From the NCBI RefSeq assembly GCF_004339765.1, contig NZ_SMGO01000001.1, positions 496,001 through 560,000 on the forward strand: DNA of 64,000 bases, written 5' to 3'. The position numbers were made by a program, and so were the translations under genes. The notes beneath the pieces are model-generated. The model was not told the origin of the DNA, did no database searches, and was given only the letters and a program-made list of their open reading frames with translations. This DNA is from Albibacterium bauzanense (GTDB taxonomy: Bacteria > Bacteroidota > Bacteroidia > Sphingobacteriales > Sphingobacteriaceae). This document shows positions 1 through 64,000 of the stretch, piece by piece (position 1 is the first letter of the stretch; every line of letters starts with the position of its first letter).

Positions 1-928
1 CCACGTCAATCCCTCTGGAAAGCACATCTGTACCTACCAACACATTCAGCTTCCTATTCTTAAAATCAAGCAATATCTGCTGTCTTTCATCTTGTTTCAA
101 ATCGGAGTGAAAAGCTTTTACCTTTAGGCCGGTCTTCTTTAAATCTAAGTCTAAGCGCTTTACCTTCTCTTTCGTTGAAGCAAAAACTATTACACTCTTA
201 AATTCACCATTCTTCAAAATATCTACCAAAAGAGCGTTTTTATTCTCATCATACACCCGGTAGCATTGTTGAAGAATACCTTCAGCCGGACTAGAAGTAG
301 CAATATTTACTTGCTGTGGATTCTTCAGCAGCTTTTGAGCAAACTGCCTGATCTTTGAAGGCATTGTTGCAGAGAAAAGCAATGTTTGACGCTGAGCAGG
401 AAGCTTCCGGATAATATGTAACAAATCTTCCTGGAAACCCATATCCAACATCCTGTCTGCTTCATCAAGAACCAGGAATTTGATATCATTGAAAAGAACT
501 CCCCCTGAATTTAAGTGAGCAATTAACCTGCCTGGGGTAGCTATTACAATATCTACACCCTCTCTTAAGGATCTTCGTTGTTGCTCATAATCTATCCCAT
601 TTCCACCACCATATATTGCGATAGAGCTAATGCCTGTAAAATAAGCTAACCCTTCAATCTGTTGATCAATTTGCAAGGCTAGTTCACGCGTAGGAGCTAA
701 TACCAAGGCACTTATAGGCGGTTTCTTAGCTAACTTACAAATACCATCCATTACGGGAAGTAAATAAGAAGCTGTTTTTCCTGTACCTGTCTGGGCACAC
801 GCAATTAAATCGTGGTTTGATTGAATAAGAGGAATTGCTTGAGCTTGTATTGGAGTAGGGCTTTTATAACCCATACTATTCAGTCCGTCTAAAAGACGTT
901 CATCAAAATTAAAATCAGTAAAAATCAA
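1..928 (-). CDS. rhlE: DEAD-box RNA helicase, RhlE-like (C-terminus beyond window)
   Basis: Partial gene; about 309 codons are visible and the rest runs off the left edge. The conceptual protein shows the ordered helicase motifs: Q motif around residues 6-32, AQTGTGKT (about 45-52), PTRELA (79-84), DEAD (155-158), and SAT before the second RecA domain. It probably remodels structured RNA or assists ribosome assembly in the cytoplasm. No in-frame ATG lies nearby, so I chose the TTG at 928, which gives an RhlE-like N-terminus (IFTDFNFDERLLDGL). The start is uncertain; the family is not. The RhlE subfamily is inferred from the N-terminus and the context is unremarkable. Confidence 0.85.
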   Translation of the reverse strand, partial: MIFTDFNFDERLLDGLNSMGYKSPTPIQAQAIPLIQSNHDLIACAQTGTGKTASYLLPVMDGICKLAKKPPISALVLAPTRELALQIDQQIEGLAYFTGISSIAIYGGGNGIDYEQQRRSLREGVDIVIATPGRLIAHLNSGGVLFNDIKFLVLDEADRMLDMGFQEDLLHIIRKLPAQRQTLLFSATMPSKIRQFAQKLLKNPQQVNIATSSPAEGILQQCYRVYDENKNALLVDILKNGEFKSVIVFASTKEKVKRLDLDLKKTGLKVKAFHSDLKQDERQQILLDFKNRKLNVLVGTDVLSRGIDV

Positions 929-1031
929 TATTATATATATTATTAGAAATGTAAAAGTATTAAAAATAAGTGAAAGTCAACCTTTTATCGAACGTTTTAT
1001 GCAAACAAAAAACGCACTAAATATTTATTAA

Positions 1032-2771
<1,740 letters not shown>

Positions 2772-2810
2772 ATAAAACTAAATAGAAATTAATAGAATAA
2801 TATATTAAGT

Positions 2811-4649
2811 ATGGATAGAAATACGTTTACCGGCCTCTTTTTAATGTTAATTATTATCGTTGGTTCGGTATTCTTGATGAGGCCATCTGATGAAGAAATT
2901 AAAAGAGAGCAGCTTTTACAAGACTCTATTGCACTTGCAAAAACACAAGGTGTAAACTCCACTACAAACAATACAGTCACCAGCACTGCAGCAGACAGCA
3001 CCTTAGCGATCCCTACACAAGATTCAATAGTTGCCACCGGCCCTTTTGGTAGCTCTAAAAATGGAAGCGAAAAGCTTATCACATTAGAAAACGAGCTTCT
3101 TAAAGTTAACATTACCAATAAAGGTGGAAGGATTAAATCTGTTGAGCTGAAAAACGAAGTTGATTATACCGGCAAACCTTTAATTATGTTTGACGGAGAT
3201 GAAAACACCTTCGGCTTACAATTTTCAAGCGCAGGTGAAAATATCATTACCAACAACTTATATTTTGCCGGCCCAGATCAAGGATTTGAAGTAAGTAACA
3301 GTGATTCTTCTTCAGTAACTCTACGTTTAAATTATGCCGAAGGCAAGTATATTGATTATATCTACTCATTAAAAGGCAATAGCTATCAGGTTGGTTTCGT
3401 TGTAGTTACAAAAGGAATGCAAGATGTGGTTGCTCCTGGCGAGAAACAATTAATCCTGAACTGGAACTCCGCGCTTTCACAAAAAGAGAAAGATATTGCT
3501 AATGAACAACGTTATTCTACAGCTTATTTTAGAACAGCAGAAGGTGATGTTGAAAGCCTGAGTACAGGGAAAGATGATCAAGAAGATATTGGAAAAACCG
3601 ATTGGATTACCTTTAAACAACACTTTTTCTCAAATACACTGATAGCTGATCAAGATTTTGCAAGTGGAACTTTAGCTGTAAATACAACTGCTGAAGCAAA
3701 TGTTGTTAAAACTTTCGAAGCAAATCTAAACCTGGATTTCGCACGACAAGATATCAATACTTATCCGATGAAATTCTTTTTCGGACCTAATAAGTATTCC
3801 ATATTAAAGGATCAAGGATATGATTTTGAGCAACAAATTGATTTAGGATGGGGACCAATGACCTGGATTAACAGGTTTATTACTTTACCCGTTTTTAATG
3901 TTCTCGAAGATTTTAATCTGGGATATGGCATAATCATTCTTATACTTACCGTTCTTCTTAAATTAGTTTTATCACCATTGAGCTACAAATCATATGTATC
4001 AATGGCCAAAATGCGGGTATTAAAACCTGAAATGGATGAAATTAAGAAGAAGGTTGGTGAGGATAACCCTACCCTGCTACAACAAGAATACCTCAAGCTC
4101 TATAAGCAGGCTGGCGTAAACCCCATGGGAGGTTGTATTCCTATGATTTTACAGATGCCGTTTACCATTGCTTTCTTCTTCTTTTTCCCTAACCTATTTG
4201 AGCTGAGGGGAGAGAGCTTCTTATGGATGAATGACTTATCGACCTACGATGCTATTATAACCTTCAAACCTATTTTCGGAGTTGGACATATTAGTTTAAT
4301 GGTTATTTTAATGACCCTTGCTACCTTGCTTTCAACCTGGTATAACAATTCAGTATCAGGTGTAACAGGGCAAATGAAGTACATTGGTTACTTTATGCCG
4401 TTAATATTCTTATTCGTTTTGAATAGCTATCCGTCTGGATTAACTTACTACTATTTCCTTTCAACCTTATTTACATTCGGACAGCAGTTTGCTATTCGTC
4501 AAATGATTAACGACGAAAAGATTCACGCAAAACTTCAGGAGAATAAAAAGAAACCAGAGTCAAAGAAAAAGAAATCAGGTTTTCAAAAACGTATGGAAGA
4601 TTATATGCGTCAGCAAACTCCTCCAACTCCTGCTCCTAAAAAGAAATAA
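2811..4649 (+). CDS. yidC: Membrane protein insertase YidC
   Basis: Inner-membrane insertase that helps integrate and fold membrane proteins with or without SecYEG. The 612-residue protein has the Gram-negative layout: an N-terminal membrane anchor (about residues 7-24), a large periplasmic beta-rich domain (to about residue 350), then the conserved C-terminal block of five membrane segments beginning near GYGIIILILTVLLKLVL. It ends in a strongly basic tail (runs of Lys near residues 580-612), as expected for ribosome contact. It lies just downstream of pyrG and is followed by a strong inverted repeat at 4655-4711. Secure assignment. Confidence 0.97.
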   Translation: MDRNTFTGLFLMLIIIVGSVFLMRPSDEEIKREQLLQDSIALAKTQGVNSTTNNTVTSTAADSTLAIPTQDSIVATGPFGSSKNGSEKLITLENELLKVNITNKGGRIKSVELKNEVDYTGKPLIMFDGDENTFGLQFSSAGENIITNNLYFAGPDQGFEVSNSDSSSVTLRLNYAEGKYIDYIYSLKGNSYQVGFVVVTKGMQDVVAPGEKQLILNWNSALSQKEKDIANEQRYSTAYFRTAEGDVESLSTGKDDQEDIGKTDWITFKQHFFSNTLIADQDFASGTLAVNTTAEANVVKTFEANLNLDFARQDINTYPMKFFFGPNKYSILKDQGYDFEQQIDLGWGPMTWINRFITLPVFNVLEDFNLGYGIIILILTVLLKLVLSPLSYKSYVSMAKMRVLKPEMDEIKKKVGEDNPTLLQQEYLKLYKQAGVNPMGGCIPMILQMPFTIAFFFFFPNLFELRGESFLWMNDLSTYDAIITFKPIFGVGHISLMVILMTLATLLSTWYNNSVSGVTGQMKYIGYFMPLIFLFVLNSYPSGLTYYYFLSTLFTFGQQFAIRQMINDEKIHAKLQENKKKPESKKKKSGFQKRMEDYMRQQTPPTPAPKKK

Positions 4650-4654
4650 GAATA

Positions 4655-4711
4655 AAATTAAGACAATAAAAAAGGCGTTCAAATTGAACGCCTTTTTTAT
4701 TGTCTTAATTT
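4655..4711. terminator. Bidirectional terminator, 28-bp perfect inverted repeat
   Basis: Arms 4655-4682 and 4684-4711 are exact reverse complements with only one base between them. The GC-rich core is GGCGTTC/GAACGCC, flanked by A-tracts on the left and T-tracts on the right. It sits between the convergent yidC and the DUF2795 gene, so it can terminate both. Confidence 0.9.
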
Positions 4712-4721
4712 CTCCTACTAT

Positions 4722-4943
4722 TTAGTACTCATCTTCGTTAAAAAAGAAATCTTCCTTTGTAGGATAGTCCGGCCAAATCTCTTCGATATTTTCATAGGGC
4801 TCTCCGTCATCCTCCAGGGCTTGTAAGTTCTCTATAACTTCAACAGGAGCACCTGAACGGATTCCATAATCTATTAATTCATCTTTAGTTGCCGGCCAAG
4901 GCGCATCTTCTAAGTGAGATGCCAGCTCTAATGTCCAGTACAT
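4722..4943 (-). CDS. DUF2795 family small protein
   Basis: A 73-residue acidic protein beginning MYWTLELASHLEDAPWPATK. The pattern of a short helix followed by PATKDELIDYGIRSG and an acidic C-terminus matches DUF2795 proteins found throughout Bacteroidota. Their function is not known. There is no signal peptide or membrane segment, so it is probably cytosolic. It is preceded by a good housekeeping promoter (4977-5006) and ends against the palindromic terminator at 4655-4711, so it is probably transcribed alone. Confidence 0.85.
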   Translation of the reverse strand: MYWTLELASHLEDAPWPATKDELIDYGIRSGAPVEVIENLQALEDDGEPYENIEEIWPDYPTKEDFFFNEDEY

Positions 4944-4976
4944 AATTCGTTGTATTTATTAGTGTTCAATTTTGCG

Positions 4977-5006
4977 CAAAAATATAATAATTATTGACAT
5001 AATCAA
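4977..5006 (-). promoter_or_regulatory. Predicted promoter of the DUF2795 gene
   Basis: Read on the minus strand: TTG at 5006-5004, a 19-bp spacer, then TATTTTTG at 4984-4977. Both elements and the spacing fit the Bacteroidota consensus TTG-N19/20-TAnnTTTG. The start codon lies 33 bp downstream. Confidence 0.65.
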
Positions 5007-5026
5007 ATTTATTTGAAAACAATCGT

Positions 5027-5575
5027 TTATAAACGAGGTACCCAAATATTCTCTTCAATTTTATCGTCAAAAGATACCTTTCTTCCAAGCACAAAAAGGT
5101 AATCACTTAAGCGATTTAAATAGATCAAAACCTTCTCATCCACAAAACTTTCTTCTGATAAATGCACGGTTATTCGCTCTGCTCTGCGGCACACACACCG
5201 CGCTAAATGACAGCTGGCTACTGGCAATTCTCCGCCAGGCAATATAAAATGTTTCAAAGGAGGCAATTCCTCATTCATCTTATCAATTTCTTCTTCCAAA
5301 AGAGTAACATCTGATTCATATAGATCAGGTATTTTCATTTTTGAATGCTCAGGATCAGAAGCCAAGGAAGAACCAATGGTAAACAAACGGTCCTGAATTT
5401 CCTTCAATACTACTGCTTGTCTTTCGTCTATTTTCTGACTCCTGATTAAGCCAATATAGGAGTTAAGCTCATCGATCGTACCGTAGCTTTCAATCCGTAA
5501 ATGATGCTTAGCAACCCTTGTACCCCCTATTAGAGAGGTCTGCCCTTTATCACCTTTTTTTGTATAGATCTTCAT
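5027..5575 (-). CDS. ATP:cob(I)alamin adenosyltransferase, PduO type
   Basis: Transfers the 5'-deoxyadenosyl group of ATP to cob(I)alamin to make coenzyme B12. At 182 residues it has the usual length of the PduO-type family. Visible signatures are the N-terminal GDKGQTSLIGG phosphate-binding loop (about residues 8-18), the YGTIDELNSYIGL helix, and CRRAER with the conserved arginine. No B12 biosynthesis genes or cobalamin riboswitch are nearby, so it may serve cobalamin salvage for enzymes encoded elsewhere. Two other unrelated adenosyltransferase families exist (CobA, EutT), but the sequence fits PduO. Confidence 0.93.
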   Translation of the reverse strand: MKIYTKKGDKGQTSLIGGTRVAKHHLRIESYGTIDELNSYIGLIRSQKIDERQAVVLKEIQDRLFTIGSSLASDPEHSKMKIPDLYESDVTLLEEEIDKMNEELPPLKHFILPGGELPVASCHLARCVCRRAERITVHLSEESFVDEKVLIYLNRLSDYLFVLGRKVSFDDKIEENIWVPRL

Positions 5576-5619
5576 GTATATAATTTTAATACGTTCAATA
5601 TAATAATTAATAGGAATAA

Positions 5620-5656
5620 AAAAGGCACTTTATCTTGATTAGATAAAGTGCCTTTT
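5620..5656 (-). terminator. Terminator after the sigma/protease operon
   Basis: Arms 5620-5635 and 5641-5656 form a 16-bp perfect stem around a 5-nt loop. It lies 18 bp downstream of the protease stop codon, and a T-rich tail follows on the minus strand. Confidence 0.85.
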
Positions 5657-5674
5657 AAAAAACAGGATATACTT

Positions 5675-6772
5675 TTAATACACCTTAACTATGTAAACAA
5701 AATCTTGAATCTTTTTAATCTGAGCAGTCCTCGAAAGGCCTTTCAACAAGTTAGTCTTGTTAATTTGCATCTTACGATTTAATGCGTCTTTAGATATTGC
5801 ATCTACAGATTTAAGTAAATAGCTGGTCTTAATAGCAAAGGCTGCTCCATCGGCTTCCTTTTGTTTACCATTAATTACACCAATCACATTTCCGCTATCA
5901 TCTAACACCGGTCCACCGCTATTTCCAGGGTTTACAGGAATCGAAACCTGATAAGCAATCGTATCTCCACCAAAGCCTGTAGTTGAGCTTAAATAACCTC
6001 TACCATATACAGCTTCCTCACGTGGGAAACCAATGGTATAAACATCTTGTCCTAAATCTGATTCTGTCTTTTTAAATGTATAAGGCAGCGGTGCAGGTTC
6101 TTTAAAAGTAGGATCTACAATTTCCAGGATGGCGATATCATAAGTAGGGTCAATATAAACAACCTCAGTTTTAAAAGAAACGCCCTTCGTATTCTGAACA
6201 TAAATAGAATCAGCACCATTGATAACGTGGTAATTGGTAGCGATATAACCGTTAGAAGTTAAAGCAAAACCTGTACCCCCAAATGTACTTGGGGCAACTG
6301 CTTTTTCACTATTAGAACTTATATTGCTAATAACCTTATTCTGAGCATTCACATTATTCACAATCCGGTTCATATCACGCTTTAAAGCACTATATTTACT
6401 CGAATTGTCCTTTACATCACTATAAAAACCAGACATCCATAAAGTAGAAAATACAATTACTAATGCTACAGAAGCTGCTATTAATGCACTATAACCGTAG
6501 TTTTTCCAAAGTTTTACAATCCCGGTCGAACCCGATAACTTATGGATCTTAGGAGTTTCAAGCTTCGACTGTATACTCTCTAGTTTCGATCGGAAATCAA
6601 TTCTATTTTGATATTCGTTAAGTTTCTCTAATAATAGAACATGCTCCCTGTATTTTGATGCCTCCGACGGATTTTCTTTGCAATATTCTTCAAATAGCCT
6701 CCGCTCCTCTTCATTCATGCTTCCTCGAACATATGCATCTGCCTGTTCAATAAAATCAATACCCTTCTTCAT
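5675..6772 (-). CDS. Trypsin-like serine protease with anti-sigma-like N-terminus and one membrane segment
   Basis: Starting at the ATG at 6772 gives 365 residues; an upstream TTG (6823) would run into the sigma gene and is less likely. Residues 8-45 (EQADAYVRGSMNEEERRLFE and onward) resemble the helical N-terminus of membrane anti-sigma factors. Residues 95-115 are a single membrane segment. Residues 165-325 form a DegP-like trypsin fold with His182 (NYHVI), Asp212 (YDIAIL) and Ser285 (NPGNSGGPV). No PDZ domain is seen. The gene starts 14 bp after the ECF sigma factor stop, in the same operon. Predicted topology puts the anti-sigma-like part in the cytoplasm and the protease in the periplasm. 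A role as a combined anti-sigma factor and envelope sensor is inferred from this layout. Confidence 0.85.
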   Translation of the reverse strand: MKKGIDFIEQADAYVRGSMNEEERRLFEEYCKENPSEASKYREHVLLLEKLNEYQNRIDFRSKLESIQSKLETPKIHKLSGSTGIVKLWKNYGYSALIAASVALVIVFSTLWMSGFYSDVKDNSSKYSALKRDMNRIVNNVNAQNKVISNISSNSEKAVAPSTFGGTGFALTSNGYIATNYHVINGADSIYVQNTKGVSFKTEVVYIDPTYDIAILEIVDPTFKEPAPLPYTFKKTESDLGQDVYTIGFPREEAVYGRGYLSSTTGFGGDTIAYQVSIPVNPGNSGGPVLDDSGNVIGVINGKQKEADGAAFAIKTSYLLKSVDAISKDALNRKMQINKTNLLKGLSRTAQIKKIQDFVYIVKVY

Positions 6773-6786
6773 TTCATTTTTATATT

Positions 6787-7350
6787 TTAGCCGAAAAATA
6801 ACTTCTTCAGGCGTTGTAAACATTTATACTTTTGCGTTTTGGCGTTATCTGCATTGGTATAGCCAAACTTCTCACAAATCTCCTGCATGGAAAGATTCCG
6901 TAAATAAAAGTCGCTTATTATAGTCTGACACGGCTCTCCCAACAAATGCAGCGATTGCTCCATCAATAAAAACTGCTCTTCTTTCAATTGATATTCAAGC
7001 AAATCATTTTCTACAGCAACAATCTCTTCATGCTCCTGAACATTAAAACTCAGTCGATCATTCTTATTTAATCTCTTAAGCCATAACCGCCTGCATACAG
7101 AATATAAGAACGTTTTTAATTTACTACTTAAAACAAAGTCTCCACTATTTACCCGATCGTATAATACGATCACTGCTTCCTGAAAAATATCCTTCGCATC
7201 GTCCTCGCTCCCATTGTTTTTAGTCACAAGCTGAAAAACCATGGGGAAATATGCAGCGTATAAATATTCCAACTCATCAGTAGAGCCATTTGCTATACCT
7301 TCAATAACTTCCTGGTCACTCAGTACCCGACTTTTTATGTTATTCACCAT
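6787..7350 (-). CDS. ECF-type RNA polymerase sigma factor
   Basis: A 187-residue sigma-70 family protein with region 2 (about residues 27-70, including DAKDIFQEAVIVLYDRV) and region 4 (about 135-185, with LSMQEICEKFGYTNADNAKT as the helix-turn-helix). It directs RNA polymerase to a stress or envelope regulon. It is the first gene of an operon with the anti-sigma-like protease. Upstream, the motif TTGGGTTAC-N15-GTATTAA (7351-7381) is repeated in front of the divergent lipoprotein gene, which suggests autoregulation. The motif ends directly against the annotated ATG, so a transcript from it would need a start slightly inside, such as GTG codon 2. Confidence 0.92.
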   Translation of the reverse strand: MVNNIKSRVLSDQEVIEGIANGSTDELEYLYAAYFPMVFQLVTKNNGSEDDAKDIFQEAVIVLYDRVNSGDFVLSSKLKTFLYSVCRRLWLKRLNKNDRLSFNVQEHEEIVAVENDLLEYQLKEEQFLLMEQSLHLLGEPCQTIISDFYLRNLSMQEICEKFGYTNADNAKTQKYKCLQRLKKLFFG

Positions 7351-7381
7351 TTAATACTTAAAACGAATAAAAGTAACCCAA
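7351..7381 (-). promoter_or_regulatory. Putative ECF promoter of the sigma/protease operon
   Basis: Minus-strand reading: TTGGGTTAC (7381-7373), 15 bp, GTATTAA (7357-7351). The same two blocks with the same spacing occur at 7464-7494 on the plus strand. Block spacing fits ECF -35/-10 geometry. Autoregulation is an inference from the repeated motif. Confidence 0.55.
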
Positions 7382-7463
7382 TTTTCTCATTATAAAGGAA
7401 ATAAATTTACATTCAAACCAATCAACCCATGATTAATATTATTCTTCAATTTTTTTAAAATTG

Positions 7464-7494
7464 TTGGGTTACCTTTTACATCTAAATGTATTAA
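7464..7494 (+). promoter_or_regulatory. Putative ECF promoter of the small lipoprotein gene
   Basis: TTGGGTTAC (7464-7472), 15 bp, GTATTAA (7488-7494), identical in both blocks and spacing to the element before the sigma gene. The predicted transcription start near 7500 leaves a 40-nt leader before the ATG at 7540. Confidence 0.55.
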
Positions 7495-7539
7495 GTGTAA
7501 AATAGCATGTTATTTTAAAACAACAAAAAACAATTAAAA

Positions 7540-7731
7540 ATGAAAAATCTATTAAAATTCGGTTTCTTAGGACTAGCTTTAACTCTTGCTGTATCAGCTT
7601 GTAACACTCAACCAGCTGCAACTGAAGCAGATGACGTTGATGTAATTGTTAACGAAGACACTACTGTAGTTAACGACATCGATACTGCAGTTATCGACAC
7701 TAACGCTATCGATACTAACGTTGTAAATTAA
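7540..7731 (+). CDS. Small acidic lipoprotein with Asp/Thr/Val-rich repeats
   Basis: A 63-residue protein with a type II signal peptide: basic start MKNLLK, a hydrophobic core, and lipobox SAC with Cys21. The mature part (about 43 residues) contains no Lys, Arg, His or aromatic residues, is strongly acidic, and ends in short degenerate repeats (DTAVIDTN, AIDTNVVN). It is probably anchored in the envelope. It is divergent from the ECF sigma operon and shares its promoter motif, so it is likely a member of that regulon. Family not recognised. A strong terminator follows at 7748-7781. Confidence 0.85.
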   Translation: MKNLLKFGFLGLALTLAVSACNTQPAATEADDVDVIVNEDTTVVNDIDTAVIDTNAIDTNVVN

Positions 7732-7747
7732 TTATAATTACATCGGT

Positions 7748-7781
7748 AAAAAAACCTGTACGAAAACGTACAGGTTTTTTT
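7748..7781 (+). terminator. Intrinsic terminator of the small lipoprotein gene
   Basis: A 15-bp stem (arms 7748-7762 and 7767-7781) around an AAAA loop, with core CCTGTACG/CGTACAGG followed by a run of T. It lies 16 bp after the stop codon. Confidence 0.92.
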
Positions 7782-7853
7782 TTATTCCTTTTTTTAAGGT
7801 TTTATATAAAGTCGCACCCTTTTATAAAAAACCTCATTACCCTTTCTTAGAAA

Positions 7854-7884
7854 TTGTATAGCTCCTTTCCTTTTTCTACCTTTA
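7854..7884 (+). promoter_or_regulatory. Predicted promoter of purB
   Basis: TTG (7854-7856), a 20-bp spacer, then TACCTTTA (7877-7884), one mismatch from TAnnTTTG. The purB ATG is 22 bp downstream. Confidence 0.5.
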
Positions 7885-7906
7885 CAGACCATAAAGAATA
7901 TATCTC

Positions 7907-9250
7907 ATGAAATTCTCACCTCTTACTGCCATTTCACCTATAGACGGTCGCTATCATAAATCAACAGCCATTCTATCTAATTATTTCTCAGAATTTGCTC
8001 TTATTCGTTTTCGTGTTTATATAGAACTTGAATATTTCATTGCCTTATCCGATAGTGATATTCCCCAATTACCGAAACTCAGCACCGAACTAAAAAACGA
8101 ATTGCTGAAAATAGCCAGCGAATTCACAGAGAAAGATGCAGAAGAGATAAAAGAGATTGAGAAAACAACCAATCATGATGTAAAAGCTGTTGAATATTTC
8201 ATTAAGAATAAATTCGATCTGCTAGACCTACAAGAACACAAAGAATTCATTCATTTTGGTCTAACATCTCAAGATATTAATAATACAGCCATTCCTTTTT
8301 CCTGGAAAAAAGCGCTTACGGAAGTTTATTTGCCAGAACTAAATCTGATAGTTAATAAACTGCAGGAGCTAGCTTCTAAATGGAAAGATATTGCTTTACT
8401 TGCCCGAACACATGGTCAACCAGCCTCTCCAACGCGTTTAGGGAAAGAAATCCTGGTTTTCTGCGAACGTTTAGAAAATCAGATCAAACAGGTAAACCAC
8501 ATTCCATTTTCTGCAAAATTTGGTGGAGCAACGGGTAATTTCAATGCCCATCATCTTGCTTATCCGGCTATTGATTGGGCCGAGTTTGGAAATGACTTTG
8601 TTAACGAACAACTTGAACTATCGCGCTCGCAATACACCACGCAAATTGAGCATTATGATAACTTCGCAGCACATTGCGATGCCATGAAACGTATTAATAA
8701 TATCCTTATTGATTTTAGCAGAGATATATGGACCTATGTATCCATGGATTATTTTAAACAGGAAATTGTAGCCGGACAAATTGGATCGTCTGCCATGCCC
8801 CATAAAGTTAATCCAATCGACTTTGAAAACGCAGAAGGAAACTTGGGTATCGCGAATGCTCTTTTTGAGCACTTAGCCGCTAAACTGCCTATTTCAAGGC
8901 TTCAACGCGACCTTACAGATTCAACAGTTTTGCGTAATGTTGGTGTTCCTGTAGCACATACAATGATTGCTCTGAAATCACTAATGCGCGGACTCAACAA
9001 GTTAATCATTAATGAAACGGCAATACGAGCAGACCTGGAAAACAATTGGGCTGTTGTAGCTGAAGGAATTCAAACAATTCTTCGAAGAGAAGGTTATCCG
9101 AAGCCTTATGAAGCTTTAAAAGACCTAACTCGTACAAATACCAAGGTTAATGAGCAAGTTATTGCTAACTTCGTGGATAACCTGAATGTATCCGATTCTA
9201 TAAAAGAAGAGATTAAGTCAATTACCCCATGGAACTATACGGGTATATAA
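7907..9250 (+). CDS. purB: Adenylosuccinate lyase
   Basis: Cleaves succinyl groups at two steps of purine synthesis (SAICAR to AICAR, adenylosuccinate to AMP) as a cytosolic tetramer. 447 residues, the usual length of the E. coli-like subgroup. The fumarase-superfamily signature GSSAMPHKVNP is at residues 293-303, on the mobile loop with the catalytic serine. THGQPASPT with the catalytic His is at about 168-176, and the conserved GLTSQDINNTA region is at 118-128. The ATG at 7907 gives the canonical LTAISPIDGRY start. tRNA-Leu follows 75 bp downstream. Secure. Confidence 0.97.
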   Translation: MKFSPLTAISPIDGRYHKSTAILSNYFSEFALIRFRVYIELEYFIALSDSDIPQLPKLSTELKNELLKIASEFTEKDAEEIKEIEKTTNHDVKAVEYFIKNKFDLLDLQEHKEFIHFGLTSQDINNTAIPFSWKKALTEVYLPELNLIVNKLQELASKWKDIALLARTHGQPASPTRLGKEILVFCERLENQIKQVNHIPFSAKFGGATGNFNAHHLAYPAIDWAEFGNDFVNEQLELSRSQYTTQIEHYDNFAAHCDAMKRINNILIDFSRDIWTYVSMDYFKQEIVAGQIGSSAMPHKVNPIDFENAEGNLGIANALFEHLAAKLPISRLQRDLTDSTVLRNVGVPVAHTMIALKSLMRGLNKLIINETAIRADLENNWAVVAEGIQTILRREGYPKPYEALKDLTRTNTKVNEQVIANFVDNLNVSDSIKEEIKSITPWNYTGI

Positions 9251-9300
9251 TTTTCCGGCAAATTTTAACCCTTACATAATATATCAATATATTATAATTA

Positions 9301-9308
9301 TATATTTG
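9301..9308 (+). promoter_or_regulatory. Predicted -7 box (TATATTTG) of tRNA-Leu
   Basis: A perfect TAnnTTTG match that ends 17 bp before the first base of the tRNA. No clear TTG -33 element is seen upstream. Confidence 0.55.
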
Positions 9309-9325
9309 CATTCAAATATTTCATT

Positions 9326-9408
9326 GCCCGGGTGGCGAAATTGGTAGACGCACCATCTTGAGGGGGTGGCGCCCTAAGGGCGTGGCAGTTCGAATCTGCT
9401 CCCGGGTA
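9326..9408 (+). tRNA. tRNA-Leu (anticodon GAG)
   Basis: Acceptor arms GCCCGGG (9326-9332) and CCCGGGT (9401-9407) pair, with a G-U pair at the end, and discriminator A at 9408. The anticodon stem is CCATC/GGTGG around loop TTGAGGG, placing GAG at 34-36. A long variable arm CGCCC-TAA-GGGCG marks a class II tRNA, and the T loop is TTCGAAT. CCA is not encoded. It reads CUC and CUU leucine codons. Confidence 0.97.
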
Positions 9409-9542
9409 CTCCTTAAATCCACAACAAACACATTTACAGATACCTAGCTCACATAATATATCTGTATATACAAACTACACACATTCTATAACCCAAACTA
9501 TCTTCTAACAGAGGATGTACAGAGGTTTAACAGTCATTTTAC

Positions 9543-9608
9543 CACTGCTTGAGGACTGTTCAACCACTGTTTGACCACTGTTCAACCACTGTTTAACTAC
9601 TGTTTGAT
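9543..9608. repeat. 11-bp tandem repeat, six units
   Basis: Six contiguous units start at 9543, 9554, 9565, 9576, 9587 and 9598. The consensus is CACTGTTYRAC, and the last four differ from it at only one or two positions. Because 11 is not a multiple of 3 and no ORF covers it, this is not a coding repeat. Each unit presents the same face of the helix about once per turn. Confidence 0.85.
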
Positions 9609-9784
9609 TAAAACCTAGTAAAAATCAAATACGCATCGCCCATAAATGAAATCTTGAGCTGTAATATTTATTTTTTGTTAAGAAGAAGTAATGAAATCAA
9701 CTGTATTGTTGAAAATTGAGACTAAAGTCGCGAAAAAGATAGTTTAGAAAATGCAATAGCAGGAAAACAAAAGGAAATAAGAAG

Positions 9785-9836
9785 AGAAATTTTTAGCCCC
9801 AAATGCACTGGGTCGTACAATAGGGCTAAAATTTCT
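9785..9836. repeat. Imperfect inverted repeat / possible RNA hairpin
   Basis: Arm AGAAATTTTTAGCCC (9785-9799) pairs with GGGCTAAAATTTCT (9823-9836) with a single bulged base, separated by 23 bases. It lies in non-coding DNA. Possibilities are a structured RNA, a remnant of a small mobile element, or a weak terminator. Confidence 0.5.
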
Positions 9837-9960
9837 AACAAAAACATCCGAAAATATAAAATAAATTTAGAAAAGAAGAATTTAGACGATAATATATATA
9901 GAAATACTTAACATTAGGTATATAAGCATTCGAAAATGTTAAATTATTATCGTCAACTTC

Positions 9961-11238
9961 TTATATTTTTCCTACAACAACTTGAACCATCGTGCTAAAA
10001 TCTAAATACTCAGTAGCCAGGTCTAATAAACCTTTGGGAGTAATTTCTTTTACCTGTTGAGTATAGTAGTCGAAGTAATCAAGGGTCAATCCTGAGAAGT
10101 AAGCTTGCTTAAACTTATCGGTATGAGAAAAAACATCTTCCAGGCTACCCAACATAGATCCTAATAAGTAGTTTTTCACCAAGGTTAGTTCTTCCTCCGA
10201 TATTTTCTCAGTTCTTAAGCGATTAATTTCAAATTCTATTTCTTTCAAGGTATCAGCACAAACTGCAGTTCCTACTTCGGAAGAAATAGTAAAGAATGCT
10301 GCATGTTTCAGAGAACCTAAGCCAGATCCTATTCCGTAGGTATATCCTTTATCTTCTCTAATATTCATCATCAAACGTGATCCGAAATAGCCACCTAGGG
10401 TTGTATTTAATACCTGCAAAGCAGGGAAATCAGGGTGAGCTCGTGGAATACTCAATTGTCCGATGCGAATAGCAGACTGTACAGCCTTCTCCCTTTCAAT
10501 CACAACCTTCTGAGCAAGAACAGCTTCAAACACAGGTCTAGCAAAGGTAGGAGCTTCAGTACTTCCAACCCAGCCATTATTGATTGTGTTGCTGATGTAG
10601 TTTAAAGTTTCATTGGATATTTTTCCTGAAACGAAGATTGTACAATTAGCCGGGACAATCTGTTGCTTAAAAAGAGCCTTCAAATCATCTCTATTCAGTT
10701 CATCGAAATCACTCTCTTTCTGAATATACCCATAATTACTATCACCAAAAAGCAGGTTATTAAACTGACGTCTGGCCAGGTAGTCATTTTTCTCTAAAGA
10801 GATCTTTAAAGACTGCTTAGAATTACGTTTATAAGTATCCAATTCCTGTTGAGGGAATATTGCATCATTCAATACCTCAAGAACGAAAGGCAATAGTTTA
10901 TCTAAATACTTTGTTAAGGTAACCAGGTTTAAGGTTGTTTGATCGTAGTTGTATTCAGGAAAAAGATAGGCTCCATAAAAATCAACTTTCTCTGCAATCT
11001 GGGCACTCGTATATTTAGAGGTTCCTTCTAATAACATAGCACTAAGTGCTGAATTTATAATAGGCGCATTGGCCTTGAAAGCGGCATTCTCAAATACCCA
11101 TTGAATGCGAACGAGTTCTTGTTCGCCGGCATTAAACATAAACAGATTAGAACCATTCGATAGTTTCAATGATTCCGGAGAAATTATATTTACACTTTCA
11201 ATTGGATGAAAAGCTGGTGGATTGATTCTATTAAGCAT
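9961..11238 (-). CDS. M16 peptidase-like protein, non-catalytic partner
   Basis: A 425-residue member of the pitrilysin/M16 family, homologous to mitochondrial processing peptidase subunits. It lacks the zinc motif HxxEH; the corresponding helix reads INSALSAMLLEGT. Family traits retained include TKYTSAQIAEKVDFYGAYL near residues 75-93 and the glycine-rich TLGGYFGSRLMMNIREDKGYTYGIGS block near residues 280-305. Its start overlaps the stop of the catalytic paralogue by 8 bp, so the pair is co-transcribed and probably forms a heterodimer as in other bacterial M16B pairs. No signal peptide is evident. Confidence 0.9.
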   Translation of the reverse strand: MLNRINPPAFHPIESVNIISPESLKLSNGSNLFMFNAGEQELVRIQWVFENAAFKANAPIINSALSAMLLEGTSKYTSAQIAEKVDFYGAYLFPEYNYDQTTLNLVTLTKYLDKLLPFVLEVLNDAIFPQQELDTYKRNSKQSLKISLEKNDYLARRQFNNLLFGDSNYGYIQKESDFDELNRDDLKALFKQQIVPANCTIFVSGKISNETLNYISNTINNGWVGSTEAPTFARPVFEAVLAQKVVIEREKAVQSAIRIGQLSIPRAHPDFPALQVLNTTLGGYFGSRLMMNIREDKGYTYGIGSGLGSLKHAAFFTISSEVGTAVCADTLKEIEFEINRLRTEKISEEELTLVKNYLLGSMLGSLEDVFSHTDKFKQAYFSGLTLDYFDYYTQQVKEITPKGLLDLATEYLDFSTMVQVVVGKI

Positions 11239-12475
11239 GGTCTTGGGCTAAGTAAATTAAGGTTGACGAATTATCTTTCTTAAAGATTTCAGTACTCATG
11301 TTTCGAATATCTTCAACAGAAACAGCTAAATATCTTTCTACTTCTGTATTAACTTCTTGTGCATTGCCTAGTAATTCAAAATAAGAAAGGTTCATGGCTT
11401 TGTTTAAAATAGACATTTCGGAGAAAACCATGGTAGATTCAACTTTATTCTTGACTTTCTCTAATTCGTAATCTAAAACGAATTCAGACTTCATTTTTTC
11501 AAGTTCATCCCAAATTGCAGCTTCAGCAGTTTCTATCGAAACATTAGGCAAGGGTTTTCCTTCGATAATAAATAAACCAGCATCGATACTACCGGTTATA
11601 TAGGCATGAATCTCACTAAAGATCTCTTGTTCTTTTAATAATCTTCGATATAAGCGGGATGATGAGCCTTGTGATAAAAGATCAGAAATTAAATCAGCAA
11701 TATAATAGCCCTTCTCTGTCCTTGCCGGCATATGGAAGGCCATATATATACTATTTGTAGGAACATCTGAATGAATGATCTCTCTTCTCTCCTCCAATTG
11801 TTCTGGCTCAACAGGAAGGTTTCTTTTATATTCTACTCCCTTTGGAATAGGTTCAAACCAATGCTCTGCTAATCTCTTTATTTCTTCAGTTTCAACATTT
11901 CCAGCTACTACCAAAATAGCACTCTGTGGATTATAATGCTTTTTGAAGAAATCTTTAACATCTTCAATCTTTGCATTTTCAATATGAGAAAGTTCTTTAC
12001 CAATCGTAGCCCAGCGATATGGGTGCTTTTTGTATGCTAAGGGTCTTAATTTCAACCAAACATCACCATAAGGCTGATTCAGATAGCGCTGCTTAAATTC
12101 TTCGCAAACTACATTTCGCTGAACCTCTAAACTTTTTTCACTAAAGGCTAAGCTCAACATCCTATCGCTCTCTAACCAAAAAGCAGTTTCTATATTTACA
12201 GCAGGTAACGTAATGTAATAGTTGGTTATATCGTTACTTGTAAACGCATTATTCTCACCCCCAACCAATTGCAAGGGTTTATCATATTGTGGAATATTTA
12301 CGGATCCACCAAACATAAGATGCTCAAATAAATGCGCAAAACCAGTTTGGTCCTCATCTTCGTCCCGAGCTCCAACGTCATAAAGAATATTCATTACCGC
12401 CATCGGAGTTGAAGGATCCTCATGAACTAAAACTCTAAGTCCATTTTTCAATATAAATCGATTATATTTTATCAT
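11231..12475 (-). CDS. M16 zinc metallopeptidase, catalytic subunit
   Basis: A 414-residue M16-family peptidase with the inverted zinc motif HLFEH (His48, Glu51, His52) and a downstream Glu-rich helix around VVCEEFKQRYLN (residues 122-132) that should supply the third ligand. The C-terminal SSRLYRRLLKEQEIFSEI block is the family substrate-binding region. It likely degrades or processes peptides in the cytoplasm, because no export signal is visible. It is upstream of, and overlaps by 8 bp, a paralogue without the zinc site, forming an active/inactive pair. Confidence 0.93.
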   Translation of the reverse strand: MIKYNRFILKNGLRVLVHEDPSTPMAVMNILYDVGARDEDEDQTGFAHLFEHLMFGGSVNIPQYDKPLQLVGGENNAFTSNDITNYYITLPAVNIETAFWLESDRMLSLAFSEKSLEVQRNVVCEEFKQRYLNQPYGDVWLKLRPLAYKKHPYRWATIGKELSHIENAKIEDVKDFFKKHYNPQSAILVVAGNVETEEIKRLAEHWFEPIPKGVEYKRNLPVEPEQLEERREIIHSDVPTNSIYMAFHMPARTEKGYYIADLISDLLSQGSSSRLYRRLLKEQEIFSEIHAYITGSIDAGLFIIEGKPLPNVSIETAEAAIWDELEKMKSEFVLDYELEKVKNKVESTMVFSEMSILNKAMNLSYFELLGNAQEVNTEVERYLAVSVEDIRNMSTEIFKKDNSSTLIYLAQDHA

Positions 12476-12557
12476 TTCTTGTGGTTTCTATTTAACATTA
12501 GCTGACAAATTTAATTAAATAAGGAAGGATTAAGGAAAATCGAAGAGAATAGGTAAT

Positions 12558-14006
12558 TTATGTTTCAACAAAGAAGGCATCACCAAAATTCAAAAGGAAA
12601 AGCTCTTTTGTTGCACGTGTGCAGGCAGTATATAACCAACGCATAAATTCGGTGTTGAGCATCTCTTCTGTAAGAAAACCTTGATCTATAAAAACAGCCT
12701 CCCATTGTCCCCCTTGGGCTTTATGACAGGTAACTGCCATCGCAAATTTTATCTGCAGAGCATTATAATAAGGATCTTGTTTTAATGCCTGAATTCTATC
12801 CTTTTTTGTGGGCAGATGCATATAATCTTCCATGATGGCTTCAAAGAGCCGTTGTTGATCTGCTGAAGGAAGATTCGGAGCATCTGCATAGAGTGTTTCT
12901 AATAAAACGCGGCAATTTAAAGCTTCACTGTCTGAATCTACAAACTCCAGGCTTACATCTGCAAAATGAAATCCAAATTGGGTATGAACATTACTTACTC
13001 TTGTAACCTTAGCCATATCGCCATTAGCGATAAAGCTTTGACTCTGATTTTTATCAACCCAGAAATAGTTATTTCGAACTACCATAATATAATCACCACC
13101 GGTCAATTCTTCTTCACGATAGAGAATCCTATTTCGAATATTTAAATTGTACAGATTAGCATTCTTATTCGATCTGCAGATAACCAACGTATTCTCCATA
13201 CCATATTTATTATATGCGTATTCTAAGCCTTCAATCAGGCGCTCTCCGGTCATTCTGTAAATATCTTTAAAGGGCTTTACATGAAACTGAGGGTATGGAT
13301 ATGATTTCTGCTCATTTGAATTATTAAGTATTAAATTACGTATGGTAGTTGCATTATAAAGAATGCCTGATGTTTTCTCTTGCCTCACAACCTCTGTTAG
13401 TTCAATCTGAAACACTTTCAGGCTAAACAAGGTATTTAGGATCTTTGATGATAAGGCAGGACTCTCTAATAGGCCTACAGGAGGAAGTTGAGCGGTATCG
13501 CCTACTAACATTAACCTGCAGTTCTCTCCATTATAAACGTATTCAATTAAGTCTTCTAACAAACTTTGTCGGGAGAAACCAGCCCGTTCATTAGAAATCA
13601 TTGATGCCTCATCTACTATAAACAAGGTATCGGTATGTTTATTTTCTGCTAAGGCGAAATCCATATCAGGGGTTCCAGCAACCTTTTTCCTGTAGATTTT
13701 TTTGTGAATCGTTAATGCATTCTTATTGGAGTAGGATGTAATTACCTTAGCGGCTCGTCCGGTTGGTGCTAATAGAACAAAGCGCATCTTTATTTGTGGT
13801 AGTGCCTTTACAAGTGCACTTATGATACTGGTTTTCCCGGTTCCGGCATAGCCCTTTAATATAAAACAAGAAAAATTTTCGGTCGAATTCAAAAAATCTG
13901 CGAGGACCTCAAACGCATCCTGTTGGTGTTTAGTGGGATTATTCGGAAAATATTGTTTAAAAAGTTCTGCTTTAACCACATCCAAAGTTATGAAAAGGTT
14001 TGCCAA
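12558..14006 (-). CDS. RecD-like ATP-dependent DNA helicase (superfamily 1)
   Basis: A 482-residue AAA/RecD-type helicase with Walker A GYAGTGKT (about residues 52-59), a PTGRAAK motif (81-87), Walker B DEAS (132-135), GDTAQLPPVG (motif III), and a UvrD-C-like motif with CHKAQGGQW near residue 440. It should translocate on or unwind DNA in repair or recombination. RecB and RecC partners are not adjacent, so it resembles stand-alone RecD-like helicases common in Bacteroidota. No in-frame ATG is available; TTG at 14006 is assumed, with TTG or GTG codons up to ten residues further in as alternatives. Confidence 0.9.
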   Translation of the reverse strand: MANLFITLDVVKAELFKQYFPNNPTKHQQDAFEVLADFLNSTENFSCFILKGYAGTGKTSIISALVKALPQIKMRFVLLAPTGRAAKVITSYSNKNALTIHKKIYRKKVAGTPDMDFALAENKHTDTLFIVDEASMISNERAGFSRQSLLEDLIEYVYNGENCRLMLVGDTAQLPPVGLLESPALSSKILNTLFSLKVFQIELTEVVRQEKTSGILYNATTIRNLILNNSNEQKSYPYPQFHVKPFKDIYRMTGERLIEGLEYAYNKYGMENTLVICRSNKNANLYNLNIRNRILYREEELTGGDYIMVVRNNYFWVDKNQSQSFIANGDMAKVTRVSNVHTQFGFHFADVSLEFVDSDSEALNCRVLLETLYADAPNLPSADQQRLFEAIMEDYMHLPTKKDRIQALKQDPYYNALQIKFAMAVTCHKAQGGQWEAVFIDQGFLTEEMLNTEFMRWLYTACTRATKELFLLNFGDAFFVET

Positions 14007-14035
14007 ATCGATTGTAAAACCTATTTTTGTTAAGA

Positions 14036-14833
14036 ATGGAAAGTCAATTAGAATTATTGAAAGCTGAGGAAAAGTTTATTCAGGAAAACAGCTTGAATTG
14101 CAAATTATTTATTCATCCAAAAGCAGATCTTTCACAGATTGCCATTATAGATGAAAATAATACGATCCGATTAATACAAGAAAAGCCTACTGAAGACTTC
14201 TTTAGAGGCAAAGCAGGTATTCTAAACTTACGTTTTCTTAAAACTTATTTGGTAGTTACTCCAGAATCAGTATCCTTAATACCTCTGGATCTTTATGAAG
14301 AAGATGCAAATCCTTCCTTACACTTATTAGGTGAAGAAAATATATCAAAACAGTTTAGTTCAATAATTGACAAACAAAATTGTCTTATAAGTTTTTCTCC
14401 TCAGGAAGATCAAAAGTTTTGGTTGACCGTTCTAAAAGATGTGCAACTCATTCCTAGTTCTAAAATAATGATCAATTATTTGACCGACATGAAGGTAAAA
14501 TATAAGACCGTATTAGGATTGAACTTTTATAACGATCATTTTGAGGTTACGCTGATTGAGGATAATAAACTTAAGTTTTATAGTCAGTTTAACTGTGCTA
14601 CCGCAGACGAATTTAACTTCTTTCTATTAACGCTATTTGATAAATTAGATCTGACTCCTGCTTTAACACAATTCTACTTATGGGGAGACATTGCTGAAGG
14701 GGATGAAAACTATCAGCGCTTATCCAAATACAGTCAAAACCTTTCTTTTCCTAGTGAAGAAAACTTAAATCTAATTGGTCAAAAGGAATATTCCAACCTC
14801 AACTTTCTAATTGGAGCCATCGAATGCGAATAA
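14036..14833 (+). CDS. DUF3822 family protein
   Basis: About 265 residues starting at the ATG at 14036; a TTG nine bases upstream is in frame but less likely. The sequence fits DUF3822, a family found in Bacteroidota with an actin/ASKHA-like fold and no known role. The C-terminal half (VLGLNFYNDHFEVTLIEDNKL, then a long variable part ending NLNFLIGAIECE) matches that pattern. It overlaps rsmD by 10 bp, and this linkage with rsmD and coaD suggests translational coupling. Function not known. Confidence 0.8.
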   Translation: MESQLELLKAEEKFIQENSLNCKLFIHPKADLSQIAIIDENNTIRLIQEKPTEDFFRGKAGILNLRFLKTYLVVTPESVSLIPLDLYEEDANPSLHLLGEENISKQFSSIIDKQNCLISFSPQEDQKFWLTVLKDVQLIPSSKIMINYLTDMKVKYKTVLGLNFYNDHFEVTLIEDNKLKFYSQFNCATADEFNFFLLTLFDKLDLTPALTQFYLWGDIAEGDENYQRLSKYSQNLSFPSEENLNLIGQKEYSNLNFLIGAIECE

Positions 14834-15360
14834 TTTCCGGAGATTTAAGGGGTAGAAAAATTGATCCTCCAAAAGGATTACCGGTAAGGCCGACAACAGA
14901 TATGTCTAAAGAGGCATTATTTAACGTACTGAGCAATAGACTCGATTTTGAAGATATACGTGTATTAGATTTATTTAGTGGAACGGGGAATATATCATTA
15001 GAGTTTGCATCAAGAGGTGTAACAGATTTGGTAGCCGTAGATCAAAATTTCAAATGTTGTGCTTTTTTAACCTCCATGGTAGAAGAATTTAAATTACCAG
15101 GTGTAAGGGTTGTAAGAGACAGGGTATTTAAATTCATTGAGCGCACACATGAACCCTTTGATTTAATCTTTGCTGATCCGCCCTATGATTTACCAGAGCT
15201 TGCTGAGATACCCGATAGAATCTTTAAAACCGAGCTTTTAAAGCCAAACGGATTACTTATACTTGAACACCCTAGCTTTCAACACTTTTCGAATCATATA
15301 AATTTTGTTGAAAAACGTAAATACGGACAAACCTCTTTTAGTTTTTTCACTCAAACTTAA
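14824..15360 (+). CDS. rsmD: 16S rRNA (guanine966-N2)-methyltransferase
   Basis: Methylates G966 of 16S rRNA during small-subunit assembly using S-adenosylmethionine. The 178-residue length is normal. Motifs seen: the N-terminal RIISGDLRGRKI, the RPTTDMSKEALFNVL block, SAM-binding DLFSGTGNISLE (residues 49-60), and catalytic DPPY (118-121). The start overlaps the DUF3822 gene by 10 bp and coaD begins 6 bp after the stop, so the three form an operon. Confidence 0.95.
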   Translation: MRIISGDLRGRKIDPPKGLPVRPTTDMSKEALFNVLSNRLDFEDIRVLDLFSGTGNISLEFASRGVTDLVAVDQNFKCCAFLTSMVEEFKLPGVRVVRDRVFKFIERTHEPFDLIFADPPYDLPELAEIPDRIFKTELLKPNGLLILEHPSFQHFSNHINFVEKRKYGQTSFSFFTQT

Positions 15361-15365
15361 AAAAG

Positions 15366-15839
15366 ATGAAAACAGCTGTCTTTCCAGGATCATTTGACCC
15401 GATAACAAATGCTCATATTGATATAATTAAACGGGCTTTACCCCTGTTTGATAAAGTTTACTTAGCTATTGGAGTGAATAGTGCAAAAGAACCTTTTATA
15501 TCTTATGAAATAAGACGGCAGATCTTAGAGAGGATTTTCATCTCTGAGAAAGATAAAATTATAATAGATAGTTATCAAGGCCTAACCATTGACTATTGTA
15601 AAAAAGTTAACGCCAAATTCATTATACGCGGCATGAGAAATGTTAGCGATTTTGAATATGAACAACCTATATCTCAAAACAATCAACTGATTGATGAGCA
15701 GGTACAAACTATATTCTTGATAAGCAGTCCGGGTTACTCACACATAAGTTCTACCATAGTGAGAGAGATCTATAGAAATGGTGGTAACCTGAGCAAATTG
15801 GTTCCACAAGAAGTGATTGATCTTCTACCTAAACCTTAG
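15366..15839 (+). CDS. coaD: Phosphopantetheine adenylyltransferase
   Basis: Catalyses the penultimate step of coenzyme A synthesis (4'-phosphopantetheine plus ATP to dephospho-CoA). At 157 residues it is the family's usual length. The nucleotidyltransferase motif GSFDPITNAH (residues 8-17) and the ISSTIVRE motif (near residue 128) are intact. It is the last gene of the DUF3822-rsmD-coaD operon. Its stop overlaps the stop of the convergent Nudix gene by 4 bp, so no conventional terminator fits between them. Confidence 0.97.
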   Translation: MKTAVFPGSFDPITNAHIDIIKRALPLFDKVYLAIGVNSAKEPFISYEIRRQILERIFISEKDKIIIDSYQGLTIDYCKKVNAKFIIRGMRNVSDFEYEQPISQNNQLIDEQVQTIFLISSPGYSHISSTIVREIYRNGGNLSKLVPQEVIDLLPKP

Positions 15840-16444
15840 TTTAAATCAGCAATTAATGCTTTAATCAGCGGATAAGTATTTTCACGAATTATATGGAGGT
15901 CTTTAGCGGAGAACCATTTAGCGTCGCTAATATCTTCTTCAGTTTGAGGTATTAAATCTGGAACGCTATTAACCTTCATTTTATACCAATTTGTTTTCTT
16001 GAGAATAAACTCACCCTTTAAAACATAAACATGATAGGTTGATTCTATCTTCTTTCCTAAAGAATCGATCTCAATACTGCATTCTTCTGCAACTTCTCTA
16101 ACCGCAGCTTCGCGCATTTTTTCACCTTCTTCAACTTTTCCTTTTGGCAAATCCCATTTTCCTAATCTTTTAATAAACAAATAGTCAGAATTAGCGTTTT
16201 TAACTAGTCCACCAGCGGCATTAATGACTCTAACTGCTTTCTTTATTTCTTTTAAAGTAGCTTTCGGATCATCTGTTTGAAGGATAAAGGTCTGTTGAAG
16301 CTTGTTTTCTACAATTTGTTGAAAAAGCTTTTTTATATCAAAATCTTGTATGTCAATATTTTGTGTAGAGCTAGACGAGGTTTCGTGAAAATGAGTTAGA
16401 ATCAAAGCTGATTCGTTCATATAAATTTTATAGATTTGCGGCAT
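15836..16444 (-). CDS. Nudix hydrolase
   Basis: A 202-residue protein with an N-terminal region of about 70 residues of unclear function followed by a Nudix domain. The Nudix box spans residues 102-124 (GKVEEGEKM...REVAEECSI). It fits GX5EX7REUXEEXGU except for Cys in place of the final Gly. It probably hydrolyses a nucleoside diphosphate derivative in the cytoplasm; the substrate cannot be read from the sequence. Its start codon overlaps that of the divergent pyrE in the palindrome CATG (16442-16445), so the pyrE promoter lies inside this gene. Confidence 0.9.
   Translation of the reverse strand: MPQIYKIYMNESALILTHFHETSSSSTQNIDIQDFDIKKLFQQIVENKLQQTFILQTDDPKATLKEIKKAVRVINAAGGLVKNANSDYLFIKRLGKWDLPKGKVEEGEKMREAAVREVAEECSIEIDSLGKKIESTYHVYVLKGEFILKKTNWYKMKVNSVPDLIPQTEEDISDAKWFSAKDLHIIRENTYPLIKALIADLN
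16431..16438 (+). promoter_or_regulatory. Predicted -7 box (TAGATTTG) of pyrE, inside the Nudix gene
   Basis: A perfect TAnnTTTG match 4 bp before the first pyrE ATG. Expected initiation 6-8 bp downstream would fall at or just inside that codon, implying a leaderless mRNA or use of the second ATG at 16452. Confidence 0.55.
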
Positions 16445-17093
16445 GAATCACATGAGTGAGATAGAACAAAAAATAGCAGAATTTCTATTGCAAATTAAAG
16501 CAATAAAACTAGAACCAAAAAATCCTTTTACGTGGGCTTCAGGCTTAAAGTCACCTATTTATTGTGATAACCGGATAACCCTATCCTATCCTACAACGAG
16601 GACGTATATTCGACAAAAGTTTTCGGAAGTTATTCATGAAGAATTTGGATCGATAGATATGATTTCAGGAGTTGCGACAGCCGGGATTCCACAAGGAGTT
16701 TTAGTAGCCCAAGATCTTGGGGTACCTTTTACCTACGTAAGATCGAGTGCAAAAGATCATGGCAGACAAAACCTTATTGAAGGTGAAGTTGTAGATGGTC
16801 AACGTGTAGTTGTTATTGAAGACTTAATTTCAACCGGTAAAAGCAGTTTAAAAGCAGTACAGGCTTTAAGAGATGCAGGCTGTAATGTAGTTGGACTTGT
16901 TTCAATATTTACTTATAACTTACCGATTGCTGAAGAGAACTTTAAGGAAGCAAAATGTCGATTAATTAGTCTTTCAAATTATGAAACCTTAATTAAATAT
17001 GCTTTTGAAAATCAGTTTATTAATGAATCAGAATTGGCCCTGCTAGAAGAATGGCGCCTTAATCCTGAAGAGTGGAGCAATAAACATCAATAA
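16443..17093 (+). CDS. pyrE: Orotate phosphoribosyltransferase
   Basis: Joins orotate to PRPP to give OMP in pyrimidine synthesis. 216 residues. The PRPP-binding loop VVVIEDLISTGKS is at residues 123-135; conserved WASGLKSPIYCDNR (31-44) and the flexible-loop region SSAKDHGRQN (101-110) are present. Two ATGs are possible, at 16443 (MNHMSE) and 16452 (MSE). Given the promoter box at 16431-16438, the second is attractive. The SRPBCC gene follows 8 bp later and is likely co-transcribed. Confidence 0.96.
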   Translation: MNHMSEIEQKIAEFLLQIKAIKLEPKNPFTWASGLKSPIYCDNRITLSYPTTRTYIRQKFSEVIHEEFGSIDMISGVATAGIPQGVLVAQDLGVPFTYVRSSAKDHGRQNLIEGEVVDGQRVVVIEDLISTGKSSLKAVQALRDAGCNVVGLVSIFTYNLPIAEENFKEAKCRLISLSNYETLIKYAFENQFINESELALLEEWRLNPEEWSNKHQ

Positions 17094-17101
17094 ATAGAGC
17101 T

Positions 17102-17497
17102 ATGACATCCTTCGAGAGTAAAACAACCTTATCCAAACCCATCGAAGAAGTTTATGCATTTCTAGAAGATTGCAATAATCATGAGCAATTGCAACCAGAT
17201 AATGTCTATGACTGGAGCTCTACCAGGGACGAAGCTACTTTTACCATCAAAAACATGTCTAAATTAGCATTGAAGGTAAAAGAACGCAAAGAGAATTCAG
17301 AAATACGCATTGTTCCTGCGAGTGAGACTCCATTCGATATATCTTTGAATTGGCTATTAGACCAGAAAGATGGTAAAACTGAAGTTAAGCTGGAGCTGAA
17401 CGCAGAGTTGAATATGATGATGAAAATGATGGCATCAGGCCCTTTACAGAAACTCATCGATTTTCAAATAAAGAGGCTAACTGATATTTTCTCTTAG
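17102..17497 (+). CDS. SRPBCC (START/polyketide-cyclase-like) family protein
   Basis: 131 residues with the START-like helix-grip pattern: N-terminal strand FESKTTLSKPIEEVYAFLED, a beta-sheet middle part, and a C-terminal long helix (PLQKLIDFQIKRLTDIFS). Such proteins bind hydrophobic ligands; the ligand is unknown. There is no signal peptide, so it is cytosolic. It lies 8 bp after pyrE, probably in the same transcript, and ends 6 bp from the convergent maf gene. The assignment rests on fold pattern rather than catalytic motifs. Confidence 0.75.
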   Translation: MTSFESKTTLSKPIEEVYAFLEDCNNHEQLQPDNVYDWSSTRDEATFTIKNMSKLALKVKERKENSEIRIVPASETPFDISLNWLLDQKDGKTEVKLELNAELNMMMKMMASGPLQKLIDFQIKRLTDIFS

Positions 17498-17503
17498 TTT
17501 TAG

Positions 17504-18109
17504 CTAAAAGGTGCTTTTACTTTGCAGTAAAAAAGAACCGATCTCATGATATAATCTGGCGGTAGGCAAACCAACCACATTATTATACGACCCTTCTATC
17601 CCTGTAACGCCAACCATTCCAATCCATTCCTGGATTCCATATGCGCCAGCTTTATCAAAAGGTTGATATTCCTTAATATAGTATTCTATCTCAGCGTTTG
17701 TTAATTCTTTGAAATGAACAGTTGTTTTCTCATAAAAAGAATAGATCTTTTGCATGTATAAGAGTGCAACACCTGTAATTACTTCATGAGGTTTACCTGA
17801 GAGCTTACGAAGCATCATTTTAGCATCATGCGTATCCTTGGGCTTACCGAAGATTTCATCTTCTATTGAAACAATGGTATCTGCAGCAATTAATAATTCA
17901 TCTGTTAAACTCTTAAGAAATGAATTGGCTTTCTTTTCTGCTATATAGACCGCAACGGCTTCCGGGCGAAAACTTTTAGGATAAGATTCATCAATCTCTT
18001 TGGATCTCACTTCAAAAGGAATACCTAATTGTGTTAAAAGTTCCTTTCTTCTTGGAGAATTAGTTGCTAATATGATTTTGGTATTCTGAATAATCTCAAA
18101 TAAATTCAT
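17504..18109 (-). CDS. Maf-like nucleoside triphosphate pyrophosphatase
   Basis: 201 residues with the Maf motif ATNSPRRKELL (about 15-25) and AADTIV (75-80), which bind the nucleotide triphosphate and metal. It hydrolyses dTTP/UTP or modified nucleotides to the monophosphate as a house-cleaning enzyme; the exact substrate class cannot be fixed from the sequence. It starts 3 bp after kdsC in the leftward group beginning with ccmE, and is its last gene. Confidence 0.93.
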   Translation of the reverse strand: MNLFEIIQNTKIILATNSPRRKELLTQLGIPFEVRSKEIDESYPKSFRPEAVAVYIAEKKANSFLKSLTDELLIAADTIVSIEDEIFGKPKDTHDAKMMLRKLSGKPHEVITGVALLYMQKIYSFYEKTTVHFKELTNAEIEYYIKEYQPFDKAGAYGIQEWIGMVGVTGIEGSYNNVVGLPTARLYHEIGSFLLQSKSTF

Positions 18110-18112
18110 TCT

Positions 18113-18634
18113 TTAAACACTTTTAACTTCAGGGTCAATATCCCATTTATTCTGTAAACGTAAAACTTTCTCAATAACATCACGTACAGCTCCCTTCCCT
18201 CCTTTTACAGGTGAAATATAATGAGAAATTGCTTTAATATCTTCTACTGCATCAGCCGGACAGCTAGCGAAACCAACCATGCCCATTGCTTCTATATCAG
18301 GAATATCATCTCCCATATAAAGAATGCTTTCCGCTTGAATATTATTCTTCTGCATCCATTGCTCCAGGATCATTGTTTTATGAGAGATATCAATAAACAC
18401 ATCTTTGATTCCTAAGCCTTCAAGCCTTAACTTTACTCCCAGGGACTTCCCGCCAGTAATGACAGCAATGGGATATCCTTGTTTTACGGCCAATTTTAAA
18501 GCATAGCCATCTTTTATATAAAAAGACCGAAGCTGTTCACCTTCTTCCGTAACCAACACTTCGCCGTTCGTAAGAACTCCATCTACATCAAAGACAAAAG
18601 CTTTAACTTTCTTTAATTGATCAAATAATACCAT
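18113..18634 (-). CDS. KdsC-type HAD phosphatase (KDO-8-phosphate phosphatase)
   Basis: 173 residues, a cap-less C0-type HAD protein. The nucleophile motif DVDGVLTNG lies at residues 16-24, the serine/threonine motif near AVITGG, and MGDDIPDIEAM near residue 107. It probably dephosphorylates 3-deoxy-D-manno-octulosonate 8-phosphate, supplying KDO for lipopolysaccharide. Relatives act on other sugar-acid phosphates, so the substrate is an inference. It sits between the DUF2520 gene and maf in one transcription unit. Confidence 0.9.
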   Translation of the reverse strand: MVLFDQLKKVKAFVFDVDGVLTNGEVLVTEEGEQLRSFYIKDGYALKLAVKQGYPIAVITGGKSLGVKLRLEGLGIKDVFIDISHKTMILEQWMQKNNIQAESILYMGDDIPDIEAMGMVGFASCPADAVEDIKAISHYISPVKGGKGAVRDVIEKVLRLQNKWDIDPEVKSV

Positions 18635-18672
18635 AATTACAAAATGAGGTCTTTTTAAGAAATTTCCAAATA

Positions 18673-19455
18673 CTAGGAACGATTTTTATCGGTAAATGTA
18701 GTAATTTGATTGCTTAATAAACGGTAAATAGCCGAAAGTTCAGGTTCACTCTCAAGCTGCTTTAGATGGCTGTTTATAATGCTTAAATCATTCCTGGCTG
18801 CAGGTCCGGTTTGAGCTTCGGCAGGCATGATTTCTTGAACTTTAAGGGCTGTCTCTAAAATCAGCGGACGAATTAAATCAAAATCCAAACCGTTATCTTC
18901 CAGAAGTTTTTGTGAAATTGTATAAAGGTGATTTGTAAAATTAGAAGCAAAAACCGCTGCTATATGTAATACCTTACGCTGATCAGAATTGCACTCTTGA
19001 ACCTTATCAGAGATAGATAAAGCCACAGACTCTAATACAGACAAAGAATTTGAGTCAGAGCCTTCTAATAGTATAGGAACGTTTTTAAAATCAATTTCCT
19101 TTCCAATTGAAAAGGTTTGAAAGGGATAAAACACCCCGTAATTAGAAAACTTGTTGTGAAAAACGTCGATAGAGGTACTTCCTGAAGTATGTGCTATAAT
19201 TCCACTAACAGGCTTCATTTTGGAGACTACAAATGGAATAGCATCGTCACTGATTGAAAGTATATATAGATCGGCTGAATCTACCACCTGATCTATATCA
19301 TCAGTAAATTGAGTATGGAGCAGGTTAGCTAAAGCCTTTGCGTGCTCCAGCTTCCTGCTCCATACTTGTATGATATTATTATAACCCGCTTTCGATAGAG
19401 ATGTTCCTAATAAGGTTGCTACATTTCCACTTCCAAGGATTACAATATTGATCAT
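18673..19455 (-). CDS. Rossmann-fold/DUF2520 protein (NADP oxidoreductase-like)
   Basis: 260 residues. The N-terminus is a Rossmann domain with the dinucleotide loop GSGNVATLLGTSL (residues 8-20), related to F420-dependent NADP reductases and ProC. The C-terminal helical part (from about residue 130) matches DUF2520, including the VFASNFTNHLY helix. The substrate is unknown. It starts 3 bp after the ccmF stop, so the genes are co-transcribed, a neighbourhood common in Bacteroidota. Confidence 0.85.
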   Translation of the reverse strand: MINIVILGSGNVATLLGTSLSKAGYNNIIQVWSRKLEHAKALANLLHTQFTDDIDQVVDSADLYILSISDDAIPFVVSKMKPVSGIIAHTSGSTSIDVFHNKFSNYGVFYPFQTFSIGKEIDFKNVPILLEGSDSNSLSVLESVALSISDKVQECNSDQRKVLHIAAVFASNFTNHLYTISQKLLEDNGLDFDLIRPLILETALKVQEIMPAEAQTGPAARNDLSIINSHLKQLESEPELSAIYRLLSNQITTFTDKNRS

Positions 19456-19458
19456 ACT

Positions 19459-21942
19459 TTATTCTTTTATTTCCTTATTCCTTCTAAAGATAGAGAGAAT
19501 AAATCCGATTGTCATAATGATAGTACCAGCCCAGAAGAAGTTAATGAATGGAAATTCAATGGCTTTCATTACGATCCATTTCTTTTCTGCCGGTGGTTTT
19601 TGATAAACCATTAATTCTAACTTATTAGCATCCGGAATAATCTTTGTGAATCTGAATTTCAAGCCCTCTTCCTCCACATCTTTTTCAAAATCGTATACAG
19701 AGTTACCTTTTATCAGGTAAACGGGTTCTGCAGTATAAGTTTTATCATCCATGGCATGAACTTCTACCGTTAATCCAACAGCAATATCATTTTCTCCTAT
19801 CGGCATGTTCTGAATGCTTGCATTCCGATTTACTCCTTTAACGATAATAAATCCACTGCGATAACGAAGCGTATCACCAACATTGACTTCATAGGTCATT
19901 GGTTCTTCATAATTCTCATAGGCAGAATGCCCTTCATGATCTTCATGTTCGGCACCGCCCAATAATGTCTCAATCTTTGGTGCTGCAGTTACAATGGTAT
20001 AAATATCTCTATGTAAATAATGTCTTGTACTAGGAGTTCCAACTAAACCCATTTTAGGGTTTTGTTGAGCACGAGGAGTTAATTGAAAAGTTTCTTTGAT
20101 ATTTCCCTTGTCATCTTTCCTCACATAGTTTACTTTGTAATATACATCTACACCATTGATACTATCGCCTACATAGGTAATGGTATAATCACCCATTTGT
20201 ATGGGCTCATTTATGTACATAAATAAGTTGTCGCCAGGTGTTTCAACAGCATCAAAGCCTTCAACTGCAATTACTCCTGTACTATTTTTAGAAACTATAT
20301 TTTCTGTAGAAGCTGCTACCAAAGCTCCGATTAAAAGTAATGCGAAACCAATATGCGCAACGGCAGACCCTGCCAGCTTCCACTTTCCTTTGAAAGCATC
20401 TCCAAGTACTTTTGCATTGGATACAATCGAGAATACAGCAGCAAAAGTTAGTAATATATACATAAAGTTTGTGTAAACTTTAGTTATATAAACCACTGCA
20501 ATAGTTGCAACAATGGCAACAATTAAGGAACTTAATATATTTCTATAAAACTTATGAATATCAGTTCGACGGTATTTAAAGAATTGTGCGGTTGCTGATA
20601 AAATTGCAACTACGATAGCAAAAGGCACTTGCCATTTATTATAATGAGCTATCGGATCGATTGGAGGCGCAACTTTAGTTCCAAATATCGCATTAAAGAC
20701 AGGAATGGATGTACTGGCTACGATTTGAATACAAGCTACTAAAAGTACCATGGATCCGATAAACAGCCAAAACTCTCTTGAATACGTTTCTTCATCCTTT
20801 TTTGTTATTGGCAGCTCTTTCCAGCGGCTTACAAGCGCCCAGATCATCATTGCTAAAAAGATGAAATTGAATAGAACCAATTGCCAGAACATACCTAAAT
20901 CTGTAAATGAGTGTACAGACGTTTCTCCTAGAATACCACTTCTTGTTAAGAAAGAAGCATAGATAACTAATATGAAACTAATCATTACCAGGAATGAAGC
21001 TGTAAAGTATGAATGTCCTGAATTTTTATAAGCTAAAAGAACGTGTACCGCTGCAATTAGTGTAAACCAAGGAAGAATAGAAGCATTTTCTACTGGATCC
21101 CATGCCCAGAAACCTCCGAAGTTTAAGGCTTCATACGCCCAAAAGGAACCCATAATAATTCCAACTCCTAAAATCATTACTGCGAATAAAGACCAGGGCA
21201 TTGCAACTTTCACCCATTCTGAATAACGTCTTTGCCATAATCCTGCAAATGCATACGCAAAAGGGACTACCATGGATGCGAATCCTAAAAATAAGGTTGG
21301 AGGGTGAATCACCATCCAGTAGTTTTGAAGTAAAGGATTTAAACCATTTCCATCAACAATAACCTTAAGATAGTTTCTGTAGTTCTCCGGATCTGCAAAA
21401 AACACTGGAGCCATAGCTTTTATGTCTATTGCATCTCTTAAGAGAATAAAAGGAGAGCTGCCTACGCGTTCTCCAAAAAACTCTACTCCTATTAACATAG
21501 ATGCTAATACAGCCTGACAAAGCATGACTGTTGTCATAACCGGGCTTTCCCAGGTTTTTGCTCTAAATACAAGTACAGCACCTAGTAAAGCTTGCCAGAA
21601 CATCCATAACCAAAAGCTTCCTTCTTGTCCTTCCCAGAAACTGGCGATCATATAATGGGTAGGCAGAATGGTAGAAGAGTGTGCCCACGCATAATTATAT
21701 TCAAAAAGGTGGTTATAGATAATATAATATAAACAGGTACCAATACCAATCACTGAAACCAGGTTGATCCAAAAAGCTATCCTCGCAATTTTCATCCATG
21801 AAACAGCAGCAGGTTCACCCTTAACTTTGGTAGCGTAAAAATAACTTATGAGCGAGAGTAAAGCAGTTCCAAATGTCAATACAATAAAGAACTGACCTAA
21901 CTGACCAGGCAGAAGGTTTTCACCTTGATAAACGATATCCAT
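19459..21942 (-). CDS. ccmF: Cytochrome c biogenesis protein CcmF/CcsA-type haem lyase
   Basis: An 827-residue polytopic membrane protein of the haem-handling family. The WWD-type motif is visible in FWAWDPVENASILPW, and the surrounding membrane helices carry histidines (MIASFWEGQEGSFWLWMFW and HPPTLFLGFAS regions). The C-terminal third has a periplasmic domain and a final membrane segment. It attaches haem to apocytochrome c in the periplasm together with CcmE, encoded just upstream. A histidine/acid-rich stretch lies near residues 655-675. Secure family assignment. Confidence 0.94.
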   Translation of the reverse strand: MDIVYQGENLLPGQLGQFFIVLTFGTALLSLISYFYATKVKGEPAAVSWMKIARIAFWINLVSVIGIGTCLYYIIYNHLFEYNYAWAHSSTILPTHYMIASFWEGQEGSFWLWMFWQALLGAVLVFRAKTWESPVMTTVMLCQAVLASMLIGVEFFGERVGSSPFILLRDAIDIKAMAPVFFADPENYRNYLKVIVDGNGLNPLLQNYWMVIHPPTLFLGFASMVVPFAYAFAGLWQRRYSEWVKVAMPWSLFAVMILGVGIIMGSFWAYEALNFGGFWAWDPVENASILPWFTLIAAVHVLLAYKNSGHSYFTASFLVMISFILVIYASFLTRSGILGETSVHSFTDLGMFWQLVLFNFIFLAMMIWALVSRWKELPITKKDEETYSREFWLFIGSMVLLVACIQIVASTSIPVFNAIFGTKVAPPIDPIAHYNKWQVPFAIVVAILSATAQFFKYRRTDIHKFYRNILSSLIVAIVATIAVVYITKVYTNFMYILLTFAAVFSIVSNAKVLGDAFKGKWKLAGSAVAHIGFALLLIGALVAASTENIVSKNSTGVIAVEGFDAVETPGDNLFMYINEPIQMGDYTITYVGDSINGVDVYYKVNYVRKDDKGNIKETFQLTPRAQQNPKMGLVGTPSTRHYLHRDIYTIVTAAPKIETLLGGAEHEDHEGHSAYENYEEPMTYEVNVGDTLRYRSGFIIVKGVNRNASIQNMPIGENDIAVGLTVEVHAMDDKTYTAEPVYLIKGNSVYDFEKDVEEEGLKFRFTKIIPDANKLELMVYQKPPAEKKWIVMKAIEFPFINFFWAGTIIMTIGFILSIFRRNKEIKE

Positions 21943-21999
21943 TAAATATTAATATAATTTTTGTAATCTGCAGGTTAGATGCAGATATTAAACTGATAA

Positions 22000-22407
22000 T
22001 TAAACTTGTGAAGTAGCAGTTGCTTCTGTTATCTCAATTTGCTGATCATTATATTTTGAAGGGCATTTCATCAAAATCTTACTAGCATGGAATTCTTGTC
22101 CTACCATTTTTCCTGTAAGAACTATTTGTTCTGAACGTTCAAAATCTTGAGGTTTAGATCCCTGAAAAACGACCTTACATTCCTGACCATGTTCATCAAG
22201 CATATAAAACGAGAAGTAGTTGGCGTTCTGAACGGGGTTATATACCAGTTCTTTTTCCTTATTTAACTGGCCCACTACATGCAATTCAACTTCCGTTTTT
22301 TGAGCTTCAGAAAATGAAGCGTAGGTACTTGAATCTCCGTAAATACTAATGATTATTGCGATAAAAACAGCAATTACTACTATTCCTAGAATCGAACTTT
22401 TTTTCAT
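22000..22407 (-). CDS. ccmE: Periplasmic haem chaperone CcmE, CxxxY type
   Basis: 135 residues: an N-terminal membrane anchor (about 7-23) and a periplasmic OB-fold domain. It carries haem from CcmC to CcmF. The haem-binding motif reads C115-P-S-K-Y119 (CxxxY) instead of the His-based HxxxY of E. coli. The Cys variant is known from archaea and some bacteria, so this is a real variant rather than an error. It is the first gene of the ccmE-ccmF group. Confidence 0.92.
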   Translation of the reverse strand: MKKSSILGIVVIAVFIAIIISIYGDSSTYASFSEAQKTEVELHVVGQLNKEKELVYNPVQNANYFSFYMLDEHGQECKVVFQGSKPQDFERSEQIVLTGKMVGQEFHASKILMKCPSKYNDQQIEITEATATSQV

Positions 22408-22513
22408 AGTTATCCGATAAATTGTTTAACTGCAAAAATACAAAACCAAAGTTAAATCTACGAAGAATACAAAGGCAGGGGCATATTAAGAATTATTCTA
22501 AATAGAATTGGTT

Positions 22514-22921
22514 TTAATCCCATTTTATCTTCCTGCTTATCTTTTTTAACGCTTGATTCTTCTTTTTATCAAGTCTTACCTGAACAGACTTCTTGCTTGG
22601 TTTAGTAGATTTTCTTTGTTTTTGAACAACCAGGGCTTTCTTTATAAGGGAAGTCAGCTTATCTAAGGCTATTTCCTTATTGTTTAATTGAGATCTGCTT
22701 TCCTGACAAATTATTTGAATGTAATTATCAGATTGAGTTCGCGATTGTAACATTTTTGAAATCAATGCCTTTTCCTCATCTGAAAACAGAGAAGCCTTCG
22801 AGAGGTCGAACAGAAGCTCGACCTTTGTAGAGACTTTATTTACGTTCTGCCCCCCACTGCCACCACTTCTGGAAGTTTTAAAGGTTATATAAGGTAATAG
22901 ATCTTCTTTTAGAAAACTCAT
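22514..22921 (-). CDS. arfB: Alternative ribosome-rescue factor ArfB (YaeJ)
   Basis: Peptidyl-tRNA hydrolase that frees ribosomes stalled at the 3' end of truncated mRNA. Starting at the ATG at 22921 it is about 135 residues; a TTG-like extension upstream is unnecessary. The GGQ motif is in SGGSGGQNVNK (about residues 19-29), and the C-terminal tail is strongly basic (RKSTKPSKKSVQVRLDKKK), as needed to enter the mRNA channel. The promoter TAACTTTG ends 5 bp before the ATG, so the message is probably leaderless. Divergent from cmk. Confidence 0.93.
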   Translation of the reverse strand: MSFLKEDLLPYITFKTSRSGGSGGQNVNKVSTKVELLFDLSKASLFSDEEKALISKMLQSRTQSDNYIQIICQESRSQLNNKEIALDKLTSLIKKALVVQKQRKSTKPSKKSVQVRLDKKKNQALKKISRKIKWD

Positions 22922-22926
22922 GCAGG

Positions 22927-22934
22927 CAAAGTTA
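22927..22934 (-). promoter_or_regulatory. Predicted -7 box (TAACTTTG) of arfB
   Basis: The minus-strand reading of 22934-22927 matches TAnnTTTG and ends 5 bp before the arfB ATG, suggesting leaderless or near-leaderless transcription. Confidence 0.5.
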
Positions 22935-22957
22935 ATATACATTTTCTAGTAAAATAG

Positions 22958-22965
22958 TACCTTTG
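22958..22965 (+). promoter_or_regulatory. Predicted -7 box (TACCTTTG) of cmk
   Basis: A perfect TAnnTTTG match ending 7 bp before the cmk ATG. It lies back-to-back with the arfB box, with 23 bp between the two. Confidence 0.55.
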
Positions 22966-22972
22966 CCAGTCA

Positions 22973-23659
22973 ATGGATAAAAGAAATATCATTATTGCCA
23001 TAGACGGTTATTCTTCCTGTGGCAAAAGTACGGTTGCGAAAGCATTGGCTAACAAGCTAAATTATATATATATAGATAGTGGAGCGATGTATAGGGCTCT
23101 AACCTTATATCTTATAGAGCACCATATTTCTGCTAATGATATTGAAAAGATAAAATCTCATCTTTCTGATATAGAAATTAAATTCGATTTAAAAGATGAC
23201 AAGACCATCGTATTACTTAATGGCAAAGATGTAACTTCTAAAATAAGAGAGATGAATGTATCTGAATTAGTAAGCGAAGTTAGCTCTATTAAAGAGGTTC
23301 GGAAAGCCATGGTGGTTCAACAGCAAAAAATGGCAGAGAACCAGAACATCGTAATGGATGGGCGTGATATTGGCACTGTAGTCTTTCCAAACGCTCAAGT
23401 TAAAATATTTATGATGGCAGACCCTAAAGTACGAGCTGATCGTCGTTTTAAAGAATTACAACTTGCAGGGAAGAATGTAACGTTAGAAGAAGTTTTCGAG
23501 AATTTAGCACATCGGGACTATCAAGACACTACCCGTAAGGAGAGTCCTCTAACCCGATCAGAAGAAGCTATTGTATTAGATAATACCAATTTAAATCAGG
23601 AACAACAGCTTGATTTTGTTATAAATGAGGTCAAAAAAGTTTTGTCACCTAAAAAATAG
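22973..23659 (+). CDS. cmk: Cytidylate kinase
   Basis: Phosphorylates CMP and dCMP using ATP. 228 residues, the usual length. The P-loop GYSSCGKST is at residues 12-20, followed by YIDSGAMYRALT (about 32-43), and the MDGRDIGTVVFP signature near residue 128 is conserved. rpsA lies downstream on the same strand but has its own promoter; a cmk-rpsA arrangement is widespread in bacteria. Secure. Confidence 0.97.
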   Translation: MDKRNIIIAIDGYSSCGKSTVAKALANKLNYIYIDSGAMYRALTLYLIEHHISANDIEKIKSHLSDIEIKFDLKDDKTIVLLNGKDVTSKIREMNVSELVSEVSSIKEVRKAMVVQQQKMAENQNIVMDGRDIGTVVFPNAQVKIFMMADPKVRADRRFKELQLAGKNVTLEEVFENLAHRDYQDTTRKESPLTRSEEAIVLDNTNLNQEQQLDFVINEVKKVLSPKK

Positions 23660-23722
23660 GATTTTTCAGCTAATTATTCAATATTTATAGCTAAATTTTT
23701 ACCTTTTCAATAATTAATTCCC

Positions 23723-23730
23723 TACATTTG
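23723..23730 (+). promoter_or_regulatory. Predicted -7 box (TACATTTG) of rpsA
   Basis: A perfect TAnnTTTG match 40 bp before the rpsA ATG. Transcription should start near 23737, at the base of a leader hairpin. Confidence 0.55.
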
Positions 23731-23734
23731 CAGT

Positions 23735-23758
23735 CCTGACCAAAGTCGGGAAAAGGAG
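23735..23758 (+). promoter_or_regulatory. rpsA leader: short hairpin and Shine-Dalgarno-like GGAG
   Basis: CCTGAC (23735-23740) can pair with GTCGGG (23745-23750) around a CAAA loop, including one G-U pair. It is followed by AAAAGGAGAT, with GGAG at 23755-23758, 12 nt before the ATG. Such a Shine-Dalgarno sequence is absent at nearly all other starts in this window. Autogenous control is possible but inferred. Confidence 0.4.
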
Positions 23759-23770
23759 ATAAATTAATTA

Positions 23771-25702
23771 ATGGCAAAAAAACAAGAAGCAGCAAAAGAA
23801 CTAGAGGCTAAAAAAGCCGAACTTCAAGACACTGATTTAGAATCAGTAAAAGAAAAAGAGAACATCGAATCAGAGGCTGATTCATCGTTCATTGACGAAA
23901 TCAAATCCAATACATGGATTACCCCAGAAGGTGATTTTGACTGGGATCAAGACACCAAAGGTTTCGGAAACTACAATGACGCGGAACGCGAAAAATTAGA
24001 AGAGCAATATTCCGGCACTTTCAATTCAATCAATCAGGGAGAAATTGTTAAAGGAACTGTTGTTTCAATTAACAGCAAAGATGTAGTACTAAACGTCGGT
24101 TATAAATCAGACGGTTTTGTATCTTTTACTGAATTCCGCGATTTACCAGATCTTAAAGTAGGTGACTCGGTTGACGTATTTGTTGAAACTCAAGAAGATG
24201 AAAACGGACAATTAATACTGTCTCGTAAACGTGCGAAAACTCAACGCTCGTGGGAAGCTATCAATGAAGCTCTTGAGAATGATATTATCATTAAAGGTTT
24301 TGTTAAAAGCCGTACTAAAGGAGGTTTAATTGTTGACATTCAAGGTGTAGAAGCATTCTTACCAGGATCTCAAATCGATATTAAACCGATCCGCGATTAT
24401 GATATTTATGTAGGTAAGACTATGGAGTTCAAGGTTGTTAAGATCAATCATGAATTTAAAAACGTAGTTGTTTCTCATAAAGTGTTAATTGAGGACGATT
24501 TAGAAAATCAAAAAACAGAAATTGTTGCTAAACTAGAGAAAGGTCAAGTTCTTGAAGGAACAGTTAAGAATATCACTGATTTCGGTGTATTTATTGACTT
24601 AGGCGGAGTAGATGGTTTATTGCATATTACTGATATTTCTTGGGGACGTATTGAACATCCGAAAGAAGTTTTATCATTAGATGAAAAAGTTAACGTTGTT
24701 GTTTTAGACTTTGATGATGAGAAAAAACGTATCGCATTAGGCTTAAAACAATTAACTCCACACCCTTGGGAATCATTAGATACTTCTCTTGAAGTAGGTT
24801 CTAAAGTAAAAGGAAGAATTGTTACTGTAGCTGATTACGGTGCTTTCTTAGAAATCACTCCAGGTGTTGAAGGATTAATTCACGTTTCAGAAATGTCTTG
24901 GTCACAGAATTTACGCAGTCCACAAGACTTCATAAAAACTGGTGATGAGATTGAAGCACAAATTCTAACTCTAGATCGCGATGAGCGTAAAATGAGTTTA
25001 GGAATTAAACAATTAACTCCTGATCCATGGAAAGACATTGCTGAGCGTTACCCTATTGGTAGCAAGCATACAGCAACCGTTAAGAACATGACTAACTTCG
25101 GTGTCTTTGTTGAAATCGAAGAAGGAATTGACGGACTAATTCATATTTCTGATCTATCTTGGTCTAAGAAAATCAACCATCCAAACGAATTTACGAAAGC
25201 AAATGAAGTAATTGATGTTGTTGTTCTTGAGCTTGATGAGCAGAATCGTAAATTAAGTTTAGGTCATAAACAATTAGAAGAAAACCCTTGGGATACCTTC
25301 GAAACTATCTTCACAGTTGATTCTATCCATGAAGGAACTGTATTAAAAGTTGGTGAGAAAGGTGCTATCGTAGCTTTAGCATATGGAGTTGAAGGATTCA
25401 GTCCTAGCAAACACAGTGTTAAGCAAGATGGTTCAGCTCTAAAAGCAGATGACACAGAACAATTTAAAATCATTGAATTTAACAAAGATGCAAAACGCAT
25501 CGTAATCTCTCATTCACGTGTTTGGGAAGATGAACGTGCTGAAGCTCGTGTTGAAGAATTCAATGCTCGTAAGAAAGAAGCCAAAGCATCTTCAGGTGCT
25601 GTTAAAAAAGTAAAGGATTCAGTTGAAAAATCTACTTTAGGTGACTTAGATGTTCTTGCTAAATTGAAAAAACAAATGGAAGGTGATGAAAACGCCAAAT
25701 AA
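23771..25702 (+). CDS. rpsA: 30S ribosomal protein S1
   Basis: A 643-residue multidomain RNA-binding protein that brings mRNA to the small subunit. After an acidic N-terminal extension of about 90 residues, six S1 (OB-fold) repeats are recognisable, each starting with a G-x-V/T-V pattern: GEIVKGTVVSI, DIIIKGFVKS, GQVLEGTVKNITDFGVF, GSKVKGRIVTVADYGAF, GSKHTATVKNMTNFGVF and DSIHEGTVLKVGEKGAI. The middle repeats are most alike (GLIHVSEMSW / GLIHISDLSW). The leader carries an unusual Shine-Dalgarno-like sequence. A strong terminator follows at 25728-25777. Confidence 0.96.
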   Translation: MAKKQEAAKELEAKKAELQDTDLESVKEKENIESEADSSFIDEIKSNTWITPEGDFDWDQDTKGFGNYNDAEREKLEEQYSGTFNSINQGEIVKGTVVSINSKDVVLNVGYKSDGFVSFTEFRDLPDLKVGDSVDVFVETQEDENGQLILSRKRAKTQRSWEAINEALENDIIIKGFVKSRTKGGLIVDIQGVEAFLPGSQIDIKPIRDYDIYVGKTMEFKVVKINHEFKNVVVSHKVLIEDDLENQKTEIVAKLEKGQVLEGTVKNITDFGVFIDLGGVDGLLHITDISWGRIEHPKEVLSLDEKVNVVVLDFDDEKKRIALGLKQLTPHPWESLDTSLEVGSKVKGRIVTVADYGAFLEITPGVEGLIHVSEMSWSQNLRSPQDFIKTGDEIEAQILTLDRDERKMSLGIKQLTPDPWKDIAERYPIGSKHTATVKNMTNFGVFVEIEEGIDGLIHISDLSWSKKINHPNEFTKANEVIDVVVLELDEQNRKLSLGHKQLEENPWDTFETIFTVDSIHEGTVLKVGEKGAIVALAYGVEGFSPSKHSVKQDGSALKADDTEQFKIIEFNKDAKRIVISHSRVWEDERAEARVEEFNARKKEAKASSGAVKKVKDSVEKSTLGDLDVLAKLKKQMEGDENAK

Positions 25703-25727
25703 TCTATCATAGATTATTAACCATTTC

Positions 25728-25777
25728 ATATTAAAAGAAAGAGGCCGTTAGAAATAACGGCCTCTTTCTTTTAATAT
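25728..25777. terminator. Bidirectional terminator, 23-bp perfect inverted repeat
   Basis: Arms 25728-25750 and 25755-25777 are exact reverse complements with a GAAA loop. The core is GAGGCCGTTA/TAACGGCCTC, flanked by A- and T-rich tracts. It separates rpsA from the convergent gene ending at 25813. Confidence 0.92.
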
Positions 25778-25812
25778 AGATTTCCTTTATACATTATTAT
25801 TCTTAATTAAAG

Positions 25813-26103
25813 CTACATTGCTTCAATCAGATATGTTGTGGTTGTCTCTTCTTTCTTTGGTAACAATTTATCTTTTACTTTACAATAGCCAGTAACACCC
25901 CGATATAATAAAGCACCTCCCAATGCTACTTCCCAAACCGAGTTAGATGGTTTTGAGAAAATGTCTTTCATACCCTTCCACAGTATAAAGCCTCCTGTTG
26001 CTACGGAGACTATCCTTTCTGACGTACTGATATTAACGTTTTCTGTTGATTGTACTATAACATCAACTACTGAATCCAATATTTTGTTCACATTATCTTT
26101 CAT
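25813..26103 (-). CDS. Small protein resembling DUF2892 (YgaP-like membrane domain)
   Basis: 96 residues. The segments ERIVSVATGGFILWKGMKD (about residues 29-47) and WEVALGGALLYRGVTGYC (about 57-74) form two moderately hydrophobic hairpin helices with the LYRGVTGYC signature typical of DUF2892 small inner-membrane proteins. The N-terminal 28 residues are an amphipathic helix. The role is unknown; the family assignment comes from this pattern only. Convergent with rpsA across the palindromic terminator. Confidence 0.7.
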   Translation of the reverse strand: MKDNVNKILDSVVDVIVQSTENVNISTSERIVSVATGGFILWKGMKDIFSKPSNSVWEVALGGALLYRGVTGYCKVKDKLLPKKEETTTTYLIEAM

Positions 26104-26250
26104 AACAAATTTTATAGTATTTCTTATCCTATATAACGTTTAGAGTTAAACGTTGTTTTTAATAACCTAGCTTATTTTCAATTAACCTTTCATGGACTGA
26201 TTTTTGTTATGTTTAAATAGGAATCTAAATGATCATTCAATTAAAAAAAC

Positions 26251-26730
26251 ATGAAAAAAGCCCTATTTATAGTATTCATTTTACCTTTCCTTGGAGCATG
26301 TATCAGTGATGCAACAAAAAATGAAGCGAACGATATAACTATTACTAGCAATCAAGATTCCATTATTTCCAATCCTCCTTCTAGCGAAACAATGTGTTTT
26401 CTCAAATTGGATGGAACGCAAAAACAGGATTCGACTTATGTTTACGTACGTTTAGAGGGTGACTCAATTAGCGGTGTGTATAATTGGATACCCGAGATGA
26501 AAGACGCACGAAGAGGAATAATAAATGGCATAAAACGTGGTGATACACTTAATGTTGTTTGGAGTTATATGCAAGAAGGTATAATTGACACAATCCATAC
26601 TCAATTTCTTTTAGAAGAAAACAACTTAAAACAACAGCCCTACCTTACTCGTGAAGATGGTCGGCAGGTCCGAAATAGAAATGCATCATTCGATATTGTA
26701 TATAACTCTACTGGCTGCCCGACTTTTTAG
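26251..26730 (+). CDS. Hypothetical lipoprotein
   Basis: 159 residues with a clear lipoprotein signal, MKKALFIVFILPFLGAC, with Cys17 as the lipidated residue. The mature part begins with a short Ser/Asn-rich linker. A beta-rich domain follows, containing CFLKLDGTQKQDSTYVYVRLEGDSISGVYNW, a pattern seen in small Bacteroidota lipoproteins of unknown function. It is probably envelope-anchored. It appears to be transcribed alone; no partner genes are obvious. Confidence 0.8.
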   Translation: MKKALFIVFILPFLGACISDATKNEANDITITSNQDSIISNPPSSETMCFLKLDGTQKQDSTYVYVRLEGDSISGVYNWIPEMKDARRGIINGIKRGDTLNVVWSYMQEGIIDTIHTQFLLEENNLKQQPYLTREDGRQVRNRNASFDIVYNSTGCPTF

Positions 26731-26765
26731 ATAGTCATATCACAAAAACAATTATATCTATAAAG

Positions 26766-27428
26766 CTATACAAAATCAATGCTTTTGACTCTTGGATCTT
26801 TACTGATTCTTCCGGCAATTGATTTAAGGTCTTTGCTTTTAATTGAGCTTATTTTCAATGTTAAAGTTCCATTATCCTTCCTGTCTAATGCAAAATGACG
26901 AATATCATATTCTTCATTTTGCAAAATGCTATCGATAATTGCACTTGAATCCTCTACAGAATCAAAATGTATTAATAAGTTTCTATTCGTTTTGGAAAAC
27001 AAAAGGGCTTCGATTGGCTGTAATAACCATAAAATAGTAATTGCAATAGCAGTTGTTGCTAATCCGGCCCAGTACATTCCACCACCAACTGCTAAACCAA
27101 TCGCAGCAACTGTCCATAAACCCGAAGCGGTCGTTAATCCTCGAATAATACCATGTCGTAAAAATATAATAGTTCCTGCGCCTAAAAACCCAATTCCACT
27201 TACAACCTGAGAAGCCACTCTAGAAGGATCTAATGAAACATTCGGATGTTTCAATATCTCTTCAAAACCATATGCAGAAACAATCATATATAATGCTGAA
27301 CCAACGGCCACCATCATGTGTGTTCTCATTCCTGCAGCCCACTCCTTACGTTCCCTTTCAATACCGATTAATGCTCCACACAATGCAGCACAGCCTAAAC
27401 GAATAATGATTTCGTATATTTCAATCAT
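26766..27428 (-). CDS. MgtC/SapB family membrane protein
   Basis: 220 residues. The N-terminal half has four to five membrane helices with the family signature GIERERKEWAAGMRTHMMV (about residues 21-39), and RVASQVVSGIGFLGAGTI near residue 90. The C-terminal part (from about 145) is a soluble ACT-like domain. MgtC proteins modulate magnesium homeostasis and ATP synthase in other bacteria; here the role is unassigned. Single gene. Confidence 0.92.
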   Translation of the reverse strand: MIEIYEIIIRLGCAALCGALIGIERERKEWAAGMRTHMMVAVGSALYMIVSAYGFEEILKHPNVSLDPSRVASQVVSGIGFLGAGTIIFLRHGIIRGLTTASGLWTVAAIGLAVGGGMYWAGLATTAIAITILWLLQPIEALLFSKTNRNLLIHFDSVEDSSAIIDSILQNEEYDIRHFALDRKDNGTLTLKISSIKSKDLKSIAGRISKDPRVKSIDFV

Positions 27429-27531
27429 AGAAAATATAATAAATGGATGAGAATAAATATAAAGAACAACCTTAAGAAATAAAAGTTTTAATCTTTCTTT
27501 CGCTTATAAATTTTCGTTTACTTTGCATGCC

Positions 27532-28122
27532 ATGAGCCTGAACACTATCCTAGAAATCATATCCGTAATCTTTGGTATTTTGTATTTGACCTTAATGATT
27601 CGGGAAAATATATGGTGTTGGATATTCGGCATCCTTGCATCTGCTATCACTGTATATTTATATGTGCATGTAACTCTTTATCTGGAAGCTGGATTAAATA
27701 TTTATTATATCCTTGCAGGCTTCTATGGATGGACTTACTGGTATCAACATCAAAATAAGGAAGCTATCAGTGGAAAAACTAATGTACCGATCCGCACCTG
27801 GAAGCTTGGCAATCATGTAATAGCTATTGTTACAAGTGGAATATTAAGTGTTGTATTAGGAATAATAATGCATCAATACACTGATTCAGAAAGACCTTAT
27901 ATAGATGCCACAATCACTGTTTTCAGCTTTGTAGCAACCTATATGGAAGCGAGAAAAGTGTTATCTACCTGGCATTATTGGTTTTTATTAAATGCAGCAT
28001 CTATTTTCCTGCAGATAGACCGGGGCTTATATTTCTTTGCAATTCTTTCTGTATTCTATACAATTATGAGCGTGTATGGATTTAAACGCTGGAAGAAAAC
28101 TCTTATATCTCAAAGCGCTTAG
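27532..28122 (+). CDS. pnuC: Nicotinamide riboside/mononucleotide transporter PnuC
   Basis: About 196 residues from the ATG at 27532 (MSLNTILEI); an in-frame ATG at 27523 would add three residues. It has seven predicted membrane segments and the PnuC signatures WCWIFGILASAI, AGFYGWTYWYQ and WHYWFLLNAASI. It imports nicotinamide riboside or a related vitamin precursor across the inner membrane. No TPP or NAD riboswitch is visible in the short leader, so substrate specificity (NR versus thiamine) is not proven. A hairpin follows at 28134-28167. Confidence 0.9.
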   Translation: MSLNTILEIISVIFGILYLTLMIRENIWCWIFGILASAITVYLYVHVTLYLEAGLNIYYILAGFYGWTYWYQHQNKEAISGKTNVPIRTWKLGNHVIAIVTSGILSVVLGIIMHQYTDSERPYIDATITVFSFVATYMEARKVLSTWHYWFLLNAASIFLQIDRGLYFFAILSVFYTIMSVYGFKRWKKTLISQSA

Positions 28123-28133
28123 TGCAAACAAAA

Positions 28134-28167
28134 AAATCCGTGGATATATAAATATACCCACGGATTT
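28134..28167. terminator. Bidirectional terminator between pnuC and asnB
   Basis: AAATCCGTGG (28134-28143) pairs with CCACGGATTT (28158-28167), with A-rich DNA on the left and additional AT pairing in the loop. It lies between convergent pnuC and asnB. Confidence 0.8.
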
Positions 28168-28216
28168 AAATCAAAGCTATTATACTATACCTCTAACAAT
28201 CAGATAAGAAGATAGT

Positions 28217-29899
28217 TTATTCAACAGATAATTTTGTATAACTCTCTTGATGAACAGAACCAACGGCTCTTCCCGAAGGATCATTCTGGTTAAGGAATGA
28301 CTCATCCCATGCTAACGCTTCAGGTGAACTACAAGCTACTGAAGGCACTGAAGGTACAGTAAGAGCTGCAGAATCTGAAGGGAAATGTTCCTGGAAAATA
28401 CTTCTATATAAATACTCTTCCTTATTTCTTGGAGGATTGATTGGGAATTTCTTATATGCATCGGCCAACTCCTGATCACTTACTTTTGTTTCAGCTTGTT
28501 CTTTTAAAGTGTCAATCCAGCTATACCCTACTCCATCAGAGAATTGTTCTTTTTGACGCCAAACGATACTTTCTGGTAAATAATCTTCGAATGCTTTTCG
28601 AACGATCCACTTCTCAATACGACCTTCTCCAATCATTTTATCTTTTGGATTTAAGCGCATTGCGATATCCATAAACTCCTTATCTAAGAAAGGAACACGA
28701 CCTTCAATACCCCAGGCTGCTAACGATTTATTCGCTCTTAAGCAATCATATAAATGCAGTTTGCTGAGCTTTCTTACAGTCTCTTCATGAAATTCCTTAG
28801 CATTTGGTGCTTTGTGGAAATATAAATATCCTCCAAACAACTCATCCGATCCCTCTCCTGATAATACCATCTTGATACCCATTGACTTGATAACTCGCGC
28901 CAATAAGTACATTGGAGTAGATGCACGGATTGTAGTAACGTCGTATGTTTCTAAATGATAGATAACATCACGTATTGCATCTAAACCTTCTTGAATACTA
29001 AAGTTTATTTCATGATGCACAGTACCTATATGGTCTGCTGCTTTTCTTGCTGCAATTAAATCCGGAGAACCGTGTAAACCAACTGCAAAAGAGTGCAATT
29101 GAGGATACCAAGCACTTTCCTGATCATTAGATTCTATACGCTTAGATGCAAACAATTTAGTAACCGCCGCAATAACTGAAGAATCTAATCCACCTGATAA
29201 TAAAACACCATAAGGAACATCCGACATCAATTGACGATGAACAGCTGCTTCCAAACCTAAACGTAAGGTTTCGATATCAGATTCATTGTCTTTTATGTTT
29301 TCGTAAGACTCCCAGTCTCTCTTATACCATTGTTGAAACTGTTGTCCATCTTTACTATAAATATAATGTCCGGGTTTAAAAGTTTCAATCGTTGTACAAA
29401 CTCCTTCTAATGCCTTCAATTCAGATGCAACATAAAATGTTCCTTGATCATCCCATCCGATATACAATGGCACGATACCAATATGATCTCTTGCAATGAA
29501 ATATGCATCTTTTTCAATATCATAAATTGCAAAAGCAAAAATACCATTCAGTTCATCCAAAAAGGTCGGACCTTTTTCCTGGTAAAGAGCCAAAAGTATT
29601 TCACTATCAGTTTCTGTTTTAAAATCATATTCAGGAAACTGTGCGCGAAGCTCTTGGTGATTGTATATCTCGCCATTGACAGCTAAAACAAGCTTTCCAT
29701 CTGTACTATATAAAGGTTGATTACCTGATTTAGGATCAACAATTGCTAAACGTTCATGAGAAAGGATTGCATTTTCGTTACTAAATATTCCAGACCAATC
29801 TGGTCCGCGATGACGAATCTTTTTTGACATTTTAAGAACGCGAGTTCTTAGCTCAGGCGAACGACCTTTTAAATCAAAAGCTCCAATGATACCACACAT
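28217..29899 (-). CDS. asnB: Asparagine synthase B (glutamine-hydrolysing)
   Basis: 560 residues. The N-terminal Ntn amidotransferase domain begins MCGIIGAFD with nucleophile Cys2. The C-terminal synthetase domain has the pyrophosphate loop LLSGGLDSS (near residue 234) and GSDELFGGYLYF. It makes asparagine from aspartate, glutamine and ATP. The length and N-terminus match the E. coli AsnB type rather than the longer Gram-positive forms. The promoter is predicted at 29947-29978. Secure. Confidence 0.96.
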   Translation of the reverse strand: MCGIIGAFDLKGRSPELRTRVLKMSKKIRHRGPDWSGIFSNENAILSHERLAIVDPKSGNQPLYSTDGKLVLAVNGEIYNHQELRAQFPEYDFKTETDSEILLALYQEKGPTFLDELNGIFAFAIYDIEKDAYFIARDHIGIVPLYIGWDDQGTFYVASELKALEGVCTTIETFKPGHYIYSKDGQQFQQWYKRDWESYENIKDNESDIETLRLGLEAAVHRQLMSDVPYGVLLSGGLDSSVIAAVTKLFASKRIESNDQESAWYPQLHSFAVGLHGSPDLIAARKAADHIGTVHHEINFSIQEGLDAIRDVIYHLETYDVTTIRASTPMYLLARVIKSMGIKMVLSGEGSDELFGGYLYFHKAPNAKEFHEETVRKLSKLHLYDCLRANKSLAAWGIEGRVPFLDKEFMDIAMRLNPKDKMIGEGRIEKWIVRKAFEDYLPESIVWRQKEQFSDGVGYSWIDTLKEQAETKVSDQELADAYKKFPINPPRNKEEYLYRSIFQEHFPSDSAALTVPSVPSVACSSPEALAWDESFLNQNDPSGRAVGSVHQESYTKLSVE

Positions 29900-29946
29900 A
29901 TAAAATCTTTTTTATGTTCTTTACCTAATATTTATAAATTTCAAAA

Positions 29947-29978
29947 CAAAGATACCATATTATTATTGAAATTATCAA
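29947..29978 (-). promoter_or_regulatory. Predicted promoter of asnB
   Basis: Minus strand: TTG (29978-29976), a 21-bp spacer, then TATCTTTG (29954-29947). The leader would be about 40 nt. Confidence 0.55.
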
Positions 29979-30078
29979 ACAAAAGATAAATTAAATATGG
30001 AATTAACAATAAACAAATACTTTCTTTATAAAAGTGATTAATTATTAAACCAATATTTGTGAATTTAATTTTCAAAAC

Positions 30079-30120
30079 TATACACCTCCCGCTTCTTATC
30101 TAAGATGCTGGAGGTGTATA
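30079..30120 (-). terminator. Hairpin downstream of the cupredoxin gene
   Basis: TATACACCTCC (30079-30089) pairs with GGAGGTGTATA (30110-30120), and the loop contains a further small stem (CTTA/TAAG). It lies 22 bp after the stop at 30143. The T-tract on the minus strand is weak. Confidence 0.6.
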
Positions 30121-30142
30121 AGGAATAATTTTTTATTAAAAT

Positions 30143-30757
30143 TTACTGAGTAACAGTAATTACACCTTTCATAATAATATAATGCCCGGGGAAAGAGCAT
30201 ATGAAAGGATAGCTGCCTGGTTTGCTAGGAGCATTGAAATAAATGGTTTCTGATTTATTAGGATCGATAATAGAAGTATATTCTAAAACCTTAGGTGTAC
30301 TTGGAACGTAATCCATTTCTGCACCTTTAGCTCCTAATTTTAAAGCCAACTGACCCACTTCTGTTCCAGCCCCAATATCAGTCAGAACAAAGTTATGTGG
30401 CATTACATCTTTATTGTTAAAAGTTAACTTTACTTTGCTTCCAGCCTTAACTGAAATTGCAGCGGCATCAAACTTCAGTCCGGGTAAGGTACCCAAAGCA
30501 ATTGTTTTATCAACCACACCTTTCCAGCTCGCGGGCATCGTGGTTACACGCTTTGCAGCGTCGTCTGCACTTCTCACTGCTTTTGCAGCAGGAACATCTG
30601 TCATAGAAACATGGTTCATTGCCATATGATCATGACTCATAGGCTTTTCAATATTACTTGCCATTGCATTTGAATTGGCAAGTGAAATTGAGTTTTGGGA
30701 AAAAGCATATTGTGCACATAATATCCCGCACAACAATAGCATAATGTTCTTTGTCAT
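30143..30757 (-). CDS. Plastocyanin/azurin-like type 1 copper protein
   Basis: About 204 residues from the ATG at 30757, which gives a clean signal peptide (MTKNIMLLLCGILCAQYAFSQ). After a His/Met-rich linker (HDHMAMNHVSM), the C-terminal cupredoxin domain holds the expected copper ligands: His in VMPHNFV, then Cys, His and Met in YPFICSFPGHYIIMKG. It is probably a periplasmic electron carrier or copper-binding protein. No oxidase is adjacent. The linker could bind copper as well. Confidence 0.88.
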   Translation of the reverse strand: MTKNIMLLLCGILCAQYAFSQNSISLANSNAMASNIEKPMSHDHMAMNHVSMTDVPAAKAVRSADDAAKRVTTMPASWKGVVDKTIALGTLPGLKFDAAAISVKAGSKVKLTFNNKDVMPHNFVLTDIGAGTEVGQLALKLGAKGAEMDYVPSTPKVLEYTSIIDPNKSETIYFNAPSKPGSYPFICSFPGHYIIMKGVITVTQ

Positions 30758-30842
30758 ATAATTTAGTTGTTTATTAATCGTACGCAAATTAATAATTTCA
30801 TTCAACAAATAAATAACTTTTTATAAAAGTTGAATGTTAAAA

Positions 30843-31106
30843 TTACTTTCTTAATCCACCACCAGGTCTTTCATTTTCTTCTCCGTCCTGTTTTGTGGGA
30901 TTAGGGTTCTTTAAGGCATCTTCATCAATAATTAAAATATCATCATCCATTTGATTTCCTAATTCGATATCGTCAAAACTACTTAAGGCATCTTCCAATA
31001 TATCTCCTTTCAAGATATCCTGATCTTCATCTTTCTGATTGCCTTTAACCCTGCTTTTATTTTGCGGATACGTTGTTTTATTCTTCTTTTCTATTTTATC
31101 CTTCAT
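30843..31106 (-). CDS. Hypothetical small hydrophilic acidic protein
   Basis: 87 residues with no signal peptide or membrane segment. Basic N-terminal third (KDKIEKKNKTTYPQNKSR), acidic middle (ALSSFDDIELGNQMDDDILI) and a Gly-rich end (ERPGGGLRK). It looks largely disordered. I do not recognise the family. Its codon use resembles its neighbours and it starts with a good ATG, so it is probably a real gene. It lies between the cupredoxin and purU, each with its own apparent control region. Confidence 0.6.
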   Translation of the reverse strand: MKDKIEKKNKTTYPQNKSRVKGNQKDEDQDILKGDILEDALSSFDDIELGNQMDDDILIIDEDALKNPNPTKQDGEENERPGGGLRK

Positions 31107-31237
31107 GTTATTTTTTAAATCAGAACATCTATCTAAGAGTTATTGTTTAAACGGATGCCTAACCAAAAGGTTTAAATGAATGCTTAACTAAAAATAGAAT
31201 TCATAAATTAAAACAACTTAAATTATATATACAGTCA

Positions 31238-32077
31238 CTAATCAAACACAATGGTTTTATTACCTGTAATAAATACTCGATCTTCAAGAACCAAGGCTAT
31301 CGCTTTACTCAGTACCGCCATCTCAACTTCTTTCCCGGCAATTCTCATCTGCGAAACACCGTAATTATGATTGATATGAATGATCTGTTGCTTAATGATA
31401 GGCCCCTCATCTAAATCGCCCGTTACAAAATGCGCAGTAGCGCCAATGATTTTAACACCTCGTTCAAAAGCCTTTCTATAAGGATTGGCACCTATAAAGG
31501 CAGGTAAAAATGAATGATGGATATTGATTATTTTACCTTCATAATGCGTTATAAATTCGGGCGATAATATCCTCATAAACTTTGCTAGAATTAAATAATC
31601 AGGCCGATAGTTTGATAACGTATATAGGATTTCACCTTCAAACTCCTCTTTACTTTTACCTTCATGTGAAATATAGTAGAAAGGAAGTGAAAAACGCTCT
31701 GTGATAGATCTTAAGTATTCATGATTTCCAATAACACATTGTATTTCTGCACCTAAGGTATCAAAGAAGTTCCGCATTAATATATCGCCTAAACAGTGAT
31801 ATTCTTTTGTGACAAATATGGCTATCTTCTTTCGTTTACTAGGGTTTATTGTGATAATAGCTTGCTCAGGAAGAGCATCTTTTAATTCATTATAAAGATG
31901 TTCACTATCTTTTGGTGAACCATTGCATTCAATGCGGGCAAAAAAACGTGAAGAAAGTTCATCAACAAACTCCCTCATACTAATAATATTCAGATGTTGC
32001 GAAGCAAGGATTTGCGTAACCGAAGTAACCAATCCAATACTATCTTTACATTGGATCAGAATTAAAGTACTTTCCAT
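31238..32077 (-). CDS. purU: Formyltetrahydrofolate deformylase
   Basis: Hydrolyses 10-formyl-THF to formate and THF, balancing one-carbon pools. 279 residues: an N-terminal ACT domain (about 5-80; LIQCKDSIGLVTSVTQIL) and a C-terminal formyltransferase-type domain. The latter has HHSFLPAFIGANPYRKAFERG (near residues 190-211) and the catalytic Asp in TGDLDEGPII. Length and architecture match PurU rather than PurN or Fmt. Secure. Confidence 0.95.
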   Translation of the reverse strand: MESTLILIQCKDSIGLVTSVTQILASQHLNIISMREFVDELSSRFFARIECNGSPKDSEHLYNELKDALPEQAIITINPSKRKKIAIFVTKEYHCLGDILMRNFFDTLGAEIQCVIGNHEYLRSITERFSLPFYYISHEGKSKEEFEGEILYTLSNYRPDYLILAKFMRILSPEFITHYEGKIINIHHSFLPAFIGANPYRKAFERGVKIIGATAHFVTGDLDEGPIIKQQIIHINHNYGVSQMRIAGKEVEMAVLSKAIALVLEDRVFITGNKTIVFD

Positions 32078-32264
32078 TCTATTCTATAAAAACAAAGTGT
32101 TATGCTTTTAGTAATTCTATTGAGATTTTGAAAAACGAACAATCATGTTCTGTTTCATTCGCAATATTACATTAATATTTTTATTTTTAAGTTCTAAGCA
32201 TCAAACTTATTTACTCCTATTTTGTTATACCAATTCAAATTTTAAAGAACTCAATTTGAAAACT

Positions 32265-32738
32265 ATGAAATCAAACATTGGTATTACGCAAGAAAACCTA
32301 GCGAAGGTTGCCCATTCGCTTAACGTACTTTTAGCAGATGAAACGATATTGTATATCAAAACAAGGAATGCACATTGGAATGTGGAAGACCCGAATTTTC
32401 ATGCACTGCATTTATTTCTAGAAGAGCAATACGGAATATTGGCTCAAATAATTGACGATATAGCTGAACGAATCCGCTCATTAGGGCACTATGCAGAGGC
32501 TACTTTGAAAGGTTATTTAGAATTGACGCATCTCACTGAGAAAAAAAGCAAAAAGAATGATGGTCCTGGCTATTTGAAAGAACTATTAGATGACCATGAA
32601 GCTATTATTAAAGAATTACGAGGTAATATTCCTGTTTATGATGAAGATTGGAATGATGTAGGTTCAAGCGATTTTATAACCGGTATACTTCAAACTCATG
32701 AAAAGATTGCCTGGATGCTGAGGTCACATCTAAAATAA
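32265..32738 (+). CDS. dps: Dps family DNA-binding ferritin-like protein
   Basis: About 157 residues from the ATG at 32265; the open frame continues upstream but the extra hydrophobic stretch is not part of the family. The four-helix ferroxidase pattern is visible: KTRNAHWNVEDPNFHALHLFLEE (inter-subunit site His and Asp/Glu), then DDIAERIRSLGHYAEATL. It protects DNA and stores iron under oxidative stress in stationary phase. Single gene. Confidence 0.92.
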   Translation: MKSNIGITQENLAKVAHSLNVLLADETILYIKTRNAHWNVEDPNFHALHLFLEEQYGILAQIIDDIAERIRSLGHYAEATLKGYLELTHLTEKKSKKNDGPGYLKELLDDHEAIIKELRGNIPVYDEDWNDVGSSDFITGILQTHEKIAWMLRSHLK

Positions 32739-32789
32739 TATTACATTTATGGTAAGTAGATTTTATGGCTCTGTTATATTATCTACTTA

Positions 32790-33950
32790 TTATATTTTTG
32801 CCCTTGTAGATAATACGATTATAAAAGAACCCATAAGAGCAATAAAAACAAATGCAATTCTAAGTGTAAATGCTCCAGAAAGGAACCCAATTAACGGTGG
32901 ACCAATTAAGAAACCTACAAATCCAATTGTTGAAACTGCTGCAATAGCAACACCTGGCGACATCGTTGTCGATTTTCCAGCTACACTATATACCATTGGC
33001 ACAACCGAAGACACCCCTGCTCCTACAAGTAAAAACCCAGCTATAGCAGTATATAATGTTGGAAAAATAACAGCTATAAGTAAACCTGTTACTGTAAGAG
33101 TACCACTAACCTGTAAGGTCCTTTTCAATCCGAAACGTTCGGCAAAACTATCAGCAACAAAACGACCCAAAGCCATTGTACACATAAAAGCAGTATACCC
33201 TGCTGCTATCCATGCTTTTTCTGCTAAAACTATCTTCTTAAAATAAATTACACTCCAATCAAACATTGCACCTTCACAAACCATTGAGCAAAATGCAATT
33301 AATCCCAGAATCATCAATGACTTATCTGGTATAACAAAAGCAGGACTGGCACTTGCTGAATTATGATCATCATTTAAATATCGCCAGCAAATAACAACCG
33401 AGATGATAGTAATAGTGGCGATAATCATAAAATGTGGTGCCGGCAGTATTTCCTTACCAATCATAAATGTACCGATAAGTGCTCCTACAAATCCTGCTAA
33501 ACTCCACAAACCATGAAACGATGCCATGATGGGTCTGCCATACAAGGCTTCGGTCACTACTGCCTGCGTATTAACAGAAATATTAGTTGCATTACTTGCG
33601 AAACCAAAAATGACTAAACAAATAACGAGTTGATATGTCTGATTTACAGCACCTAAACTAACAAGTGCTAAACCATAGATTATGAGAGCAATGGTCAATA
33701 ATCTACGGCTTCCTATCCTTGATACTGCCCAACCAGATAAAGGCAGAGACAGCATTAAACCTACTGGCAAAGCAAACAATACACCTCCTAGCTCTACGTC
33801 AGAAAGCGAGAGTTTTTGTTGTATGGTTGCAATACGCGATGCCCAGCTTGAAAAGCAGAGGCCAGCCATAAAAAACATGGCGGCGACAGCAGTTCGTATA
33901 ATAGTATTTGAATATTTAGAGGTTTTTTGTTGCAACTGAGTTGTGTCCAT
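32790..33950 (-). CDS. MFS transporter
   Basis: 386 residues with twelve predicted membrane segments. The first loop carries the MFS motif A region (GWAVSRIGSRRLL) after SDVELGGVLFALPVGLML. The protein resembles the YbjJ/Fucose-permease-like branch, but no substrate residues are recognisable. An 8-bp inverted repeat (33963-33987) lies just upstream of the start and may be an operator. Substrate unknown. Confidence 0.85.
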   Translation of the reverse strand: MDTTQLQQKTSKYSNTIIRTAVAAMFFMAGLCFSSWASRIATIQQKLSLSDVELGGVLFALPVGLMLSLPLSGWAVSRIGSRRLLTIALIIYGLALVSLGAVNQTYQLVICLVIFGFASNATNISVNTQAVVTEALYGRPIMASFHGLWSLAGFVGALIGTFMIGKEILPAPHFMIIATITIISVVICWRYLNDDHNSASASPAFVIPDKSLMILGLIAFCSMVCEGAMFDWSVIYFKKIVLAEKAWIAAGYTAFMCTMALGRFVADSFAERFGLKRTLQVSGTLTVTGLLIAVIFPTLYTAIAGFLLVGAGVSSVVPMVYSVAGKSTTMSPGVAIAAVSTIGFVGFLIGPPLIGFLSGAFTLRIAFVFIALMGSFIIVLSTRAKI

Positions 33951-33962
33951 AATTGGTATTAG

Positions 33963-33987
33963 AAATCTAATCTACAAATTTAGATTT
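33963..33987. promoter_or_regulatory. Inverted repeat upstream of the MFS gene
   Basis: AAATCTAA (33963-33970) and TTAGATTT (33980-33987) form a perfect 8-bp inverted repeat with a 9-bp spacer, 12 bp before the MFS start codon. A dimeric repressor site is possible; this is inferred from symmetry only. Confidence 0.35.
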
Positions 33988-34020
33988 ATTTCTAATACAT
34001 CAACAACTATGTATTATTAT

Positions 34021-34067
34021 ATTAATAAACAAAGGGTACTAAATGGCTATACCCTTTGTTTATTAAT
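34021..34067 (-). terminator. Terminator of the Pro/Thr-rich secreted protein gene
   Basis: An 18-bp perfect stem (34021-34038 with 34050-34067) and an 11-nt loop, located 4 bp after the stop at 34072. The arms contain AAAGGGTA/TACCCTTT. Confidence 0.8.
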
Positions 34068-34071
34068 ATTT

Positions 34072-34446
34072 TTATCCTATTGGTGCTCCTGTATCAGGTA
34101 CTGGCGAAGGATTGGTTGGAGTATTAGTTCTCGGATAATCTGGTGCATTTGGCTGAGGTTCCGGAGCTGTCCTTGAACCAGGATAAGGACTAGGATTGCT
34201 TGGGGTTGATGGTGGTAACCCATTATTCCTGTTTGTTGTGTCACTAGTCGTCGGATTGTTTGGTGCCGGTGTAATCATATCACTGGTATCTTTGCTACTA
34301 GTGTCTTGCCTGCTTGTATCGGCAGGCATTGTTTTTTGATCTCTATCGTTGTTTCCGTTCAAAGTATCTTGAACTTGAGCGCTTGCATTATTTGCAATGA
34401 AACAAAAAAAGAATGATGCTGCTAAACCAAAGAATAACTTTTTCAT
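34072..34446 (-). CDS. Secreted low-complexity Pro/Thr/Asn-rich protein
   Basis: 124 residues. A signal peptide (MKKLFFGLAASFFFCFIANNASA) precedes a mature part of about 100 residues made almost entirely of Pro, Thr, Asn, Ser and Asp, without predicted secondary structure. It may be a surface or periplasmic linker-like protein. Family not recognised. A terminator follows immediately at 34021-34067. Confidence 0.7.
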   Translation of the reverse strand: MKKLFFGLAASFFFCFIANNASAQVQDTLNGNNDRDQKTMPADTSRQDTSSKDTSDMITPAPNNPTTSDTTNRNNGLPPSTPSNPSPYPGSRTAPEPQPNAPDYPRTNTPTNPSPVPDTGAPIG

Positions 34447-34611
34447 AATGTTGATGTTTAAATTATATTCATATTAACTATAATTCATCAACACTTATTT
34501 GGCTTTTTTAGTTAGTGAAAAATAGAAATACACGTATTTAACCTTATAAACCCGTATTAATTCTATTTTCTCGTAATTTATACGTTCATTCCTCTATTAT
34601 TATTAAATGTG

Positions 34612-35463
34612 TTAACTCAACTTTTCTTTAAAGAGCTGAATAGTTCTTTGCCAGGCAAGTTTAGCAGCAGTCTCGTCATACCTGGTTGGTGAAGTATCAT
34701 TATTAAAGGCATGATTCACACCTTCATATATAAATAATTTATAATCAATATTATTCTTTTTCAGTGCTTCCTCATAAGCAGGGATTCCGGCATTGATGCG
34801 CTCATCTAAACCTCCATAATGCAACATTACACTTGCTTTAATATTTGGAACAGCTTCTGTCTTCGGTTGCGAACCATAATAGGCGACAGCAGCTTGAAGT
34901 TTTGGATCACTTACAGCCAAATTATTGACCAGTCCCCCACCCCAACAAAAACCGATACAGCCAACTTTACCATTTGCGTCTTTACGAGACCGCAAATATT
35001 CTAAGCCCATTAAAAAGTTTTGAAGGTTCTTAGAGGCATCCAACTTACCAAACAATTCCCTGGCTTCATCTTCATTAGCGGGTGTACCTCCAAAAGGCGA
35101 TAAAGCATCTACACCAATAGCAATAAAGCCTTCGGCAGCCACTCGTTTAGTTACATCAATTATATGTGGATTTAAGCCTCTGTTTTCGTGAATAACCAAT
35201 ACGGACCCCAAGTTAGTTTTATCCTTTGGTTTTGCTAAGAATGCTTTCATGGGTCCATCTGTTCCCGGATAGGTTATATTTTCCATTAGAAGCCCTTCCT
35301 CATCAACAGGAGCCGCAGTTGCATAGTTATTTTCTAATAAAGGTAACACTGACAATGCTACAGCTGTACTACCTGTAAGAATAGTTAATTTCCTCATGAA
35401 CTCTTTTCTGCTCAATTGGCTGTGCGTATACTGGTCGTATAAATTAATAATCTTCTGATCCAT
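34612..35463 (-). CDS. Dienelactone hydrolase family protein
   Basis: About 283 residues from the ATG at 35463. An N-terminal helical stretch (MDQKIINLYDQYTHSQLSRK) leads into a hydrophobic segment (RKLTILTGSTAVALSVLPLL), which looks like a Tat-like or anchor signal. The alpha/beta-hydrolase domain follows, with a Cys nucleophile in IGFCWGGG (about residue 170), and the Asp and His expected in GGLDERI and GVNHAFNN. The substrate is unknown. Same Cys-type nucleophile as the hydrolase at 53010. Confidence 0.9.
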   Translation of the reverse strand: MDQKIINLYDQYTHSQLSRKEFMRKLTILTGSTAVALSVLPLLENNYATAAPVDEEGLLMENITYPGTDGPMKAFLAKPKDKTNLGSVLVIHENRGLNPHIIDVTKRVAAEGFIAIGVDALSPFGGTPANEDEARELFGKLDASKNLQNFLMGLEYLRSRKDANGKVGCIGFCWGGGLVNNLAVSDPKLQAAVAYYGSQPKTEAVPNIKASVMLHYGGLDERINAGIPAYEEALKKNNIDYKLFIYEGVNHAFNNDTSPTRYDETAAKLAWQRTIQLFKEKLS

Positions 35464-35616
35464 TGGATTTTGCTTTATAAATGATAGAATAAATATAATA
35501 GTTATCTCACAAAACAAGTGCAACGTAACAATTAAAATACGATTATATAAAAATAAAATAACTGTTTATCAGCAAGTTAAATTCCTACACATGGTTTTTT
35601 TTATATAATATTAAAT

Positions 35617-35640
35617 AATTAATCAAACGATTGATTAATT
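35617..35640. promoter_or_regulatory. Palindromic operator of the TetR efflux operon
   Basis: AATTAATCAA (35617-35626) and TTGATTAATT (35631-35640) are perfect 10-bp arms around ACGA. The right arm overlaps the tetR -7 box, a position where a bound dimer would block RNA polymerase. A TetR autorepressor site is the likely role. Confidence 0.65.
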
Positions 35641-35643
35641 TTG
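35636..35643 (+). promoter_or_regulatory. Predicted -7 box (TAATTTTG) of tetR
   Basis: A perfect TAnnTTTG match 20 bp before the ATG at 35664, overlapping the right half of the palindrome. Confidence 0.6.
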
Positions 35644-35663
35644 CATCCTCAAAAAATAATACC

Positions 35664-36311
35664 ATGGATAAAGAGAAAATTGATAAAAAAGAACGTATTC
35701 TCGACGTTGCTGAAAGGATGTTCTCCGATCTGGGATATGACGGGGCTTCTACCCGCATAATCTCCAAAGAAGCAGGTGTCAATATGGCTATGCTAAACTA
35801 CTATTTTGGATCTAAGGATGGTTTATTTACGGCCGTATTTGAACGTCGTGTATCAACCTTCAGAGCCACCTTACAGAATATTAATAACGAAAACATCACC
35901 TCTTGGGAGAAACTCCAAAGGTGTGTAGATTATTATATAGACCGTATCATTTCTAATAGCTGTTTCCATAAATTAATACACCGCGAATTATCCTTATCAC
36001 AGCGATCAGAACTTACAAAAACCATTATAGATATTCTTTCTAAAAACGTAATAGAAGTAAAAAAGATTATCACAGACGGCATAGATAACGGCAGTTTCAA
36101 GGCCGATATTGATGTTGAAATGGTGATTGCTACCCTATTCGGGACAAAGTATTACATCTTAAACACTCCCCAAATGTCATCTGCTATCTTAGAAAGAGAC
36201 GTAGAGAACGAAAAAGTGATGGAAGAAGAACTTAAACCCCGAATGAAAAGTCACTTAAAAAACTTATTTAAAGCTTACTTACTCAATGAAGACTATAAAA
36301 ATAGCGAATAA
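35664..36311 (+). CDS. TetR-family transcriptional repressor
   Basis: 215 residues from the ATG at 35664; a TTG-initiated extension would overlap the promoter and is rejected. The N-terminal helix-turn-helix ERILDVAERMFSDLGYDGAS ... GVNMAMLNYYFGSKDGLF (about residues 10-55) is typical of TetR. The C-terminal part is the ligand-binding domain. It is the first gene of an efflux operon and overlaps the tolC-like gene by 26 bp. It likely represses the operon until a toxic compound is bound. A palindrome overlaps its promoter. Confidence 0.93.
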   Translation: MDKEKIDKKERILDVAERMFSDLGYDGASTRIISKEAGVNMAMLNYYFGSKDGLFTAVFERRVSTFRATLQNINNENITSWEKLQRCVDYYIDRIISNSCFHKLIHRELSLSQRSELTKTIIDILSKNVIEVKKIITDGIDNGSFKADIDVEMVIATLFGTKYYILNTPQMSSAILERDVENEKVMEEELKPRMKSHLKNLFKAYLLNEDYKNSE

Positions 36312-37656
36312 GCCGATCAATAGCTTTTTGTTAAAAACAACAATACAAACACTACAAAGAATTGGGATTACAATAATTATACTGAGCTTCTTTACCTACG
36401 CGCAAGCTCAGGAAAGAATAATAACACTTGATGAAGCCATTCAATTGGGATTAGAAAACAGCAAACAACTCAAACTTTCCCAATCACGTGTTGACAAAGC
36501 AATCTCTCAATATAATCAGATAAAAGATAAAGCTTTACCCACCGCCAGCACAAGTTTTGCTTACAACCATTCTGAAATATTAAATGATCAATTCCAGATT
36601 GGAAAGGAAGAGCCCTTTGACCTACCTGCTCGCTCAGATGTATATATAGGCACAGCTTCGGTTCAGCAACTTATCTTCCAAGGCAATAAATTGAAGTTTG
36701 CCAAAGAATCTACCAACCTGTTAACTCAAGTAGCCCGTCTTGATATCGATAAAGACAAGCAAGACATTACCTACAACATTGTCAACGCATATTACAATTT
36801 GTATAAAGTGTTACAAAGTGAAAAGGTGGTTGAACAGAACCTACAGGTTATTGACCGTCAAATTAAACAATCACAACGATTTTTTGAACAAGGTATTGTT
36901 ACCAAAAATGATGTATTGCGTTTTCAATTGGAAAAATCAAATATTCAATTAACTGGCCTTGACCTGGAAAACAATCGTAAAGTAGTAAACTACAATTTAG
37001 ATATATTATTGGGCTTACCAGAAAGCACGGTATTAAAAATAAACGAGATACCTGATAATCAATCCATCGCAATGGGATTGCCCAGTTATATTGACAATGC
37101 TTTAAGCAACCGCGAAGAACTCAAACAAATAAGTTTACAAACACAGGTTGCTGATTATAATATAAAATCAATTAAAGCAGATCTTTTACCAACCTTTGGG
37201 GTAGGTGCCCAAATGTATTATATAAATCCTAGTGGCAAATTTATTCCTCCTGTTAATCAATTCTTAGCTCCTGTATCCATAGCTGCTACCCTATCTTGGA
37301 ATTTAGGAAACCTATGGACAAATAAAAATAAAGTAGCAGAAGCGCGTATTCAGAAAGAGGAAACTCAGATTAATGAAGGAATTCTTCAAGATCAAATAAA
37401 AACCGAGGTCAATCAAGATTATCAAAACTACTTGAAGTCAGTCGAAAGAATAAAAATCTTACAAACTTCTATTGCACAGGCTCAGGAAAATGATAGAATC
37501 TTAGAATCAAAATATGAAAATACGATAGCTTCTGTAACAGATCGTATTGACGCCAATAATCAACTATTTCAATCCCAGATTAATCTGGAACTGGCTAAAG
37601 CCGATGCAATGCTTGCTTATTATACTCTATTAAAATCAACCGGAACATTGAAATAA
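36286..37656 (+). CDS. TolC-family outer-membrane efflux channel
   Basis: 456 residues with an N-terminal signal sequence (hydrophobic GITIIILSFFTYAQAQ) and two tandem outer-membrane efflux repeats rich in long helices, e.g. TLDEAIQLGLENSKQLKLSQ and DRQIKQSQRFFEQGIVTKND. It provides the outer-membrane exit duct of a tripartite pump. The start overlaps the end of tetR by 26 bp and the HlyD gene follows 13 bp later. Confidence 0.93.
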   Translation: MKTIKIANKPINSFLLKTTIQTLQRIGITIIILSFFTYAQAQERIITLDEAIQLGLENSKQLKLSQSRVDKAISQYNQIKDKALPTASTSFAYNHSEILNDQFQIGKEEPFDLPARSDVYIGTASVQQLIFQGNKLKFAKESTNLLTQVARLDIDKDKQDITYNIVNAYYNLYKVLQSEKVVEQNLQVIDRQIKQSQRFFEQGIVTKNDVLRFQLEKSNIQLTGLDLENNRKVVNYNLDILLGLPESTVLKINEIPDNQSIAMGLPSYIDNALSNREELKQISLQTQVADYNIKSIKADLLPTFGVGAQMYYINPSGKFIPPVNQFLAPVSIAATLSWNLGNLWTNKNKVAEARIQKEETQINEGILQDQIKTEVNQDYQNYLKSVERIKILQTSIAQAQENDRILESKYENTIASVTDRIDANNQLFQSQINLELAKADAMLAYYTLLKSTGTLK

Positions 37657-37669
37657 AAATTGAATCCAA

Positions 37670-38707
37670 ATGGAAAAGACACAAAAGAAATCAATAAAAG
37701 TAATTCCAATTATACTAGGCCTTGTAATTATTGCCGGTGCCGCTCTCGGAGTAAAAGAATACATCTACTATAGCAAGCACGTAGACACAGATGATGCACA
37801 AATTGATGGAGACATCAGCCCTGTTGTAGCCCGTGTTGGTGGTTATGTTGACTCTATCTTATTTGAAGAAAATGAAAGAGTTACGCAAGATCAGGTTTTA
37901 CTTAAACTAGACGATCGTGATTATCAAATCAAACTAGAACAAGCATTAGCTGCACAGCGTGGCGCAAGTGCAGGAGTTGGTGTTTCTCAATCGCAGATCA
38001 GCTCTACTTTTGCTAATTCATCCAGTGCAAAAGCACAAGCAGAATCAGCAAAGGCCAAGCTATGGCAGGCTAATAAAGATTATGAACGTTATGCCAATCT
38101 AATTAAAGACGGCTCTATAACTCAACAGCAATTTGATCAGGCTAAAGTTCAAAGAGATGTAGCACAAGCTTCTTATCAGGCAGCTCAAGATCAATACAAA
38201 GCAGCAGTTGAACAAATAGCAACCACTAAATCTCAATTAGCGGTAACTAATACCGGTGTAGATCAACGCCAGGCCGATGTAGATTTCGCAAAGCTTCAAT
38301 TATCTTATACCGACATTTCTGCTCCTGCTACTGGTATCGTTTCTAAAAAGAATGTTCAGAAAGGACAGCTGGTGCAAGCAGGTCAGACCTTATTTTCTAT
38401 TGTTAATGAAAATAGTATTTACGTTACTGCTAATTTCAAAGAAACTCAATTAGAAGATATCAAAATTGGTGCTCCTGTTAATATTGAAGTTGATGCTTAT
38501 CCGGATGAAAAAATTGAAGGAACAGTCTATAACTTCTCTCCCGCCACCGGTGCTAAATTCTCATTATTGCCACCTGATAATGCAACCGGAAACTTTGTAA
38601 AGGTGGTTCAACGTATCCCTGTGAAGATTAAAATTAACACTACAAAAGAGATTATGGAAAAGTTGCGTCCGGGAATGAGTGTTAAGGTATCAGTAATTAC
38701 TGAATAA
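37670..38707 (+). CDS. HlyD/EmrA-type membrane fusion protein
   Basis: 345 residues: a short cytoplasmic start (MEKTQKKSIK), one membrane helix (about 12-27), a biotinyl-lipoyl-like domain (DTDDAQIDGDISPVVARVGG), a long coiled coil (about residues 90-195, many Gln/Ala), and a beta-barrel end. It bridges the inner-membrane pump to the TolC protein in the periplasm. It sits between tolC-like and emrB-like genes, 4 bp before the latter. Confidence 0.94.
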   Translation: MEKTQKKSIKVIPIILGLVIIAGAALGVKEYIYYSKHVDTDDAQIDGDISPVVARVGGYVDSILFEENERVTQDQVLLKLDDRDYQIKLEQALAAQRGASAGVGVSQSQISSTFANSSSAKAQAESAKAKLWQANKDYERYANLIKDGSITQQQFDQAKVQRDVAQASYQAAQDQYKAAVEQIATTKSQLAVTNTGVDQRQADVDFAKLQLSYTDISAPATGIVSKKNVQKGQLVQAGQTLFSIVNENSIYVTANFKETQLEDIKIGAPVNIEVDAYPDEKIEGTVYNFSPATGAKFSLLPPDNATGNFVKVVQRIPVKIKINTTKEIMEKLRPGMSVKVSVITE

Positions 38708-38711
38708 TTCA

Positions 38712-40259
38712 ATGGTAGAAACAGGATTTAGAAAATGGATTATCACGTTTACGGTAATCACAGCCTCCTTATTGGAACTGATTGATACAACCATTGTAAA
38801 CGTGGCATTGCCCCAAATACAAGGTAATCTTGGGGCTTCCTTAGAAGATATTGCCTGGCTATCTACAGGTTATGCAGTAGCGAATGTAATCATCCTGCCT
38901 ATGTCGGGTTGGCTGGGAAACCGCTTTGGCCGAAAGAATTACTTTCTTGCTTCCATCGTTTTATTTACAATATCATCCTTTTTATGTGGAAATGCAACCA
39001 TGCTGGAAGAGTTGATTGGATTCCGAATATTACAGGGCATTGCAGGTGGTGGACTTATAGCAACAGCTCAGGCTATTTTATTAGAAACCTGGCCCAGAGA
39101 AGATGTAGGTATTGCAACTGCTTTGTTTGGCTTAGGTGCTGTCGTTGGTCCTACCGTTGGACCAACTATTGGTGGCTATATAATAGAGATTAGTTCATGG
39201 CCGTGGATTTTCTATGTAAACATTCCAGTTGGTATTCTGGCAGCGTATTGTACATACACATTTGTTAGAAGCACTCCGCGAGAGGGAAAAGGTATGCCTA
39301 TCGACTGGTGGGGTATTGGTTTACTGGCAGTTGCTGTTGGTAGTTTACAGACCTTGCTGGAGAAAGGAGAGAGTGAGGATTGGTTTGCTACTCCTTATAT
39401 CATCGTATTAGCCATTCTATCCGTATTTGGTGTTATACTGTTTATATGGCGGGAACTTAGTACCGATCACCCTATTGTTAACTTCAAAATAATGCGGCAT
39501 CGAAGCTTCTCTGTAGGTATGTTTACCTCCTTTGTATTAGGTTTTGGTTTATATGGTTCTGTATTTGTATTTCCGATATTTTGTCAGAATTTGCTTGGTT
39601 TTACACCATTACAAACTGGGGAAATTCTTTTTCCAGGTGGTGTATGTACCATTATTATGATGCCGTTTATCGGGATGATGCTTAAAAAAGGAGTTCCAGC
39701 GCAGGTTATGGCTAGCATAGGAATGCTATTGTTCTTTGTCTTTTGCTGGATGTTAAGTAATTCGACACTTTCTTCTGGAACCGGCGATTTCTTCTGGCCA
39801 TTAGTAATCAGAGGTGTTGGAATGGCATTGTTATTTGTGCCTTTAACTACTCTTGCTATCCAGGATTTAAAGGGACCTGAAATAGGTCAGGGATCTGGTT
39901 TAAATAACATGATGCGACAATTAGGTGGTTCATTTGGAATTGCCGCCTTAACCACCTTAATCCATATCCGCCAAGGTTTTCACCGCAGTAATCTACTAGC
40001 GAATATTAATGATTACAATCCGGCTTTTGTTGAACGATTTAAGATGCTCATCCAGAACTTTATGGGCAAAGGATATTCCGGATTGGACGCCCAACATATG
40101 GCTACAAAGGCAATAGAAGGCACTGTTATTAAACAAACTTTATTATTAACTTACAATGATGCGTATTGGATTGCAGGCTTAATTATGCTCTTTTCAATCC
40201 CCTTAGTATACTTTCAAAAGTTTAAAAAGAACGTAGATATTCCAACAGACGTACATTAA
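38712..40259 (+). CDS. EmrB/QacA-type (DHA2) MFS drug exporter
   Basis: 515 residues with about 14 membrane segments. It starts with FTVITASLLELIDTTIVNVALP, the DHA2 motif D1 region; motif A is GNRFGRKN and motif C is GAVVGPTVGPTIGGYI. It exports hydrophobic compounds by proton antiport, working with the adjacent HlyD and TolC proteins. The drug substrate is unknown. Followed 13 bp later by a universal stress protein gene. Confidence 0.94.
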   Translation: MVETGFRKWIITFTVITASLLELIDTTIVNVALPQIQGNLGASLEDIAWLSTGYAVANVIILPMSGWLGNRFGRKNYFLASIVLFTISSFLCGNATMLEELIGFRILQGIAGGGLIATAQAILLETWPREDVGIATALFGLGAVVGPTVGPTIGGYIIEISSWPWIFYVNIPVGILAAYCTYTFVRSTPREGKGMPIDWWGIGLLAVAVGSLQTLLEKGESEDWFATPYIIVLAILSVFGVILFIWRELSTDHPIVNFKIMRHRSFSVGMFTSFVLGFGLYGSVFVFPIFCQNLLGFTPLQTGEILFPGGVCTIIMMPFIGMMLKKGVPAQVMASIGMLLFFVFCWMLSNSTLSSGTGDFFWPLVIRGVGMALLFVPLTTLAIQDLKGPEIGQGSGLNNMMRQLGGSFGIAALTTLIHIRQGFHRSNLLANINDYNPAFVERFKMLIQNFMGKGYSGLDAQHMATKAIEGTVIKQTLLLTYNDAYWIAGLIMLFSIPLVYFQKFKKNVDIPTDVH

Positions 40260-40272
40260 ACAATATTGTTAT

Positions 40273-41118
40273 ATGAAAACCATACTTGTACCTACTGATT
40301 TTTCTAAAGATGCCACCGAGGCGGCAAACTATGCAGCCCAACTTGGCAAATACGTTGGAGCTTCACGTATTGTGCTGTTAAACTCTTTCTATGTTTCTAT
40401 TTATGAAAGTATTTTGCCGTCCGTAAACTTTATTCAACTCAGCAACGAAGAGATATGCCAAAAACAAGAAAGCTTATTGAGACGATTAAGAGCCTTAAAA
40501 GCACGTTTAGAGTTATTAGTTGATGGAAGCAACATCACAATTGACTATCATTTAAGTAACTTGCCATTACTAAGAGCTATTCAGCAAACAATTGAAGAAC
40601 AGGAAATTGACTTGGTGATTATTGGTAGCACAGGAGAAAATGCAAAAGAAGATAGCGTTTTAGGAAGAAATACAATTGGCATTGCTAAAACAAGTACAAT
40701 TCCTGTTATCGTTTGCCCTTCACAAACCAAGTTTACCCCTATTAAAAAAGTAGTTCTCGCCTGCGATTTCAAAAAGGTAACAGACACCATTCCGTTAAAT
40801 GAACTCGAAGAGATATTAAATATAACAAAGGCAGAACTTTTGGTTTTAAATGTTGATCCACATGGTCATCATTTAAAACCAGAAGCTGTATCTGAAGTTT
40901 CTGCATTGCAACAGATGCTGAAAGGCTTTAATCCACAATATCATTATACAGACGATATGGATACCATTGATAGCATCATCCAATTTACAGATACTCAGGA
41001 GGCTCAACTTATTATTGCCCTTCCAAAAAGATATAGTTTCTTACAAGGGTTGGTACATAATAGCATTTCACAAAGATTGGCTTTGAACTCAAAAACACCC
41101 GTTTTGATTCTTAAATAA
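40273..41118 (+). CDS. Universal stress protein, tandem Usp domains
   Basis: 281 residues with two Usp-type repeats. The first carries ILVPTDFSKDATEAANYAAQL near the N-terminus and the ATP-binding motif GSTGENAKEDSVLGRNTIG (near residues 118-136). The second is more diverged (about residues 158-281). Last gene of the efflux operon, 13 bp after emrB. A role in coping with membrane or drug stress is inferred from this placement. Confidence 0.9.
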   Translation: MKTILVPTDFSKDATEAANYAAQLGKYVGASRIVLLNSFYVSIYESILPSVNFIQLSNEEICQKQESLLRRLRALKARLELLVDGSNITIDYHLSNLPLLRAIQQTIEEQEIDLVIIGSTGENAKEDSVLGRNTIGIAKTSTIPVIVCPSQTKFTPIKKVVLACDFKKVTDTIPLNELEEILNITKAELLVLNVDPHGHHLKPEAVSEVSALQQMLKGFNPQYHYTDDMDTIDSIIQFTDTQEAQLIIALPKRYSFLQGLVHNSISQRLALNSKTPVLILK

Positions 41119-41131
41119 CTGGCAAGGCTCA

Positions 41132-41740
41132 TTACTCAACGATCGTTCTGAAAGTCAAATTTACACGTGGTTTTGCAATTAGCTTTGAGGGTGGCAAACG
41201 ATGCAACCAATGAGTTTGTGTAGCATCTTTCATGATCAATAAACTTCCATGCTCCAAACATAAAGAAACTGTTTCCTTGGTTTCTTTATGTTTGAAAGCA
41301 AACTTCCTTTCTGCTCCAAAACTCAAAGAAGCAATGGCTCCATTCTTTTTTAAATCCTTTTCAGCATCGCTATGCCAAGCCATTCCTTCATCACCATTGT
41401 GATATAAATTCAGCAAGCAAGAATTAAATTTCTCTCCTACCCGCTCTTCTATCTTTGCCTTTAATTCAAGGAGTTCTTTAGTCCAGGGTAAAGCCAATTT
41501 TGTTGTATTAGAATAAGTATATTCAAAAGGTTTATCACCATACCAGGCAACTTTACGTTTGGTTATAATACGTTTACCAAAAATAACGGCTTCATCATTT
41601 TTCCATTCAATATTATTTAACAAAGCCTCTAGATAATAATCGGCCTCTTTTAGAGAGATTAATTTGCCGTAATAGTTTACCGTTCCATCTTTTGGCAAAA
41701 GATTGCGTGTAACATCTATTTCATTATTGAATAAATCCAT
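41132..41740 (-). CDS. AlkB-like 2-oxoglutarate/Fe(II) dioxygenase
   Basis: 202 residues. The iron ligands HxD are His123 and Asp125 (AWHSDAE), with His180 in HWLHRLP as the third. The 2-oxoglutarate arginines are in PRVNLTFR (Arg192, Arg198). It resembles the ABH2/3-like bacterial AlkB proteins, which repair alkylated bases by oxidative demethylation. The gene is 2 bp from, and in the same direction as, the Ada-like methyltransferase gene, so the pair forms a repair operon. Confidence 0.92.
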   Translation of the reverse strand: MDLFNNEIDVTRNLLPKDGTVNYYGKLISLKEADYYLEALLNNIEWKNDEAVIFGKRIITKRKVAWYGDKPFEYTYSNTTKLALPWTKELLELKAKIEERVGEKFNSCLLNLYHNGDEGMAWHSDAEKDLKKNGAIASLSFGAERKFAFKHKETKETVSLCLEHGSLLIMKDATQTHWLHRLPPSKLIAKPRVNLTFRTIVE

Positions 41741-41742
41741 TC

Positions 41743-42594
41743 CTAAAGATCAATATTTGTTTTTACACCTTCCCAACCTATCATCGCTGTTTTTCTTGTA
41801 TTACCCCACATATATCCACCAAAGATTCCGGTAGAGCGAATAACTCGATGACAAGGAATTAAATAAGCAACAGGATTACTTCCAATGGCTGTACCAACTG
41901 CTCTTGATGCTGTTGGTTTACCAATTTCTCCAGCAATTGTACCATAAGTTGCTAAACCTCCCATTGGAATTTTCAGCAGTGCTTCCCAAACCTTTAATTG
42001 GAAATCAGTCCCTTTTAAATGAAGTTTTATTTCAGATAATTTACTCCAATCGTTTTGAAATATAAAAAGAGCGTTCTGCTGTATTAGGTCTAATTTACGT
42101 TGATTTTCTGCATTTGGAAACCTGCGCTTCAAATCCTCTATTGCTTTCTCTTCATCATCTTCAAAGGCCATATAACAAACACCTTTTGCGGTAGAAGCCA
42201 CTATCAAGTTTCCAAACGGACTTTCTGCAAAACTATAATTAATAGAAAGGTTTTTACCACCATTCTTATACTCGAAAGGTGTCATCCCCTCTATATTGAT
42301 AAACAAATCATGCAATCTGCTCGCTCCCGAAAGACCTGTTTCGTAGGCAGTATCAAATAATGTAGCCTCATGCTCACCATTGAGTAAGTTTTTAGCATGC
42401 TGAACACTGATATATTGCAAGAATTTCTTTGGACTTGTTCCTGCCCATTCAGTAAATAATCTTTGAAAATGAAATGGGCTCAAATGAACTTTCTCTGCCA
42501 CCTCGTCCAGATTTGGCTGTTCCCTAAAATTGGTTTTTATATAATCTATCGCTTCTGCAATACGTTTATAGTTGATACTATCTTGCTCTTTCAT
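41743..42594 (-). CDS. Ada-like AraC regulator/O6-alkylguanine-DNA methyltransferase
   Basis: 283 residues. The N-terminal AraC helix-turn-helix domain (YKRIAEAIDYIKTNFREQPNLDEVA to about residue 90) is fused to an MGMT domain ending with IPCHRVIRSTG, which contains the acceptor Cys. The zinc-binding Ada N-terminal domain with its methyl-phosphotriester acceptor Cys is absent. It may therefore regulate and repair but cannot sense methylphosphotriesters in the classical way. Upstream of and co-transcribed with the AlkB-like gene. Confidence 0.92.
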   Translation of the reverse strand: MKEQDSINYKRIAEAIDYIKTNFREQPNLDEVAEKVHLSPFHFQRLFTEWAGTSPKKFLQYISVQHAKNLLNGEHEATLFDTAYETGLSGASRLHDLFINIEGMTPFEYKNGGKNLSINYSFAESPFGNLIVASTAKGVCYMAFEDDEEKAIEDLKRRFPNAENQRKLDLIQQNALFIFQNDWSKLSEIKLHLKGTDFQLKVWEALLKIPMGGLATYGTIAGEIGKPTASRAVGTAIGSNPVAYLIPCHRVIRSTGIFGGYMWGNTRKTAMIGWEGVKTNIDL

Positions 42595-42874
42595 TCCTGT
42601 CTCAATTTTTACACTATAAAGATCGCTAGGTTTTTAATAGAATAAAACCCGAAACTTGCTATAATTTCTCAATATAAAACTCAGACTTATCATCTTTCTT
42701 ATTAAATTCTAGATCGCTCCTTTCCTCCGAAATAGGTAATAACTGATTAGCAAAAATAAAATCAGCACACCGGCTGCAGGATTCCGCTGTTAATCCTTCT
42801 TTTTAACCACTATAAATAACTGTTCTTATTTCTTAGAATGATTTTTACCTTTACAAAAAAACCAATACAATATC

Positions 42875-43525
42875 ATGAGATTACATAATATAGAAGATCA
42901 AAAATCATTAACTCCTTTATTGGCATTGTCATTTTTAAAAGAAGGAAACCAACGTTTTGTAAACAATTTAAAAGCCAACCGTAACCTACTAGAACAGGTA
43001 AACGAAACAAAAAATGGCCAATTTCCCTTTGCTGTCATATTAAGTTGCATCGACAGTCGAACTTCTGCTGAACTTATTTTCGATCAAGGCCTTGGTGATA
43101 TATTTAGTATCCGTGTCGCAGGAAATGTGGTTAGCGACGATGTTATAGGTTCGATGGAATTTGCTTGTAAACTTGCTGGTTCCAAACTGATTGTAGTACT
43201 AGGGCATTCTAAATGTGGAGCTATTACTGGTGCTTGTAAAAAAGTCAAATTAGGACATTTAACGAACCTTCTTGATAAAGTAAGCCCATCGATCGAATAT
43301 GTAAAAGAACATTATAACGATACAGATTTGAGTTCTATCGAAGGCATTAATCTCGTAGCATCTATGCACGTAGAACATACTATAGGAGAAATCTTGGACA
43401 AAAGCCAAATACTTCGCGACATGTATGAAAAAGGAGAAATAGGTGTTTTAGGGGCTTTCTATAATGTTGAGACCGGCGAGGTGGATTTTATTAAAACGAT
43501 GTTTTTAGAAAACAGCACAGTATAA
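42875..43525 (+). CDS. Beta-class carbonic anhydrase
   Basis: 216 residues. Zinc ligands Cys58, His111 and Cys114 occur in SCIDSR and GHSKCGA; Asp60 and Arg62 form the catalytic dyad. It interconverts carbon dioxide and bicarbonate in the cytoplasm. No signal peptide. It is followed by a strong palindromic terminator shared with the convergent ferritin-like gene. Confidence 0.95.
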   Translation: MRLHNIEDQKSLTPLLALSFLKEGNQRFVNNLKANRNLLEQVNETKNGQFPFAVILSCIDSRTSAELIFDQGLGDIFSIRVAGNVVSDDVIGSMEFACKLAGSKLIVVLGHSKCGAITGACKKVKLGHLTNLLDKVSPSIEYVKEHYNDTDLSSIEGINLVASMHVEHTIGEILDKSQILRDMYEKGEIGVLGAFYNVETGEVDFIKTMFLENSTV

Positions 43526-43598
43526 ATCTTCGCTATCATTTTTACTCCTGTTGTTTTTATCAGAAACTTCTTGTTAATGGAATTTGTTTATCCTAATA

Positions 43599-43649
43599 AC
43601 TTGTTTTAATCTTTGATATCTAAATTAGATATCAAAGATTAAAACAAGT
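43599..43649. terminator. Bidirectional terminator, 24-bp perfect inverted repeat
   Basis: Arms 43599-43622 and 43626-43649 are exact complements with an AAT loop. It lies 74 bp after the carbonic anhydrase stop and 7 bp after the ferritin-like stop (minus strand). The stem is AT-rich, so termination strength is less certain. Confidence 0.75.
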
Positions 43650-43656
43650 CAAAAAA

Positions 43657-44487
43657 TTACTTAATGAATGGATTTACAATAGCTAATACAGCTTCAGCGG
43701 TTAAAGGTTCATCGAAAGATTCTGTTGCAGCATTTGCAGATATTTTACCTCCCACTCCATTTAATTGATTAATATCAACTCCTGCTTGATTCTTATTATC
43801 TTCACCAGCGTATACAGCATCAACTGATGATCCTATCCCGGTATCATTTGCACCAGTAATCCATGGTTTTAAATTCGCAGCTGCCCCTCCTCTAGCCCTC
43901 CTCATCTGTCTTAAATGAGAAGCGTGTCTTGCTTCAACTGAATGAATATTAAGAGCTGCAGTAAGTATATCTTTATTACTCATTAATCCAGTTGCCTGAC
44001 CTTTATAAGCACGAACACCCGTATCTTCAAAAACTTGTGCTACGGCTAAAAAAGTATCATAATTACTAAACACATCAGCAAAAGCACCACCAGCTGTAAA
44101 ATCGAAAGTTGGTTTTACAACTGCATCACTACCTAAAGCTGTTTTCAAAAAAGCTACGTGCTCATTTTCATGATCTCTTATAGTTGTCAATGCAGCAACT
44201 GCCGCACCTGATGGTATCAACCCTGAAGTTGCAACACCCTTCGTATAAAATTCTGCTTCTAAATACTCTAATGTTAATGCAAAATTTAAAATAGCCTTTA
44301 CATCACCTGGCACCGTCTGTCCATAAGCTTTATTAAGAATTCCTCCAATAGCAAAGGGCATTGCTGCAACAGTAACTTTTGTACCAAAATTTAAAAAACT
44401 CTTGAGAGCTGCTCTACGAGGATTTAAACGTTCATGAATCTCTTGATCCACATTTTCTATTTCGTCAATTATATTAAATAAATTCAT
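43657..44487 (-). CDS. Ferritin-like domain protein with export signal
   Basis: 276 residues. After an unusual N-terminus (LNPRRAALKSFLNFGTKVTV, containing a twin-arginine-like RR) comes a ferritin-like helical domain. Repeated Glu and His residues suit a di-iron site: ALTLEYLEAEFY, HENEHVAFL and VEARHASHL. It is probably exported to the periplasm. Activity is unknown; the related PF13668-type family contains desiccation-related and other proteins. It lies 11 bp downstream of a second ferritin-like gene and both are divergent from an ECF sigma gene. Confidence 0.85.
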   Translation of the reverse strand: MNLFNIIDEIENVDQEIHERLNPRRAALKSFLNFGTKVTVAAMPFAIGGILNKAYGQTVPGDVKAILNFALTLEYLEAEFYTKGVATSGLIPSGAAVAALTTIRDHENEHVAFLKTALGSDAVVKPTFDFTAGGAFADVFSNYDTFLAVAQVFEDTGVRAYKGQATGLMSNKDILTAALNIHSVEARHASHLRQMRRARGGAAANLKPWITGANDTGIGSSVDAVYAGEDNKNQAGVDINQLNGVGGKISANAATESFDEPLTAEAVLAIVNPFIK

Positions 44488-44498
44488 TTTATTTAGGA

Positions 44499-45185
44499 TT
44501 AGTAGTGTGGTAAATCTTTAACATTCAATTTTGTTTTGATATAAACAGAGGCGATTTCTAACACTTCACCAGGACTTCTTGATTTATCCAAGCCATTCAT
44601 ATCAACAACCGTATTGTCAGCAAATGACCCATTGCTAATTAAATCACGTATTAGTGCAGCATGTCTAGCTTCAACGGAAACTATTTTCCCAGCCAGAACT
44701 AAGTATTTACCATCTTGAATTAAACGACCAGCACCATTATACGCAGAAACACCCAGGTCTTCAAAGGCTTTAGCTGTGGCCAACACACTTTCTCTAGAAC
44801 CAAAATTTATGGAAGAGAAATCTACTTCAAGCCCTTTTATTGCGCTACCACCAATTGCTGCTTTAAAAAATTCACGATGTGCAATTTCATGATCACGAAT
44901 ATCAGTAAAGAATGAATTTTCTTGAGTTGAAATTCCACTATAAGGTGATTCTGCTACTTTCGTATAAAATGCAGCCTCTAATTGTTCCAATGCATATGCA
45001 TAATTTAATATTGCGATATCTCCACTACCAAAGTATTCCCCGTCTTCAGGATTTGGCATATGATTATCACTTTTCTTACATCCAGCTACTGCCAATGCTG
45101 TAACTGCAACTCCGGCTCCTGCATACTTTAAAAAGCTGCGTCTTTTTAGACCCTCATTTTCCTGCTTATTACTCATCTCTTCCAT
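44499..45185 (-). CDS. Ferritin-like domain lipoprotein with twin-arginine-like signal
   Basis: 228 residues (an ATG four codons in is an alternative start). The N-terminus has RRSFLKYAGAGVAVTALAVAGC, a twin-arginine-type signal ending in a lipobox Cys. The helical domain repeats the metal-ligand pattern ALEQLEAAFYTK, HEIAHREFF and VEARHAALI. It is paralogous in layout to the next gene. The pair's expression may be driven by the divergent ECF sigma factor (45333), but no matching promoter was identified. Confidence 0.85.
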   Translation of the reverse strand: MEEMSNKQENEGLKRRSFLKYAGAGVAVTALAVAGCKKSDNHMPNPEDGEYFGSGDIAILNYAYALEQLEAAFYTKVAESPYSGISTQENSFFTDIRDHEIAHREFFKAAIGGSAIKGLEVDFSSINFGSRESVLATAKAFEDLGVSAYNGAGRLIQDGKYLVLAGKIVSVEARHAALIRDLISNGSFADNTVVDMNGLDKSRSPGEVLEIASVYIKTKLNVKDLPHY

Positions 45186-45332
45186 TTTCTTAATTTTAAG
45201 TTATTTAATTTCTATACTATTGTATTTATAGATACGAGATAAATTCAATTCCGGTTTTTTAAAAAAATAAAACCAAAACTTAATCCTTCTCGTAAATAAT
45301 TTAAATTATCTTCGTTTTTATAAAAACATTCA

Positions 45333-45890
45333 TTGCAGAATAACCCGTATAACGAAATTGAATTAATAGTCTTATTAAAGGCAAAGGATGAACGCGCCTA
45401 TAATTATCTATACGATAATTATTCAGGTGCACTCTATAATGTGATTATTAAAATCTTAGGGGAAAGAGAAGAAACAGAAGATGTAGAAGATGTATTGCAA
45501 GAGTGTTTTATTAAAATTTGGAAAAATATAGATTATTACGACATAAACAAAGGCAGACTTTTTACATGGATGCTTCAAATAACCAAGAATACAACAATTG
45601 ATTTCGCTCGTTCAGCTTCCATACAAAAAGAAAAGAAAACAAATCGTTTAGAAAACGATTCGCCTATAATTGAAAATAAAAGAGTTACATTTCTTTATAC
45701 AGATCATTTAGGCTTAAATACTGTAATTGATAGTTTACGAAAAGAAGATAAACAAATTGTTGATCTGGCTTATTTTAAAGGATTCACTCAAAAGGAGATC
45801 GCAGATGAATTAAAGATTCCATTAGGAACGGTTAAAACCAGGGCAAGAAAAGCACTTATGCTGTTAAAAAATATTTTAAAATCAAATTGA
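45333..45890 (+). CDS. ECF RNA polymerase sigma factor, SigK-like
   Basis: 185 residues from a TTG start at 45333; an in-frame stop lies 12 bp upstream and no ATG intervenes, so TTG is the best choice. Region 2 (about 22-85; EDVEDVLQECFIKIWKNI, WMLQITKN) and region 4 (about 130-180; GFTQKEIADELKIPLGTVKTRARKAL) are clear. It is paired with a RskA-type anti-sigma gene that overlaps by 4 bp. It is divergent from two ferritin-like genes, its probable targets. Confidence 0.92.
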   Translation: MQNNPYNEIELIVLLKAKDERAYNYLYDNYSGALYNVIIKILGEREETEDVEDVLQECFIKIWKNIDYYDINKGRLFTWMLQITKNTTIDFARSASIQKEKKTNRLENDSPIIENKRVTFLYTDHLGLNTVIDSLRKEDKQIVDLAYFKGFTQKEIADELKIPLGTVKTRARKALMLLKNILKSN

Positions 45891-46684
45891 ATATACCGGA
45901 TTACATATCATCAGGAAACATTGAAGCCTATGTATTAGGCTTGTTGGGAGAAGAAGAAGCTCTCGAACTGGAACGCTTATGTCTTGAATATCCTGAAATA
46001 AAAGCGGCTGTACAAGAAACAGAAAGTGCTTTAGAAAATTATGCGCAATTAAATGCAATTACTCCACCTAAACATTCCAAAAAGCAGATCTGGGCTACTA
46101 TCAATAATTCTACTATAGATAAAACGGCTATAAATTCTGAAAGTGAAACAATAAGGTTTCAGAAAACCTCACAGTTATATACTTATTTAGCCGTAGCGGC
46201 AGCATTGTTAATTTTTATTGGTCTTCCTTATCATTTTATTAAAATGAACCAATATAAAGCTGAAATTTCAACCTTAAAAAAAGAAAAAATCGAAATATTA
46301 GCTCAAAATAAAACCTTTCAAGCTCAGATTCAAAATGCCAGTAAAGAACTTGATGTTCTTTCAAACCCTGCTACAAGAAACGTTTTCTTAGCCGGAGTAG
46401 CCGGATATGAAAATAATGAAGCTACTTTATATTGGAGTAATTCAGGAGAAGTATTCTTAAAGGCTAACTTACCACAATTATCAATCGACAAACAATATCA
46501 ACTTTGGGCTATCGTTAGTGGAAAACCAGTAAGTGCAGGGCTTTTAGACCAACAAGCAAATACCCTTTTACAGAAAATGGTTACGATAGAAAAGGCAGAG
46601 ATGTTTGCTATTACCATTGAAAAACAGGGAGGAAGCATACAACCTACACTGGAACAGATGGTGGTTGCAGGAAAACCGTTGTAG
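45887..46684 (+). CDS. Anti-sigma factor, RskA type
   Basis: 265 residues from a TTG start (45887-45889) that overlaps the sigma stop codon. The N-terminal helical region (SGNIEAYVLGLLGEEEALELER) should bind the sigma factor. One membrane segment lies at about 98-118, and the periplasmic part holds a RskA-like beta domain (NEATLYWSNSGEVFLKANLP ... QYQLWAIVSGKPVSAG). The protein lacks a zinc motif. Signal-triggered proteolysis would release the sigma factor. Confidence 0.9.
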   Translation: MNIPDYISSGNIEAYVLGLLGEEEALELERLCLEYPEIKAAVQETESALENYAQLNAITPPKHSKKQIWATINNSTIDKTAINSESETIRFQKTSQLYTYLAVAAALLIFIGLPYHFIKMNQYKAEISTLKKEKIEILAQNKTFQAQIQNASKELDVLSNPATRNVFLAGVAGYENNEATLYWSNSGEVFLKANLPQLSIDKQYQLWAIVSGKPVSAGLLDQQANTLLQKMVTIEKAEMFAITIEKQGGSIQPTLEQMVVAGKPL

Positions 46685-46742
46685 TTACAACCTATACTAT
46701 AAAAGAAAACCGCTAGATCAAACGTAATGACCTAGCGTAAAA

Positions 46743-47006
46743 TTAAAAGTCAAAAAGATCACCTAAAAATGATTTTTTCTTATATGGCTTACGATTATAA
46801 TCGCTGCCCGGACTTTGATCATAACCATACTGATTATAATCGCGGTCATAGTTTTCTTTTTTAGAATAATGATCCGCTGACCGCTCGATGATCTTATCCA
46901 ATTCACCACGATCTAGCCATAACCCTCTACAAGAAGGGCAATAATCAATTTCAATTCCATTTTTATCACTTATCAATAAGATTTCGTTACAGCTGGGACA
47001 TTTCAT
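46743..47006 (-). CDS. Zinc-ribbon (TFIIB-type) small protein
   Basis: 87 residues. The N-terminus is a zf-TFIIB zinc ribbon with CPSC (residues 3-6) and CPSC (24-27), followed by RGLWLDRGELDKIIE, the family signature. The C-terminal half is Tyr/Asp/Asn-rich and basic at the end (RKPYKKKS). Function is unknown; zinc binding is expected. Single gene. Confidence 0.88.
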   Translation of the reverse strand: MKCPSCNEILLISDKNGIEIDYCPSCRGLWLDRGELDKIIERSADHYSKKENYDRDYNQYGYDQSPGSDYNRKPYKKKSFLGDLFDF

Positions 47007-47213
47007 ATTTACTATATTATTTGATAGAATTTGTTAAAAAATAAATATAGAGTTTATCAAATTAGGTATAAATATGATTTGTGTAATTTTGATGTGATAA
47101 TGTTAAAAATGATCTACCAATACTCTAAATATACATTTTTGAGGATAAAAAGTTATAAATTCCTTTAATAGGCTTCTAAAGTATTTAGTAAAGATGATTT
47201 ACCTCAATTTACA

Positions 47214-47966
47214 TTACACCCAATCTTTTATGAAATCATTAAACGACTGCTTGTATTGTTCTGTTACGGGAATCGTCAGATCTCCGATTTGAAGGGTGTT
47301 TTTCGCAATTGCTGTAACAGCGTTCCCCGCAACGATAAATGAACGATGAATACGAATAAACCCTGACGGCGAAAGCCTCTCTTCAAGGTTTTTTAAGCTC
47401 ATTAAAGTAAGTAACGGCTTTTCTTGGTTTTTTAGAAAGATTTTTACGTAATCTTTTAATCCTTCAATATAAAGAATATCTGAAATTTGAATTTTAACTA
47501 ACTGATAATCAACTTTAAGATAGATATAACTCTTTTCGGCACGTTGCTCTGCTGGTATAATACTGGAGTTGATGTCATTATTTTCCAAAAGCTTAAAGTA
47601 ATCATAAGCTTTGGAAGCCGATTTTGTGAAATCAGCAAAACTGAAGGGTTTTAATAGATAGTCAAGCGCATCGACCTTAAATCCTTCCAATGCATACTGA
47701 TCGTAGGCTGTGGTAAAAATTACACGGAGCGTTTTGCTTCTTCCTGTTTGCTCGATGATCTTGGCCAGTTCTATGCCGCTTAAGTCGGCCATACGAATAT
47801 CGAGGAACAGCAACTGGAGATCTGGCTGTTCATGGATTGCCTTTAGCGCTTCAACTGCATTGGTAAACGTCCCCATCAAGTTTAAAAATGGTGTTTGCTC
47901 AATGTAGGATGTTACCAATTTTAAAGCAACCGGCTCATCATCTATCCCTATACAGTTTATCATCAT
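47214..47966 (-). CDS. LytTR-family response regulator
   Basis: 250 residues. An N-terminal receiver domain with phosphoacceptor Asp56 (LLFLDIRM) and a conserved Lys near residue 110 (DYLLKPFSF) is joined to a C-terminal LytTR DNA-binding domain (about 145-250; IQISDILYIEGLKDYVKIFL). It starts with ATGATG overlapping the sensor kinase stop by 4 bp. It probably regulates the divergent genes at 49362 onward; the 346-bp gap before them contains repeats and a LytTR-like half-site. Confidence 0.94.
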   Translation of the reverse strand: MMINCIGIDDEPVALKLVTSYIEQTPFLNLMGTFTNAVEALKAIHEQPDLQLLFLDIRMADLSGIELAKIIEQTGRSKTLRVIFTTAYDQYALEGFKVDALDYLLKPFSFADFTKSASKAYDYFKLLENNDINSSIIPAEQRAEKSYIYLKVDYQLVKIQISDILYIEGLKDYVKIFLKNQEKPLLTLMSLKNLEERLSPSGFIRIHRSFIVAGNAVTAIAKNTLQIGDLTIPVTEQYKQSFNDFIKDWV

Positions 47967-49015
47967 TTTAAAACCAGCGTTAGAATTATGGTATAATCTT
48001 CGGTTTTCGTGTCGTTAAATACTTCAAGTGTATATCTGTCAGGGTACAACAAGTCGAGCCGGCGTTTTGTATTAGCTATGCCAATGCCATTACTATCTTC
48101 CAGGTGCTGGGCCTTTTCTTTAAAAAGTGAGTTCTTCACTTCCAGCTTCACTTTATTTCCTGTTTGGCTAATGTCAATATAAATATAACTAGGATTTACA
48201 GAACTAATACCATGCTTAAACGCATTTTCGACAAAAGGCAGGAAAAGCATTGGCGCTACTTCGTAATTCGTCATTCCCGCTGGCTTTTCGTAAATAATCT
48301 GTACATTCTCACTCAATCTCAAGCGCATTAATTTAATATAGTCCTCGATGAGTTTAATCTCCTTTTCCAGATCGGTCAGATCATTTTTGGTTTCATATAT
48401 CACATACCGCATCATATGCGATAACGTGTAAATAGCATCCTTAGATGCTGCTGAATTAGTATCAGCCAGACCGTAGATAGTATGTAAGATGTTGAAAAAG
48501 AAATGTGGGTTTATCTGGGCTTTGAGAAGAGAGAGCTCGGTATTAACCTTATCTCGTTCGATTGCTTCGAAAACCGACTGGTCGATCTTTAGTTTTTTAT
48601 AGAAAGCAAGGATAGTACTAATACCCAACAATACCAAGGCTGTCATCATCGTCCAGTAAAAATCATGAGAATTGTATTCAACAGGATTTTGATCAAATAT
48701 TTTTATAAAGGCCGCTCTAGAGCCAGTCACATCATCAAGGAAACTGTTTATATAGACCGATGCCATCACCATCCCTAATGATATACATATAAAAAGCAAT
48801 GCTTTATTTTTATATAATAATCGTGGAGTCAAAAACAACAGGTTAAGATAGAATAAGCCCGCCCAAATGAGACGCATAAGTATTTGCTTTATCCAAAACT
48901 CATAAGGAAGATCGACAGGCCACGTTAACGGAAAAAGCGTAAACAAAACAAAACCCGCTACAATATAGAAATGCATCGAGAGAAACATCTTTTTTAGACG
49001 AAGCGGGAGAACCAT
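47963..49015 (-). CDS. LytS-type sensor histidine kinase
   Basis: 350 residues. Four membrane segments occupy the N-terminal 140 residues. The His_kinase domain (PF06580) follows with phosphoacceptor His171 in AQINPHFFFNILHTIYG, and a C-terminal HATPase with MLFLPFVENAFKHG (N box). No extracytoplasmic ligand domain is evident, so the signal may be sensed in the membrane. It partners with the overlapping LytTR regulator. Confidence 0.93.
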   Translation of the reverse strand: MVLPLRLKKMFLSMHFYIVAGFVLFTLFPLTWPVDLPYEFWIKQILMRLIWAGLFYLNLLFLTPRLLYKNKALLFICISLGMVMASVYINSFLDDVTGSRAAFIKIFDQNPVEYNSHDFYWTMMTALVLLGISTILAFYKKLKIDQSVFEAIERDKVNTELSLLKAQINPHFFFNILHTIYGLADTNSAASKDAIYTLSHMMRYVIYETKNDLTDLEKEIKLIEDYIKLMRLRLSENVQIIYEKPAGMTNYEVAPMLFLPFVENAFKHGISSVNPSYIYIDISQTGNKVKLEVKNSLFKEKAQHLEDSNGIGIANTKRRLDLLYPDRYTLEVFNDTKTEDYTIILTLVLK

Positions 49016-49361
49016 AAATATCCTTTAATATAAAATTAGCATAAAAAAGCGAGTTTTGTTTTTCAGGCAAAACTCGCCATCGCCGTTGCAAAAATAATAA
49101 TCAATAACCAATCAATTAACTATCTCAACGAGATTACACAAATCAGCACTTTTTTATCTAATAAAAAACATCAAATAGACAGTTGGTGTTATAAAATCGA
49201 TAGAATGGCCTTTTTTATCTATCAGGAATTTAAAGATAAGCTTAAAACTTTAGCTATCGATTCTAAGTGCCTTTTCGTCTATTTTAAAAGGGAAACTGTC
49301 TATTAGGCAATTTCGAATAGCTGATTTTCTGTTATTTGGCGTAATCAAAAAATATAAAACC
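49016..49361. other. 346-bp intergenic region between divergent transcription units
   Basis: No ORF. It contains an 11-bp inverted repeat (AATAGACAGTT at 49174-49184 and AACTGTCTATT at 49294-49304) and several TCTAT/ATAGA words. It also holds one sequence, ACAGTTGGT (49179-49187), that fits the LytTR half-site pattern [TA][AC][CA]GTTN[AG][TG]. It probably holds promoters for the kinase operon and the rightward operon. Confidence 0.5.
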
Positions 49362-49862
49362 ATGAAAAGATTAATTATCGGGATCTTCCTGTGCTTCATT
49401 AGTGTAAATTTATTATATGCCCAGGCAAAGCTCCCAAATGCAACAACAACTGCTACAAAAGAAGAACAAGAAATCCTCGACCTTTCCAAAACAAAATGGA
49501 CATGGATGTCAGACAAAAACGTAGATTCTTTAAACAATCTATTTGACGAAAACTGTGTCTTTGTTCATATGGGTGGAAGCTGGGGCAAGACTCAGGAATT
49601 AAATGTTATTAAAAGTGGTGGCATTTGGTATAAAGAAGCAGCGGTTTATGGAGCTTCAGTGAATATTATAGGAAACACGGCTATCCTTTTAAATGACATT
49701 GATTTGCTGGCAGTAGTCGGGGGAAATGAAGTTGTCCATTCTTTTATGGTGACTGAAGTATACGTTAAAGAAAATAACAAATGGAGAATGGGTTCGCTCA
49801 CCTTCTCACAACTGCTTAGGCCAGTTAAAATGAATACTAATAATAATCAGCCTGCTCAATAA
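49362..49862 (+). CDS. NTF2-like (DUF4440) secreted protein
   Basis: 166 residues with a signal peptide (MKRLIIGIFLCFISVNLLYAQ). The rest fits the NTF2/SnoaL fold: EEQEILDLSKTKWTWMSDKN, DENCVFVHMGGSW, and ITEVYVKENNKWRMGSL-like ending. It is paralogous to the gene at 51908, sharing KTKWTWM/KDKWQWM, FVHM-G-W and IWYK. Function unknown; such folds bind small molecules or act as enzymes. First gene of the rightward group. Confidence 0.88.
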   Translation: MKRLIIGIFLCFISVNLLYAQAKLPNATTTATKEEQEILDLSKTKWTWMSDKNVDSLNNLFDENCVFVHMGGSWGKTQELNVIKSGGIWYKEAAVYGASVNIIGNTAILLNDIDLLAVVGGNEVVHSFMVTEVYVKENNKWRMGSLTFSQLLRPVKMNTNNNQPAQ

Positions 49863-49884
49863 CAAAACATTAATTTTATAAGAT

Positions 49885-50688
49885 ATGAAAAAATTATTTT
49901 TATTAGGAATCATTGTACTGGCATATTCACCCTTATTCGCACAACACAGTCTTGAGAAGTTATGGGAGTCAGATTCCATTACATTGAAAGGCCCAGAGTC
50001 TGTACTCTACGACTCTAATTCAAACTCACTTTACGTGTCTAGCATGGGTTCGGGCACAGTTGTCCGAATGGATTTGAATGGAAAGGTGATTAAGAATGAT
50101 TGGGTAACAGGTCTTACATCCAATAAAGGATCTGCTATATTCAACGGTTTATTTTATACAGCCGAAACATCTGGGGTTGCGGTTATCGATATTGATAAAG
50201 CTTCGGTTATAAAACGTATTCCGATTGAAGATGCTCAAATGTTAAATGATTTGGCAATCGATTCAAAAGGAATTGTTTATGTAAGTGATACGCGAGCAGG
50301 TAAAGTATATAGAATCGAGGGAGACGAACCGGCCCTTTACCTTGAAAACATTCCGGGCGCAAACGGCTTATTGACACTAAATTCGGACTTATACGTAGTA
50401 GGATCTTCAACTTTCCAAAAGGTAAATGCTAATAAAGAGATCACAACAATTGCTGACAGCTTTGAAAACGGACTCGACGGAATTGTGATGATTGCAGAAA
50501 ACGAATTTATACTGAGCAATTTCCGGGGTATTTTATACTACATAAATAGAGACGGAACAAATCAGCTATTGCTGGATAGCCGAGCCAATCAAATAATGGC
50601 AAATGATATTAGTTATGACAACCAAACGAGAACTCTTTATGTACCCTCATTTGGCACAAACCGTATCATCGCATATAAAGTAAAATAG
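49885..50688 (+). CDS. SMP-30-like beta-propeller protein, secreted
   Basis: 267 residues with a signal peptide (MKKLFLLGIIVLAYSPLFAQ). It carries NHL/SMP-30-like propeller repeats: LEKLWESDSITLKGPESVLYD, then SDTRAGKVYRI and GANGLLTLNSDLYV. SMP-30 proteins are lactonases or related hydrolases of sugar or organophosphate lactones; no metal residues can be fixed here. Located 22 bp after the NTF2-like gene and 30 bp before a second propeller gene. Confidence 0.82.
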   Translation: MKKLFLLGIIVLAYSPLFAQHSLEKLWESDSITLKGPESVLYDSNSNSLYVSSMGSGTVVRMDLNGKVIKNDWVTGLTSNKGSAIFNGLFYTAETSGVAVIDIDKASVIKRIPIEDAQMLNDLAIDSKGIVYVSDTRAGKVYRIEGDEPALYLENIPGANGLLTLNSDLYVVGSSTFQKVNANKEITTIADSFENGLDGIVMIAENEFILSNFRGILYYINRDGTNQLLLDSRANQIMANDISYDNQTRTLYVPSFGTNRIIAYKVK

Positions 50689-50718
50689 GATCTCAAATCA
50701 ATTTAACATTTAGTCGCC

Positions 50719-51888
50719 ATGAATAAATTACAATTTATATCAATTGCAGCAACAGTGATAGGCTTGATCTCACTTAACAGTACAGATAAAACCGCCGCTC
50801 CTGAAAAAAAAGCTAATGATGGCTCATTTGCTGCCATCACCGGTTCCAGTGCTAACTTACCTCTGGAAACAATAAAACTACCTGATGGATTTTCCATTAG
50901 CGTATATGCAGAAGTTGAAAATGCACGCTCCATGGTAATGTCTCCTTCCGGGACACTCTTTGTAGGAAACCGAACTGCGAATTCAGTATATGCGGTAAAA
51001 GATACTGACGGAGATAACATAGCAGACAAGAAATGGGTTATTGCCTCAGGTCTCCGTTCACCTAATGGGGTAGCACTTAAAAATGGCGACTTGTATGTCG
51101 CAGAAATCAGCAGAATCCTCAAATTCCCCGATATTGAAAAGAACATTACCAATCCAGGCGAGGGTGAAGTTATTTATGATAAATTCCCTACTGATGCCCC
51201 ACACGGGTGGAAATATATTGCCTTCGGCCCTGATGGTAAATTATATATTCCCGTAGGTGCGCCATGTAATATTTGCGAACCTACAGAAGAATATGCTTCT
51301 ATATTTAGAATGAATGATGACGGAACTGGATTAGAAAAATTTGCAAGTGGTATTCGTAATACCGTAGGTTTTACCTGGCATCCCACAACCAATGATCTAT
51401 GGTTTACAGATAATGGTAGAGATATGATGGGTGACGACGTTCCTTTTTGTGAGTTGAATACTGCACCTACTGCTGGAATGAATTTTGGCTACCCCTATTT
51501 CCATAGCGGCACCATTAAAGATCCTCAGTTTGGTGGCACACATGAAGCCTCAGAATTTACTGCGCCTGCCCAAAATCTTGGAGCCCACGTTGCACCCCTT
51601 GGTCTTAAATTTTATACAGGAAATATGTTTCCAGCCGAGTATAAGGATCAGATCTTTATTGCAGAGCATGGCTCTTGGAATCGCAGTAAAAAGAGTGGTT
51701 ACAGGCTTAGTCTTGTAAAGCTTGAAAACGGGAAATCAGGATATGAAACATTTGCAAGCGGTTGGTTGGATGATGCTACCCAAAATGCATGGGGTCGACC
51801 AGCAGATGTACTTGTACTTGCAGATGGATCAATGCTTGTTTCAGACGATACAGCTGGAGTTATCTATCGAATTTCTTATAATAAATAG
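50719..51888 (+). CDS. Sorbosone/glucose dehydrogenase-like beta-propeller protein
   Basis: 389 residues. An N-terminal signal-like segment is followed by a propeller matching the sorbosone dehydrogenase / PQQ-dependent sugar dehydrogenase family: FSISVYAEVENARSMVMSP, GAPCNICEPTEEYASI, TVGFTWHPTTNDLWFTDNGRD and HGSWNRSKKSGYR. The cofactor cannot be confirmed from sequence. Probably periplasmic and acting on a sugar or lactone, possibly with the SMP-30-like protein before it. Confidence 0.88.
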   Translation: MNKLQFISIAATVIGLISLNSTDKTAAPEKKANDGSFAAITGSSANLPLETIKLPDGFSISVYAEVENARSMVMSPSGTLFVGNRTANSVYAVKDTDGDNIADKKWVIASGLRSPNGVALKNGDLYVAEISRILKFPDIEKNITNPGEGEVIYDKFPTDAPHGWKYIAFGPDGKLYIPVGAPCNICEPTEEYASIFRMNDDGTGLEKFASGIRNTVGFTWHPTTNDLWFTDNGRDMMGDDVPFCELNTAPTAGMNFGYPYFHSGTIKDPQFGGTHEASEFTAPAQNLGAHVAPLGLKFYTGNMFPAEYKDQIFIAEHGSWNRSKKSGYRLSLVKLENGKSGYETFASGWLDDATQNAWGRPADVLVLADGSMLVSDDTAGVIYRISYNK

Positions 51889-51907
51889 TAATCTAAAATA
51901 AAAATCA

Positions 51908-52408
51908 ATGACAAAAACAAAAACAATGAAATTAGCAATGCTGGGAATGTGTTTCATAACGAGTATACAATTGGCCTTTTCACAACAACAAAACGCAAGC
52001 TCTACTCCAGCTAATAGTATTACCGCAGAACAACAACAGATTATCGAACTTTCCAAAGATAAGTGGCAATGGATGGCAGACAAAGATGTTGACAAGCTAG
52101 CAACACTTTTCCATGATAAGTCAAAATTTGTCCATATGAGTGGAACCTGGAAAAAGGATGAGGAACTTGATATTATTAAAACAGGAAGAATCTGGTATAA
52201 GAAAGCTGACATTCATGATGTTGCTATAGAAATCATTGGTGACAATGCCATTGTTTGGAACCGCATTACGCTGACAGCTGATGTCAGAGGCAACGATGCA
52301 GTGACTGAATTTACAGTTACTGAAGTTTATAAAAAACTAAATAACGATTGGAAATTGTTAGCAATGACATTTAGCAGTGTCCGTGACACTCATGTTATTG
52401 AGAAGTAA
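51908..52408 (+). CDS. NTF2-like (DUF4440) secreted protein, second copy
   Basis: 166 residues with a signal peptide. Similar in length and motifs to the protein at 49362: QQQIIELSKDKWQWMADKDV, SKFVHMSGTWK and IWYKKADIHDVAIEIIG. Last gene of the rightward group. The repeated family suggests a gene duplication within this operon. Followed by a perfect palindrome at 52421-52472. Confidence 0.88.
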   Translation: MTKTKTMKLAMLGMCFITSIQLAFSQQQNASSTPANSITAEQQQIIELSKDKWQWMADKDVDKLATLFHDKSKFVHMSGTWKKDEELDIIKTGRIWYKKADIHDVAIEIIGDNAIVWNRITLTADVRGNDAVTEFTVTEVYKKLNNDWKLLAMTFSSVRDTHVIEK

Positions 52409-52420
52409 ATCTGATAGCTC

Positions 52421-52472
52421 TTCAAATAGAACAGGGGATCTCAAAATTTTGAGATCCCCTGTTCTATTTGAA
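52421..52472. terminator. Perfect 52-bp palindrome, bidirectional terminator
   Basis: The 26-bp arms (52421-52446 and 52447-52472) are exact complements with no spacer. The core is CAGGGGATCTC/GAGATCCCCTG. It lies between convergent genes ending at 52408 and 52506. Termination in both directions is likely. Confidence 0.85.
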
Positions 52473-52505
52473 AGATTAATCTAAAACTATTTAAAGATTA
52501 TACAC

Positions 52506-52997
52506 TTATATTGCATTATATTCTTCATCCGTTACTGGTTTCAACCATACTGCACCACCTATATTGGTATTGGTTCCTATAGCAATATGTGTCATTGCCT
52601 CGGTTAGTGTGGCACCATGCCAGTGTTCTATATTGGGTGGACATTTTATAACTTGACCCATTTCAATTATCTCAACTGGTTTACCTTTCTCCTGATATAA
52701 ACCTTTTCCTTCGGTTACCAGGAGTATCTGGCCTCCTTTGTGATAATGCCAATTAGTTCTTGCTCCTGGTTCAAAAGTTACCAATCCGATGTTAACATTA
52801 TGAACAGTATCTGCTTCTGCTAAATAATTGAGCCAAGCCGTTCCTACAAAATTATCGTTCGTTATTTTTTCACCCTTTGAAAAAACGGGTGATGTTTGTG
52901 ATTCCGATCGGGCTGTTTGCGTCGAATCGCTCTGCTGACTACAAGACACAGAAACCGTTCCAATAAGAAATAATATAGCTATATTTTTAAAGTTCAT
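52506..52997 (-). CDS. Cupin-domain lipoprotein
   Basis: 163 residues. A lipoprotein signal (MNFKNIAILFLIGTVSVSC, Cys19) precedes a cupin domain with metal ligands in TNWHYHKGGQILLVTEG (HxH, Gln) and a second motif near HWHGA. Probably an envelope-bound metal-dependent enzyme or sensor. Last gene of the leftward CMD-hydrolase-cupin unit, preceded by a copy of the AraC-box promoter. Confidence 0.88.
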   Translation of the reverse strand: MNFKNIAILFLIGTVSVSCSQQSDSTQTARSESQTSPVFSKGEKITNDNFVGTAWLNYLAEADTVHNVNIGLVTFEPGARTNWHYHKGGQILLVTEGKGLYQEKGKPVEIIEMGQVIKCPPNIEHWHGATLTEAMTHIAIGTNTNIGGAVWLKPVTDEEYNAI

Positions 52998-53009
52998 ATT
53001 TTTTAAATT

Positions 53010-54074
53010 TCAAAGGTTAGTTTGATAAAAATCAATCAATTTATTCACCGCTTGCGATACATATTCAGGTTTCCAATAGGTTTGTATATGAGTAGCTCCA
53101 TCAATAAGAAATAATTCCTTGTTTTTTGCATTAATTGCTTTGCTAAATGCTTCATCAGTCATATATTTTGTATCAGCTTTGCTTCCAGCCATCATCAAAA
53201 GCGGTTGATTGATCAGATCCATATTCGTTGTAGCATCCCAAGTCATTAAGTCGAACAGACTGCTCATGGTATACAAAAAGGTTGAATTTGGATGTGCATA
53301 AGTCCTATAGTAATACTCATACCCTTCACGATATAGATCAGTTGAGGTTTTAGCAATTTCTTCATCTGTTATGCTCGCCACTCCTGCATAGATCACTTCA
53401 CCACCTGCGGCTTCTTGAGCACGGGCATTCGAAGCTTGTTGTAAACGTTCTTGAATAGTGTTTAATTGTGAATTCTGGAAGCCATTACGTCTTACCTCTC
53501 CAGAGTTGAACATACTTAAGGTTGCAACCGCTTTAAACCGTTTGTCAGATTGGGCCGCTTTTATTGTATAACCACCGCCGCCACAAATACCTAAAACACC
53601 TAAATGGTTGACATCAACACCTGGGTACTGAGTAATAAAGTCTGCCATACCATGAATATCTTCTGTTCGAGATGTAGGGTTATCTGTATGACGAGGCTCA
53701 CCGCCGCTTGCTCCTTGGTATGCGGCATCGGCAGCGATGGTAATATAGCCAGCTTCTGCTAAACGTTGCGCATATAATCCAGCTGTCTGCTCTTTTATGC
53801 CACCGTTGGGATGTGCGACTGCTATTGCTGGATATTTCTTTGAAGCATCATAATTTGCTGGCGTATAAATATTGGCAGCGATATCAATCCCATTCAGTTT
53901 ATAAGTCACTGGGTGAATATTCACTTTTCCATTTACGTTTTCCGTAATAGCTCCCTCATAAACCAATGTATAAGGGTTTTGCTGACGGTTTGAATTTTGT
54001 TTAGTTTGTGCATTTACTACATCTGTAGCTGCTATTGACATTGCGAATGCAATTATTGATGTTAATTTTCTCAT
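53010..54074 (-). CDS. Exported alpha/beta hydrolase (dienelactone-hydrolase-like)
   Basis: 354 residues with a signal peptide (MRKLTSIIAFAMSIAATDVVNA). The catalytic nucleophile is a Cys in GICGGGGYTI (about residue 163), the dienelactone-hydrolase type, with Asp near the C-terminal GSKADTKYM and His in GATHIQTYW. The oxyanion region is AVAHPNGGIKE. Substrate unknown. Between the CMD gene and the cupin gene, gaps 9 and 12 bp. Confidence 0.88.
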   Translation of the reverse strand: MRKLTSIIAFAMSIAATDVVNAQTKQNSNRQQNPYTLVYEGAITENVNGKVNIHPVTYKLNGIDIAANIYTPANYDASKKYPAIAVAHPNGGIKEQTAGLYAQRLAEAGYITIAADAAYQGASGGEPRHTDNPTSRTEDIHGMADFITQYPGVDVNHLGVLGICGGGGYTIKAAQSDKRFKAVATLSMFNSGEVRRNGFQNSQLNTIQERLQQASNARAQEAAGGEVIYAGVASITDEEIAKTSTDLYREGYEYYYRTYAHPNSTFLYTMSSLFDLMTWDATTNMDLINQPLLMMAGSKADTKYMTDEAFSKAINAKNKELFLIDGATHIQTYWKPEYVSQAVNKLIDFYQTNL

Positions 54075-54083
54075 GTTTTAATT

Positions 54084-54812
54084 TTATTTTCTACTATTTA
54101 GAATTTCGTCTAAAACTTTTTGAGCCGCTTTAGCTTCCTTTTTACCAACGGATGATTTGATAACTCCTACAAATTGTTGTAATTGATTTGGTGTTAAACC
54201 AACATTCAGGCATAGATTTAAATGTGAACGCAGCATGGGTTCCACTCCGCCTATACTACTGAGTACCGATACTGTTACCAATTCTCTTTCTTCATAGGTC
54301 AATACATCTCGTTCGAAAATATCAGCGAAGAGGTGTTCTTTAAGGAAGATCTCTATTGTGGGTGCAAAAGCTGCATAACCGGTTTTCGGATAAGTTTCCG
54401 GCACGCCAGTTAATTCTTCTAATATCGCCTTTCCACGTTCGTATTTACTGCGTTCATCACTAATTAGTGATGCATCAATTCCTATTTCATCTTGAATATT
54501 TTTAGCTTTTCGTTCATCTAAAACAATCATAAAAGTTTGCAATCCCCTAAGGCTACGAGGAAATCCGGCATAGGCATAAAGATGCATAATAGCTTCCTTG
54601 ATCTGGTTGACGGTCAACCCGGCATCAAGCCCCCTATTCAATTCTCCTTTTAGCTTTAACAGATCGCCTTTTGCAGTAACCGCCGAAATATTGATAATGG
54701 CTTGCTGTTTTATGTTTAAACTTTGATCTGTATCAACCTGTGCATTAGCAGTATATGTGAGAATTCCTGTCATTACCAATAGTATTAATCTTAAGAGTTT
54801 GTTCATAATCAT
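54084..54812 (-). CDS. Carboxymuconolactone decarboxylase-like protein, exported
   Basis: 242 residues with a signal peptide (MNKLLRLILLVMTGILTYTANA). Two CMD repeats are visible: IKEAIMHLYAYAGFPRSLRGLQTF (about 75-98) and ERELVTVSVLSSIGGVEPML (about 175-194) with RSHLNLCLNVGLT. The AhpD-type CxxC is absent, so a peroxidase role is unlikely. Heads the second leftward unit, preceded by one copy of the 45-bp element (54891-54935). Confidence 0.85.
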   Translation of the reverse strand: MIMNKLLRLILLVMTGILTYTANAQVDTDQSLNIKQQAIINISAVTAKGDLLKLKGELNRGLDAGLTVNQIKEAIMHLYAYAGFPRSLRGLQTFMIVLDERKAKNIQDEIGIDASLISDERSKYERGKAILEELTGVPETYPKTGYAAFAPTIEIFLKEHLFADIFERDVLTYEERELVTVSVLSSIGGVEPMLRSHLNLCLNVGLTPNQLQQFVGVIKSSVGKKEAKAAQKVLDEILNSRK

Positions 54813-54865
54813 TTCTATTTTTACTAATTATTCAACCTACATTCTCGTAAGAAGAATTGATGATA

Positions 54866-54873
54866 CAAAGGTC
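54866..54873 (-). promoter_or_regulatory. -7-like box of the CMD unit
   Basis: The minus-strand reading GACCTTTG resembles TAnnTTTG with G for T. It is 17 bp from the 45-bp element, exactly as at 57067-57074. Confidence 0.45.
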
Positions 54874-54890
54874 GAGATTGAAAGAGAATC

Positions 54891-54935
54891 AATTAGTATA
54901 CGGATTACGGTTTTCGCTACCAATATTACTTATCG
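54891..54935 (-). promoter_or_regulatory. Putative AraC-type binding element, copy A
   Basis: Shares 37 of 45 bases with the element at 57092-57136, including AATTAGTATAC, ATTACGG and CTACCAATATTACT. It lies 78 bp before the CMD start codon, partly overlapping the 3' end of the upstream hydrolase gene. The minus strand shows half-sites of the type GTAATATTGGTA. Binding by the nearby AraC protein is inferred. Confidence 0.6.
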
Positions 54936-56011
54936 AGACCTTTTTTCTTTAACCATTTTGATAATTCGTCGGCTACCTGGATATTGTTCAGGTCAGAAAA
55001 AGGAAAGTGCGTATTACCTTTAATACCAAATTCGGGAAGATGAACTACTGTTGCATCACCGCCATGTTTATTGATAGTTGTCGCCCAGATCCTCGCCATT
55101 TCAAGTCCTGAACGCCAATGATCCATATTCCAGACATTAGTGGGCCCCTTGGCAATGTTATCACCGTAGTAAATAACGATTGGTATTTTGGTAAGCTTAA
55201 GAAAATCAGCTAAAGGTATTTCCTCACCTTTCAGCTCGCCAAAAAGACCTGTTGATTTTATCGGTTGGGGCAATTCACCTTGGGGAAACAGGAAGCTGCT
55301 ATACGGCTCATAAGCCACTACAGCTTTAACCTTATCATTTTTGATGGCTGTAAACCAGCCCGGCCCCCCACCCTGTGAATGAGTAACCAAAATACCTTCA
55401 CCGATCTTATCAAATAATCTGGAAACCGCATCTGAAATAATGTTGCTATCAAAACTGCCCGTATTGGGAGTCATTTGTCTAAAAAATTGTTCAAGAGAAG
55501 CGCTGTCTTTTGGAAATTGGACATCTGGGAAGTAATCAGGATAATTACCAATCCTGAATTGCGTAAACCAGAACTGTTCGTCAGGAGTTGGGGTTATAGC
55601 AGCCGAAACAGAACTTTTTCCTGCATCGCCACGTCTCGGTTGGTCAATCAAGTAAACTGGAAATCTTCTGCGAAGAAAAATATTTTGAAAACCTTCTCTA
55701 CCATCAGGTGTTGTTTCCCATGTTTTTTTAGATTGTCCAGCTCCATGCAAAAAAACCAGTGGATATTTTCTAGCTTTTATCGGGATCTGATAAAAAGTAT
55801 AAGCATGGTCTCCATGAAAAGTTTGTCCTTGAGGCTTCAGAGAATTATTCAAATCGAAACTGCCCGGTTCAATAATCGTTGTTCCACCAACAGCAAAACT
55901 GCCTTGCTCTGCAATAATCAATGGTTTATGTTTATTTTGGGCATTAAGCGATATTGATGTAGCTAATACTAACGTGAATGCGCCCAGACACTTCATTAAT
56001 TCTTTTTTCAT
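54926..56011 (-). CDS. Exported alpha/beta hydrolase (GHSQGG type)
   Basis: 361 residues with a signal peptide (MKKELMKCLGAFTLVLATSISLNA). The nucleophile serine is in VTHSQGGGPGW (about residue 204). LVFLHGAGQSKKTW carries the oxyanion hole, and Asp/His are expected near YGDNIAK and GNTHFPF. The pattern resembles large esterases such as those acting on lactones or esters; substrate unknown. Downstream of the aldo/keto reductase in the first leftward unit. Confidence 0.88.
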   Translation of the reverse strand: MKKELMKCLGAFTLVLATSISLNAQNKHKPLIIAEQGSFAVGGTTIIEPGSFDLNNSLKPQGQTFHGDHAYTFYQIPIKARKYPLVFLHGAGQSKKTWETTPDGREGFQNIFLRRRFPVYLIDQPRRGDAGKSSVSAAITPTPDEQFWFTQFRIGNYPDYFPDVQFPKDSASLEQFFRQMTPNTGSFDSNIISDAVSRLFDKIGEGILVTHSQGGGPGWFTAIKNDKVKAVVAYEPYSSFLFPQGELPQPIKSTGLFGELKGEEIPLADFLKLTKIPIVIYYGDNIAKGPTNVWNMDHWRSGLEMARIWATTINKHGGDATVVHLPEFGIKGNTHFPFSDLNNIQVADELSKWLKKKGLDK

Positions 56012-56022
56012 TTCAATTGAAT

Positions 56023-57027
<1,005 letters not shown>

Positions 57028-57066
57028 TCATTTCTTATTGAATTGCTGTTCTTTTATTCAACACTA

Positions 57067-57074
57067 CAAAGTTC
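57067..57074 (-). promoter_or_regulatory. -7-like box of the aldo/keto reductase unit
   Basis: The minus-strand reading GAACTTTG resembles TAnnTTTG. It is 17 bp from the 45-bp element, the same spacing as in copy A. Confidence 0.45.
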
Positions 57075-57091
57075 TGGTTTGATATTGAGTG

Positions 57092-57136
57092 AATTAGTAT
57101 ACCAATTACGGATTCTACTACCAATATTACTGATTG
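57092..57136 (-). promoter_or_regulatory. Putative AraC-type binding element, copy B
   Basis: Minus-strand direct repeats GTAATATTGGTA and GTAATTGGTA start about 21 bp apart, i.e. two helical turns, as expected for an AraC-family dimer. The element is 85 bp before the aldo/keto reductase start and about 65 bp upstream of araC on the other strand. Confidence 0.6.
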
Positions 57137-57147
57137 GTATGTATATA

Positions 57148-57165
57148 CTCTTATTGTTATAAGAG
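57148..57165. promoter_or_regulatory. Inverted repeat in the araC promoter
   Basis: CTCTTAT (57148-57154) and ATAAGAG (57159-57165) form a perfect 7-bp inverted repeat with TGTT between, 6 bp upstream of the araC -7 box. Possible operator; evidence is symmetry and position only. Confidence 0.35.
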
Positions 57166-57171
57166 AATGTT

Positions 57172-57179
57172 TAATTTTG
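57172..57179 (+). promoter_or_regulatory. Predicted -7 box (TAATTTTG) of the AraC gene
   Basis: A perfect TAnnTTTG match, 22 bp before the ATG at 57202. Confidence 0.55.
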
Positions 57180-57201
57180 TATCAACAAAAAAGTAATAGC
57201 T

Positions 57202-58104
57202 ATGGAACAGGCATATAATTTTGATACAGTAAGCCAATATAATGCTTTTAATGATCATGAAACTTTACACCCATTGGTCAGTATAGTTGATTTCTCAAAA
57301 GCGAAGAAAAGATCAGGTTCCCGTATGACTTTTGGACTTTACTGTATCTTCCTCAAGGAAATACACTGTGGAGATTTAAAGTATGGCTGTAATTATTACG
57401 ACTATGAGGAAGGTACATTGGTATTTATCTCTCCGGGGCAAGTGATTGATGTGGAGAATAAAATAGATTATTATCAACCAATGGGACACGGTTTGGTTTT
57501 TCATCCGGACCTTATCAAAGGAACATCTCTTGCCAAAAGCTTGAATGAGTACAATTTTTTCAATTATAACACCGCTGAGGCATTACATCTGTCTGAAAAA
57601 GAAAGGAAGATTGTTTTTGATTGTTTTTCTAAAATTGAATATGAATTAAGTCAATCAGTAGACAAGCATAGCAAAAAGTTGATTGCATCTAATATTGAAC
57701 TGTTCCTGAATTACTGTGAACGATTTTATGATCGCCAGTTTATTACGCGGGAAAACGTTAATAAAGGAATATTGGAAAGGTTTGAAGAATTATTGAATAG
57801 TTATTTCGCTTCCGAAAAGCCCTATAGCATTGGACTGCCATCTGTAGCTTATTTTGCAGATAACTTGCATCTATCGCCCAACTATTTCGGTGATCTGATC
57901 AAAAAAGAAACAGGAAAAACGCCACAAGAGTATATTCAGTTCAAATTAATTGACATCGCCAAAGAGAAAATTTTCGATTCAAAAAAGACCATCAGTGAAA
58001 TAGCATACGAATTAGGCTTCAAATATCCACAACATTTTAGCCGGTTATTCAAAAAGATAGTCGGTCAAAGTCCAAATGAATATAGGGGTATAAATTTAAA
58101 TTGA
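57202..58104 (+). CDS. AraC-family transcriptional regulator
   Basis: 300 residues. The C-terminal 100 residues form the two helix-turn-helix motifs (GLPSVAYFADNLHLSPNYFGDLIKKETGKTPQEYI and KTISEIAYELGFKYPQHFSRLFKKIVGQSPNEYR). The N-terminal part (about 30-150) is a cupin-like sensing domain. It is divergent from the aldo/keto reductase unit. It probably activates both leftward units through the paired 45-bp elements at 57092 and 54891; that assignment is inferred. The inducer is unknown. Confidence 0.93.
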   Translation: MEQAYNFDTVSQYNAFNDHETLHPLVSIVDFSKAKKRSGSRMTFGLYCIFLKEIHCGDLKYGCNYYDYEEGTLVFISPGQVIDVENKIDYYQPMGHGLVFHPDLIKGTSLAKSLNEYNFFNYNTAEALHLSEKERKIVFDCFSKIEYELSQSVDKHSKKLIASNIELFLNYCERFYDRQFITRENVNKGILERFEELLNSYFASEKPYSIGLPSVAYFADNLHLSPNYFGDLIKKETGKTPQEYIQFKLIDIAKEKIFDSKKTISEIAYELGFKYPQHFSRLFKKIVGQSPNEYRGINLN

Positions 58105-58222
58105 TAGCAATAACTATATCTACCAGTTCATCACTTCCTACGTGCATATCCCTTAAATGTTTCTTGCTTCTCTATCAGTAATTTTGTTAGTTAAAAACAT
58201 CTAGACTTTTGAGCATAAAAAA

Positions 58223-58246
58223 GCCCTTTAAATTGCTTTAAAGGGC
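58223..58246 (-). terminator. Terminator of tRNA-His
   Basis: Arms GCCCTTTAAA (58223-58232) and TTTAAAGGGC (58237-58246) pair perfectly around TTGC. The minus-strand tail is T-rich. Confidence 0.88.
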
Positions 58247-58260
58247 CTCCAAGGTATTTG

Positions 58261-58335
58261 GGTGGATGATGGGGCTCGAACCCACGACCCTCGGTACCAC
58301 AAACCGATGCTCTAACCAACTGAGCTACAACCACC
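58261..58335 (-). tRNA. tRNA-His (anticodon GTG)
   Basis: Minus-strand gene with the tRNA-His hallmark extra 5' G (G-1) facing C73. Anticodon stem TCGGT/ACCGA around loop TTGTGGT gives GTG at 34-36. D and T arms are normal (T stem GTGGG/CCCAT). Acceptor arms read GTGGTTG and CATCCAC, leaving a T:T mismatch at pair 5-68. CCA is not encoded. The predicted promoter is at 58350-58379. Confidence 0.93.
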
Positions 58336-58349
58336 GTTTGATTGGATTG

Positions 58350-58379
58350 CAAAAATACGTAATAAAACTACATCTGCAA
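58350..58379 (-). promoter_or_regulatory. Predicted promoter of tRNA-His
   Basis: Minus strand: TTG (58379-58377), a 19-bp spacer, then TATTTTTG (58357-58350). Both blocks fit the Bacteroidota consensus, 14 bp from the tRNA start. Confidence 0.65.
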
Positions 58380-58456
58380 ATTATTTCTATCCAATATTAA
58401 AACAATTTATTCAGCTCCAATTATTTTAAAGTTTATGCGTTAATTTGTAGAGGATT

Positions 58457-59353
58457 ATGGACTGGAAAGCTTCGATAAATAATTTTAAACAGTATTTACA
58501 GCTTGAAAGATCGCTTGCTGCCAACTCAATAATTGCCTATATTATGGATATCGAGAAGCTGTTTTCGTTCAGCTTAACACAAGATATTCTCAATCCGGTT
58601 AAATTAGAAACCAAGCACATTCAACTGTTTTTAGTTTGGCTGAAAGATTTAGAAGTGTCCCCTTCTTCACAAGCAAGAATACTCTCCGGAGTTAAAGCAT
58701 TCTATACTTTCCTGGCCATAGAAGGTGAAATTAAACATAACCCGGCAGAGCTGATTGAAGCACCAAGATTAAGCAGAAAACTCCCCGATTTCTTACACTT
58801 ATACGAGATTGAAGAAATTATCAACGCAATAGACCTCTCACAGCCAGAAGGACTACGAAACAAAGCTATTATAGAAACCCTCTATGGTTGTGGTCTCCGA
58901 GTAAGCGAATTGATCAATCTAAAGATATCTAACCTGTTTTTTGAAATAGATTTCGTAAAAGTAGTCGGAAAAGGCAGCAAAGAACGCTTAATCCCAATTG
59001 GAGGAGCGGCCAAGAAAATGATAAACCTCTATCTTCAGGAAATCCGAAACCATACACCTATCAAAACCGGATTTGAAGACTTCGTTTTCTTAAACCGCAG
59101 GGGAAGAGCTTTATCCAGAGTAATGATCTTCTTAATTATAAAAGACCTGTTAAGCAAAACCAATATCAAAAAGAACGTTAGTCCACATACTTTTCGTCAC
59201 TCATTTGCTACCCATTTAATTGAAGGAGGGGCAGATTTACGTGCCGTACAAGAAATGCTCGGTCATGAAAGCATCACCACAACAGAAATATATACCCATT
59301 TAGACAAAGCTTACTTACAATCAGTTATCACCTCTTTTCATCCAAGGCCTTAA
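58457..59353 (+). CDS. xerD: Tyrosine recombinase XerD-like
   Basis: 298 residues, the usual length. The N-terminal SAM-like DNA-binding domain is followed by the catalytic domain. It holds Arg in YGCGLRVSELINL, Lys in VVGKGSKERLIPI, HTFRHSFATHL (His-x-x-Arg), GHESITTTEIYTH with His and the nucleophile Tyr near residue 285. It resolves chromosome dimers at dif. XerC versus XerD cannot be distinguished with certainty. tRNA-His lies nearby, but the gene lacks features of a mobile-element integrase. Confidence 0.92.
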   Translation: MDWKASINNFKQYLQLERSLAANSIIAYIMDIEKLFSFSLTQDILNPVKLETKHIQLFLVWLKDLEVSPSSQARILSGVKAFYTFLAIEGEIKHNPAELIEAPRLSRKLPDFLHLYEIEEIINAIDLSQPEGLRNKAIIETLYGCGLRVSELINLKISNLFFEIDFVKVVGKGSKERLIPIGGAAKKMINLYLQEIRNHTPIKTGFEDFVFLNRRGRALSRVMIFLIIKDLLSKTNIKKNVSPHTFRHSFATHLIEGGADLRAVQEMLGHESITTTEIYTHLDKAYLQSVITSFHPRP

Positions 59354-59399
59354 GCCAACAATTAAAAAAACTTGCAAATTCATTTAATTTAAGCAATCT

Positions 59400-59756
59400 T
59401 TGTTCGTTAAAACAAAGCAAAAACCATTGGGCAGAAAACTAGTACTTAAGTCTATTGCGTTTCTACTGGTGTTTACCCTCGCATATGTGCAAACTGTGCT
59501 GGTTGAACACCGATCACATCGTACTACCCAACATTCCCATCATTCATCAAACGAAGATCAAGTAAGCACCTATACTGTAAAATGTATAATCTGTGATTAT
59601 GTATCTACCAGACGATCTGATCCTGCTTTATTAAGTTCCCCTATTCAAATTACGGTCTTCGAAAAGACCATCCATGTTTTTCAAGACAAAAGTAAAACAG
59701 ATATCCTTTACTGTTTTCTAGAAGAATATTCCAACAAGGGCCCCCCTGCTGCATAA
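59400..59756 (+). CDS. Small His/Cys-rich membrane-anchored protein
   Basis: 118 residues from a TTG at 59400 (no in-frame ATG in the N-terminal part). One membrane segment (about 15-33) is followed by a His-rich stretch (His37, 40, 45, 47, 48) and CIIC (Cys62-Cys65), suggesting metal binding outside the cytoplasm. I do not recognise the family; small proteins of this shape often precede metal TonB receptors. The receptor gene follows 115 bp later. Confidence 0.7.
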   Translation: MFVKTKQKPLGRKLVLKSIAFLLVFTLAYVQTVLVEHRSHRTTQHSHHSSNEDQVSTYTVKCIICDYVSTRRSDPALLSSPIQITVFEKTIHVFQDKSKTDILYCFLEEYSNKGPPAA

Positions 59757-59870
59757 TTTTATATCTATCGTAACCTAAAAAGATTACGATTCTTCATTTT
59801 CCACATCTATATCAAATTATTGATACAGGTGTGTTCAGATATAATATATGTTCCATTAACACCCGTATTC

Positions 59871-62186
59871 ATGTTATTTATAAAAAGATTCATATTACTT
59901 GTAATCTTATTAGTTCCATTTTATTCACAAGCGCAAAACAATTGTAATTTGTCTATAAAGGGTCGGATCTTAGATACAGATACCAATCTGCCTTTATCAA
60001 ATTCAACCGTCCACCTTCAACAAGGTAATAGAGAAACACAAACAGATGGACATGGATTCTTTAGTTTCGATAAACTTTGCCCTGGAAATTACACGCTGCA
60101 TATAACTACTTTAGGCTTTAAGAACCAGGAGTACAAAGTTAAGCTTCCACAAAGTAGTCCATCAATTGATATCCTTCTAGAACATGAAGGCATCGTTTTA
60201 CATGATGTAGAAGTTATTGGCCATCAAGCTGCAGTACGAACTACAGCAACCGCAACCACGATCAAAAACAGCGATTTGGTTGAATCAAAAGGTTCTGTAT
60301 TGGCTGAAATATTACAAAATGTTGCTGGTGTAACCATGATGCAAACAGGAGCAACCATTGCAAAACCAGTAATCAACGGTATGCATAGCAATCGCGTTTT
60401 AATGGTTAATAATGGAATAAAACAAGAAGGGCAGCAATGGGGTTCGGAACATGCTCCAGAAATTGACCCCTTTGTAGCATCACAAATTACCGTGATTAAA
60501 GGTGCAGAATCTGTTCGTTACGGCGCAGAAGCTATTGGTGGGGTAATTCTGGTAGAGCCAGCTCCTCTACCCATTAATAAAGAACTTAGCGGTAACATCG
60601 ATCTGGTTGGTAGCAGCAATGGAAGAACCGGCACAGCCTCTGCCATGCTTGAAGGCAGCATAAATAGCATACCAGGTTTATCATGGCGGGCGCAAGGTAC
60701 TATAAAGCAAGGAGGTAATTTACAAGCTGCCGACTACTATTTAGATAATACAGGCGTTAAAGAAAAGAACTATTCTGCTGCATTATCATACAATGCTCGC
60801 ATTGCACAAATCGATGTGTACTACAGCCATTTCAACACAGATCTTGGTATTTTTGAAGGAGCTCATATTGGCTCTCTGCAAGATCTGGAGGCAGCGATTA
60901 AAAATGGACGACCTTTTGATGATGGTGAATTTACATATAAAATTGGTGTTCCAAGACAAGCTGTTACACATGATTTAGCTAAACTAAAGGTCCATAAAGA
61001 CTTAAACAATGGTGCCCAACTCGATTTACAATATGGTTATCAACGCAATGCACGTCAGGAGTTTGACATCCGCCGTGGAGATCGAAGCGCCATTCCGGCA
61101 CTGGATCTAATATTAGATTCACATAGCCTGGACTTTACTTATGATAAGATAAATGCAAAAAGCTTAAGAACAGTTCTAGGTTTGAATGCTACCGCGATTA
61201 TCAATAACAGTGTACCCGGAACTCAGGCAACACCCCTTATCCCAAATTATGATAGTTTTGGCTTAGGAGGATTTGCTATCGAACGTCTGGTACGTGATAA
61301 GTATGAATTAGAAGCTGGAATACGTTATGACTACAAGAATTTAGATGCTGCTGGTTACAGAAATCAAGCCTTATATGGCGGAAAACACGAATACCACAAC
61401 GTTTCAGGTTCTCTGGGAGCAGTGTGGAAACCAAAACAAAATTGGGATCTGCGCAGCAATATCGGACTCTCCTGGCGCCCCCCTACTGTAAACGAATTAT
61501 ATAGCAATGGTTTGCACCATGGTTCTGCTTCTATCGAAATCGGTGATGACCAACTTAAAAGCGAACAAGGCTATAAATGGATCAATACCTTTCATCTTCA
61601 AGAAGAGAACTTAAATATCGAAATCAGCGCTTATGCTCATTACTTGAATCATTACATCTATTTAAACCCCACTGGTGAAATACAGGAAAGCCTGAGAGGA
61701 GCATTCCCTGTTTTCGATTATATGCAGACCAATGCGCTATTTTTAGGCACAGATATTTCAGCATCTTATCGTTTTCCTTATGGATTTGAATATTTCCTTA
61801 AAGGATCGCTCCTTAGGGCTGATGATACAAAAAGCGAACAGAATCTACCAATGATTCCCTCAGACCGTTTAGAGAATCGCATTCGATATTCTATGCCTAT
61901 AAATAACGACAAGATCTCAGATTCGTTCCTGCAGATAGAATACGCTACGGTATTTAAACAAACCCGCTATAATCAGGAAACAGACTTTGCACCGGCTCCT
62001 CCTACCTATAGTTTATTAAACGTTAGCGGTGGAACCAAACTATTAATGGGTTCACAGTCAATAGGATTAAACGTTTCAGCTAACAATTTACTTAACGTTT
62101 CCTATAAAGAATACATGAATCGTTTTCGTTACTATGCTCACGACATAGGACGAAACATCACACTTAGATTATCTTATAATTTCTAA
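59871..62186 (+). CDS. TonB-dependent receptor with carboxypeptidase-regulatory-like domain
   Basis: 771 residues from the ATG at 59871, which gives a signal peptide (MLFIKRFILLVILLVPFYSQAQ). A CarboxypepD_reg-like domain (about 25-105; IKGRILDTDTNLPLSNSTVHL) leads into the plug (about 112-225; SVLAEILQNVAGVTMMQTG, NGMHSNRVLMVNNGIKQEGQQWGSEHAPEIDPF). The 22-strand barrel ends in a C-terminal Phe (ITLRLSYNF). The plug motifs resemble ZnuD-type zinc receptors, so metal uptake is inferred. Partner lipoprotein follows. Confidence 0.92.
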   Translation: MLFIKRFILLVILLVPFYSQAQNNCNLSIKGRILDTDTNLPLSNSTVHLQQGNRETQTDGHGFFSFDKLCPGNYTLHITTLGFKNQEYKVKLPQSSPSIDILLEHEGIVLHDVEVIGHQAAVRTTATATTIKNSDLVESKGSVLAEILQNVAGVTMMQTGATIAKPVINGMHSNRVLMVNNGIKQEGQQWGSEHAPEIDPFVASQITVIKGAESVRYGAEAIGGVILVEPAPLPINKELSGNIDLVGSSNGRTGTASAMLEGSINSIPGLSWRAQGTIKQGGNLQAADYYLDNTGVKEKNYSAALSYNARIAQIDVYYSHFNTDLGIFEGAHIGSLQDLEAAIKNGRPFDDGEFTYKIGVPRQAVTHDLAKLKVHKDLNNGAQLDLQYGYQRNARQEFDIRRGDRSAIPALDLILDSHSLDFTYDKINAKSLRTVLGLNATAIINNSVPGTQATPLIPNYDSFGLGGFAIERLVRDKYELEAGIRYDYKNLDAAGYRNQALYGGKHEYHNVSGSLGAVWKPKQNWDLRSNIGLSWRPPTVNELYSNGLHHGSASIEIGDDQLKSEQGYKWINTFHLQEENLNIEISAYAHYLNHYIYLNPTGEIQESLRGAFPVFDYMQTNALFLGTDISASYRFPYGFEYFLKGSLLRADDTKSEQNLPMIPSDRLENRIRYSMPINNDKISDSFLQIEYATVFKQTRYNQETDFAPAPPTYSLLNVSGGTKLLMGSQSIGLNVSANNLLNVSYKEYMNRFRYYAHDIGRNITLRLSYNF

Positions 62187-62204
62187 CATTAAAAATTTAC
62201 AAAC

Positions 62205-62780
62205 ATGAAAAAGAATCAATTATTATCAATCGCAGCAATCGCACTTTTACTTATAGTTAGCATCACATCTTGTTCTAAAAACGACCCTATTCCTGAACTG
62301 GATCAAGAAGAATATAATTCTATTCAACTTGTTTTTGAACATGGAACTTATACTAACAACGTATTTACTCCTTCTGATGGAGAGACCCTTGTAACATTCA
62401 CAAAAGACGGGACTCCAACTCCAGGAACTATCAATTTAACTGAAGGCAAATCTTACCGCATGAAAATCAACCTTCTTTCAGATAATGAAAGCATTAATCA
62501 AGAGATCATTGACGAAGCAGATGAACACCAATTCTTCTTCTTAGGCTCGCCAGATGGAGTTTTCGATTATAAATACGAAGATGATCAAATTGGATTAACA
62601 GGAATATTGAGTGCACTGAAAGAAACAAATGCAGCATTCGACTTCCAAATCCTATTACGTCATGCTCTAAACAAAGACCACGCTGCAGCTCAAGCATGGA
62701 ATAGTAAAACTTACGTTGAAGCAGGAGGTGCAGATGATTTAAACATCAAACTGAAAATTCAAGTAATACCAGCGAATTAA
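62205..62780 (+). CDS. Lipoprotein linked to the TonB receptor
   Basis: 191 residues. Lipobox in ITSC (Cys23) after the signal MKKNQLLSIAAIALLLIVSI. The mature part has YNSIQLVFEHG and a histidine-containing stretch HQFFFLG; beta-rich. It starts 18 bp after the receptor stop and is probably a surface or periplasmic partner in the same uptake system. A hairpin terminator follows at 62815-62842. Confidence 0.82.
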   Translation: MKKNQLLSIAAIALLLIVSITSCSKNDPIPELDQEEYNSIQLVFEHGTYTNNVFTPSDGETLVTFTKDGTPTPGTINLTEGKSYRMKINLLSDNESINQEIIDEADEHQFFFLGSPDGVFDYKYEDDQIGLTGILSALKETNAAFDFQILLRHALNKDHAAAQAWNSKTYVEAGGADDLNIKLKIQVIPAN

Positions 62781-62814
62781 AAACCAATAACAGTAATATT
62801 AGATCAATCAACCG

Positions 62815-62850
62815 ATGGTGGGCAGCATTAGCTGTTCACCATTTTTATTC
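62815..62850 (+). terminator. Terminator after the receptor/lipoprotein unit
   Basis: ATGGTG-GG-CAGC (62815-62826) pairs with GCTG-TT-CACCAT (62831-62842), with two G-U pairs, around ATTA, and is followed by TTTTTATT. The T-tract overlaps the stop region of convergent ubiX. Confidence 0.8.
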
Positions 62851-63414
62851 TTCTCCCCAACGATAGCTTTTAAGCGAAAAACCAGCTAACTGCAAAACAC
62901 GATCTACCACCGTAGCGGCAAGCTCTTCAAAATTCTTAGGTAAACTATAAAATGAGGGACTGGCAGGACAAATAATTCCACCTGCTTCAGTAATCTGCTT
63001 CATATTTTGCAGGTGAATTAAATTATAAGGAGTTTCACGAGCTACCAAAATCAACTTTCTACGTTCTTTTAGAATCACATCTGCAGCCCGGCTAACAAGG
63101 TCGTTCGATATCCCACTTGCAATTCTACCAATGGTACCCATTGAGCAAGGACAAACAATTAAACATTCATAACCTGCAGATCCTGAAGCAAAAGGAGCAA
63201 AAAAATCATTGGTTTTATAGAACGTAAAAGGATAATCTTTATAATTTGCATTACCAAGTTCTAACTCCCATACCGTTTCTGCATTATCCGACATAACAAG
63301 TCCAATATCCGACACCTGATCTCCTAACTGGGTTAATCTATCAAACAACACCTTAGCATAAATGGAGCCACTGGCACCCGTAACGGCAACTACAACCTTT
63401 TTTCTCTCTTGCAT
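62845..63414 (-). CDS. ubiX: UbiX-type flavin prenyltransferase
   Basis: About 189 residues from the ATG at 63414 (MQERKKVVVAVTGASGSIYAKVLFDRL). The N-terminal VTGASGSIYA flavin loop, CPCSMGTIGRIASGISNDLVSRAADV, and RRKLILVARETPYNLIHLQNM are typical. It prenylates FMN to the cofactor of UbiD-type decarboxylases. UbiD itself is not in this window. Confidence 0.93.
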   Translation of the reverse strand: MQERKKVVVAVTGASGSIYAKVLFDRLTQLGDQVSDIGLVMSDNAETVWELELGNANYKDYPFTFYKTNDFFAPFASGSAGYECLIVCPCSMGTIGRIASGISNDLVSRAADVILKERRKLILVARETPYNLIHLQNMKQITEAGGIICPASPSFYSLPKNFEELAATVVDRVLQLAGFSLKSYRWGEE

Positions 63415-63505
63415 AACATACAAATAAACTCAAAGCTAAAACAAATAAATACTGATTACAATATAATCACATTTAAACGTTTTCTACCTCTTGCAAAAAA
63501 CAACA

Positions 63506-63536
63506 TTGGTATTCTACTGTTTAATCTTTAATTTTG
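63506..63536 (+). promoter_or_regulatory. Predicted promoter of the TauE/SafE gene
   Basis: TTG (63506-63508), a 20-bp spacer, then TAATTTTG (63529-63536), which ends 7 bp before the ATG at 63544. A near-consensus promoter producing an almost leaderless mRNA. Confidence 0.65.
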
Positions 63537-63543
63537 GCGACAT

Positions 63544-64000
63544 ATGACAGCCCTCTTATTAATATTTCTGGGATTAATGGTTGGAACCTTTGGAACAATG
63601 GTAGGAGCTGGCGGGGGCTTCATTCTCGTACCCATACTCTTACTGCTTTACCCAGAAAAAGACCCCGAAATCATTACCAGTATCTCTTTAGCTGTCGTAT
63701 TTCTCAATGCAACCTCAGGATCTTTGGCCTATGCGTTTAAAAAGCGTATCGACTATAAATCGGCCTGGTTATTTTGTATAACTACCCTACCCGGCTCTAT
63801 TCTAGGGGCTTTATCAACCTCTTATATTTCAAGAAAAGCATTCGACCTAATATTTGGAATCGTTTTATTAATACTAGCGATCATATTAATCATCAAACCA
63901 ACAAAAACCGCCCCGGAGAAAGAAGGAAAGGAAAAGAAATCATTTTGGAGAATGGCAAGGTACCTGATGGATATTGATGGTGTTCGATATATCTATCGTT
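63544..64000 (+). CDS. TauE/SafE-family anion permease (C-terminus beyond window)
   Basis: Partial; 152 codons are visible and the reading frame is open to the right edge. The start MTALLLIFLGLMVGTFGTMVGAGGGFILVPIL shows the family's glycine-rich first loop (about 17-32), with further membrane segments and ITSISLAVVFLNATSGSLAY. Probably exports or imports sulfite, sulfonates or other small anions; the substrate cannot be assigned. Confidence 0.9.
   Translation, partial: MTALLLIFLGLMVGTFGTMVGAGGGFILVPILLLLYPEKDPEIITSISLAVVFLNATSGSLAYAFKKRIDYKSAWLFCITTLPGSILGALSTSYISRKAFDLIFGIVLLILAIILIIKPTKTAPEKEGKEKKSFWRMARYLMDIDGVRYIYR

Follow-up and report, generated by a model that had tools for sequence, protein, structure and literature searches.

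A conserved ECF sigma locus of Bacteroidota predicted to form a dedicated autoregulatory circuit for one lipoprotein

The locus considered here lies in a 64,000-nucleotide stretch of the Albibacterium bauzanense genome (positions 496,001 to 560,000 of contig NZ_SMGO01000001.1), called the window below. On the minus strand it holds an ECF sigma factor gene (6787-7347, 186 aa from a proposed GTG start at 7347). The product matches TIGR02937 above cut-off (73.4 bits, 1.6e-20, residues 26-183), and Sigma70_r2 likewise; region 4 has no Pfam match of its own above cut-off. As a whole it has the make-up of a two-domain sigma-70 ECF protein (sigma2 and sigma4). The sigma gene is followed on the same strand by a gene (5675-6772) whose product joins an anti-sigma-like domain, one transmembrane (TM) helix and an HtrA/DegS-type serine protease domain without PDZ (Trypsin_2, 2e-25), and then by the intrinsic terminator of this sigma-protease operon (5620-5656, minus strand, 16-bp stem). 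Divergent from these, on the plus strand, is a reading frame for an acidic, low-complexity lipoprotein of 63 aa (7540-7731; lipobox SAC, mature part rich in D, T and V), whose transcript would end at an intrinsic terminator with a 15-bp stem and a T run (7748-7781, plus strand). Elsewhere in the window, a 73-aa DUF2795 protein (4722-4943, minus strand, 2.4e-19) adjoins a cobalamin adenosyltransferase gene (5027-5575). ARAGORN reports a tRNA-Leu(gag) at 9326-9409 (plus strand) that Rfam does not report at the gathering threshold; at that threshold Rfam gives one tRNA only for the window, at 58261-58334.

Predicted ECF promoters precede both the operon and the lipoprotein gene. The sigma-operon promoter (7351-7381, minus strand) has the -35 block TTGGGTTAC at 7381-7373, a 15-nt spacer and the -10 block GTATTAA at 7357-7351; the lipoprotein-gene promoter (7464-7494, plus strand) has TTGGGTTAC at 7464-7472 and GTATTAA at 7488-7494, and its spacer opens with CTTTT. 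The original prediction described a bipartite motif in two opposite-strand copies with equal spacing, and a motif search of the window bore this out: TTGGGTTAC-N15-GTATTAA occurs at both positions with no mismatch, the 9- and 7-base blocks and the 15-base gap being identical on the two strands. It had also noticed no further TTGGGTTAC, and exact matches in the window are indeed confined to the two promoter sites. When the whole 3.08 Mb genome was searched at N15 with up to three mismatches allowed, just these two sites had zero or one mismatch; the next best had at least two, and of the four with two mismatches, three lie within long reading frames. A relaxed pattern (GGTTAC-N14-17-GTATWA) gave four genomic matches, two of them outside the locus, inside reading frames that are 284 and 877 codons long. 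The two promoter sites are the only intergenic copies found. A likeness due to chance or recent duplication would be compatible with there being just two copies in this genome, but comparison with other genomes refutes this explanation and leaves it with practically no probability.

That comparison gathered 110 orthologous sigma loci, 100 of them distinct after duplicate removal and 99 of those with upstream sequence. GGGTTAC-N15/16-GTATWAA precedes the sigma gene in 98 of the 99 (N15 in 83, N16 in 15), the exception being L040; several distant loci also lack an exact -10. The same 548 kb of sequence contains 96 more copies ahead of small lipoprotein genes, spread over 82 loci, and another 5 near sigma genes, while 20 repeats of 2-mer shuffling of the 548 kb gave no match. 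With the motif at 98 of 99 sigma loci and absent from the shuffles, chance can be dismissed as the origin of the window pair. The motif blocks stay constant across many genera while most of the spacer diverges, a sign of selection and not of recent copying. In lipoprotein sites GGGTTAC is followed by a conserved CTTTT stretch, mostly absent from sigma sites. A housekeeping -7 box (TAnnTTTG) inside the lipoprotein spacer was considered and rejected: it occurs in 9 of 85, below the level in shuffled spacers. The motif also stands ahead of the sigma gene in families f23, f28, f36, f41, f49 and f68 of the same class, with a looser -10 in some members. As a separate observation, an extra copy of the motif, in the same direction and with no gene evident in the interval, lies upstream of the sigma promoter in some Pedobacter loci, at about -104 (L066, L068, L069, L071, L072) or about -297 (L096, L097, L099); it could be a tandem promoter or the start of a small RNA.

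Site conservation by itself does not identify the protein that reads the site: the two copies could serve as operators for some other DNA-binding regulator, or as promoters at which a different sigma factor controls both genes. Several features make this quite improbable. Across the orthologous loci the motif is asymmetric, with -35/-10-like blocks 15-16 bp apart and a fixed orientation to the gene, and its -10 stands just 2-3 nt ahead of the sigma start codon. Its presence also tracks the presence of this sigma gene. Among 24 same-family relatives and A. bauzanense itself, all searched for both motif and sigma gene, every sigma-bearing genome had the motif (20 of 20: 19 relatives plus A. bauzanense) and none of the five sigma-less family genomes did (G008, G009, G011, G023, G024); a reversed-pattern control gave 0 or 1 matches per genome. 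In three genomes (G004, G017, G019) no lipoprotein gene is divergent from sigma, and their lipoprotein genes elsewhere retain the motif; three others (G007, G012, G022) have further lipoprotein genes at other sites, which bear the motif too, and in several genera the lipoprotein genes stand in tandem, two or three in a row with one motif each. Autoregulated ECF promoters are textbook, and at the sequence level this feature of the group is seen here as the conserved bipartite site of the orthologues. The two sites are thus very probably promoters of the locus's own ECF sigma, and we place similarly high confidence in the reading that this sigma factor autoregulates and drives the divergent lipoprotein gene from them. 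An autoregulated sigma with the divergent lipoprotein in its regulon, as first proposed, is supported by the sigma loci (98 of 99, 82 with lipoprotein sites) and further backed by the co-occurrence of motif and sigma gene and by the relocated lipoprotein genes that keep the motif.

The sigma reading frame offers two starts: ATG 7350 (187 aa) and GTG 7347, three bases inside that frame. A start codon 2-3 nt past the -10 and in frame with sigma is found in 87 of the 98 loci (GTG in 80, TTG in 7), and in 72 of these 87 the nearest in-frame upstream signal is a stop codon; in 60 of them no other ATG, GTG or TTG precedes residue 20 of sigma. The first G of GGGTTAC lies 31-33 nt from the sigma start codon, and ATG 7350 is missing already from the sister species (L012). 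Judged from this conservation, the true start is most likely GTG 7347, not ATG 7350; the suggestion that it might be slightly internal to the annotated one pointed in the right direction. Because transcription usually starts a few bases past the -10, the sigma mRNA is expected to have its 5' end on the start codon or directly beside it and is probably leaderless or nearly so. This state is not universal, since in the distant loci of Rudanella and family f41 the ATG is further downstream. In Flavobacterium psychrophilum leaderless mRNAs are a minority (5.5%; PMC9723704). A predicted leaderless GTG start is one that automated annotation could miscall.

The second gene of the operon lies downstream of sigma in every locus with enough sequence. 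Its likely start is ATG 6772, the longest reading frame running from 6823 (382 aa), and its product has one TM segment, mostly near residue 95-115. Sequence and fold comparisons both put its periplasmic part nearest to DegS, HtrA1 and MucD, with DegS delta-PDZ as the best fold match (2.6e-12). This part has the trypsin-like fold and H-D-S triad of HtrA/DegS proteases, the triad (H199/D229/S302 in the numbering of the 382-aa frame) being invariant in 107 of 107 proteins. The C-terminal PDZ domain of that group was absent from the Pfam scan, and for this reason the protease is called DegS-like and is not filed as DegS; about 40 conserved residues, an invariant Gln among them, run from the protease domain to the end of the protein. 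Class-wide, full-length matches to this protein occur in a minority of genomes, the figure of 69 of 295 including matches to the protease part only.

The cytoplasmic N-domain is modelled by AF2 as three confident helices and a low-confidence fourth. The usual model for anti-sigma N-domains, zf-HC2, matches 30 of 46 members weakly; 8 of the 21 fold matches listed are anti-sigma chains (MucA, RslA, RsiW, RskA), every E-value exceeding 1; and a sequence search of the PDB returned unrelated helical proteins only. With zf-HC2 matches this weak and fold E-values all above 1, the domain is named anti-sigma-like and not a proven anti-sigma. Its topology, its position and the enrichment of anti-sigma folds would suit a class I (ASDI) factor, in which a helical N-domain precedes a TM helix beside an ECF gene, with no single match significant. 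The second gene might encode a mere co-made envelope protease, with sigma controlled otherwise (by its own transcription or by another anti-sigma): no N-domain match to an anti-sigma factor is strong by itself, and a class I anti-sigma domain can be recognised beside only about 6% of Bacteroidetes ECF sigma factors (PMC7406223). We consider this unlikely, though still to be reckoned with, given the invariable operon order, the cytoplasmic helical domain joined to one TM segment, and the enrichment of anti-sigma chains among the fold matches. From the individually weak matches and the gene order, we infer that the N-domain acts as an anti-sigma.

Relatives carry similar small lipoproteins downstream of the divergent motif. 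In 90 distinct relatives the mature parts average 47 residues, nearly all of them T, A, D, S, V or K; an aromatic residue, Arg or a second Cys is absent from all 90. Asp often recurs at five-residue intervals, the net charge is about -4, and the mature protein is probably disordered. Counting from the lipid Cys, Lys at +5 and Glu at +7 or +8 occur in many of them, a pattern that we take to be a faint likeness to Bacteroidota surface-export signals. Like this protein, the PG1828 family lipoprotein is small with a D/S/T/A-rich tail; assignment to that family (NCBIfam NF050142) was rejected, the score of 31.2 bits falling short of the cut-off (50). Matches to this model look as if they reflect signal peptide plus simple composition, and its best-scoring relatives in other families are without the motif. 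A tie to Porphyromonas gingivalis SigH/PG1828 through the model was likewise set aside: the match is below cut-off and probably composition-driven, and a literature search gave nothing usable.

The lipoprotein could also be a sensor or feedback signal, not an effector, with it, or a mislocalised form, being cut by the fused protease and adjusting sigma release. It is the sole constant output apart from the operon itself, and HtrA proteases tend to favour V, A and T residues before the cut, in which the mature part is rich, aromatic residues, Arg and a second Cys being absent in all 90 relatives. The same composition also suits a passive spacer, however, and in several genera the lipoprotein gene has been relocated away from the sigma locus; a sensing role seems to us doubtful. 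The preferred reading keeps the lipoprotein as the main effector of the circuit and an envelope signal as its trigger, both of which we infer.

The regulon in A. bauzanense appears narrow. Two transcription units were found, each closed by a terminator, and relaxed genome patterns gave no other convincing site. The expectation of a wider envelope-stress regulon was not supported in this genome by the motif searches, strict or relaxed; additional low-scoring targets may exist in the genome. In other genera the motif, by a relaxed pattern, stands ahead of 6 of 16 DUF4349 lipoprotein genes checked, one at 291 nt. These six are in G018, G002, G010, G014, G026 and G021 (L267, L270-L272, L276, L274), some with the relaxed form. 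The A. bauzanense genome has no DUF4349 match, and these genes would be an accessory regulon branch of several genera that is absent from it. The motif also precedes 3 of 30 DUF4294 genes, 41-43 nt from the ATG. The three belong to three genera (G021 L292, G025 L307, G012 L309), and the A. bauzanense orthologue (L288) is without the motif.

The best-supported interpretation is a dedicated autoregulatory ECF circuit for one lipoprotein, and one that appears to recur across many Bacteroidota. Its sequence-level basis comprises the promoters and their conservation, the order of the genes, the domains of the products, the catalytic triad and the near-lack of further targets. The divergent promoters would be read by the ECF sigma of 6787-7347, one giving the bicistronic mRNA for sigma and the membrane anti-sigma/protease, the other a monocistronic mRNA for the acidic lipoprotein. 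In the resting state sigma would be held by the helical, cytoplasmic domain of the protein from the second gene; an envelope signal acting on the periplasmic DegS-like domain would lead to proteolysis and free sigma, and freed sigma would yield more sigma, more inhibitor and more lipoprotein. Release through the fused protease, which is argued from the architecture and from analogy with RseA/DegS, is only slightly favoured; the site-1 protease may be the anti-sigma itself. A bolder and rather unlikely version is a one-protein switch, an anti-sigma with its own site-1 protease, on which the lipoprotein feeds back to monitor lipoprotein or outer-membrane traffic across Bacteroidota.

How most Bacteroidota ECF sigmas are restrained is an open question, and the circuit supplies a widespread, usually single-copy case. 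It offers a defined promoter, with a motif that is unusually sharp for a Bacteroidota ECF sigma, a candidate inhibitor doubling as a protease, and an output compact enough to be tested directly with reporters. A fused anti-sigma/protease with a nearly single-target regulon is undescribed in the open-access literature searched (the main ECF reclassification paper lies outside it). Several known systems come close. Escherichia coli sigma-E/RseA/DegS shares an autoregulated ECF sigma, a membrane anti-sigma(-like) operon partner and a DegS-type periplasmic protease fold, but here the anti-sigma-like domain and protease form one polypeptide without PDZ, the promoter sequence differs, and the regulon comprises about two transcription units whereas that of E. 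coli is broad. In Pseudomonas aeruginosa AlgU/MucA/AlgW/MucD, the helical N-domain has its likeness in MucA and the protease in AlgW and MucD, separate proteins there and a single fused one here, and the regulons differ. Among Bacteroidota, Dma1/Dma2 of Bacteroides (PMC13088901) pair an ECF sigma with an envelope-spanning (dual membrane-spanning) anti-sigma; the comparison is by description only, and the part of that report describing the system mentions no protease domain. The SM6 motif of F. psychrophilum (PMC9723704) likewise defines a class of ECF promoters in Bacteroidota, a sigma/anti-sigma operon among them, with a -10 CGT and T9SS targets there as against GTATTAA and a lipoprotein here.
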